Shown one piece after another: positions 1 through 33,858 of a stretch of 33,858 bases of DNA (position 1 is its first letter; every line of letters starts with the position of its first letter). Where the stretch lies: assembly GCA_024641125.1 (NCBI GenBank), contig JAHEDQ010000021.1, positions 1 through 33,858 of the forward strand, in the 5' to 3' direction. Source of the DNA: Candidatus Competibacteraceae bacterium (lineage in GTDB: Bacteria; Pseudomonadota; Gammaproteobacteria; Competibacterales; JAHEDQ01). The notes beneath the pieces were generated by a model. It worked only from the letters and a program-made list of their open reading frames with translations. It was not told the DNA's origin and ran no database searches. The position numbers were made by a program, and so were the translations under genes.

Positions 1-283
1 CATGGGCTTCACCGTGGTGCTGGACCCTGAGTTCAAAATTCTGGGTGTTTTCACGGATGGAGACCTGCGCCGCACCCTGGACGCAGACGTTTCCATCAAG
101 GGCAGCATGGTGCAAACCGTTATGACCACCACCTTCACTGCGGTGCCCCCTGAAATGCTCGCGGCCGAAGCGCTTCATCTGATGGATACACGTAAAATCA
201 ATGCGTTGCCAGTAGTCCACGCAGACGGTACCTTGGCCGGCGCCCTTAACATGCATGACCTGCTGCGGGCAGGCGTCGCGTGA
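1..283 (+). CDS. kdsD: Arabinose-5-phosphate isomerase KdsD, C-terminal fragment (partial at window start)
   Basis: This is the last ~94 residues of a protein whose start lies upstream of the window. The fragment is the end of a CBS-domain pair: GVFTDGDLRR followed later by the terminal motif ALNMHDLLRAGV, which closely matches the end of KdsD/KpsF-type isomerases. KdsD converts ribulose-5-phosphate to arabinose-5-phosphate, the first step of Kdo synthesis for LPS; the catalytic SIS domain would be off the left edge. The ATG at 2 corresponds to an internal methionine in the family, so it should not be taken as the start. The next gene in the pathway (kdsC) follows on the same strand but is separated by a repeat element. 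The KpsF paralogue is an alternative name, but linkage to kdsC and lptCAB favours KdsD. Confidence 0.88.
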   Translation, partial: MGFTVVLDPEFKILGVFTDGDLRRTLDADVSIKGSMVQTVMTTTFTAVPPEMLAAEALHLMDTRKINALPVVHADGTLAGALNMHDLLRAGVA

Positions 284-309
284 CAGCAGCCGTGCGCCGA
301 ATGCCAATG

Positions 310-314
310 AAGGA
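310..314 (+). promoter_or_regulatory. Probable original Shine-Dalgarno of kdsC, displaced by an insertion
   Basis: AAGGA at 310-314 is now 275 bases upstream of the kdsC ATG. If the element at 320-586 is removed, the sequence reads AAGGAACACCAGCATG, which puts this motif 8 bases from the start codon, a normal distance. This is an inference from reconstruction; the motif itself is visible. Confidence 0.5.
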
Positions 315-319
315 ACACC

Positions 320-586
320 AGTGTCCCGCCCCATAAGTTCGTTACGTTGCAGAGCGTCCCAAATCCGCCAATGCAAGGCGCCGATGCGAAGCCATAGCAG
401 GCTCTTTCGAGCAGCGGCAACGCCGCAGTGGTGGTTGTGGGACGGGCCCTTCTGGCGGGGCGAGGAGCGCCCAGGCGCTCGGCGGGCGGGCGAAGCGCTA
501 GACGTGGCTAACGCGAGCGCGCCCAACACCGCGAATGAGCGCTCCTCGCCCCGCTGAAATGCAACGAACTTCTGGGACGGGACACT
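320..586. mobile_element. MITE-like non-coding element with terminal inverted repeats
   Basis: The left end AGTGTCCCGCCCCATAAG and the right end, read on the other strand, AGTGTCCCGTCCCAGAAG match at 22 of 24 positions when continued through GTTCGTT. Inside, GCGGGGCGAGGAGCGC (455-470) has a perfect inverted copy at 539-554, so the whole unit can fold into nested stems. It is 267 bp, has no transposase-like ORF, and shows no clear target-site duplication with these boundaries. The features fit a non-autonomous miniature element mobilised in trans, or a palindromic dispersed repeat. The transposase family cannot be named from the sequence alone. Confidence 0.62.
455..554. repeat. Internal 16-bp perfect inverted repeat inside the element
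   Basis: GCGGGGCGAGGAGCGC at 455-470 and GCGCTCCTCGCCCCGC at 539-554 are exact reverse complements separated by 68 bases. Both arms are GC-rich and lie wholly inside the terminal-repeat element, giving it a second, inner stem. Confidence 0.75.
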
Positions 587-589
587 AGC

Positions 590-1111
590 ATGCAGGACAT
601 ACTGCAGCGTGCGGCACGTATTCGGCTGCTGATTCTGGACGTGGACGGCGTTCTTACTGACGGGCGTCTGTATCTGTCCAGTGACGGTGTGGAAAGCAAG
701 GCCTTCCATACCCGCGATGGGCACGGCATCAAGCTGTTGCGCGAAGGTGGCGTGAGCGTGGCGGTCATTTCCGGACGACGATCCCGGGCGGTGGATCTGC
801 GCATGGCGGAACTGGGGGTAGAGCATCTCTACCAGGGCATTGACAACAAACTCACCGCGCTGGCTGAACTGGTTGCAAGGCTGGATCTCAGATTGGATGA
901 GGTCGCCCACGTGGGAGACGATGTCATCGACCTGCCGGTGATGCGCAAGGTGGGTCTGGCGATCGCAGTGCAGGACGCAAGCGAGTTCGTCAAACGCCAT
1001 GCCCACTGGCAAACGGCAAACGCGGGCGGCCGGGGCGCGGTGCGGGACGCGTGCGAGCTGATACTCGAAGCGCAGGGTAGCCTCGAGGCGCTGTTGGACC
1101 GTTACCTTTGA
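590..1111 (+). CDS. kdsC: 3-deoxy-D-manno-octulosonate 8-phosphate phosphatase KdsC
   Basis: KdsC removes the phosphate from Kdo-8-phosphate in the cytoplasm to give Kdo for the LPS inner core. The 173-residue protein is a cap-less HAD phosphatase: motif I is LDVDGVLTDG with nucleophile D17 and D19, motif II is VISGRRS, the lysine is in the NKLTAL stretch, and the acidic motif is VGDDVIDLPVM. The length is slightly below the E. coli protein (188), the difference being at the N-terminus. The ATG at 590 lies 3 bases after the end of the inserted element, so its present ribosome-binding site would be element sequence (GGGA at 579-582, weak). The stop overlaps the lptC start in TTGA. It lies between kdsD and the lpt genes, the standard gammaproteobacterial order. 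Confidence 0.95.
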   Translation: MQDILQRAARIRLLILDVDGVLTDGRLYLSSDGVESKAFHTRDGHGIKLLREGGVSVAVISGRRSRAVDLRMAELGVEHLYQGIDNKLTALAELVARLDLRLDEVAHVGDDVIDLPVMRKVGLAIAVQDASEFVKRHAHWQTANAGGRGAVRDACELILEAQGSLEALLDRYL

Positions 1112-1677
1112 CTCTGATCCGCACCCTGCTGCCCATCCTCGTTCTGGTACTGCTATCGGCCGGCAGCGGTTGGTATCTGACCCGGCTGGAGGCCAACCTG
1201 AAGGCTGCCAAGACCACAGAGTCAACCGCGCCCCGACTGAAAGGGCGGAATGTGCGGGTCACCGTTCTGAACGACAGCGGGGCCATCGACCATCGGATCG
1301 TCGCCGCCGGCGTGTTCCAGGGTCCGGCCGGCAGCGGAACGGATTTGGTTGCGCCTGAACTAACGCAGTTCCGTGATGGCGCAGTGGTTGCCACGGGCAC
1401 CGCTCTGGCTGGATGGGTGTCGGAGGATCAACAGCTGGTGCGCATGCTGAACAGCGTGGTGTTGACCCATCGATCTTCGGCAGATGGTCTCGTAACCCGG
1501 CTGGAAACGGAGTTTCTGGAGTACGAGCCGAAGCGCGAACTCGTTACCACCGATCGACCGGTTACCATCACCCGGCCCGGGACTCGGGTGGACGCGATTG
1601 GCATGCGGGCGGATCTGGCGGCCGAGAAAACCTATTTGCTCAGCCACGTGCGAGGTACCCATGAACAGAATCCATGA
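1108..1677 (+). CDS. lptC: LPS export system protein LptC
   Basis: LptC is the inner-membrane-anchored periplasmic part of the Lpt bridge that receives LPS from LptB2FG and hands it to LptA. The 189-residue ORF has one N-terminal membrane segment (about residues 4-23, rich in leucine and valine), then a periplasmic beta-rich domain in which LPS/OstA-like features such as LETEFLEYEP and DRPVTITRPG can be seen. The start is a TTG that shares TTGA with the kdsC stop, which implies translational coupling; no in-frame ATG precedes the membrane segment. Length agrees with E. coli LptC (191). It overlaps the lptA start by 17 bases. Sequence conservation in this family is low, so identity rests on topology plus position. 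Confidence 0.9.
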   Translation: MTLIRTLLPILVLVLLSAGSGWYLTRLEANLKAAKTTESTAPRLKGRNVRVTVLNDSGAIDHRIVAAGVFQGPAGSGTDLVAPELTQFRDGAVVATGTALAGWVSEDQQLVRMLNSVVLTHRSSADGLVTRLETEFLEYEPKRELVTTDRPVTITRPGTRVDAIGMRADLAAEKTYLLSHVRGTHEQNP

Positions 1678-2173
1678 ATGCAGTGTGTTTATCATACTTG
1701 CGCTGGCCCTGCCGGGCAGTGCCTCGGCCCTGTCGACGGATCGCGATCAACCGATCAATCTGGAAGCGGATGAGGCCGAACTGGACCAGACAGAAGGTGT
1801 CAGCACCTATGTCGGTAACGTGGTGGTGACCCAGGGCTCAATGAAGGTGGAATCGGATCGAATGGTGGTCCATCTGGAGGACGGCGAAATCGATCGCATC
1901 GAGGCCACCGGCGCCCCGGCGCGCTTCAGACAACGGCCGGATGGGAAAGACGCCGACGTCCTCGGTGGCGCCAGCAAAATGGATTATCTTGCTGGCCAGT
2001 CCATGGTGATTCTCACCGGCGATGCCTGGGTAGAGCAGGCTGGGGACATCATCCGTGGGGCGCGGATCGAATACTCGCTGACCGAGGACCTGGTCAAGGC
2101 AAAAAAGGGGAGCCGCGAGTCGGACCGGGTGCGCATCACCCTGCAGCCACGCAAATCAGACAAAGACAACTGA
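1661..2173 (+). CDS. lptA: LPS transport periplasmic protein LptA
   Basis: LptA forms the periplasmic bridge carrying LPS from LptC to LptD. I place the start at the ATG at 1661, not the longer ORF start at 1598, because it is followed directly by a signal peptide (basic MNR, hydrophobic [10 protein letters not shown], cleavage near A23 after SASA). The 170-residue product has the OstA-like opening [17 protein letters not shown] and the repeated short beta strands of the family, including [17 protein letters not shown]. The C-terminus is basic (QPRKSDKDN). It overlaps lptC by 17 bases and touches lptB with TGATG, so the three genes are probably one translationally coupled unit. Confidence 0.93.
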
Positions 2174-2898
2174 TGACCGAACTCAGCGCGAAAGGTATCG
2201 CCAAATCCTATCGCGGTCGGCGGGTGGTCGATGGGGTCACAATTTCGGTTAAGAGTGGCGAAATAGTGGGCCTGCTTGGACCCAATGGTGCAGGCAAAAC
2301 GACAAGCTTCTATATGATGGTGGGCCTGATCGGGTGTGATCGGGGGCGCATCCTGCTGGACGGCCGGGACATCACCAACCTCCCCATGCACAGCCGTGCG
2401 CGCCTGGGTCTGGGGTACCTTCCGCAGGAGCCTTCGGTTTTTCGCAAGCTGTCAGTGCTGGACAATGTGCTTGCCATTCTCGAGACCCGGCCGGATCTGC
2501 CCCGTGCGGAACGGCGCGCGGCCGCCGATGCGCTGCTTCAGGAGTTACACATCGAGCATCTGGCCGCCAACCCGGGCCTCAGCCTGTCCGGTGGCGAGCG
2601 CCGCCGGGTCGAGATTGCCCGTGCCCTGGCCGCCAATCCCCGGTTCATCCTTCTGGATGAGCCCTTCGCCGGTGTCGACCCCATATCGGTACTCGATATC
2701 CGCCAGATCATCCAACATCTGTGCGAGCGCAACATCGGCGTTCTGATCACCGATCACAACGTACGGGAAACGCTGGCAATCTGTGACCGGGCCTATATTC
2801 TGAGCGCCGGACTTGTGATCGCCGACGGGCGGGCCGACGACATTCTGGCAAATGATCAGGTCCGCGAGGTTTACCTGGGCAAGGATTTCAAACTCTGA
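2173..2898 (+). CDS. lptB: LPS export ABC transporter ATP-binding protein LptB
   Basis: LptB is the cytoplasmic ATPase that powers extraction of LPS from the inner membrane with LptF and LptG, which are not in this window. The 241-residue protein has all ABC motifs: Walker A GPNGAGKT (36-43), Q-loop YLPQEPSVF (Q85), signature LSGGE (138-142), Walker B FILLDEP with catalytic E163, and the switch histidine H195 in ITDHNVRET. The length equals that of E. coli LptB (241). Its ATG shares one base with the lptA stop. No strong Shine-Dalgarno is visible, consistent with coupling to lptA. Confidence 0.97.
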
Positions 2899-3002
2899 CG
2901 AGCCGGCCGAAGCCAGCCTGCCACGGTCCGCGCCCGACAAGACGGTGTGGAGGTGAAATACAGCGTAGGCAATCTCCTACCCCCGCCCCTACAAATTGCG
3001 AC

Positions 3003-3032
3003 TTGTGTTTGCGTCCAACACGCGCTTATATA
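3003..3032 (+). promoter_or_regulatory. Candidate sigma-70 promoter upstream of rpoN
   Basis: In the 186-bp lptB-rpoN gap, TTGTGT (3003-3008) and TATATA (3027-3032) are separated by 18 bases, about 50 bases before the rpoN ATG. The AT-rich -10 stands out from the GC-rich surroundings. It is a pattern match only. Confidence 0.35.
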
Positions 3033-3084
3033 GTGGCATGATAAGTGCTAGAGCGGCTAAGACCGCGAGGCGAAACGCATCGTA

Positions 3085-4575
3085 ATGAGACAGTCACTCC
3101 AACTCAAGCTCGGTCAGACACTGACCATGACGCCGCAGTTGCAGCAGGCCATCCGTCTGTTACAACTGTCCACCCTGGACCTGCAGCTCGAAATCCAGAC
3201 CGCGCTGGAATCGAATCTGATGCTCGAAGTGGATGAGGAGCAGACCGAGCCGGAGCGTGAGGATTCGGACGCCGCGGAGCCGACTTTGGATGAGCTGGGC
3301 GGACTGGAGGCCAAATCGACGGAATCCGACCGTGAAGTTGATCAGGCGGTTGAGGAAAGCACCCTATCCGAGGATCTGCCGGTCGACAGCGGCTGGGATG
3401 AGATCTACGACAATTACGACGGCTCAACCGCACTGTCTCGACCCGAGGAATTCAACGGCCGGGACATCTTTGAGAATCGCAGCGGCGGTTCGGAGACCCT
3501 GCAGGACTACCTGACCTGGCAACTGGAAATGGGCACCTTCTCCGATCTGGACCGGGCGATCGGCGCGGCCATCGTCGACGCCGTCGACGAGGACGGCTAC
3601 CTGACCCAGCCGGTTGAAGACCTGCACGAGGGCCTGGGGCACCTGGGGGTAGAGCTGGACGAAGTGATGGCCGTTTTGCACCGCGTACAGCATTTCGACC
3701 CTATCGGGGTGGCCGCCCGCGACCCCAGTGAATGCCTTCTGATCCAACTGGGCCAACTGCCGGCTGGTACGCCCTGGTTGAACGAAGCGAAAACCGTACT
3801 GGGCAAGCATTCCGAGCTGCTGGCCGCGCGCGACTTCACGCAAATCACGCGACGGATGCGAATCAGCCGGGATCAACTCATGGAGGTGATGGCGCTGATC
3901 CAGACGCTCACCCCCCGACCCGGCTCCATGATGCCGGGCCCGGAACCGCAATACGTAACGCCAGACGTCTATGTCAGCAAGCAAAACGGCGCCTGGATGG
4001 TCTCACTCAACAGCGATACCAGCCCAAAGGTTCGGATAAATCAGCAGTATGCGGGCCTGGTCAGACGCGCCGACAACAGTACCGACAATCAGTGTATGCG
4101 CAATCATCTGCAGGAGGCGCGCTGGTTTCTGAAAAGTCTGCAAAACCGCAACGAAACCCTGCTCAAAGTGGCGACCGCCATTGTCGAGAGGCAGCGGGGT
4201 TTCCTGGATTACGGCGAGGAGGCGATGAAGCCTCTGGTCCTGCGAGACGTTGCCGAGGCGGTGGAAATGCATGAATCCACCGTTTCCCGGGTCACGACGC
4301 AAAAATACATGCATACGCCGCGAGGCATATTCGAGTTCAAATACTTCTTCTCCAGCCATGTGGGTACCACCGACGGCGGCGAATGCTCTTCCACCGCGAT
4401 TCGGGCGATGATCAAGAAGCTGATCGCGGACGAGCCACCGAGAAAGCCCCTGAGCGACAGCAAGATCGCGCAATTGCTGGACGACCAAGGCATACAGGTG
4501 GCCCGCCGTACCGTGGCCAAGTATCGGGAATCCATGTCAATTTCATCCTCCACGGAGCGAAAACGCCTGTCGTAA
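3085..4575 (+). CDS. rpoN: RNA polymerase sigma-54 factor RpoN
   Basis: RpoN directs RNA polymerase to -24/-12 promoters that need AAA+ activators, typically nitrogen, motility and stress genes. The 496-residue protein starts with the glutamine- and leucine-rich activator-interacting region I (LKLGQTLTMTPQLQQAIRLL), then an acidic region II (about 50-120), the core-binding region, a helix-turn-helix near HESTVSRVTTQKYMHTPRG, and the invariant RpoN box ARRTVAKYRE (473-482). The tail after the box (SMSISSSTERKRLS) is slightly longer than usual. The position between lptB and hpf/ptsN is the conserved gammaproteobacterial arrangement. Length is close to the E. coli protein (477). Confidence 0.98.
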   Translation: MRQSLQLKLGQTLTMTPQLQQAIRLLQLSTLDLQLEIQTALESNLMLEVDEEQTEPEREDSDAAEPTLDELGGLEAKSTESDREVDQAVEESTLSEDLPVDSGWDEIYDNYDGSTALSRPEEFNGRDIFENRSGGSETLQDYLTWQLEMGTFSDLDRAIGAAIVDAVDEDGYLTQPVEDLHEGLGHLGVELDEVMAVLHRVQHFDPIGVAARDPSECLLIQLGQLPAGTPWLNEAKTVLGKHSELLAARDFTQITRRMRISRDQLMEVMALIQTLTPRPGSMMPGPEPQYVTPDVYVSKQNGAWMVSLNSDTSPKVRINQQYAGLVRRADNSTDNQCMRNHLQEARWFLKSLQNRNETLLKVATAIVERQRGFLDYGEEAMKPLVLRDVAEAVEMHESTVSRVTTQKYMHTPRGIFEFKYFFSSHVGTTDGGECSSTAIRAMIKKLIADEPPRKPLSDSKIAQLLDDQGIQVARRTVAKYRESMSISSSTERKRLS

Positions 4576-4894
4576 GCATTCCGGCGGACTAGGCACAAGC
4601 CCGGGTCAAAGCAACACCGCCGCTGAATCCCGACCCCTGATTCGAGGACCAGCAGCAGCGTGCGGCAACACAGGCTGGGATACAGACGCCCCTTTGTTTT
4701 GCGCATCCGTCTGGTAAAACGCACGGGAATTCGTGCACACTGCAGGTGAGGGAAAGGCGTTCAGCCGAGTCCCGGCAGCAAACGACCTTCGATAATGATT
4801 GGCCGGCCCGGTAACGGGCGGCGAACCGCACAAGCCCTCAATTCATGTGGACCGGCCGTGGGCCGTGTCTGGATTCGTGAACAAGGAGCGAGCA
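4576..4894. other. 319-bp rpoN-hpf intergenic region, no gene seen
   Basis: No plausible coding region was found; listed ORFs here lack family features. A GATAAT hexamer at 4791-4796 could be a -10 for hpf but has no convincing -35 partner. I looked for a sigma-54 -24/-12 site and did not find one. AAGGAG at 4884-4889 is a good Shine-Dalgarno for hpf. Confidence 0.5.
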
Positions 4895-5212
4895 ATGCAA
4901 CTGAACCTCTCCGGACATCATGTGGAGATCACCGCTGCCATGCGTGATTACGTTAATGCGAAGATGGACCGCATCATGCGGCACTTCGACCAGATGACCA
5001 GCGTTCAGGTGATTCTCAGTGTGGAGAAACTGCGGCAGAAAGCCGAAGCCCGGCTGCACGTAGCCGGCAACGACATCTACGCGGATGCGACGGAAGAGGA
5101 TATGTACGCGGCGATCGACGCCCTGACCGACAAACTGGACCGGCAAGTCAAGAAGCATAAGGAAAAGGTCACGGATCATCATCGCAGCGACAAGCAGCGG
5201 AGCTATTCGTAA
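4895..5212 (+). CDS. hpf: Ribosome hibernation promoting factor (short HPF/RaiA family)
   Basis: HPF binds the decoding centre of the 30S subunit in slow growth and promotes 100S ribosome dimers. The start is set at the ATG at 4895 because of the AAGGAG just upstream and because MQLNLSGHHVEITAAMRDYV is where the family begins; the longer ORF start at 4799 adds unrelated sequence. The 105-residue protein has the beta-alpha-beta-beta-beta-alpha layout, with DIYADATEEDMYAAID preceding a basic C-terminal helix (KLDRQVKKHKEK). The length fits short HPF (E. coli 95), with no long-HPF dimerisation domain. It lies between rpoN and ptsN as usual. Confidence 0.95.
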   Translation: MQLNLSGHHVEITAAMRDYVNAKMDRIMRHFDQMTSVQVILSVEKLRQKAEARLHVAGNDIYADATEEDMYAAIDALTDKLDRQVKKHKEKVTDHHRSDKQRSYS

Positions 5213-5233
5213 CCCCCGGAGACGGTCGATTCG

Positions 5234-5704
5234 ATGGAGATCGCAAGCCTGCTAACCCATGATCGGGTCATCGGTGACGGGCAGGTTTCGAGCAAGAAGC
5301 GCGCATTGGAGGAAATCAGCGCGCTTCTTGCCTCCGGAGCGGAGTCACTGACAGCACGCGAGATTTTCGACGGCCTGATCGGCCGTGAACGTCTTGGCAG
5401 CACCGGACTGGGACACGGTGTAGCCTTACCCCACGCACGGCTCGGCGACGAGTCGAAGCCGATCGCAGCGTTTGTGCGGCTGCAGTCCGGCATCGACTTC
5501 GACGCCATCGACGATCAACCCGTCACCCTGTTGTTCGGGCTGCTGGTGCCCCAGGAGTCCACAGACGATCATCTGAAGGTGCTTGCCCGGCTTGCGCAAA
5601 TGTTCCGCGACGACGACTTCTGCGAGCAACTGCAGAACGCCACGGACAGTGCGCATATCCTCGAGCTGCTGTCGCAGGACCCGCCCGGCAACCCATCCAC
5701 ATGA
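5234..5704 (+). CDS. ptsN: PTS nitrogen regulatory protein EIIA-Ntr
   Basis: EIIA-Ntr is the terminal phosphoacceptor of the nitrogen PTS and in its different phospho-states regulates potassium transport, phosphate sensing and other targets. The 156-residue protein is a fructose/mannitol-type EIIA domain with the active histidine in GVALPHAR (H67) and a second conserved histidine at H61. DHLKVLARLAQMFRDDDF is the typical second half. No transporter domains are attached, so the role is regulatory. The stop overlaps the next gene (hprK) in ATGA. HPr and enzyme I that could phosphorylate it are encoded four and five genes downstream. Confidence 0.95.
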   Translation: MEIASLLTHDRVIGDGQVSSKKRALEEISALLASGAESLTAREIFDGLIGRERLGSTGLGHGVALPHARLGDESKPIAAFVRLQSGIDFDAIDDQPVTLLFGLLVPQESTDDHLKVLARLAQMFRDDDFCEQLQNATDSAHILELLSQDPPGNPST

Positions 5705-6237
5705 GTGGCCGTCGGCTGGTGCACGGCAACGTGCTGCTGGTGAAGGGGGCCGGCGTCTGGATCACCGGTGAATCGGGCAGCGGCAAAAGCGAGCTGAGCC
5801 TGGCGCTGGTTGACCGGGGGCACCGGATGGTGGCCGATGACGTGGCGTGGATCAGTCGCCAAGACGGTCGTCTGGAAGCCCGGGCCGACCCGGCCCAATT
5901 CGGTATCATCCATATCCGCGACCTGGGTGTGCTTGACTTGGCGCAGCTGTTTGGAAGCCAAGCGTTGTGCCCGTGGGTTGTCCTGGACCTGAGAATCGAT
6001 CTGAGCCGCAATCGCCAGGACGCCAGACCGGACAACCCGGACGAACTGCTCGCAGGCCGGCGAGGTCGACGCAGCGTTCTGAACGTGAGCATACCCTGCC
6101 TGACCGTGGCCGCCCATCGCTCCCGACCCCTTGCCCTGCTGGTTGAGTGCGCAGCCCGACAACACCAGCAAGCCCAAAACCATGCAGCACAACCGCGATG
6201 CCAGGGCACACCATTGCAAGGTGCGACATGCGTCTGA
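5701..6237 (+). CDS. hprK: HPr kinase/phosphorylase, short form (catalytic domain only)
   Basis: HprK phosphorylates and dephosphorylates a serine of HPr. This 178-residue protein consists only of the catalytic domain: P-loop GESGSGKS (23-30), RGHRMVADDV with the acidic pair D46/D47, the signature region IIHIRDLGVLDL (70-80) and a final SRPLALLVECAA strand. The N-terminal domain of the ~310-residue form is absent, as in alphaproteobacterial HprK. In the signature, RG(L/I)G of most family members is RDLG here. The last ~25 residues look unstructured. It overlaps ptsN by 4 bases (ATGA) and rapZ by 10. Its likely substrate, HPr with a serine at position 47, is encoded three genes downstream. Whether it retains phosphorylase activity is not known. 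Confidence 0.85.
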   Translation: MSGRRLVHGNVLLVKGAGVWITGESGSGKSELSLALVDRGHRMVADDVAWISRQDGRLEARADPAQFGIIHIRDLGVLDLAQLFGSQALCPWVVLDLRIDLSRNRQDARPDNPDELLAGRRGRRSVLNVSIPCLTVAAHRSRPLALLVECAARQHQQAQNHAAQPRCQGTPLQGATCV

Positions 6238-7085
6238 TCGTGGTCAGCGGGCTGTCCGGGTCCGGCAAGAGCATCGCCCTTCAAACTTTGGAGGACGTGG
6301 GTTTTTACTGTGTCGACAACCTGCCGATAGATCTTTTGCCAGCCTTTGTGGAGTCGATGATTCACAGCGGATCCAGGCTTTCGGAACGTATGGCCGTTGG
6401 TATAGACGCGCGCAACAGCCAACGGAATATCGAGCATTTCGAGGACATCATCGCCAACCTGCCGGGGGAGCCCATGGCGCTGCAGATACTTTTTCTGCAG
6501 GCGGCGGACGACATCCTGCTCAAACGCTACAGTGAAACCCGGCGGCGCCACCCACTGAGCCATGGCGACCTGCCGCTGGTGGAGGCAATTGGCGGCGAGC
6601 GAAGGCTGCTGGAACCCATCGCTGCCATGGCGGATCTGGTGATCGACACCAGCCGAACCAACATTCACGAACTGCGTCAGGTCATACGCAGCCGGGTAGA
6701 CCCGACGCCGCAGCAGTCGCTGTCCATCCTGTTCGAATCCTTTGGTTTCAAGCACGGGGTACCTACCGACGCGGATTTTGTTTTTGACGTGCGCTGTCTG
6801 CCCAACCCCCACTGGGTTCCCGCGCTGCGGGGACACACCGGGCTGGAGCAGCCCGTAATCGAGTTTCTCGATCAACAGTTGCCGGTCATCGCCATGCGCG
6901 AGGATATCAGCGGGTTCCTGTCGCGCTGGATACCCCAGTTCGAGGCGGAGAATCGCAGCTACCTAACGGTGGCCATAGGCTGCACCGGTGGCCAGCACCG
7001 GTCGGTCTATCTGGCCGAGGCGCTGGCCCGCGATCTCGGCCGCGATCGGGATAAGGTCACCGTCCGCCATCGGGACATCGCGTGA
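6228..7085 (+). CDS. rapZ: RNase adapter protein RapZ
   Basis: RapZ binds the sRNA GlmZ and hands it to RNase E, tuning glucosamine-6-phosphate synthase in enterics; in other bacteria it is known as a nucleotide-binding YvcJ-type protein. I start at the ATG at 6228 (285 residues, E. coli 284), because the family begins MRLIVVSGLSGSGKS; the longer ORF start at 6147 adds unrelated sequence. The P-loop is GLSGSGKS (8-15), DNLP follows at 30-33, and the RNA/ligand-binding C-terminal domain carries GCTGGQHRS (251-259). The position between the PTS kinase and EIIA genes is conserved. It overlaps hprK by 10 bases and the next gene by 4 (GTGA). Whether GlmY/GlmZ exist in this organism cannot be told here. 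Confidence 0.96.
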   Translation: MRLIVVSGLSGSGKSIALQTLEDVGFYCVDNLPIDLLPAFVESMIHSGSRLSERMAVGIDARNSQRNIEHFEDIIANLPGEPMALQILFLQAADDILLKRYSETRRRHPLSHGDLPLVEAIGGERRLLEPIAAMADLVIDTSRTNIHELRQVIRSRVDPTPQQSLSILFESFGFKHGVPTDADFVFDVRCLPNPHWVPALRGHTGLEQPVIEFLDQQLPVIAMREDISGFLSRWIPQFEAENRSYLTVAIGCTGGQHRSVYLAEALARDLGRDRDKVTVRHRDIA

Positions 7086-7486
7086 CCGTCGGATTGCTGT
7101 TGGTCACCCATCACCGCATCGGTGCGGAGTTATTGCGAACCGCCATGGTAACCTTCGGTGGATGCCCGATGGAGACACGGACGATCGAGGTAAACGCCGA
7201 CACAGACCCGGATCAACTTTTGGACCAGGCGCGCCAATACACGCAGGATCTGGAGCGCGGCGATGGCGTGCTGGTGCTGACGGACTGTTTCGGATCGACC
7301 CCCAGCAATATCGCCAATCGCCTGTTGGAAAACCACAACATCCGCGTCGTATCCGGGGTGAGCCTGCCGATGCTGATCCGGGTCATGAACTATGCTCGGC
7401 TGCCACTGAACGAACTTGCCAACAAGGCCGTGAGCGGGGGATGCGAAGGGATCGTCGCGTCGCCTCCCCTGACTCGAGGAGTATGA
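7082..7486 (+). CDS. PTS mannose-type EIIA domain protein
   Basis: This is a stand-alone EIIA of the mannose family (134 residues). The phosphorylatable histidine is H10 in LLLVTHHRIG, and the family motif (L)TD.FG.TPSN appears as LTDCFGSTPSNIA. No EIIB, EIIC or EIID gene accompanies it, so it is probably a regulatory phosphoacceptor and not part of sugar uptake; such proteins are common next to hprK and HPr in proteobacteria. The start is a GTG sharing GTGA with the rapZ stop. Its stop overlaps an upstream in-frame ATG of the HPr gene. Its regulatory target is not visible from this sequence. Confidence 0.9.
   Translation: MTVGLLLVTHHRIGAELLRTAMVTFGGCPMETRTIEVNADTDPDQLLDQARQYTQDLERGDGVLVLTDCFGSTPSNIANRLLENHNIRVVSGVSLPMLIRVMNYARLPLNELANKAVSGGCEGIVASPPLTRGV
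7476..7481 (+). promoter_or_regulatory. Shine-Dalgarno deciding the HPr start
   Basis: GAGGAG at 7476-7481 is 7 bases from the ATG at 7489 but only 1 base from the ATG at 7483, so it favours the second ATG as the true HPr start. Confidence 0.6.
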
Positions 7487-7488
7487 GT

Positions 7489-7761
7489 ATGCTGGCAAGC
7501 CGGTCGGTCACCATCATCAACCGCTTGGGGTTGCACGCGCGGGCCGCCGCCAAATTCGTCACCCTTGCCTCCGGGTTCGAAAGCGATATCCGGATCGTGA
7601 GGGCAAACCGTGAAATCAATGGCAAGAGCATCATGGGCGTCATGATGCTGGCGGCGGGTAAAGGGACCCAGCTTGAAATCGTCGCCAACGGCGCCGATGC
7701 CGAAACCGCAGTCGACAGACTGGCCGAGTTGGTGAGAAATCGATTCGGCGAGGAGGAATAG
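7489..7761 (+). CDS. ptsH: Phosphocarrier protein HPr
   Basis: HPr accepts phosphate from enzyme I on a histidine and passes it to EIIA proteins. The 90-residue protein shows the active-site motif GLHARAAAKF with H16, and the serine motif GKSIMGVMML with S47, the equivalent of the HPr kinase target Ser46. The larger ORF in the track (6988-7761) is fused to shadow sequence; HPr itself begins at the ATG at 7489 (or 7483, two codons upstream), chosen from Shine-Dalgarno spacing. It lies between EIIA-Man and enzyme I, and hprK is in the same operon, so both phosphorylation sites have a plausible cognate enzyme nearby. It could also be called npr (nitrogen-PTS HPr). Confidence 0.94.
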   Translation: MLASRSVTIINRLGLHARAAAKFVTLASGFESDIRIVRANREINGKSIMGVMMLAAGKGTQLEIVANGADAETAVDRLAELVRNRFGEEE

Positions 7762-7770
7762 GGACTCAGG

Positions 7771-9510
7771 ATGACGCTTGCGTTACATGGTATCGGCGTC
7801 TCCCGCGGGTTTGCGCTCGGCCGGGTTCATCTCCTGACCCGTGGCAAACCCGAAGTCATAGAGTACGCCATTCCCCGCCCATACGTGGCGGAAGAGGTGG
7901 AGCGGTTTCAAAACGCGGTGGCCGAGGCTAAAGCACAGCTCAAGGCGGTTCGCGCCCGCATCCCGGACAACGTGCCGGCCGATATCGCCAGCTTTATCGA
8001 CACCCATCTGCTGATGCTGGAGGATTCCTCCCTGACCGTGGCGCCGACGACCCTCATCCGCGAACGGCAGTGTAACGCCGAGTGGGCATTGAAGACCCAG
8101 CGAGATCGGCTGATAAGGGTGTTCGACGCAATGAACGACCCGTATTTGCGCACCCGTCGCGACGACGTGGATCACGTGGTCGATCGCATTCTCCGGGTGC
8201 TGCTCAGCGCCGACGATGAGGCGGCCTCGACCCAGGGCGACGGCCGCCTTGAAGGCCGCGTTATCGTGGCCGACGACCTGACCCCGGCGGATACGGTCCT
8301 GATGCAGCACCAAGGCATCACCGCTTTCGTCACCGAGCATGGAGGACCGCTTTCTCACACGGCGATCCTCGCCCGTAACCTGCGGATCCCGGCGGTCGTG
8401 GGCATTCGCAACGCCCGCAGTTCGCTGCGGGATGATGAAACAGTGATCGTCGATGGCGAACAAGGCGTCGTACTGACCGCCGAAGACGACCTGGTGGTCG
8501 CCCATTACCGGCACCGACAACGCGCGAAACGGCAGGAACGCGCTCTGCTGGGCAAGTTGAAGACGGCGCCGGCGGTGACCCGCGACGGCGTCCGGGTGGC
8601 GCTGCATGCCAACATTGAGCTGCCCAACGAAACCCACCAGGCGATGGAGGGCGGTGCAACCGGAGTGGGTCTGTACCGCACGGAATTTCTGTATATGAAT
8701 CGGTTCGATGCGCCGGAGGAAGAGGAGCAACTGGAGTGCTATCGGCAGGTGGTTGGCGCTCTGGACGGGCATACGGTCACCATCAGAACCTTGGATCTGG
8801 GCGCCGATAAACAGGTGGACGGCGGCGGCGGAACCGGGCCGATCGCCACAAATCCCGCGCTGGGCCTGCGTGCGATCCGACTCTGCCTGCATGATCTGGC
8901 TCTATTCAGGCCACAACTTCGCGCCATCATGCGCGCATCCGCCCTTGGGCCCGTGCGAATGATGATTCCCATGCTGTCCAGTTTGCATGAGGTGCGTCAG
9001 GTGTTGCGTCTGGTGGAGGAAACCAAGCAGGCCCTGCGGGATGAAGGGCACGCGTTTGACCCACGCATGCCGGTCGGAGGGATGGTGGAAGTGCCTGCTG
9101 CGGCGGTGTCGGCTCGTCTGTTTAGCCGTTTGTTGGGATTCCTGTCCATCGGAACCAACGACCTGATCCAGTACACACTGGCCATCGACCGTATAGACGA
9201 GCAGGTGAATTACCTTTACGACCCCCTGCACCCGGCGGTACTGCAGCTTATATTCAGCACCATCCAGGCCGGCCAACAGCAGGGGATTCCGGTATCGATG
9301 TGCGGCGAAATGGCCGGGGACCCCCGCTATGCGCGACTGCTTTTAGGCCTGGAACTGACAGAATTCAGCATGCACCCTTCAGCCATACTGGAGATCAAGA
9401 AAATCATTCGCGACTCCCACGCGGGTGAACTGCGCGACCTGGCCCGACGTGTTCTCAACTGCACCGATCCGGATGAGTTTCCGGAATTGATGTCGTTGCT
9501 CGCCCACTGA
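7771..9510 (+). CDS. ptsI: Phosphoenolpyruvate-protein phosphotransferase (PTS enzyme I)
   Basis: Enzyme I autophosphorylates from phosphoenolpyruvate and phosphorylates HPr. The 579-residue protein matches the standard length (E. coli 575) and has the HPr-binding N-terminal domain, the phosphohistidine segment GGPLSHTAILAR (H196; the usual form is GGRTSHAAI), the PEP-binding barrel with GLYRTEFLYM and SIGTNDLIQYTLA, and the active-site cysteine C511 in CGEMAGD. There is no N-terminal GAF domain, so it is not the PtsP/EI-Ntr form, although it may serve that role here. It starts 9 bases after HPr. There is no sugar permease in the window, so the chain probably signals to EIIA-Ntr and EIIA-Man. 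Confidence 0.96.
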   Translation: MTLALHGIGVSRGFALGRVHLLTRGKPEVIEYAIPRPYVAEEVERFQNAVAEAKAQLKAVRARIPDNVPADIASFIDTHLLMLEDSSLTVAPTTLIRERQCNAEWALKTQRDRLIRVFDAMNDPYLRTRRDDVDHVVDRILRVLLSADDEAASTQGDGRLEGRVIVADDLTPADTVLMQHQGITAFVTEHGGPLSHTAILARNLRIPAVVGIRNARSSLRDDETVIVDGEQGVVLTAEDDLVVAHYRHRQRAKRQERALLGKLKTAPAVTRDGVRVALHANIELPNETHQAMEGGATGVGLYRTEFLYMNRFDAPEEEEQLECYRQVVGALDGHTVTIRTLDLGADKQVDGGGGTGPIATNPALGLRAIRLCLHDLALFRPQLRAIMRASALGPVRMMIPMLSSLHEVRQVLRLVEETKQALRDEGHAFDPRMPVGGMVEVPAAAVSARLFSRLLGFLSIGTNDLIQYTLAIDRIDEQVNYLYDPLHPAVLQLIFSTIQAGQQQGIPVSMCGEMAGDPRYARLLLGLELTEFSMHPSAILEIKKIIRDSHAGELRDLARRVLNCTDPDEFPELMSLLAH

Positions 9511-9515
9511 GACCG

Positions 9516-9546
9516 CCGGCTTGCCCGGTCCGCCCAGGGCAAGCGG
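9516..9546. other. Hairpin after ptsI
   Basis: GCTTGCCC (9519-9526) pairs with GGGCAAGC (9537-9544) around a 10-base loop, with possible extension by flanking CC/GG. No run of T follows on either strand, so it is not a classical intrinsic terminator; it could stabilise the ptsI transcript end or attenuate read-through to mgtE. Confidence 0.4.
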
Positions 9547-9666
9547 ACGTGGACCGGCTCCTGTCGACTTAGATAGACTGCTGACAGGTGGCAGAGCAGA
9601 CCTAGCCCGCGTCTTACCGACCCTGAAACCCAGCCCATGTAAGCCCTCAGGCAGCCCCAGGAAACC

Positions 9667-11025
9667 ATGGCCGAACCCACACTTCCAACCGAATCAGACC
9701 TGCATAGACGCCGGCTGACGGAAGTCCTCGAGAGTGGGACTCGGAATCAATTGGTGGGCCTGGTGAATGCCCTCCATCCAGCCGAGATAGCCGATCTTCT
9801 GGAGTCTCTTCCACCCGCCCAACGGGAGGCGGTGTGGGAGTTGGTTCCCACGGACATGGACGGTGACGTGCTGGTGCACGTCAACGACGAAGTGCGCTTG
9901 GGCCTCATGGACGGCATGGATTCAAAGGAAATCCTCGCCGCCGTGGAAGGGCTGGACGTGGACGATGTCGCGGATCTGCTGCAGGATCTGCCCGCCGCCC
10001 TGACGCGGGAAGTCCTGAATGCGATGGACCGCCAAAACCGGCAGCGGGTGGAAGCGGTTCTCCCCTACCCGGAGGACTCGGCCGGTGGCCTCATGAACAC
10101 CGACGTGGTGACCGTACGCGCCGACGTCACCCTGGAAGTCGTGCTGCGCTATTTGCGCTTGCGCGGCAGCTTACCGGAAGTTACCGATCGTATTTTCGTG
10201 CTCAGCCGCAGCGAACGCTTCGCGGGCACCCTGAGCCTGACCAACCTGCTCACCCACGATCCTGAGTACACCGTGGCGGAAGTAATGGAACGGGACCAGG
10301 AAACGGTGTTAGTGGACATGCAGCAACAGGATATCGCCAGGCTGTTCGAAACCCACGACTTGATCTCGGCCCCGGTGATCGACGCCGACGGCAACCTCCT
10401 GGGCCGCATCACCGTGGACGACGTGGTGGACGTCATTCGAGAACAGGCCGAGCATCAGATTTTGACCATGGCCGGCCTGGATGAGGAAGACGACATGTTC
10501 GCGCCGGTCATTCTGAGCAGCCGGCGCCGTGCCATATGGTTGGGCGTCAACCTGATTACCGCCTTTGCTGCCGCCTGGGTGATTGGCTTGTTCGAAGCCA
10601 CCATTGAGCAGGTTGTCGCGCTGGCGGTGCTGATGCCGGTGGTGGCCAGCATGGGTGGTGTGGCCGGCAGCCAGACCCTGACCCTGATGGTCCGAGGCCT
10701 GGCCACGGGTCAGGTCAGCGGCGCCAACGCCATTTGGCTGCTCAACAAGGAACTGGCGGTCGGGGCGGTCAACGGTTTGCTCTGGGCTTTTGTGGTCTCC
10801 GCCATCGCCGTGATCTGGTTTGGTGACCTGAGAATAGGGGCCATCATAGCGGTGGCCATATTCATCAACCTGCTTTGCGCAGCGGTGTCCGGCGTCGGCA
10901 TCCCGATGATGCTGAAACGCCTGGGAGTGGACCCGGCGCTGGCCGGCAACGTGGTCCTTACCACAGTGACCGACGTGGTGGGTTTCATGGCGTTTCTAGG
11001 TCTGGCCACGGTGTTTCTGCTTTGA
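9667..11025 (+). CDS. mgtE: Magnesium transporter MgtE
   Basis: MgtE is a homodimeric inner-membrane Mg2+ channel gated by cytoplasmic magnesium. The 452-residue protein has the N-terminal superhelical domain (about 1-140, with repeated LL.DLP and GLDVDDVADLLQDLP turns), a CBS pair (about 140-265, EDSAGGLMNTDVVTV to GRITVDDVVDVI), and five membrane segments (about 290-452) containing PVVASMGGVAGSQ and GIPMMLKRLG.DPALAGNVVLTTVTD, where the pore aspartate lies. The start has AGGAA 4 bases upstream. Linkage of mgtE to the hprK/HPr/EI cluster is seen in other proteobacteria and may reflect PTS control of ion transport. Its stop overlaps the TTG start of the next gene. No magnesium riboswitch was recognised upstream. 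Confidence 0.95.
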   Translation: MAEPTLPTESDLHRRRLTEVLESGTRNQLVGLVNALHPAEIADLLESLPPAQREAVWELVPTDMDGDVLVHVNDEVRLGLMDGMDSKEILAAVEGLDVDDVADLLQDLPAALTREVLNAMDRQNRQRVEAVLPYPEDSAGGLMNTDVVTVRADVTLEVVLRYLRLRGSLPEVTDRIFVLSRSERFAGTLSLTNLLTHDPEYTVAEVMERDQETVLVDMQQQDIARLFETHDLISAPVIDADGNLLGRITVDDVVDVIREQAEHQILTMAGLDEEDDMFAPVILSSRRRAIWLGVNLITAFAAAWVIGLFEATIEQVVALAVLMPVVASMGGVAGSQTLTLMVRGLATGQVSGANAIWLLNKELAVGAVNGLLWAFVVSAIAVIWFGDLRIGAIIAVAIFINLLCAAVSGVGIPMMLKRLGVDPALAGNVVLTTVTDVVGFMAFLGLATVFLL

Positions 11026-12479
11026 GCGCAAAAGAACCGCTCGATCTTTTGGTAATCGGCTCCGGTCCAGGCGGATATCGTGCCGCGGTTCTGGCTGCGC
11101 TGCGCGGGCTCAAGGTGGCCATCGTCGAACGCGACCAGTGGGGTGGCTGCTGCCTCAACCGCGGCTGTGTGCCCAAAAAGGCCTGGCACCACAGCGCCCG
11201 TATTCTCAGCAATCAAGCGCACTACGCGGAACGGGGAATCGAGGGCACGCTGCGGGGCGACCTTCATCAGGCGTGGCGACATCAAAAACGGATTGTCCAC
11301 CGGGTTAGGGACAGCTATGTCGATTATCTGCAGCGTCTCGGGGTTGATGCGTTGCGGGGTAAGGCCGATTTTCTGGCGGCGGATCGCATTGCCATCACGC
11401 ACGCTGAAGGTACCGACACATTGACGGCGCGCAATGTCATCATCGCCACCGGCAGCCGCCCCAATCCGCATCCGCTCATCCCAACAGTACCGGGGCGAGT
11501 ACTGAATTCCGACATGCTGTTCGATCACGGGCCACCGGCAGGCAAACGCGTCGCGCTTATTGGGTCAGGCGTAGTCGCCACGGAATTTGCCTTCATCCTG
11601 TCTGCCCTGGGGAAAACGATCAGTTGGATTTCACGATCCGCTATGCTGCGCCGCGCGCACTTCAGCGCCCATGCCATGTCTGCCCTGGAACACGCTCTAC
11701 GGAAGCAGAACATCGTGCTGCGCAGCGACGCCTTTCCTCTGCGCGTCGATGCCCACCGGGATCCGCTTGAGATTCAGCTTGCCGACCATGGAATTGTCGA
11801 AGCGGATTGGATATGCCTGGCCACCGGTCGGAGACCCAATACCGATGCCATGGGACTTGACGCGGCGGGGGTCTGCTGCGACCCGCAAGGTTTTGTGGTG
11901 CGCAATGAGTGTCTGCAAACCCGCCAGCCCAATATCTACGCCATAGGCGACTGCGCCTGCGCGGAGATGACCGCGAATCACGCGCTGGCCGACGCCACCA
12001 TTGCAGTTGAGAACATCGTCAACGGAGTTCACCGCAGGCGGGCGCCGGATCGGATTCCACTCGTGGTCTACAGCGCCCTGGAGCTCGCCAGGATCGGGCT
12101 GGATGATGACAGCGCCGAGGACCAGGGTCATGAACCGGCCGTGGGTTTCGCGTCCTTCGAAACCAATCCCTGTGCCCTGGGCCAAGATGGCGCTCAGGGC
12201 TTTGTCCGGCTGCTGGCCGATATGGACAGCGGCGCACTTCTGGGCGCTGAAGTGGTTGGCGACGGCGCCGGCGAACTGATTCATTTGTTGTCGTTGGCGC
12301 CGGATCCGGAATCGGCGCTGCGGCGGTTGGCGGCCGGGGTCTACAATCACCCGACCCGAGCGGAGGAACTGCTGAACGCAACCGAGACGCTGGCCGCGCG
12401 CTGGGGCTTGCTGGAACAGGTGTTTGGCACCGGTGTATCCGACGCCACGGCCCCGACCCGCCCCGCCCAATCGAGTTGA
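11022..12479 (+). CDS. Dihydrolipoamide dehydrogenase-like NAD(P)/FAD disulfide oxidoreductase
   Basis: This belongs to the class I pyridine nucleotide-disulfide oxidoreductases (Lpd, glutathione and mercuric reductase relatives). Domains in order are: FAD-binding GSGPGG (13-18), redox disulfide CCLNRGC (C44/C49, with an extra C43), NAD(P)-binding GSGVVATEFAF, second FAD motif IYAIGDCA, and a dimerisation domain ending NHPTRAEELL, where H-P-T and E match the catalytic His-Glu of the family. The TTG at 11022 shares TTGA with the mgtE stop and gives 485 residues; no better start lies between it and the FAD motif. The track start at 10875 runs far into mgtE and is not credible. No lipoyl-complex genes are near, so the substrate is unknown; membership of the family is secure, the exact enzyme is not. 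Confidence 0.85.
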   Translation: MSAKEPLDLLVIGSGPGGYRAAVLAALRGLKVAIVERDQWGGCCLNRGCVPKKAWHHSARILSNQAHYAERGIEGTLRGDLHQAWRHQKRIVHRVRDSYVDYLQRLGVDALRGKADFLAADRIAITHAEGTDTLTARNVIIATGSRPNPHPLIPTVPGRVLNSDMLFDHGPPAGKRVALIGSGVVATEFAFILSALGKTISWISRSAMLRRAHFSAHAMSALEHALRKQNIVLRSDAFPLRVDAHRDPLEIQLADHGIVEADWICLATGRRPNTDAMGLDAAGVCCDPQGFVVRNECLQTRQPNIYAIGDCACAEMTANHALADATIAVENIVNGVHRRRAPDRIPLVVYSALELARIGLDDDSAEDQGHEPAVGFASFETNPCALGQDGAQGFVRLLADMDSGALLGAEVVGDGAGELIHLLSLAPDPESALRRLAAGVYNHPTRAEELLNATETLAARWGLLEQVFGTGVSDATAPTRPAQSS

Positions 12480-12481
12480 AC

Positions 12482-13009
12482 ATGCCGGACGAGATACCCG
12501 AACGGGACGACACGCAACCCAGCAAATCGCAACGCAAACGCGATGCACAGGCCGTCCATGGGCTCGGCGTCAGGTTAGTGGCGCTCCCGGAGCGCGGCCT
12601 CAAGCCACTGGGTCTGGATTCGGACCTGCTGCTGGCCGTGAGAGCCGCACGCGACATGCGGGCCGGCGGCGCCCGAAAGCGCCAGATTCAGTATATTGGC
12701 CGTCTGCTTCGGCAAATCGACTGCACACCTATTTTCGAGGCGCTGGATGGGACCAGCCTCAAACCGGCGGCAAATCCAAACATGCAAGCGGCACGAGAGG
12801 CCTTGCTGGAACGGGTCCTGAACGCCGACGAGAAGGCAATTTTTGCCCTGTGCGCGGAGCATCGGACATTGGACCATGGCAGGCTCCGTCAACTGATTCG
12901 ACAGGCAAAGCGCGTTACGGCGGCCGATGAGAACAGCACTGCCGAGCCCGCCCGGGCCGCGCTCGCCCGCTATCTTGTCAAGGTTGATCTCGAACCGCCG
13001 GGGGGGTAA
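12482..13009 (+). CDS. darP: Ribosome biogenesis factor DarP (YjgA, DUF615 family)
   Basis: DarP/YjgA is a small alpha-helical protein that associates with late 50S precursors and promotes peptidyl-transferase centre maturation. The 175-residue product shows the family layout: a charged start with PSKSQRKRDA, then L..LPE..L..LGL, an R-rich stretch ARKRQIQYIGRLLRQID, and a C-terminal RQLIRQAKR helix. The ATG at 12482 is preferred; a TTG at 12476 overlapping the previous stop is possible and adds two codons. It is usually beside pmbA or tldD, neither of which is here. It is the last gene of the plus-strand block and faces the nitrilase gene convergently. Confidence 0.9.
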   Translation: MPDEIPERDDTQPSKSQRKRDAQAVHGLGVRLVALPERGLKPLGLDSDLLLAVRAARDMRAGGARKRQIQYIGRLLRQIDCTPIFEALDGTSLKPAANPNMQAAREALLERVLNADEKAIFALCAEHRTLDHGRLRQLIRQAKRVTAADENSTAEPARAALARYLVKVDLEPPGG

Positions 13010-13196
13010 GAGCCTGCTGTATTGCCCCGATCGGATGTGGGTGCCGGGAATCGGGTGATCGGTGTTCAGCGCCCTCCCAATTGGTCAATGCAAAGGGTTG
13101 CGGAAAGGATGCGAGGTTGGGACCGCAGCAACGCTACCGTGGCCCATCCGGGGGGCTCCGGGCTCCCTGCGGGCAAACCGGCAATTGTAATGCGGG

Positions 13197-14006
13197 TTAA
13201 AGCCGGCGATGCGCCAGCACCGGCATGTGGGCCCGTATTTGCGCTTGGTGAGCGGGATCGATACTGGCCATAATCACCCCCGATCCCCTTGGCAGACGAT
13301 CCAGAATGCTACCCCAGGGATCGCATATCAGGCTGTCACCGTGGGTTTCCCGCCCATTGGCGTGGTAGCCACCTTGTGCGGCCGCGATCACGTAGCATAG
13401 ATTTTCCACCGCCCGGGCGCGCAGCAGGACTTCCCAGTGGGCCTGCCCTGTCACGGCGGTAAAGGCCGCTGGTACCACAAGCAATTCAGCCCCACGCCCG
13501 GCCAGATCCCGGTAAAGTTCCGGAAAGCGCAGGTCATAACACACCGACATGCCGATCCGGCCCAGCTCCGTGTCGACCACCACCGTCTCGGATCCCGGCT
13601 CCACCTGGGCAGACTCGAGGTAGCTGCCCCGGGCATCGCTTACCTGGGCGTCGAACAGATGGATCTTGTCATAGCGCGCCACCCGTTCCCCCGCTGGGGA
13701 AAACAACAAGCAGGCCGAACGTCCACGCAGCGGATCCGTGGCGACCATGGGAATGGTGCCGCCAACAATCCAAACGCTGTGGGCACGCGCCTGCTGCGCC
13801 AGAAACGTTTGTACACGCCCTTCCCCATCGCCCTCACGGGCACTGAGAATGTCGGATTCGCGCATCGGCATCAGGGCGAAATTCTCCGGCAGGACAACCA
13901 GCCGCGCACCCGCCTGAGCTGCCAGACGGATATGCCGCTCGGCTTCGATCAGATTTCCGCTTATCGACGATCCGCTGGCCATTTGCACCGCAGCAATACG
14001 CGTCAT
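13197..14006 (-). CDS. Nitrilase-superfamily amidohydrolase (Nit/deaminated glutathione amidase-like)
   Basis: Carbon-nitrogen hydrolase with the full catalytic triad: E41 in LPENFAL, K114 in RYDKIHLFD and C156 in SVCYDLRFPELYR. These signatures and the 269-residue length place it in the Nit branch, whose bacterial and eukaryotic members hydrolyse deaminated glutathione as a metabolite-repair reaction. The start at 14006 is chosen because AGGAG lies just upstream and MTRIAAVQMASG is the family's usual beginning; the ORF start at 14042 adds 12 residues. It is downstream of yhdP on the same strand with a 42-base gap, the conserved order. In many relatives tldD follows; here a convergent darP follows instead. 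Substrate assignment is by family only. Confidence 0.88.
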   Translation of the reverse strand: MTRIAAVQMASGSSISGNLIEAERHIRLAAQAGARLVVLPENFALMPMRESDILSAREGDGEGRVQTFLAQQARAHSVWIVGGTIPMVATDPLRGRSACLLFSPAGERVARYDKIHLFDAQVSDARGSYLESAQVEPGSETVVVDTELGRIGMSVCYDLRFPELYRDLAGRGAELLVVPAAFTAVTGQAHWEVLLRARAVENLCYVIAAAQGGYHANGRETHGDSLICDPWGSILDRLPRGSGVIMASIDPAHQAQIRAHMPVLAHRRL

Positions 14007-14048
14007 TCCCCGCTCCTGAAGTACGGCTGAGTCACGTTGCATAACGCA

Positions 14049-17000
14049 TCAGCGACTCCCGCCCTCCTGTCCGACCGCCTCTTCCTCCCGGGCCGGCACC
14101 ACCCGTACCGGCTCGATTACCGGTGCCTCCCAGCTACCATCGATCGTATACTGCACTCGCAGTACCTTATCGAGACCTTGTTTGAAAACAGTGCCGGCAA
14201 TAAACAATGCCGCGCCCACCGCCGGTCCCCCAGCCATCATGCCGGCCAACGGCAAGGAGCCCCCGACCTGTGGACTGACCCAAAGATCCAGGTCATAGTC
14301 CCGCGCCAGAATCCCGACCCGGCCGGTCATGGACAGAAAGGCAGAGGGCCCTTTGCTCTCCAGGGGTTCCTGGTACATGTTGCCTTCGCTAAAGCGCAAC
14401 TGGGCCTCGATTGAATCAAAGCGATAACCTTCTTCAAACACATCGGTGAAATCCAGCCTCAGCCGCCGGCTGATCGCACCGAGATTGAACAAACCCACCA
14501 GCCGGCCGACGCCTGCCTCCACGTCGGCAATCTTACCGTCCAGTACCTTCAGGTTAACGCGCCCTTCCAGAGTCGCCAGATCGAGTTCTGGCAGAGCCTT
14601 TGCCCAGGACAAGTCGAGCTCAGCACTGGCTGTTCCGCTTCGGGCGGCCTTGCCGAGTCCGAGTTGCCCAAAAGCATCGCCGGCGTCATCCGCGTTGAAC
14701 TGGAGAATCAGATGGGTCAGATCGGCGCCGTCGGAACGGGCCCAGTCTCCTTGTCCTGTCAGCGCATAGTGACGCCCGCTCAGGGCAACCCGTTCCAGGA
14801 GCAATGCGCCGCTTCCGGGCCGGGAAGCCGCCTCCAGTGATCCCAGTGGATCGCCATCGAGCATGAGGTCGTCAACGCGAATCCGCATGGCTGGCAGGGC
14901 ATCGGGTGCCGGCCATGAGCCCGCTTTCGACGGCGGGTCAGGTGGCTTGAGATTCAGGCGCTGGAACCGCGCGTCAAGCGTTCCGCTTCCCAGGGGGCGT
15001 GGCAAGGATACGGCTCCCTTCATCATTGGATCGTCAACCGTCACACGAATTTCGCCGAGGTCGACTTCCGTCCTGACATTGGCCAGATCTGTGCCGAAGC
15101 CGTGAAGATGCCGAAGCTGCAGGTCCAAACGGTCAAGCCCACTCAGATCCGGTGCCGCCAAGCCCTTGCCCATAAATGACGACCAGGCGTCCAGATCCAA
15201 GGTCTCAAGGGCGCCCACCAAGGTGAGCCCGGGGCCAGCCGCCGGTTCGATCTCGCCAGGCCCCAAGCGAACACTGATCCGATGAACCCCTGAGCCGGGT
15301 TCGCGCTGATCCAGATCGAGGCTTGCCCGCACCGGTCCGTACTCGATTTGGATTCGTCCGGGCCCGGACGAATCCAGGCTGTAATCCAGGCTCACGGGAC
15401 GCTCGCTGGACTCCAGCTTTCCCAGCGGTTCGGGTGCCAGAACACCGGTCCCCACAAGGCTGGAATTCAGCCGAAGCCGGAGGCCGCCGTCCGCCCCCGG
15501 CAGCGTCAGGTCAATGCGCCATGGACTCTCGCCCACGACATGCTCGGCCCAGCCGGGTTGAGGCAGGTAGCGGCCAAGCAACGCGCCGGTCTCGAGTTTG
15601 CCTGTCAGGGTCGCGTTCAATTCATTGCCGGCAGCCGATACATCCAGCATCACAGGCCGGTCCCATAGGGTGGCCTGCAAACCTTCAGCAATGAAACTGC
15701 GCTCGGTGAAACGACTTCCGCCGGTCAGTCCGGTAAATTCGATACCCCTCTCACGAATCGCGAGCTCAGCGCCATCGAATGCGAGCGCGCCCTCCACGGT
15801 GGCTGGCGCCATCGGCTTCAAAGGTCGGGAAAAGCGAACTTCAAGCGCTGAGGGACCCGCTAAAGACAGCCGGTCCAGGGTGGCGCCGAGCACCGACTGC
15901 AGAGGGGCCGACGCGTTGACAAAGTCCACCAGCTCAGCGGCATCCGCCGTGACCTGGGTGTCGAGGGTGAGCACGGGCTGTGCGAGATCGGGAATCTCCA
16001 CCCGGGTTTCGCCGGGACTCAGCTGCAACAGACGTCCATGACTTGCTTTGGCCGAAAGGCCGACGCCCCGGAGCGTCAACTCCGCATCCAACTCCTCAAC
16101 CCGTGGCCAGGCCGGATGATAGTCCAGAATCGCATCTTCCACCCCCAACTGGGCGAGCAACACGCCATCGTGATCCCGGTATGGGATCTTGTTCAACGGT
16201 CCACGGATAATGAGACCGCCGTTAGGCATTCGACCATTGATCAGGGATCGGTTGAGCCACTCCACCAGCGGCGCGCGCATGATGCCCACCGGGAGATAAC
16301 GGGACACCGCCGCGACATTGCCGTTCTGAAAGTACGCCTGCAAATCGATTCGATTGGGCTGCCCCCGCCGCCCGCCGTCCAAACGCAGGCGCAAGAGGCT
16401 GGCTGCGTCCGCTGTATCGATGGCGACCTCGTTTGACACCAGCGACCATCCGCCTTCCTCCCATCCAATGTCCAGGATGCCGGACATGCGTTCTATCGGC
16501 AGTGGGTGAGCGAACAGCTCGGGCGCGTTCAAGGTGATATCGCGACTGTCCAGACGGACTGCCAAATGGCGGCCGAAGACGCTCAATTCAGCGGCGGCTC
16601 CGTCGATGCCCGGCACCCTGCCAAACGGGTCATAACCGATCCCGTCCACGCGGGCGCCGCCTCGGACGGAAGCGTCGGGCGCGCTGGGATTCCAGCTCAG
16701 TTCAATATCACTCGCCGTGCCCCGCAAGGTCATCGACGCCAGCTTATCCGGTACGCCGCGCGCTCTCAGCAGCTCGCGCCAGTGGGTCAACTCCGCCAGC
16801 GGGAATCGACTGGCCTCCACGGCCACGGACTCGGGCCGGAGCCAGTTCTCACCCATTGCCCGTACAGCGAAACCCGGCATGCTCCAGCTATCCTTCCCAC
16901 GGCGCAGGCGCACCCAATCGTGTATCAGTGTCCAGCCTCGATCGTCGACCGACCAACGAAAGCTGGTGCTCAGGTCCCGAGGCGCACCCTGGGTAAGCGG

Positions 17001-17864
17001 ATGAGGCAACTTTAGGTTTGCAACGTCCAGCCTTCCGCCCACCCGGGCGAGCCTTCCCAGCGAACCCTCGAGCCAGAGTTCGCCGGTTACAAGGCCCGAA
17101 TGGATATGTTCGGACAGGGGGGACCACGGTATCTGCGCCAAATCCACCGCATCTATCCGGGCATGCATCGACGCCGTCCAGTTCTCCGGCTCCCCGGCTG
17201 GCCCCTGGACATGTCCCACGACGGTCAGGCTCGGTTCCGCATTGCCGGAGGTCGAGATGCTCAACCCCAGCTCGCGATGTTGATCCGCGTTGCGCAGCGA
17301 AAGATCAACCTGGCGATAATGAAGAATCGCCTGGCCGGGGTCCGCGGGATGAACAAACAGATTACCGCCGTAGACATCGAAGCGCGGAAAGGCAGTCGCA
17401 ATTGACAGCACAGTGGGTAGATCCGCTTCCCAGGGCGGCCTGTCTGGTGGGCCCACTCTGAAGCGGCCCTCCGGATCCTGGTAAAGATGGATCGTGGGTG
17501 CCTGGAACCACAACTGGTCAGTGATCAGACGCCCCTGAAGGATCGACCCGACCAGGTCGAACCCTGCGGTGGCGTCGCCCAGTTCGGCCACCGCCGTACC
17601 CTGCGGCGACGCCAACACCTGAAGTCCCGAGATGCGAGCGACCGGGCCGCGGCCCTCCCAGGACAGACGGAGGCTTGATATCCGCACGGGGCGCTGTAAC
17701 TGGTCTGACAAACGCTGCGAGAGCACCGGGCGTAAGCCGTCGCCGAGGATGGGCAAAGCAAGCCGCGCGAGCCCGACCAGCAGCCCGATGAAAATGACGA
17801 GACTGATGACCGAAACCGCGGTCCATCGCCCCATGCGCCGACTCAGCCGGCGCATGCACACCAC
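14049..17864 (-). CDS. yhdP: YhdP-family AsmA-like phospholipid transport protein
   Basis: YhdP is one of the large AsmA-like proteins (with TamB and YdbH) that bridge the envelope and move phospholipids to the outer membrane. The 1271-residue ORF has one N-terminal membrane anchor (about 14-37, ISLVIFIGLLVGLARLALP) after a very basic start, then a long beta-rich periplasmic body of repeated short strands. The conserved C-terminus includes LDGKIADVEAGVGRLVGLFNLGAI and GRVGILARDYDLDLWVSPQ. E. coli YhdP is 1266 residues. The GTG at 17864 or the ATG at 17855 could be the start; neither has a clear Shine-Dalgarno. The gene lies downstream of rng, as in E. coli. It holds a 28-bp perfect palindrome (15349-15376) and a hairpin over its start. 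Confidence 0.93.
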   Translation of the reverse strand: MVCMRRLSRRMGRWTAVSVISLVIFIGLLVGLARLALPILGDGLRPVLSQRLSDQLQRPVRISSLRLSWEGRGPVARISGLQVLASPQGTAVAELGDATAGFDLVGSILQGRLITDQLWFQAPTIHLYQDPEGRFRVGPPDRPPWEADLPTVLSIATAFPRFDVYGGNLFVHPADPGQAILHYRQVDLSLRNADQHRELGLSISTSGNAEPSLTVVGHVQGPAGEPENWTASMHARIDAVDLAQIPWSPLSEHIHSGLVTGELWLEGSLGRLARVGGRLDVANLKLPHPLTQGAPRDLSTSFRWSVDDRGWTLIHDWVRLRRGKDSWSMPGFAVRAMGENWLRPESVAVEASRFPLAELTHWRELLRARGVPDKLASMTLRGTASDIELSWNPSAPDASVRGGARVDGIGYDPFGRVPGIDGAAAELSVFGRHLAVRLDSRDITLNAPELFAHPLPIERMSGILDIGWEEGGWSLVSNEVAIDTADAASLLRLRLDGGRRGQPNRIDLQAYFQNGNVAAVSRYLPVGIMRAPLVEWLNRSLINGRMPNGGLIIRGPLNKIPYRDHDGVLLAQLGVEDAILDYHPAWPRVEELDAELTLRGVGLSAKASHGRLLQLSPGETRVEIPDLAQPVLTLDTQVTADAAELVDFVNASAPLQSVLGATLDRLSLAGPSALEVRFSRPLKPMAPATVEGALAFDGAELAIRERGIEFTGLTGGSRFTERSFIAEGLQATLWDRPVMLDVSAAGNELNATLTGKLETGALLGRYLPQPGWAEHVVGESPWRIDLTLPGADGGLRLRLNSSLVGTGVLAPEPLGKLESSERPVSLDYSLDSSGPGRIQIEYGPVRASLDLDQREPGSGVHRISVRLGPGEIEPAAGPGLTLVGALETLDLDAWSSFMGKGLAAPDLSGLDRLDLQLRHLHGFGTDLANVRTEVDLGEIRVTVDDPMMKGAVSLPRPLGSGTLDARFQRLNLKPPDPPSKAGSWPAPDALPAMRIRVDDLMLDGDPLGSLEAASRPGSGALLLERVALSGRHYALTGQGDWARSDGADLTHLILQFNADDAGDAFGQLGLGKAARSGTASAELDLSWAKALPELDLATLEGRVNLKVLDGKIADVEAGVGRLVGLFNLGAISRRLRLDFTDVFEEGYRFDSIEAQLRFSEGNMYQEPLESKGPSAFLSMTGRVGILARDYDLDLWVSPQVGGSLPLAGMMAGGPAVGAALFIAGTVFKQGLDKVLRVQYTIDGSWEAPVIEPVRVVPAREEEAVGQEGGSR
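15349..15376. repeat. 28-bp perfect palindrome inside yhdP coding sequence
   Basis: TGGATTCGTCCGGG followed at once by its exact reverse complement CCCGGACGAATCCA, with no spacer. It is in frame within yhdP and encodes part of a DSSGPGRIQ stretch. Confidence 0.8.
17832..17856 (-). promoter_or_regulatory. Hairpin covering the yhdP initiation region
   Basis: CATGCGCCG and CGGCGCATG form a 9-bp stem with a 7-base loop. On the yhdP mRNA it covers the ATG at 17855 and the next eight codons, so it could restrain initiation. It might equally be a by-product of the repeated arginine codons in MRRLSRRM. Confidence 0.35.
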
Positions 17865-17920
17865 CGATCGCGGGCACCCGTAACATTGCAGACCATGGCT
17901 TTTAAGCGCGCTTCCATAGG

Positions 17921-19396
17921 CTACATCAGAACGATGTCGTACTGCTCCTGGGTATACAGTGCTTCGACCTGGAACTTGATCGGAATGCCGATGAAATCCT
18001 CCAGCTCCGCCAGACTGGTAGATTCCTCATCCACCAGAAGATCAACCACTTCCTGCGATCCCAGGACCAGGAACTGACGCGCATCGTACTGCCGCGCCTC
18101 GCGCATGATCTCACGGAAAATTTCAAAACAAATGGTCTCAGCCGTTTTCACGAACCCGCGTCCGTGACACGCCGGACAGGGCTCGCACAGGACATGCTCG
18201 AGGCTCTCACGGGTTCGCTTGCGGGTCATTTGCACCAAACCGAGAGACGATACCTCGCTGAGGTGATTTTTCGCATGATCTCGTTCCAGATGCTTGTCTA
18301 GGGCCCGCAGCACCTGTTCCTTGTGCTCTTCGCTGGACATGTCGATAAAGTCGATGATGATGATGCCCCCCAGATTGCGCAGGCGGAGCTGGCGGGCGAT
18401 GGCCTGGGCCGCTTCCAGGTTGGTCTTGAATATGGTCTCTTCGAGATTCCGGTGTCCCACATAGGCACCGGTATTGACGTCGATGGTGGTCATGGCCTCG
18501 GTCTGATCGACGATCAGATAGCCGCCGGACTTGAGCTGCACCTTGGTGGACAGGGCCTTTTGAATCTCGTCTTCCACGCTGTACAGATCGAAGATCGGCC
18601 GCTCACCCGTATAGTGCTCAATCCGAGGCAGCATTTCCGATACGAACGTGGCGGCAAAGCGCAGTACACGATCATAGGTTTCGCGAGAATCCAGACGCAC
18701 CTTCTCCACCTCTACGCCCACCATGTCGCGCAGAATGCGCTGGGCCAGGGGAAGGTCCTCGTGCAACATGCGTCCGAATCCGGCGGATTCCGTTCGACCC
18801 CGAACCGAGGACCACAGTTTCTGCAAAAAAACCATGTCGCGGCGCAAAGCATCGGCTGTGGCGCCCTCCGCCGCGGTGCGAATGATGTAACCGCCAACGT
18901 CGCTCTGCGCCTGGAGAGTTTCAGAAACGATAGTCTTGAGCCGCTGCCGCTCCGCCTCCTCGTCTATTTTCACGGAAACCCCAACCGTGTCGCTATGGGG
19001 CAGCAACACCAGGTATCGGGAGGGCACCGTGATGTTGGTTGTCAATCTGGCTCCTTTGCTGCCCAGGGGATCCTTGATCACCTGCACCAGGATCTCCTGT
19101 CCCTCCCGCAGCAACTCAGCGATCGCCGCAGGCCGGGTCAGTTCCGAAACTCGGGCCTCGTCGTCATAGGCCTTCGAGATATCAGAGACATGGAGAAATG
19201 CGGCCCGTTCCAAACCGATATCGATGAACGCTGCCTCCATGCCGGGCAACACCCGGCTGACACGCCCTTTGTAGATGTTACCCACGAGCCCCCGATTGCT
19301 GGTGCGCTCTATAAACACCTCCTGGAGAACACCGTTCTCAACAACCGCAACCCGGGTCTCCCGGGGCGTAACATTGATGAGTATTTCCTGACTCAC
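17921..19396 (-). CDS. rng: Ribonuclease G (CafA)
   Basis: RNase G is a 5'-sensing endoribonuclease of the RNase E family that matures 16S rRNA and decays mRNAs. The correct start is the GTG at 19396 (491 residues, E. coli 489), because the family begins with (M)SQEILINVTPRETRVA; the ORF start at 19597 extends into maf. The S1 domain follows (NRGLVGNIYKGRVSRVLPGMEAAFIDIG), then the 5' sensor and the DNase I-like catalytic region with Mg-binding aspartates D306 (TIDVNTGAYVG) and D349 (IIDFIDM), and the Zn-link-type CPAC motif. It lacks the long C-terminal scaffold of RNase E. It shares GTGA with the maf stop, implying coupling. Confidence 0.97.
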   Translation of the reverse strand: MSQEILINVTPRETRVAVVENGVLQEVFIERTSNRGLVGNIYKGRVSRVLPGMEAAFIDIGLERAAFLHVSDISKAYDDEARVSELTRPAAIAELLREGQEILVQVIKDPLGSKGARLTTNITVPSRYLVLLPHSDTVGVSVKIDEEAERQRLKTIVSETLQAQSDVGGYIIRTAAEGATADALRRDMVFLQKLWSSVRGRTESAGFGRMLHEDLPLAQRILRDMVGVEVEKVRLDSRETYDRVLRFAATFVSEMLPRIEHYTGERPIFDLYSVEDEIQKALSTKVQLKSGGYLIVDQTEAMTTIDVNTGAYVGHRNLEETIFKTNLEAAQAIARQLRLRNLGGIIIIDFIDMSSEEHKEQVLRALDKHLERDHAKNHLSEVSSLGLVQMTRKRTRESLEHVLCEPCPACHGRGFVKTAETICFEIFREIMREARQYDARQFLVLGSQEVVDLLVDEESTSLAELEDFIGIPIKFQVEALYTQEQYDIVLM

Positions 19397-20031
19397 TGCG
19401 GCTCCCGACGGGTAACGTGCGGAGCCTGCGTCCATACAGTCGGCGTCAGGCCAAAGTCTCGCAACAGATTCCAGGTTTCGTGCAGGGGAAGCCCCACTAC
19501 GCCGGAATAACTCCCCTCCAAATGCTCTACGAACACGGCTGCACGACCTTGAATTCCGTAGCCACCGGCCTTGTCGACCGGCTCGCCGGTTCGCCAATAC
19601 GCGTCGATCTCGTGCTGGTCGAGGGTGCGAAAACGCACTCGGCTATGCTGAAGCCGAGACTGCTGTCGGCCCCCCGCATCCAGCGCCACCGCACTCATCA
19701 CTGAATGGGTGCGGCCACTCAAGGCCCGCAACATGCCGAGGCCATGGTCCCGGTCCCTCGGCTTGCCCAGGATCTGCTGGTCGAGTACCACTGCCGTGTC
19801 CGCCGCCAGCACCGGAATGTCGCGGGAGGAATCGGCCTGCCTGCGGCCGGCGGCCACTTTGTCCATCGCCATTCTCACCGCATAGAGACCGGCGTCCTCG
19901 TTTGGACGAGGGGTTTCGTCCACCTCTACGGGCAATTGCCGCAATCGGATACCTATCTGTTCCAGCAATTCGCGACGCCGGGGTGAGGACGAGGCAAGCC
20001 AAAGATCAACGGTGGGTTCAGATGGGTGCAT
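19393..20031 (-). CDS. maf: Maf-like dTTP/UTP pyrophosphatase (YhdE type)
   Basis: Maf proteins are house-cleaning nucleoside triphosphate pyrophosphatases; the YhdE branch prefers dTTP, UTP and modified versions. The 212-residue protein shows LASSSPRRRELL (12-23), the VDE motif, AADTAVVLDQQILGKP, DKAGGYGIQG and GSYSGVVGLPL, all family hallmarks. It is immediately upstream of rng with a 4-base overlap, the conserved maf-rng-yhdP order, which argues for the YhdE branch over YceF. The mreBCD genes that often precede it are absent; instead there is a 405-bp noncoding gap containing a perfect palindrome. The ATG at 20031 gives the usual N-terminus. Confidence 0.95.
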   Translation of the reverse strand: MHPSEPTVDLWLASSSPRRRELLEQIGIRLRQLPVEVDETPRPNEDAGLYAVRMAMDKVAAGRRQADSSRDIPVLAADTAVVLDQQILGKPRDRDHGLGMLRALSGRTHSVMSAVALDAGGRQQSRLQHSRVRFRTLDQHEIDAYWRTGEPVDKAGGYGIQGRAAVFVEHLEGSYSGVVGLPLHETWNLLRDFGLTPTVWTQAPHVTRREPQ

Positions 20032-20090
20032 GGTCGGCCCGGGTCCTCTATCGAGATGTAAGCAACCATTATTATCACCTGGATACCAAG

Positions 20091-20144
20091 GGAGCCTCTG
20101 ATTTATTCGTGAACATGCATGTTCACGAATAAATCAGAGGCTCC
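20091..20144. repeat. 54-bp perfect palindrome, possible remnant of paired IS ends
   Basis: GGAGCCTCTGATTTATTCGT plus GAACATG (27 bases) is followed without spacer by its exact reverse complement. It begins 60 bases upstream of the maf start codon. It is AT-richer than its surroundings. A perfect spacerless palindrome of this size looks like the two inverted ends of an insertion sequence with the interior lost, or a small palindromic mobile repeat. No T tract makes a terminator reading weak. Confidence 0.8.
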
Positions 20145-20327
20145 TAGGGAAGGTCGATTGCTGCGGTCGCGCAGACGTCTTGGCATGCGCTCGTACAAAG
20201 CGCACCGAGCGAAGTTGGCCCAAGGCAAATAAGTGAGTTGCCAATGAACAAGCTGCAACGCGGTACGAAGGGCGCAAAGGCCCGGCCCCTCCGGGGTTTC
20301 GCCCGCACGGGCACATCTGCCGCGTTT

Positions 20328-20365
20328 CCCGGCTTGGCCATAGAATGGACTCTGGCCAAGCCGGG
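20328..20365. repeat. 12-bp-stem hairpin downstream of rlmH
   Basis: CCCGGCTTGGCC (20328-20339) and GGCCAAGCCGGG (20354-20365) are exact reverse complements around a 14-base loop. It is 71 bases beyond the rlmH stop on the minus strand. No T run follows, so it is not a typical intrinsic terminator. Confidence 0.6.
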
Positions 20366-20436
20366 AGCCTCGCATCTGCGCCCTTGTGGACCGAAACGCG
20401 ATTCGTATCAATCGACCAGACCTTCCCCAGCGGATT

Positions 20437-20904
20437 TCAGTCCCGATGATAGGGGTGGCCGCGCAATACGCACCATGCCCGATAACACTGTTCCGCCACC
20501 ACCACCCGTACCAGGGGATGCGGCAAAGTGAGTGCCGAGAGTGACCAGACCCAGTCGGCCCGTTCCAGGCAGCGCGGATGAAGTCCATCCGGCCCTCCTA
20601 TCAGCAGCGAGATGTTGCGGCCATCCTGAAGCCATTTACCCAGATGGCGGGCCAGATGCCGGGTATCCAGCTGGTTGCCGCCCTGATCCAGCGCCACAAT
20701 CAAATCCGATCCGGCCAGCCCGAGTAAACTATCCGCCTCCTGGGCTTTGAGGCGTTCCGGATCGTTGGACTTGCTTCGCCTGGGCAAAGGCACCTCGGAT
20801 AGGGTAAGCCTGCACTCGCGTGGCATTCGTCGGGCATAAGTTTCATACCCGGTTCCGACCCATGCCGGCATCCGGGTGCCAACAGCGATCAGACGTATGC
20901 GCAC
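20437..20904 (-). CDS. rlmH: 23S rRNA (pseudouridine1915-N3)-methyltransferase RlmH
   Basis: RlmH is a SPOUT methyltransferase that methylates pseudouridine 1915 in helix 69 of 23S rRNA on assembled ribosomes. The GTG at 20904 gives exactly 155 residues, the family length, and has AGGAGG 7 bases upstream; the ORF start at 20958 adds an unrelated 18 residues. Visible features are RLIAVGTRMPAWV at the start, the SAM-binding LIGGPDG (101-107), SLSALTLPHPLVR (121-133) and the C-terminal HPYH (150-153). It follows rsfS on the same strand, the universal rsfS-rlmH pairing. In E. coli mrdA-rodA come next; here they are missing. Confidence 0.96.
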   Translation of the reverse strand: MRIRLIAVGTRMPAWVGTGYETYARRMPRECRLTLSEVPLPRRSKSNDPERLKAQEADSLLGLAGSDLIVALDQGGNQLDTRHLARHLGKWLQDGRNISLLIGGPDGLHPRCLERADWVWSLSALTLPHPLVRVVVAEQCYRAWCVLRGHPYHRD

Positions 20905-20911
20905 GATTGCC

Positions 20912-20917
20912 CCTCCT
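20912..20917 (-). promoter_or_regulatory. Shine-Dalgarno deciding the rlmH GTG start
   Basis: AGGAGG, a full consensus, lies 7 bases before the GTG at 20904 on the minus strand and settles the start in favour of the 155-residue form. Confidence 0.75.
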
Positions 20918-21003
20918 GGAACAGGGGTACTACTCCGATTGATCCAGTAACAAACCAACCACGCGCCTTGCGCTGACGCAGTTGGAACACTCTGAAGCGC
21001 TAC

Positions 21004-21360
21004 TTACTTGTGGGACACGACACCTCTCTCGCCATTGCCGGCGACGCTCCAAAGTTTCTCGATATTGTAGAAGGCGCGGGTGTCGGGCAGCATGATGTGG
21101 GTCACAACGTCCCCCAGATCCACCAGGATCCAGTCCCCCGTCGTCTCGCCCTCTACCCCAAGGGCTTTGACACCCGCTTCGCGGCTGCGCTTAACTACAT
21201 TGTCCGCCAAGGATTTGACGTGGCGACTCGAGGTCCCGCTCGCAATCACCATGTAATCGGTGAATCCGGATACATCGCCGACATCGAGGCACATGATATC
21301 GACACCCTTGAGCTCGTCCAAGGCTTCCAGTACGAGCGATCGCAGTTTATCGGGCTGCAT
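21004..21360 (-). CDS. rsfS: Ribosome silencing factor RsfS
   Basis: RsfS binds ribosomal protein L14 (uL14) and blocks subunit joining in stationary phase or starvation. The product is 118 residues from the ATG at 21360; a TTG at 21393 overlapping the nadD stop would give 129. The ATG matches the start of homologues. Family marks are LDVGDVSGFTDYMVIASGTSSRHV, GVEGETTGDWILVDLGDVVTHIM and the closing YNIEKLWS. It is between nadD and rlmH, the conserved order. Confidence 0.94.
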   Translation of the reverse strand: MQPDKLRSLVLEALDELKGVDIMCLDVGDVSGFTDYMVIASGTSSRHVKSLADNVVKRSREAGVKALGVEGETTGDWILVDLGDVVTHIMLPDTRAFYNIEKLWSVAGNGERGVVSHK

Positions 21361-21389
21361 GGGGTTCCGTGGTTCCCTCCCAGTGTTGT

Positions 21390-22052
21390 TCAATCGGACA
21401 GGTCTACCGCCGAGTGTGAAAGATAGAGCTGTTGGGTTTCGATGTAATCGGCCACTGCGTCCGGAACCAGATACCGTATGCTGCGCCCAGCGGCCACTCG
21501 TGCGCGAATATCGGTAGCCGAAATTTCAAGCTGCGTGACCGTCGTGATGACAACAGACCCTGCAGCGCGCTGATGCAATGCGGATACCGATTCGGCACCA
21601 CGCGCCTGATACAAAGCGTACTCGTGACTCCGCTCGGGCAAGTCTGCCCCGGGGCGGCGGGCGATCACCAGGTGCGCCAGATCGCAAATCTCGGCCCAAC
21701 GATGCCACTGGCTGAAATGAAGAAAGGCATCGAGGCCCAGCAGCAGACACAGTGACCTGTCAGCGTATTGGCTGCGGAAGCTGAGCAATGTGTCGTACAT
21801 GTAGGACGGGCCGGCTGCGCGGCGTAGTTCGCGATCGTCACAGACGAACGCCGGCTGGCCGGTCACGGCCAATTCCAGGAGCGCAAGGCGTTGTTCCCCC
21901 GACACCCGGGGCGCGGCCCTGTGGGCCGGCCGGGCACAGGGAACAAAGTGGATCCGTTCAAACCCCAGCGCCTCATATATCTCCAAAGCCGACCTGAGAT
22001 GCCCCAGATGCACGGGATCAAAAGTGCCCCCGAAAATGCCAATCGGCCTCAT
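21390..22052 (-). CDS. nadD: Nicotinate-nucleotide adenylyltransferase NadD
   Basis: NadD joins nicotinate mononucleotide and ATP to give deamido-NAD in NAD synthesis. The 220-residue protein has the nucleotidyltransferase motif GGTFDPVHLGHL (8-19), in which the two histidines bind ATP phosphates, and the C-terminal motif ISATDIRARVAAGRSIRYLVP, equivalent to the ISST.IR motif. Length agrees with E. coli NadD (213). It is downstream of proA and upstream of rsfS on the same strand, an arrangement common outside enterics. Confidence 0.96.
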   Translation of the reverse strand: MRPIGIFGGTFDPVHLGHLRSALEIYEALGFERIHFVPCARPAHRAAPRVSGEQRLALLELAVTGQPAFVCDDRELRRAAGPSYMYDTLLSFRSQYADRSLCLLLGLDAFLHFSQWHRWAEICDLAHLVIARRPGADLPERSHEYALYQARGAESVSALHQRAAGSVVITTVTQLEISATDIRARVAAGRSIRYLVPDAVADYIETQQLYLSHSAVDLSD

Positions 22053-22081
22053 GGTCTGGCGGCTGCTCCTTCGCTCCGCGC

Positions 22082-23365
22082 TCAGCTCCGGATCTGCCCA
22101 TCGCCCATGACCACAAACTTCTGCGTGGTCAGCCCGAGCAGCCCCACCGGACCGCGGGCATGCAGCTTGTCGGTACTGACGCCAATCTCGGCGCCCAAGC
22201 CGTACTCAAAACCATCGGCGAAACGGGTTGACGCGTTGACCATGACTGAGCTCGAATCCACTTCACGCAGAAAACGGCGTGCGCGGCCATAGTCGCGGGT
22301 TACGATGGCATCGGTATGACCGGAACCGTAACGGGCGATGTGGTCCATGGCATCCTCCAGGTCCGCGACCACCCGAATCGCCAGAATGGGCGCCAGGTAC
22401 TCCGCGTTCCAGTCACTTTCCTGGGCCTGAAAAATACCCGGCAGCAGCGCCTGGGTTCGCCCACAGCCACGCAGTTCGACCCCGGCAGCCTCGAATTCTC
22501 GGCGCAGCCGGGGCAAAACGGTGGCGGCGATGTCCTCCGCCACCAGCAGCGTTTCCATGGTGTTGCAGGTGCCGTACCGCTGAGTTTTCGCGTTCACCGA
22601 CAGTTTGACCGCCATATCGGGGTCCGCGTCAGCGTCAATATAGGTGTGACAAACGCCGTCCAGGTGCTTGATCACTGGGACCTTGGCCTCATCGCTGATC
22701 CGTTGGATCAGGCCCTTGCCGCCGCGGGGCACTATGACATCCACGTAGGCACTCAAGCGTATCAACTCGCCCACCGCCGCCCGATCCGTCGTATCCACCA
22801 CCTGAACCGCGGCAACGGGTAGATCGCAGGCGGTCAGACCGGCCCGAATGCATCCGGCGATGGCCCGATTGGAATGAATGGCCTCAGAACCGCCACGCAG
22901 GATGGCTGCATTGCCTGACTTGAGACAGAGGCCGGCCGCATCGGCGGTGACATTGGGTCGCGACTCGTAGATGATGCCCACCACGCCAAGGGGAACCCGC
23001 ATCTTTCCGACCTGGATGCCGGATGGACGGTAGTTGAGGTCGGTGATTTCACCCACCGGATCGGGCAAAGCCGCAATCTGGCACAGACCCTCGGCCATGG
23101 CTTCAATACGTGCGTCACCAAGTTCCAGGCGATCCATCAAAGCACCACTGAGCCCGCTGCTGCGTCCGGCTTCCAGATCCCGCTCGTTCTCGCTGCGGAG
23201 CTCGTCGCGGGCGCGCTGTATGGCCTCGGCTATGGCCAGCAACGCAGAATTTTTTCTGCCGGTGTCGACGGCACCCAGCAGCCGTGAAGCAGCCCGTGCC
23301 TCGCGCCCGAGATGCTGCATGTAGTCGGCGACTGTGACCCCCAGATCCTGGGCGTTTGCACTCAT
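22082..23365 (-). CDS. proA: Gamma-glutamyl phosphate reductase ProA
   Basis: ProA reduces gamma-glutamyl phosphate to glutamate semialdehyde with NADPH in proline synthesis. The protein has the aldehyde-dehydrogenase fold: [59 protein letters not shown] and the catalytic cysteine (about C267) in [13 protein letters not shown]. The ATG at 23365 (427 residues) has AGGTG 6 bases upstream and is preferred; a GTG at 23374 sharing GTGA with the holA stop adds three codons. proB is not in the window. Placement between holA and nadD is seen in other gammaproteobacteria. Confidence 0.96.
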
Positions 23366-23370
23366 GATAC

Positions 23371-24405
23371 TCACCTGTTGCCGGCATCCGCGAAGGCGGC
23401 CCGTCCAGCCATGTCCATACTCAATTGTAACAACTCATTCCAGACTGAGCCCGCCCGTTGTCCCTTGACCAGGCGATCCAGATCGGCGCACCGTCCCAGC
23501 AAGCCGCGCCAGAACCCCGAGTTGGCGCGAGCCAGAGCTTTTCGGAGGATCGGTTTGCGGCGCTCCCAGACCCGGTGTCGGGTCAATACAGCATCGATCG
23601 CCATGCCATGTTCCGCGTCCTTGGAAAGCGTGCACAAGGTTCGAATCTCGCGGGCAAACGCCCAGGCCACCAATACCGGCTCCACACCCTCGCGGCGCAG
23701 CGTGGTCAGAATTCGAAGCAACCGGGCCCCATCCTGGCCAGCCAGGGCCGCGTCGGTGAGATCGAACACGTCGTAGCGTGCATTGTCGCTCACCGCCGCC
23801 ATCACCGTCGGTGCATCCACCTCACCGGCACCCACGGTCAACGCAAGCCGATCCACTTCCTGCGCCGCCGCCAGCAGATTACCTTCGACCCGGTCGGCCA
23901 GCAGCATGACCGCCTCCCGGTCCGGCACAAGCGCCCGCGAACGCATTCGGGCGTCAATCCATGCCGGCAACTGCCGGGTTTCCACCGACCAGGTCTGAAT
24001 ACAGACGCCTGCCCGATCCAGGCTCTGGAACCATTTGCTGTTCTGAGCGCTACGTTCCAGTTGACCCAGCAGCACCAACAACACCGTATCCGGGGGCGGT
24101 GCATCGCAGTACCGCCGCAGTGCTCGGCCTCCCTCGTCACCGGGCTTGGCCCCATCCATGCGCAACTCGATCAGCCGGCGGGAAGCAAACAAAGACGGGC
24201 TATCGGCCAGGAAAGCGAGGCCGCTCCAGTCGAAACGGGCATCGACTTCGAGCCGCTCACGTTCGGTAAATCCCTGCTCCAATGCGGCTCTGCGGAGGCG
24301 GTCTCCCACTTCTTGGACCAACAGGGGCTCCGGGCCGGTAACCGCGTAGACCGGGGCCAGCGGCATGACCAGGTGCCGATCGAGACCCTCGGCCTTCAGC
24401 CGCAT
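23371..24405 (-). CDS. holA: DNA polymerase III subunit delta HolA
   Basis: HolA is the wrench subunit of the clamp loader that opens the beta sliding clamp. The 344-residue product (E. coli 343) has the expected start [21 protein letters not shown], an AAA+-like fold without a functional P-loop, the clamp-interacting [13 protein letters not shown] region, and a helical collar C-terminus ending [20 protein letters not shown]. It follows lptE on the minus strand with a 6-base gap, the conserved leuS-lptE-holA order. No strong Shine-Dalgarno is visible, suggesting coupling to lptE. Confidence 0.95.
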
Positions 24406-24411
24406 GGCGGA

Positions 24412-24909
24412 TCAACCGGCGGCGGCACTGAGTTGCTCGATGATCTGCCAGGCCGCTTCCTGCACCAGCTCAATGTAGATCTGCTCCTCCGCCGCGGTAC
24501 GACTCACAACCTCTGTTTCACTGTAGGCGTAATCGCGCCGTGTCGACACGGTTCGTCGCTCAAACAGCGGTTCACCCGCGCCGGTTTCGGCACTGAAGGC
24601 CACTTCATAGATCAGCTGAAACTCAACCGCCTTGCCGGTGCGGCCCAATGCAACCACTTCCCGCCGACGGCTTGTGTCCTGGATCAAAAGGCGGGTGGTC
24701 GGATTGTCACTCGCACCAACCAGGGTCGAGCCGTTGACCTTGAGGAGTTGGCGCAGCATCAAACCGATGTCACTGTAGGTCTCAGCCCCCAGCAACTCGA
24801 CCCGCTCCATTGCCGGTGGCAACTCGGTCAGCCCCCTCAATTTGAACCCGCAACCGGCGGTCGACAGCGTCATGAGCGTGGACAAAACAAAAACCAGGGC
24901 GAGACGCAT
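24412..24909 (-). CDS. lptE: LPS-assembly lipoprotein LptE
   Basis: LptE is the outer-membrane lipoprotein that plugs the LptD barrel and helps insert LPS. I take the ATG at 24909 (165 residues) because it begins a lipoprotein signal peptide with lipobox LSTAGC and lipidated C20, followed by GFKLRG, the typical mature start. The ORF start at 25002 runs back into leuS and hides the signal. The remainder shows the alpha/beta layout, with the C-terminal helix AAEEQIYIELVQEAAWQIIEQL. It is 13 bases downstream of leuS. Together with lptCAB at the left of the window, four Lpt components are encoded here; lptD, lptF and lptG are not. Confidence 0.94.
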   Translation of the reverse strand: MRLALVFVLSTLMTLSTAGCGFKLRGLTELPPAMERVELLGAETYSDIGLMLRQLLKVNGSTLVGASDNPTTRLLIQDTSRRREVVALGRTGKAVEFQLIYEVAFSAETGAGEPLFERRTVSTRRDYAYSETEVVSRTAAEEQIYIELVQEAAWQIIEQLSAAAG

Positions 24910-24922
24910 CAGTTCACCGTCC

Positions 24923-27508
24923 TCAGCACACGATATTGACCAGCTTGGCGGGCACCACAATGATCTTGCGAATGGTCTGCGCCGCCACAAACCGGGCCAC
25001 ATTGGGTTCAGCCAGCGCGGCCTGCTCCACCGCGGCCTTGTCCGAGTCCGCGGACACCATCACACGTCCCCGCAGGCGGCCGTTGACCTGGACCACAATC
25101 TCCACTTCCTCACGGACCAAAGCGCGCTCGTCTGTCACCGGCCAAGGCGCATCCACTACCGGGCTTGAATGACCCAGTTCCAGCCATAACCGATGGCAGA
25201 CATGGGGCGTGATCGGGGCCAACAACCGGACCGCCGTGTCCAGCGCCTCCTGTGCAACCGCGCGTCCGGCAGCAGTGTCATCTTTAAAGCGCGCCAGGGC
25301 GTTCAGCAGTTCCATCACGGCCGCAACCGCGGTGTTGAATGTGCGTCGCCGATCAACGTCGTCGGTCACTTTGACAATTGTCTCGTGCACCTTGCGCCGG
25401 AGCGACTTCTGCTCGCCGGTGGCGGCGACCGCCGCCTCTGCTGAAACGGGGCCGGAGACCAGGTGCCGGACGGTCAGGCCCCACAATCGTTGCAGAAATC
25501 GCTCGGCGCCGGCCACCGCCGAGTCGTTCCATTCCAGCGCCTGATCCGGGGGGGATGCGAACATCATATACAGGCGAACCGTATCCGCCCCGTAGCGGTC
25601 GATCATCTCCTGCGGGTCCACTCCGTTGTTCTTTGACTTGGACATCTTCTCCACGGCGCCCACCGTCACCGCCGTGCCGTCGGCGACCAACCGGGCCCCA
25701 GTCACCTTGCCTTTGTCGTCGCGCTCAACTTCCACCTCCCGGGGCGCATACCAATGCCTTTTGCTCCCCTGGTCGCGGTAGTAGGTGGGCGCGTTGACCA
25801 TGCCCTGGGTCAGCAGGCTTGCAAATGGCTCGTCGCCGGCCACCAACCCCTCGTCGCGCATCAGTTTGTGAAAGAAGCGGGCATACAGCAGATGCAGGAT
25901 GGCGTGCTCAACGCCGCCGACGTACTGATCCACCGGCAACCAGTATCTGGCGCGCTCATCCAACATTGCCTGATCGTTGTCTGCACAGCAGAATCGCGCG
26001 TAGTACCAGGACGACTCCATGAAGGTATCGAAGGTATCGGTTTCGCGCTCAGCCGGTGCGCCGGTGACCGGATGGACGGTCCGCAGAAACGCGGGCATAT
26101 GTCGAAGCGGCGAGCCACTGCCGTCGAACGCAACCCGCTCGGGCAAAACCACGGGCAAATCCGACTCCGGCACGGGAATGGCGCCTTCACCCTCATTGAT
26201 CATGGGAATCGGCGCCCCCCAGTAGCGTTGCCGACTGACCAACCAATCGCGCAGACGGTAGTTGGTGCGCCGTCGTCCCAGCCCCTTTTTCTCCACATCA
26301 GCGGCAATGGCATCAAACGCCTGTTGGAAGCCGAGACCGTTGTGAGCGCCGGAATTAACCAACACGCCTTTTTCGGTGAAGGCGCATTGCGTTAAATCGC
26401 AAACGGTGGACGCGTCCCAAGGGGCAATAACCTGTTTGATGGGCAACTGGTACTTGCGGGCAAACTCCCAATCCCGCTGATCGTGGCCCGGCACCGCCAT
26501 GACCGCACCGGTGCCGTAGGCCATGAGCACAAAATTCGCCACCCACACCGGAACGGGCTGACCGGTGAGTGGATGCAGTGCGTTAACACCCAGTGGATGA
26601 CCGGTTTTTTCCAGAGTCTCGATCACGGCCTCCGAGACACCGGTCTGCTTGCAACGCGCCACGAATTCGGCAACTTCATGGTTCTCCCCGGCCACCCGGG
26701 TCGCCAAGGGATGTTCGGGTGCCACCGCCATGTAGCTGACCCCGAGCATGGTGTCTGGCCGGGTGGTGTAAATGGCAAGCGTCTCGCCGCCGCCTTCGAT
26801 GGGAAACTCGACCTCCAGCCCAAACGAGCGCCCGATCCAGTTACGCTGCATGGTTCGCACCGAATCCGGCCAACCCTCCATGTTATCCAGACTGTCCAGA
26901 AGCTCGTCTGCGTAGTCGGTGATCTTGAGAAACCACTGGGGAATCTCACGCCGCTCAACCATGGCGCCGGAACGCCAACCGCATCCGTCGATGACCTGTT
27001 CGTTGGCCAACACGGTTTGGTCGACCGGGTCCCAGTTGACAACAGCGTTGCGCTTGTAGACCAGACCCTTGCGATACAAGCGGGTAAAAAACCACTGCTC
27101 CCAGCGATAGTAGTCGGGATCGCAGGTGGCCAGCTCCCGCGACCAGTCGTAACCGAAGCCGAGCCTGCGCAGCTGCGCTTTCATGTAGTCGATGTTCTGC
27201 CGGGTCCATTCTGCGGGTGGCACATTGCGTTCCATCGCCGCATTTTCCGCCGGCAAACCGAAGGCGTCCCAACCCATGGGTTGCAATACGTTCTTGCCCA
27301 ACATGCGCTGATAGCGGCTGATGACGTCACCGATCGTGTAGTTCCGCACATGACCCATGTGCAGGCGGCCGCTCGGATACGGAAACATGGAGAGGCAGTA
27401 GAATTTCTCCCGATCGGGATCTTCGGTCACCTGGAACGTGCCGTTCTGATCCCAGAACAACTGGGCTTCGAGCTCAATCTGTTGCGGCTTGTATACGTCG
27501 TCGATCAC
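24923..27508 (-). CDS. leuS: Leucyl-tRNA synthetase
   Basis: LeuRS charges tRNA-Leu and edits mischarged norvaline and isoleucine. The true start is the GTG at 27508, which gives 861 residues (E. coli 860), begins [20 protein letters not shown] and has AGGA upstream; the 1077-residue track ORF includes 216 residues of upstream antisense to the neighbouring gene. Visible domains: HIGH motif as HMGH (50-53) in [19 protein letters not shown], the CP1 editing domain with TTRPDTMLG and [20 protein letters not shown] as [10 protein letters not shown], and the anticodon-binding and C-terminal domain ending with [13 protein letters not shown]. It is divergent from the DUF1451 gene. Confidence 0.97.
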
Positions 27509-27676
27509 ATCGTTTTCCTGCGAACGGAATTCCGAACCTCGGCGAACCGGCGGTCTGGAAAAGCAATCGGTCACGATACCCAACCGGCGGACGGTGAACA
27601 ACCTGCACGCAAGGCTTGCATGGCGCCTGGCGGGGGCCAAGACTATCGCATAGCCTGAAGTAAACGGGAGGACGAC

Positions 27677-28204
27677 ATGACCAAGCCGGACACAACCCAC
27701 CAGGTGGGGGCTTACAACCAGATGATGGAACGCGTAAAGGGCGCGCTGGAACACGCCGAGCAAGAGACCTTGCCGACGCTGCAAAAAAGCATCGATGAGG
27801 CAAAGATGAGGGCGATCGAACTGGGCGAGCTCACCCGGGAGGAAGCAGATGAGATCGGCCAATGGTTGAAACGTGATCTGGAGGATGCGGGCTACTATCT
27901 GGCCAGCACCGGCAGCGAGCTTCGGGACTGGTTCCGGTTCGACATTGAGCAGGTCGAGGCCCGCCTGCTGGATCTGTTCAAGCAGGCAACCGACCTCAGC
28001 CGGCTTGAGTTTCTGGCGTTCGAGAATCGGGTTCTGGCCGAATCCCAGTACCATACCGGGCAGGTGACTGCGCCCGGCACCCTGCTCTGCCAGGACTGCG
28101 GAAAAGAGCTGCATTTTCACCAAACCGGACACATTCCTCCGTGCCCGACCTGCCATGGCAGCCGGTTCGAGCGCGTGAGCGCCAGCGCGTCAGACGCGCA
28201 CTGA
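27677..28204 (+). CDS. Zinc ribbon-containing protein, DUF1451 (YbeL-like)
   Basis: A 175-residue protein of the DUF1451/YbeL family, of unknown function. The first ~110 residues are charged and helical ([21 protein letters not shown], then [18 protein letters not shown]), and the C-terminus carries a zinc ribbon with C138-x2-C141 and C156-x2-C159 ([18 protein letters not shown]). The start has GGGAGG upstream. It is the only plus-strand gene in a 20-kb minus-strand block, divergent from leuS and overlapping the end of lnt by 15 bases. The E. coli homologue ybeL is likewise divergent from leuS, so the placement is ancestral. Confidence 0.9.
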
Positions 28205-29728
28205 GGGTTTTCGGCGTCCACTCAACAGCGCCGCCAGCAACATGCCCAGCGCCAGCAGCAGACTCGGTGTGGCGCCCCAACGCACATAAGGTGTGGCGCC
28301 GGTTCGCGGAATCCACTGGCCGATCAAGGCATGCGCTTCGAATTGCGGCGTTCGCGCGAGCACCGCTCCGGTCGCATCAATGATGGCGCTGATGCCGTTG
28401 TTGGTGCCGCGCAACACATACCGCTCCGACTCCATGGCGCGCAGACGGGCGATCTGCAGGTGTTGGTGGGGCGCCAGCGAATTGCCGAACCAGGCATCGT
28501 TGCTGACATTGACCAGAACATTGGACTGGGGCAATGAGCGACGGATCAGGCCGGGAAAAATGATTTCGTAGCAGATCGATGCGCCGATACGAACGGACCC
28601 CAATTTGAAGCCAGGCTGTTGCGGCTCACCTCGGCCGAAATCCGACATGGGGATCTGCACGTACTCGCTGAAAACGTTCAACACACCACGCATCGGGATG
28701 AACTCACCGAACGGAACCAGATGCCGTTTGTTGTATGCACCGTCCGCCGCACCAAGTGCCACCAGGCTGTTGTAGACCCGTCCATCGACCTGGGTCGGTG
28801 CCCCGGTCAGCAGCAGGCTGCCGCGCCGAAGCAATCGTGCGGACAATTCCGGGCCGAACGCACCGAGCTGATCCATGTAAAAAGGCAACGCTGTTTCCGG
28901 CCAGACAACCAGATCCGTGGGTTCGGAGTCGAAGGTGAGACTCACATACCGATCTAGGGTCCTGCGGCGCCATTCGGGACGCCACTTCAGGTCCTGTTCG
29001 ATGTTGCCTTGAATCAGCGCAACGCTGAACTTCGAGGGCGATGCCCGGGTCCATTCGCGCTCTTTCAGCAGGTGGCCGCTGATGAGAATCAACAGCGCGA
29101 GACTCAACGCCAGCGAGCGGGCCAACATTGGGCCTCTGACACCCAGAGCCAGCGCGCCGGCGAGTACCGCGGTGAGCAGGCACAAGCCGTGAACACCCAA
29201 CAGGGGCGCCCACCCGGCAAGGACCGAGTCGGATTGACTGTAACCCAGAGCCAACCAGGGAAACCCGGTTAAAACCCACTCGCGGAGCCACTCGGTCAGG
29301 GTCCAAAGCGCGGGCAGCAACAGGATCAGGCTGGGCGCGGCCGTCAACGATCTGGCCCAGGCCATCCCAGCCGCGACCAGCGCTGGATACACCGCGAGGT
29401 ATCCCACCAGCAGCAGGGTCAACAAACCGGCCACTACGGGGCTGGCCTGCCCGTAATCATGCAGACTGAAATAGACCCAGTGGACACCGCCGCCAAACAT
29501 GCCCAGGCCGAACAGCCATCCTCTCAACAGGGCTTGCGATAACGGGATACGGCGCCAAAGCAATGCCGCCAGCCCCAAGGATAGAGGTGCGACCCAGTAG
29601 GCGTTGAACGGGGCGAACGCCAACGGCATGGACAGCCCCAGCAGAAGACAGAGGGCAGACCCCGAGCGGCCGAAAGCAAACCGGCTCGCCCGGGTCGAAG
29701 TGGGCACGGGAAATTGACGCTGATTCAA
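28190..29728 (-). CDS. lnt: Apolipoprotein N-acyltransferase Lnt
   Basis: Lnt adds the third acyl chain to lipoproteins at the inner membrane, which Lol sorting normally requires. The 512-residue protein (E. coli 512) has 6-8 membrane segments in the first ~225 residues and a periplasmic nitrilase-like domain with the triad E278 (WPETALPF), K334 (YNKRHLVPFGEF) and C386 (SICYEIIFPG). The last ~30 residues form another membrane segment (LLLALGMLLAALL). The start is the TTG at 29728; a GTG seven codons further in is possible, and I am not sure which is used. It follows corC on the same strand and overlaps the DUF1451 gene convergently. Confidence 0.96.
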   Translation of the reverse strand: MNQRQFPVPTSTRASRFAFGRSGSALCLLLGLSMPLAFAPFNAYWVAPLSLGLAALLWRRIPLSQALLRGWLFGLGMFGGGVHWVYFSLHDYGQASPVVAGLLTLLLVGYLAVYPALVAAGMAWARSLTAAPSLILLLPALWTLTEWLREWVLTGFPWLALGYSQSDSVLAGWAPLLGVHGLCLLTAVLAGALALGVRGPMLARSLALSLALLILISGHLLKEREWTRASPSKFSVALIQGNIEQDLKWRPEWRRRTLDRYVSLTFDSEPTDLVVWPETALPFYMDQLGAFGPELSARLLRRGSLLLTGAPTQVDGRVYNSLVALGAADGAYNKRHLVPFGEFIPMRGVLNVFSEYVQIPMSDFGRGEPQQPGFKLGSVRIGASICYEIIFPGLIRRSLPQSNVLVNVSNDAWFGNSLAPHQHLQIARLRAMESERYVLRGTNNGISAIIDATGAVLARTPQFEAHALIGQWIPRTGATPYVRWGATPSLLLALGMLLAALLSGRRKPSVRV

Positions 29729-29740
29729 ATCAGGACGTTC

Positions 29741-30604
29741 TCAACCGGGCTCAGTGGCACCTGCATCCGGCCGCCGATTCAGACCCAACAAATGGATGCG
29801 CCGGTTGTCGGCCCTCACCACCGAGAATTCGAACCCGCTCACATCCACCGTTTCACCCCGGCGGGGCAGCCGTCCGATCGTATTCATCACCAGCCCACCT
29901 ATGGTGTCGAACTCATCATCGCTGAACGTGGATCCGAAGTAGGCATTGAAATCCTCGATCGGCGTCAGAGCCAACACCAGATACTGCCCATCGGGCTGCT
30001 CACGGATGTAGGCGTCCTCTTCGGCGTCGTGTTCGTCGTCGATTTCACCGACGATTTGCTCAAGCACATCTTCAATGGTGACCAATCCAGCCACCCCACC
30101 ATACTCATCCAGCACAATCGCCATGTGCAGCCGCGACAATCGGAACTCTTTCAGCAGTGCATTGAGCCGTTTGCTCTCTGGAATGAACTTGGCGGGCCGC
30201 AGAAAATCCGTCAACCGCAGAGGCGCATCGCCATCGGCGGCAAAATAGCGCAGCATGTCCTTGGCCAGCAGTACACCCAGTACTTCGTCGCGGTTCTCAC
30301 CCACCACAGGCAGACGCGAGTGGCCGGAATCGATGACCACCTCCAGGATCTTATCAAGCGGCCAGTCATGCTCCAGTGCCACCATCTGGGCGCGGGGGAT
30401 CATAACGTCACGCACCTGCATCTCAGATACCTGCATCACCCCCTCCATCATGCCCAGGGCTTCGGCATCAAGCAGATCCCGCTGCTGCGCATCGCGCAGC
30501 AGCTCAAGCAGTGCCTCCTGATCCTTGGGCTCACCAAGCAACGCCTGACCCAGCCGCTCCAGCCAGGACCGCTGAGCGCCGCCACTATCCCGTTGCTCGT
30601 CCAT
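29741..30604 (-). CDS. corC: CorC/YbeX-type CBS and transporter-associated domain protein
   Basis: CorC (YbeX) is a cytoplasmic CBS-pair protein linked to magnesium/cobalt homeostasis and, in E. coli, to ribosome metabolism. The 287-residue product (E. coli 292) starts at the ATG at 30604, with CGGAG upstream; the track start at 30691 runs into ybeY. Features are an N-terminal helix (DQEALLELLRDAQQRDLLD), two CBS motifs (VRDVMIPRAQMVALE and FRLSRLHMAIVLDEYGGVAGLVTIEDVLEQIVGEI) and a C-terminal transporter-associated domain (FDTIGGLVMNTIGRLPRRGE). It overlaps ybeY by 20 bases and precedes lnt. Confidence 0.95.
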   Translation of the reverse strand: MDEQRDSGGAQRSWLERLGQALLGEPKDQEALLELLRDAQQRDLLDAEALGMMEGVMQVSEMQVRDVMIPRAQMVALEHDWPLDKILEVVIDSGHSRLPVVGENRDEVLGVLLAKDMLRYFAADGDAPLRLTDFLRPAKFIPESKRLNALLKEFRLSRLHMAIVLDEYGGVAGLVTIEDVLEQIVGEIDDEHDAEEDAYIREQPDGQYLVLALTPIEDFNAYFGSTFSDDEFDTIGGLVMNTIGRLPRRGETVDVSGFEFSVVRADNRRIHLLGLNRRPDAGATEPG

Positions 30605-31073
30605 TCGGCTCCGTATGCAGTTGGTAGGGATTGGAAAAACCCAACCCCTCCAGAATTTCACATTCGATACGCTCCATACGCACCGCATCATCCTCGGTCA
30701 GATGGTCGTAACCCAGAAGGTGCAAGGTGCCGTGTATCGCCATATGGGCGTAATGGGCCCGAACGGATTTACCCTGCTCATCCGCTTCCCGCGCGACTAC
30801 CGGGGCACAGATGACCAGATCGCCCAACACGGCCTGGTTTTCGGGCAATCCCGGCATCGGCTCGAAGGGAAAGGAAAGCACGTTGGTGGCGCCTTCGCCC
30901 CCACGGAATCGCCGATTCAGTTCCAGGCCCTCGAACTCGTCCACCAAGCGGATGGTCATGGCACCACGGACGGTCACGGCAGTGTCAATCGCCCTGACCC
31001 AGCCATCAAAGCATGCGGCAGTTGGCACATCCGTCAAGAGGGTCGCGTACTGGACTTCGATCGACGCGCTCAC
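30585..31073 (-). CDS. ybeY: Endoribonuclease/rRNA maturation factor YbeY
   Basis: YbeY is a metal-dependent protein required for 16S rRNA 3'-end maturation and 70S quality control. The 162-residue protein has the family motif HGTLHLLGYDH with metal ligands H114, H118 and H124, plus the conserved arginine in LNRRFRG and TNVLSFPFE. The start is a GTG sharing GTGA with the phoH stop; length is close to E. coli (155). The phoH-ybeY-corC-lnt order is standard. Confidence 0.96.
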   Translation of the reverse strand: MSASIEVQYATLLTDVPTAACFDGWVRAIDTAVTVRGAMTIRLVDEFEGLELNRRFRGGEGATNVLSFPFEPMPGLPENQAVLGDLVICAPVVAREADEQGKSVRAHYAHMAIHGTLHLLGYDHLTEDDAVRMERIECEILEGLGFSNPYQLHTEPNGRATG

Positions 31074-32077
31074 GGCGTGTCTTCAGCCTTTTCGTAGGCG
31101 GCCACGATGCGCTGCACCAGCGGATGCCGCACCACGTCGCGCGTGCTGAAAAAGGTGCAGCTTATCCCGTCCACACCCGCCAGAACCTCCAGCGCGTGGC
31201 GCAGACCGGAGCGCTGCCCGCGGGGCAGGTCCACCTGGGTCACGTCGCCGGTAACCACCGCGGTGGACCCAAATCCAATCCGGGTGAGGAACATCTTCAT
31301 CTGTTCCAAGGTGGTATTCTGGGCCTCATCCAGGATCACAAACGACTCATTCAGGGTCCGTCCCCGCATAAATGCGAGGGGCGCCACTTCGATCACGTTG
31401 CGCTCCAACAGTCGCCCCACACGTTCGAAACCCAACATTTCGTACAAAGCGTCGTACAATGGGCGCAGATACGGGTCGATCTTCTGGGCCATGTCCCCGG
31501 GCAGAAAGCCCAAGCGCTCACCGGCTTCGACGGCCGGGCGGACGAGTAGAATGCGCCGCACCTGGTCGCGTTCCAGGGCGTCCACCGCGCAGGCCACCGC
31601 CAGATACGTCTTGCCGGTACCGGCCGGCCCCACCCCGAAGTTCAAATCGTGGGTCAGGATGCTGTGCATGTAGCGATGCTGCGCCGGACCGCGACCGCGT
31701 ACCACACCGCGGCGGGTGCGGATCGAAATTTCTTCCAGGCCTTCGCCGGCCGAATCGGAGTCTGTCTCCGCACCGGCCTCATGCAGAGCCAGGTGGACTC
31801 CTTCGGGCGTCAAGTCGTGGGCCTCGGTAGACCGATACAAGGTGGCCAGCATCTCGGTTACCCGAGGGACCATTTCGGCCGCGCCCACAACCCTGAAGCG
31901 ACTGCCGCGATTGCTGATCTCGACGCCCATACGTTGCTCTATGAGCCGAAGGTGCTCGTTGAACTGGCCACACAAACTGGCAAGTCGTTCGTTGTCCACC
32001 GGCTCAAGGCTGACATCGCTGGTGTGCAGGGATTCATCCAACGCTGTGCTGCGCCTCAACCGGGGCAACGGATGCAT
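31070..32077 (-). CDS. ybeZ: PhoH family ATPase (YbeZ)
   Basis: PhoH-like P-loop ATPase that works with YbeY in RNA handling; E. coli YbeZ interacts with YbeY. The start at the ATG at 32077 is chosen because GGAGG lies 6 bases upstream; it gives 335 residues. A KH-like N-terminal domain ([23 protein letters not shown]) is followed by Walker A GPAGTGKT (150-157), the [20 protein letters not shown] segment, Walker [10 protein letters not shown] and an arginine-rich [16 protein letters not shown] end. It overlaps the miaB stop by 44 bases. The ORF start at 32161 extends further into miaB and is less likely. Confidence 0.95.
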
Positions 32078-33416
32078 CTGCAGCCTCCGAGCGTGCTGCC
32101 AGCACACCGCGCAGAGAGTTGGGCAGGGCTTCGGTGATAAGCACATCCACGAACTGACCAATTAAGCGCTCACCCCCGGGGAAATTCACCACCCGGTTAT
32201 TCTCCGTGCGACCCGCCATCTGCAGCGCATCCTTGCGCGAAGGCCGCTCGACCAATATGCGCTGTACAGTCCCCACCATCTCCCGCGATCGCCTGTCCGC
32301 CATCTCGGAAATCCGCGCCTGTAGCCGGGCCAGCCGCGCTTTTTTCTCTGCCAAAGGGGTTATGTCGGGCAAGCCCGCCGCGGGCGTACCTGGCCGCGGG
32401 CTGTAGATGAAACTGAAACTGTGATCGAAACCAACACGCTCTATGAGATCCATGGTCGCTTCGAACTCGGCCTCGGTTTCACCCGGAAATCCGACAATGA
32501 AATCCGATGACAGGGCAATGTCGGGACGTACTGCCCGCAGCTTGCGGATCTTCGATTTGTACTCCAGGACGGTGTGGCCACGTTTCATGGCCGCCAGAAC
32601 CCGGTCGCAGCCGGACTGCACCGGCAGGTGCACATGACTCACGAGTTCCGGGACCTTGCCATAAACACCGATCAGACCATCGGAGAACTCAACCGGATGC
32701 GAGGTGGTGAATCGAATCCGGTCGATACCGTCCACTGCCGCCACAAATTCGATCAGCAGGGCCAGATCAGCGATCTCGCCGTCGTACATGGGACCACGGT
32801 AGGCGTTGACATTCTGCCCGAGCAGGTTGACCTCTCTCACCCCCTGGGCGGCCAGACTCGCAACTTCGGCCAACACATCATCGAAGGGGCGGCTGACTTC
32901 CTCACCCCGGGTGTAGGGCACCACACAAAAGCTGCAGTACTTGCTGCACCCCTCCATCACCGATACGAATGCCGTTGGCCCCTGGGCGCGGGGTTCGGGC
33001 AGGCAATCGAACTTCTCGATTTCCGGAAAGCTGATGTCCACCACCGGCTGACGGTCTTTTTGCAGACGGGTCAGCATGTCCGGCAGACGATGCAGGGTCT
33101 GGGGCCCGAACACCAGGTCGACATAGGGCGATCGTTCGCGTATCGCGTGGCCTTCCTGGCTGGCCACGCAGCCACCTACCCCAATCACCAGGCCGGGGTG
33201 CTGCTGTTTACGTTCCTTCCAGCGACCCAATTCGGAGAACACTTTCTCCTGGGCTTTTTCCCGGATCGAACAGGTGTTGAGCAACACCACGTCGGCTTGA
33301 TCCGGGTCGGCGGTCAGTTCCAGGCCGTGCGAATCGGCAAGCACGTCGGCCATTTTGGCCGAATCGTACTCGTTCATCTGACATCCGTGGGTGCGAATGA
33401 AAAGTTTACGGGCCAT
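32034..33416 (-). CDS. miaB: tRNA-2-methylthio-N6-dimethylallyladenosine synthase MiaB
   Basis: MiaB is a radical-SAM methylthiotransferase modifying A37 of tRNAs that read UNN codons. The 460-residue protein has the N-terminal Fe-S cluster cysteines C12, C49 and C83, the radical-SAM CxxxCxxC motif as C157-SKY-C161-SF-C164, the [10 protein letters not shown] and [12 protein letters not shown] segments of the barrel, and a C-terminal TRAM domain ending [16 protein letters not shown]. The ATG at 33416 gives the canonical start [21 protein letters not shown] ~25-residue tail ([21 protein letters not shown]) extends past TRAM. It is the first gene of the miaB-phoH-ybeY-corC-lnt run. Confidence 0.97.
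32084..32088 (-). promoter_or_regulatory. Shine-Dalgarno of phoH inside miaB
   Basis: GGAGG at 32084-32088 lies 6 bases before the ATG at 32077 on the minus strand, within the last codons of miaB. It decides the phoH start. Confidence 0.65.
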
Positions 33417-33448
33417 GAATTCCGGGTTGAACTGAGAGCGAACCGCGA

Positions 33449-33457
33449 ATTATCGCA
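33449..33457 (-). promoter_or_regulatory. Candidate extended -10 promoter for miaB
   Basis: On the minus strand TGCGATAAT lies about 33 bases before the miaB ATG: a TGn extension followed by GATAAT. No good -35 is seen 17 bases upstream. It would start the miaB operon transcript at about 33442. Confidence 0.4.
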
Positions 33458-33567
33458 TGTGCATACGACAGCCACCACCCCAATGGTTGAGATAGACGGT
33501 CGGGAATCTCCAGTAAGATTCACACCGGTCGGCCTGGTCTTGGAGGCCGCCGCTGTCGCACCTGGCT

Positions 33568-33858
33568 TCAGTAAGGTTTGTCCAGAGAGACGGATACTGT
33601 CTCATCGATCCAATCCTTGGTACGCAGGCGCACCTCGATCAAGACCGCCGCGACGGAAAACTCCTCGCCCATCAGATGCACGCCGGCGTCAGCCACACCA
33701 CGGGCATCCAAAGCGAGCAACTTACAGGCTGCATGCACTTCCACGGGTAAGGCATCCCAGGCTTCTTCGGCACGCTGCGCCAACCGTCGGTCAAACCGCG
33801 CGAGCCAGGCATCGCCATCGTCAGGCTCCATGCCCTCAACCGGAAACCCTGAGGTGGA
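33568..33858 (-). CDS. Unassigned protein, possibly the C-terminal part of a longer ORF (partial at window end)
   Basis: I do not recognise this protein. The track gives 87 residues from an ATG at 33831, but the same frame has no stop up to the window edge (nine more codons), so it may be the end of a larger gene. The readable part is acidic and helical at first (DDGDAWLARFDRRLAQRAEEAWDALP), then moderately hydrophobic (VHAACKLLALDARGVADAG), and ends DETVSVSLDKPY. GAGG lies 3 bases before the ATG, too close to be a convincing start signal. It is on the same strand as miaB, with a 151-base gap. No signal peptide, membrane segment or catalytic motif is visible. Confidence 0.45.
   Translation of the reverse strand, partial: STSGFPVEGMEPDDGDAWLARFDRRLAQRAEEAWDALPVEVHAACKLLALDARGVADAGVHLMGEEFSVAAVLIEVRLRTKDWIDETVSVSLDKPY

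Follow-up and report, generated by a model that had tools for sequence, protein, structure and literature searches.

The spacer between kdsD and kdsC, near the beginning of the window (the whole stretch of 33,858 nucleotides that was analysed), contains a 265-bp gene-less repeat lying between the Shine-Dalgarno sequence and the ATG of kdsC, a lipopolysaccharide gene. Judging from its letters, this repeat (positions 321–585) almost certainly has ends of the IS630 (Tc1/mariner) type. Of the explanations considered for the whole arrangement, we lean towards one in which an IS630-type MITE, a known kind of element, was mobilised in trans and is looped out when translation of kdsC is initiated.

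The genes in this part of the window are arranged in the order kdsD, kdsC, lptC, putative lptA, lptB and rpoN (table 1). The gap between kdsD and kdsC is 306 nt, compared with 5–34 nt in the 29 related genomes that had both genes on the fetched stretch, and therefore none of these relatives carries the element at that spot; the nearest relatives available for the comparison are about 65% identical in KdsC. The comparison bears out a preliminary description of this DNA, which had placed an inverted-repeat element between the Shine-Dalgarno sequence and the start codon. As that description had also stated, excision of 267 bp gives AAGGAACACCAGCATG, in which AAGGA and ATG are separated by 8 nt.

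Table 1. Features of the kdsD-kdsC junction, of the inserted element and of the neighbouring genes (positions are those of the window).
Feature	Position	Strand	Evidence and remarks
kdsD 3' part, CBS domain	2–283	+	PF00571, E 6e-15; ORF; gene truncated by contig start; stop TGA at 281–283
Native Shine-Dalgarno of kdsC, AAGGA	310–314	+	Now 275 nt from ATG; anti-SD pairing -5.7 kcal/mol
Presumed TA target duplication, left copy decayed to CA	319–320		Inside CCAG 318–321; compared with CTAG-bounded copies
IS630-type MITE, 265 bp, gene-less	321–585	+	Repeat family, fold and ends; no Pfam match in ORFs across the element
Left terminal inverted repeat	321–352	+	Inverted-repeat analysis
Inner palindromic arm A	355–444	+	Palindrome 355–374/425–444; fold
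Inner palindromic arm B	455–554	+	Palindrome 455–478/531–554; fold
Right terminal inverted repeat	554–585	-	Matches IS630 transposon ends
GGGA, candidate substitute Shine-Dalgarno	579–582	+	Buried in terminal stem; unpaired probability 0.00
Presumed TA target duplication, right copy	586–587		Inside CTAG 585–588
kdsC, intact	590–1111	+	NF007019, E 2.2e-64, over equivalog cut-off
lptC	1108–1677	+	TIGR04409, E 1.5e-33
lptB	2173–2898	+	TIGR04406, E 8e-115

The inverted repeats described earlier at 320–343 and 563–586 were recovered, and their arms were found to reach 320–352 and 554–586 (33 nt, 85% complementary). Over 26 end bases, with CCAG and CTAG included, the left and right terminal repeats are equal at 23 and differ at 3. 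IS630-family elements duplicate TA. Both ends of the full copies of the repeat family are bounded by CTAG or a close variant of it, and the focal boundaries appear consistent with insertion at CTAG and duplication of TA, the left copy being CA here. The earlier reading as a mobile repeat was supported, and only its limits were refined, from 320–586 to 321–585 with a flanking TA and a decayed TA. Because the family copies have CTAG boundaries, the flanks would rejoin at TA, and the empty site would then read AAGGAACACTAGCATG. The core of the element showed no trace of a transposase gene, and the Pfam search of the ORFs across it found no protein family. In the kdsC copy, arm B is inverted relative to the other aligned copies, as if the palindrome had been flipped.

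Searching the host genome with the element, a check proposed in the preliminary description, gave 74 BLAST matches, the nearest full-length copy being 78% identical. The inner motif of the terminal repeats matched 64 times in the same genome, against 2 matches for a reversed control pattern. By sequence similarity, then, the element is a member of a dispersed repeat family with dozens of copies in its own genome. Twenty elements with both ends could be extracted; the full ones measure 271–272 bp including both CTAG, and shorter ones go down to 62 bp. The outer repeats are of three kinds (GTGTCCCGTCCCATAAGTTCG, GTGTGCTGTCCCGTAAGTTCG and GTGTCATGAGTCAGCAGTTCG) and are attached to one common inner part.

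Several copies had unusual arrangements. One element of the same genome (L003, G000:C125, 1501–1771) carries two kinds of terminal repeat, one at each end, and may be an intermediate of end exchange. At loci L065, L070, L078, L085 and L006, different repeat types lie end to end and share a CTAG, as if by nested insertion. Minimal versions of 62 bp, made up of the terminal repeats only, were found at L057 (1474–1535) and L015 (946–1007). In several cases (L006, L009 and L096) the TAG stop codon of a neighbouring gene is supplied by the CTAG of the element end.

The terminal repeats match the ends of IS630 transposons, and the element was therefore classified as an IS630-type MITE; it is short and gene-less, has terminal inverted repeats and occurs in multiple dispersed copies. 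One contig of the same genome (C318) holds a relic of an IS630 transposase (NF033545, E 2.3e-45) with one internal stop codon. One end of this relic, CTAGTGTGCTGTCCCGGAAATTCG, equals a type-2 repeat at 22 of 25 bases, and the other end matches poorly. By eye, the far end of the relic lies where an LptF/G-like gene has its stop codon, and on the same contig a MITE of another repeat type is followed immediately by the relic (L085, 1099–2440). When the C318 transposase was used to search the class, other genomes yielded relatives with identities of up to 66%. One of these genomes (G145) has three transposase copies, and the copy that was fetched (L179) is intact and has the ends (C/G)TAGTGTCCTGTCCCGTTAATTCGT. 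These ends are equal to type-1 repeats at 20–21 of 25 bases, and to the focal right terminal repeat at 20 of 25. Presumably, an IS630-family transposase mobilised the element in trans. The DDE_Tnp_1 transposases of the same genome were considered as a source and rejected, as they had no convincing matching ends, and an origin of the IS5 type, suspected from the CTAG, was dropped once the IS630 ends matched.

ISY100/IS630 has been placed in Tc1/mariner (PMC2170065). The element shares with IS630 insertion sequences and MITEs the TA/CTAG boundaries and matching terminal repeats, and is likewise gene-less and shorter than 300 bp, but differs from them in that a two-armed core is kept between genera while the terminal repeats change. 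QMITE1 and QMITE2 of Coxiella burnetii are also gammaproteobacterial MITEs whose transcripts fold very stably; QMITE2 has flanking repeats of 7–9 bp and QMITE1 of 2–4 bp (WW, SS or GAAG), the likeness being drawn from their description (PMC5896051). In Ca. Thiomargarita nelsonii, again a gammaproteobacterium, MITEs interrupt key genes, and one type with TATA ends was compared with IS630 by its authors (PMC4853749). The hupL MITE of that organism, likened here by description, has 10-bp direct repeats, unlike the kdsC element (PMC4853749).

Related inner parts were detected in other genera when 369 genomes of the class were searched. Most members of this superfamily are 254–273 bp long and keep the fold, whereas their outer repeats differ (e.g. 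TAGTACTCCGTCACAG, CTAGTGTACTGCGTCACTC and CTAGTGTCCTGTCTCC). Among genomes, the core pattern matched only MAGs of uncultured Gammaproteobacteria, one of them labelled Thiotrichales, and it had no match among viral contigs. The exact terminal-repeat pattern had no match in other genomes or viral contigs, and a search of a plasmid collection also gave none. A literature search by the repeat letters returned chance matches only, and no description of the element was found in Rfam or in the openly accessible papers searched. In two different MAGs the same insertion lies 19 nt upstream of the gene for a DinG-like helicase (L150, 1663–1935; L152, 4652–4924), and it was therefore probably inherited in common.

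The fold common to the superfamily consists of a long terminal stem and two arms. As single-stranded RNA, the kdsC element is predicted to fold at -154.7 kcal/mol (z -8.1 relative to shuffled sequences), with a terminal stem of 33 nt that includes mismatches and contributes about -41 kcal/mol. When 12 members were aligned, 89% of the cells were paired and two-sided changes occurred at 73 of 109 pairs; because the structure was derived from one member, the paired fraction is favoured more than the number of two-sided changes. Two-sided changes were seen in 228 cells, compared with 74 in shuffled alignments, and sliding the partners abolished the signal. These compensatory changes may stem from selection that favours the folded form; alternatively, imperfect palindromes may have been corrected repeatedly as the DNA was replicated.

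With the flanking mRNA included, the stem is predicted to close at A320-U586, leaving 314–317 open. We propose that, once transcribed as part of the kdsD-kdsC mRNA, the element pairs with itself and forms a single branched hairpin of very high stability. The stem base would then have the native Shine-Dalgarno sequence (310–314) on one side and the AUG at 590 on the other, with about 8 nt between them, and ribosomes would initiate with the stem looped out, reusing the native site. In the predicted structure, 5 nt before and 3 nt after the stem separate AAGGA from the AUG, equal to the native 8 nt. There is a precedent in phage T4, where structure between the Shine-Dalgarno sequence and the AUG reduces the spacing from 22 to 5 nt in gene 38 and from 27 to 11 nt in gene 25, giving a working distance (PMC3014915). 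Those structures are short, native and experimentally tested, whereas the present one is predicted only, belongs to a 265-bp mobile element and must span 275 nt rather than 22–27 nt. The conservation of the fold across genera with two-sided changes, and the closure of the stem at 320/586, also speak for looping out.

Other features of the model count against it. Within the Shine-Dalgarno sequence, G312-G313 are weakly held by C318-C319 in a helix of 2 bp; part of the AUG (U591-G592) is paired to bases of the coding region; and the outer stem has mismatches. In addition, kdsC may be dispensable, which would remove the need for efficient initiation. The preliminary description had called kdsC normally essential; this is too strong, at least for E. 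coli, if the title of Sperandeo 2006 ('Non-essential KDO biosynthesis...'), as it appears in the reference list of PMC10448790, is taken as a guide. Initiation across a looped-out element at a split ribosome-binding site is put forward as a tentative model, with a little less than even support.

The position of the insertion at kdsC is not unique, as four other starts are also abutted by such sequences. The copy at copA (HMA domain) has the same layout, with GGAA just before the element and the ATG 1 nt beyond its end, and this parallel favours looping out. A superfamily element in another gammaproteobacterial genus (L098, G131:C65, 1498–1768) stops 3 nt short of the dnaX ATG; there, no obvious Shine-Dalgarno sequence lies upstream of the element, which does not fit looping out. 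In a TelA gene (L142, G000:C77, about 2637–2655) the ATG directly follows a single end remnant of 17 nt, and in a DUF427 gene (L147, G000:C357, about 2600–2640) it overlaps a single-end remnant. Elements ended within 6 nt of a start in 4 of 22 cases, whereas uniform placement in the same gaps predicts 1.9 (P 0.06); the gene starts were called by a simple codon-usage method, and one of them was corrected by hand. These numbers limit the claim to start-adjacent sites not being avoided, with no clear preference for them.

The single-end remnants at TelA and DUF427 bear on a second reading, rather unlikely for kdsC itself, in which the native site is unused and the right terminal repeat supplies the Shine-Dalgarno sequence GGGACGGGA (574–582, about 7 nt before the ATG). 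Its predicted anti-SD pairing is stronger than that of the native site (-6.9 versus -5.7 kcal/mol), but the pairing needs a bulge, and type-3 repeats have no such motif. In the full element, moreover, GGGA is fully paired within the terminal stem, which would have to be opened, for example through the action of ribosomal protein S1 or the passage of ribosomes coming from kdsD. The two remnants have no partner arm to hide the repeat, and they may be element-derived ribosome-binding sites, judging from their position; such a supply of the site is more natural for them than for a full element. The preliminary description had proposed GGGA as the new initiation signal and had held the insertion to be tolerated only with such a signal or with harmless loss of coupling to kdsD. 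The first option stays alive through the remnants, although the motif is buried at kdsC, and the pair of options omits looping out, which fits better.

It is improbable that kdsC is weakly translated or silent and is tolerated because another phosphatase substitutes. The reported non-essentiality of Kdo genes in E. coli, mentioned above, would allow this, but only one KdsC match was found in the genome. Furthermore, kdsC is intact and scores over the equivalog cut-off although the insert has already diverged; with the terminal repeats differing at 3 of 26 bases, the intact gene suggests that it has been maintained since the insertion took place. Transcription of kdsC-lptCAB from a promoter carried by the element is very unlikely. 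According to a report on Coxiella, one QMITE2 copy there contributes the -10 element of a promoter (PMC5896051), but a scan of 250–700, covering the sigma-70 type only, found no sigma-70-like site and no terminator. Finally, it is barely credible that the spacer arose as an artefact of assembly or that it is a structured RNA of the kdsC operon that is not mobile. The genome assembly is fragmented and the contig begins within kdsD, a mere 320 bases before the element, but the kdsD and kdsC flanks belong to one conserved operon, which makes a false join unlikely, the many repeat copies are distinct (the nearest full-length one at the 78% identity given above), the element is absent from the spacer in the 29 relatives, and Rfam covariance-model searches were negative, for 280–640 even with E allowed to reach 1.

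For the superfamily of about 270 bp as a whole, a wider proposal can be made, which we consider unlikely in its full extent. The folded two-armed core would be conserved while lineages swap ends and thereby track different IS630 transposases. By looping out of the mRNA, the fold would make start-adjacent insertion tolerable, so that the elements could propagate in ribosome-binding sites, acting as spacers that are self-removing when the mRNA is translated. What would be new, if shown, is that the ends change while the fold is conserved, and that this fold renders start-adjacent insertions harmless. The combination of conserved fold and changing ends raises the question of what selects a MITE core. 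If the split-site model is true, the secondary structure of an element decides whether an insertion between Shine-Dalgarno sequence and ATG is damaging or neutral, and this would explain the survival of such elements in compact operons.

Follow-up and report, generated by a model that had tools for sequence, protein, structure and literature searches.

The intergenic region between rlmH and maf in this Candidatus Competibacteraceae genome raises the question of how a perfect palindrome can arise between two genes and whether it has to have a function there. The inverted-repeat search of the window, i.e., the whole 33,858-nt stretch of contig JAHEDQ010000021.1 that was analysed, confirmed exactly what the first-pass annotation had described, namely a perfect 54-bp palindrome without a spacer at 20091-20144 (GGAGCCTCTGATTTATTCGTGAACATG joined directly to CATGTTCACGAATAAATCAGAGGCTCC) that consists of two 27-base arms. 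The arms were detected as 20091-20120 and 20115-20144, overlapping and 100% complementary, and the centre lies between 20117 and 20118, i.e., between ATG and CAT. No other inverted repeat in the window is as long and, based on the composition of the window (61% GC), such palindromes are expected by chance about 7e-12 times in the window and about 1e-9 times in the 4.76-Mb genome. The next perfect palindrome, which is 28 bp long (TGGATTCGTCCGGGCCCGGACGAATCCA), was found at 15349-15376, inside a long ORF on the minus strand (14049-17864). We consider it likely that the 54-bp palindrome, present in one copy, was derived from an IS5-type MITE that was inserted at this site and rebuilt in place to a minimal form, beside which a second MITE now lies.

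Searching its own genome (4.76 Mb, a draft of 357 contigs) with the 27-base arm, which had been suggested as a check, did reveal the parents, i.e., a MITE family and IS5-family insertion sequences (ISs) whose ends are of the same type. The arm had 35 matches with up to three mismatches and the 17-base terminal core had 148 matches with up to two, compared to none for either of the reversed patterns. We collected 38 full copies, which is a partial census of the probable 75 or more in this genome; 34 of them were 158-162 bp long, the consensus was 160 bp and the mean divergence from the consensus was 11%. The copies in this genome are old. With its multiple dispersed copies that lack a transposase gene, the ~160-bp element qualifies as a MITE family. 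Both of its ends have a common 18-bp repeat, GGAGCCTCTGAT[C/T]TATTC, after which they diverge into GTGAACGTGCATCTTGGG on the left and TGGACGAAGCAGATTGGA on the right. Shortened relatives of 49, 57, 88, 94 and 108 bp also occur. The flanks follow Y-T-A-R, a 4-bp target that is duplicated on insertion; they agreed at three or more of the four positions in 74 of the 110 copies from this and other genomes compared to 38 in shuffled pairs (maximum 52). In its own genome alone, an exact match at all four positions was found in three of the 38 copies compared to 1.9 in the shuffles, which is no excess, and the claim of a YTAR duplication therefore rests on the three-of-four measure and on the other genomes.

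The terminal inverted repeats are common to the MITE and to autonomous IS5-family elements, which emerged when IS5-type transposases were sought in the genomes that hold the 18-bp ends. Nitrococcus mobilis carries a multi-copy 1176-bp IS with the ends GGAGACTCTGAACTATTC and GGAACGTCTGAACTATTC at YTAR sites, and Biocath_Gamma_008 carries an 1169-bp IS with the ends GGAGCCTCTGAACAATTC and GGAACCTCTGATCAATTT; both full transposases belong to NCBIfam IS5_4 (E <1e-101). In NORP163, which carries a 159-bp MITE, the end GGAAGCTCTGATTTATTC lies beside an IS5-type transposase that is cut by the end of the contig. In the genome of the palindrome itself, only broken IS5-type transposase genes were detected, and a decayed IS5-type copy has the end GGAAGGTCTGATTTATTC. 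The MITE ends are two to four mismatches away from the IS5-type ISs of the other genomes and three away from this decayed copy. Among the intact ISs of the genomes searched, none had exactly the end of the MITE; a second transposase search in further MITE-bearing genomes gave only more distant or decayed ends, and none of the ORFs next to the unpaired ends of other genomes encoded a transposase. Five PF01609 transposases from its own genome were also considered as candidates and rejected, as none had the right ends. The likeness to the IS5-family ISs and their MITEs thus comprises the type of end sequence, the IS5_4 DDE transposase of the full-length relatives and the 4-bp C(A/T)A(G/A)/YTAR duplication, which aligns with the C(A/T)A(G/A) target that is duplicated by the IS5 of E. 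coli (PMC11677980). The palindrome differs from them in having neither a coding sequence nor an interior, just two identical left ends.

The symmetry of the palindrome ends at the MITE terminus, outside which the flanks read ...ACCAAG and TAGGGA.... The left arm (20091-20117, plus strand) is composed of the 18-bp terminal inverted repeat of the ~160-bp MITE and the 9 bp that are specific to its left end, with two mismatches to the left end of the family consensus and five to the right end. The right arm (20118-20144, minus strand) is an exact inverted copy of the left one, and its inner 9 bp fit the left-end consensus and not the right-end one. An IS5-derived MITE is expected to carry one normal end of each kind, left and right, and because the inner 9 bp on the right are left-end sequence, the palindrome is a derivative and not a standard member of the family. 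To the left lies CAAG (20087-20090), the presumed target-site duplication of the MITE in view of the YTAR target of the family and the target of IS5. To the right, CTAG (20144-20147) serves both as the flank of the palindrome, whose last base is its C, and as the left flank of the second MITE. The two flanks differ by one base and the C is shared with the element, which makes the duplication imperfect at this copy.

It had been suggested at first that two IS ends were brought together with the interior gone. Transposon ends without an interior are indeed what is present, but both arms are left ends and an internal deletion is insufficient; if only the interior had gone, right-end sequence would be expected in the right arm, and yet its inner bases match the left end. 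Moreover, a simple deletion of any of the collected copies leaves at least four mismatches to the palindrome, and a template switch on the closest copy, L003, leaves two, one per arm. We propose three steps. In the first, which is well supported, a ~160-bp hairpin MITE would have been inserted at a CNAG/YTAR site in the rlmH-maf junction, presumably with an IS5-family transposase acting in trans. In the second, which we infer from the sequence, this copy would have been rebuilt during replication; the nascent strand may have copied the left end up to the self-complementary ATGCAT (20115-20120, within AACATGCATGTT), folded back there, copied the left arm in reverse and rejoined the normal template somewhere in the 18-bp repeat that is common to both ends. 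Such a switch would have deleted about 106 bp and left a second, identical left arm adjoining the first in inverted orientation. AACATGCATGTT is a natural 12-bp palindrome and a possible fold-back point for the nascent strand. At this turning point, L003 and L017 read GTGAACGTGCATGTT, and one CpG-type change, G to A, in that of L003 would produce AACATGCATGTT. A route in two stages, in which quasipalindrome correction acts after an internal deletion, would account for the second step almost equally well. The third, which is supported by the anatomy of the site, is the insertion of a second MITE of 279 bp, whether earlier or later, at the CTAG directly beside the palindrome. Template switching that makes imperfect inverted repeats perfect has been documented in E. 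coli (PMC7202029), and the creation of hairpins by template switches has been argued from sequence histories (PMC8794818). As in the quasipalindrome correction and template-switch mutations described by Ripley, Lovett, and Monttinen and Loytynoja (2022), an imperfect inverted repeat appears to have been perfected with one arm serving as the template for the other. The difference is that here the process is deduced from one natural locus and that ~106 bp would have been removed as well.

The perfect 54-bp form has no second copy in its own genome and is absent from the 368 other genomes of the class (369 were searched including its own). For this reason, it looks like a dead-end derivative that was formed in place, and it is most likely a fossil and not an active element or a regulatory site. 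The first-pass annotation had also offered a minimal palindromic mobile repeat; the structure fits this description, but the idea that it is still mobile does not agree with a single copy in a genome whose IS5-type transposase genes are only decayed. For the same reasons, it is unlikely that the palindrome itself was the minimal unit that transposed here, with its two left ends recognised by an IS5-type transposase, although both of the ends are complete and very short forms do occur in other genomes, i.e., the 49-bp and 57-bp elements (L082 and L102) with YTAR-like flanks, which are independent of it and both imperfect. The arms are also perfect, yet the target duplication has already diverged, and transposase complexes require some length between the ends.

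On the minus strand, rlmH (SPOUT methyltransferase; 20437-20958) is transcribed before maf (19393-20031; PF02545, 2.3e-57), and the palindrome lies between them, 59 bp upstream of the maf ATG, with maf as the first gene downstream. In 17 of the 18 relatives that have both genes, rlmH and maf adjoin each other or overlap (-13 to +10 nt), and in the one exceptional relative the spacer is ~110 bp; here, it is 405 bp. Directly next to the palindrome is the second MITE (20148-20426), which is 279 bp long, has the ends GGAAGGTC...GATTG and CAATCGACCAGACCTTCC and is flanked by CTAG and CCAG. It had 48 matches in its own genome, and the other copies define its boundaries and the CTAG-type flanks. Its family is about 280-287 bp long with ends that are similar to GGAAGGTCTGATCAATTG. 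Given the tight junction in the relatives, the 405-bp spacer can be read as two elements plus a short leader, and it is the palindrome and the second MITE that separate rlmH and maf and have turned a coupled operon junction into this spacer.

This arrangement also bears on whether the palindrome is an artefact of assembly or amplification, i.e., a fold-back chimera at a hairpin-forming MITE, which we regard as quite unlikely. The assembly is a draft of many contigs, hairpins promote chimeras and the perfect form is unique, but a fold-back chimera would run on into the same flank reversed, whereas the flanks here are distinct and sensible, with the maf leader on one side and CTAG with the second MITE on the other, and the arms end at a known MITE terminus. 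Even less probable is that two separate MITE copies were inserted head to head and then lost their inner parts; this would yield two left arms directly, IS5-type elements favour YTAR sites and a second MITE does adjoin, but an extra insertion would be needed together with a deletion that ends exactly at the symmetry axis, and copies that are ~11% from the consensus would have had to supply identical arms.

The RNA folding predicted a very stable hairpin for the palindrome (z -8.7). This is in line with the long RNA duplex that had been anticipated for transcription from rlmH into maf; in a transcript that reads across the site, a 25-bp RNA hairpin would form in front of maf, and it might affect the expression of this gene. 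No intrinsic terminator was called at the palindrome, and no U-run follows the stem on either strand. In Rfam, the palindrome matched only sub-threshold microRNA models at both thresholds, as any perfect hairpin does, and the full ~160-bp MITE had no match. The MITE family resembles the Correia elements of Neisseria, ERIC and other hairpin MITEs in being short, non-coding, mostly intergenic, able to fold as a whole into a hairpin and a potential substrate of RNase III, and differs from them in its ends, target and hosts and in the lack of an Rfam match. The Correia elements, which are hairpin MITEs, are RNase III targets (PMC10969869), and this precedent, the predicted stability and the location just before maf are what speaks for a maintained regulatory element, either an RNA hairpin or RNase III site that controls maf and the following genes or a protein-binding palindrome. 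Such a role is improbable, since the stem has neither a U-run nor a terminator call, in relatives rlmH and maf lie end to end with no element of this kind, no second genome has the palindrome and the MITE family is scattered and not tied to maf. The first-pass annotation had reasoned that an unstable palindrome must be either recent or maintained; selection to maintain it was not supported. Palindromes of 54 bp are tolerated in bacteria, and strong instability concerns those of ~150 bp and more.

Beyond this genome, the 18-bp end was found at 95 or more loci in the GTDB genomes and, among the matches listed, almost all were from Gammaproteobacteria, mostly environmental assemblies; the named hosts among them include Dyella, Nitrococcus mobilis and a Lamellibrachia endosymbiont. 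At many of the listed loci, paired ends were 157-162 bp apart. Across these loci (L067-L161), a ~159-161-bp hairpin MITE with the same ends is spread over many Gammaproteobacteria; it comes in subtypes of 159 and 161 bp, and its arms covary strongly. In the same-strand alignment of 32 copies from this and other genomes, a common hairpin of 47 pairs was found with 94.9% of the cells paired. Eighteen pairs had changed on both sides, in 98 cells compared to 31 in the shuffles, a contrast that is inflated by relatedness, and to at most 15 when the partners were slid, a control that retains the relatedness but in which the structure comes from the same alignment, which favours the hairpin. The covariation of the arms can be explained either by selection on the hairpin or by homogenisation through template switching. 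We suggest only tentatively that the ~160-bp hairpin MITE is an undescribed element of many Gammaproteobacteria whose arms stay complementary as the sequence diverges. The literature searched, outside most subscription journals and ISfinder, held nothing relevant on the end sequence or on an IS5-type MITE of this kind, and the plasmid and phage records had no match to the 160-bp consensus.

Other combinations of the ends were also observed. In Dyella (L068, L131, L155 and L159), the same 18-bp ends surround quite different, longer palindromic interiors of 274-319 bp, which suggests that the ends captured inverted repeats unrelated to the MITE. At L095:567, L103:5767 (Nitrococcus mobilis), L107:2698 and L142:6977, single ends run straight into a GTCA-type CCGGC inverted repeat, and it seems that an intergenic repeat of another kind has been joined there to an IS5-type end.

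The palindrome belongs to an ordinary class, the MITE derivatives, in an unusually clean form; a striking structure is explained without a regulatory function, and it illustrates the collapse of a MITE to two identical ends. It is also worth mentioning that two small elements interrupt a junction at which the genes lie close together in the relatives. A more interesting lead than the palindrome itself is its parent MITE family, with the covarying arms. With dozens of copies per genome and many hosts, the parent MITE is suitable for asking whether template switching or selection is the source of covariation, and confusing the two matters when structured RNAs are called. If the arms are homogenised by template switching during replication, the perfect palindrome would be a snapshot of that process and the MITE family would be a natural test of covariation without selection on the RNA.
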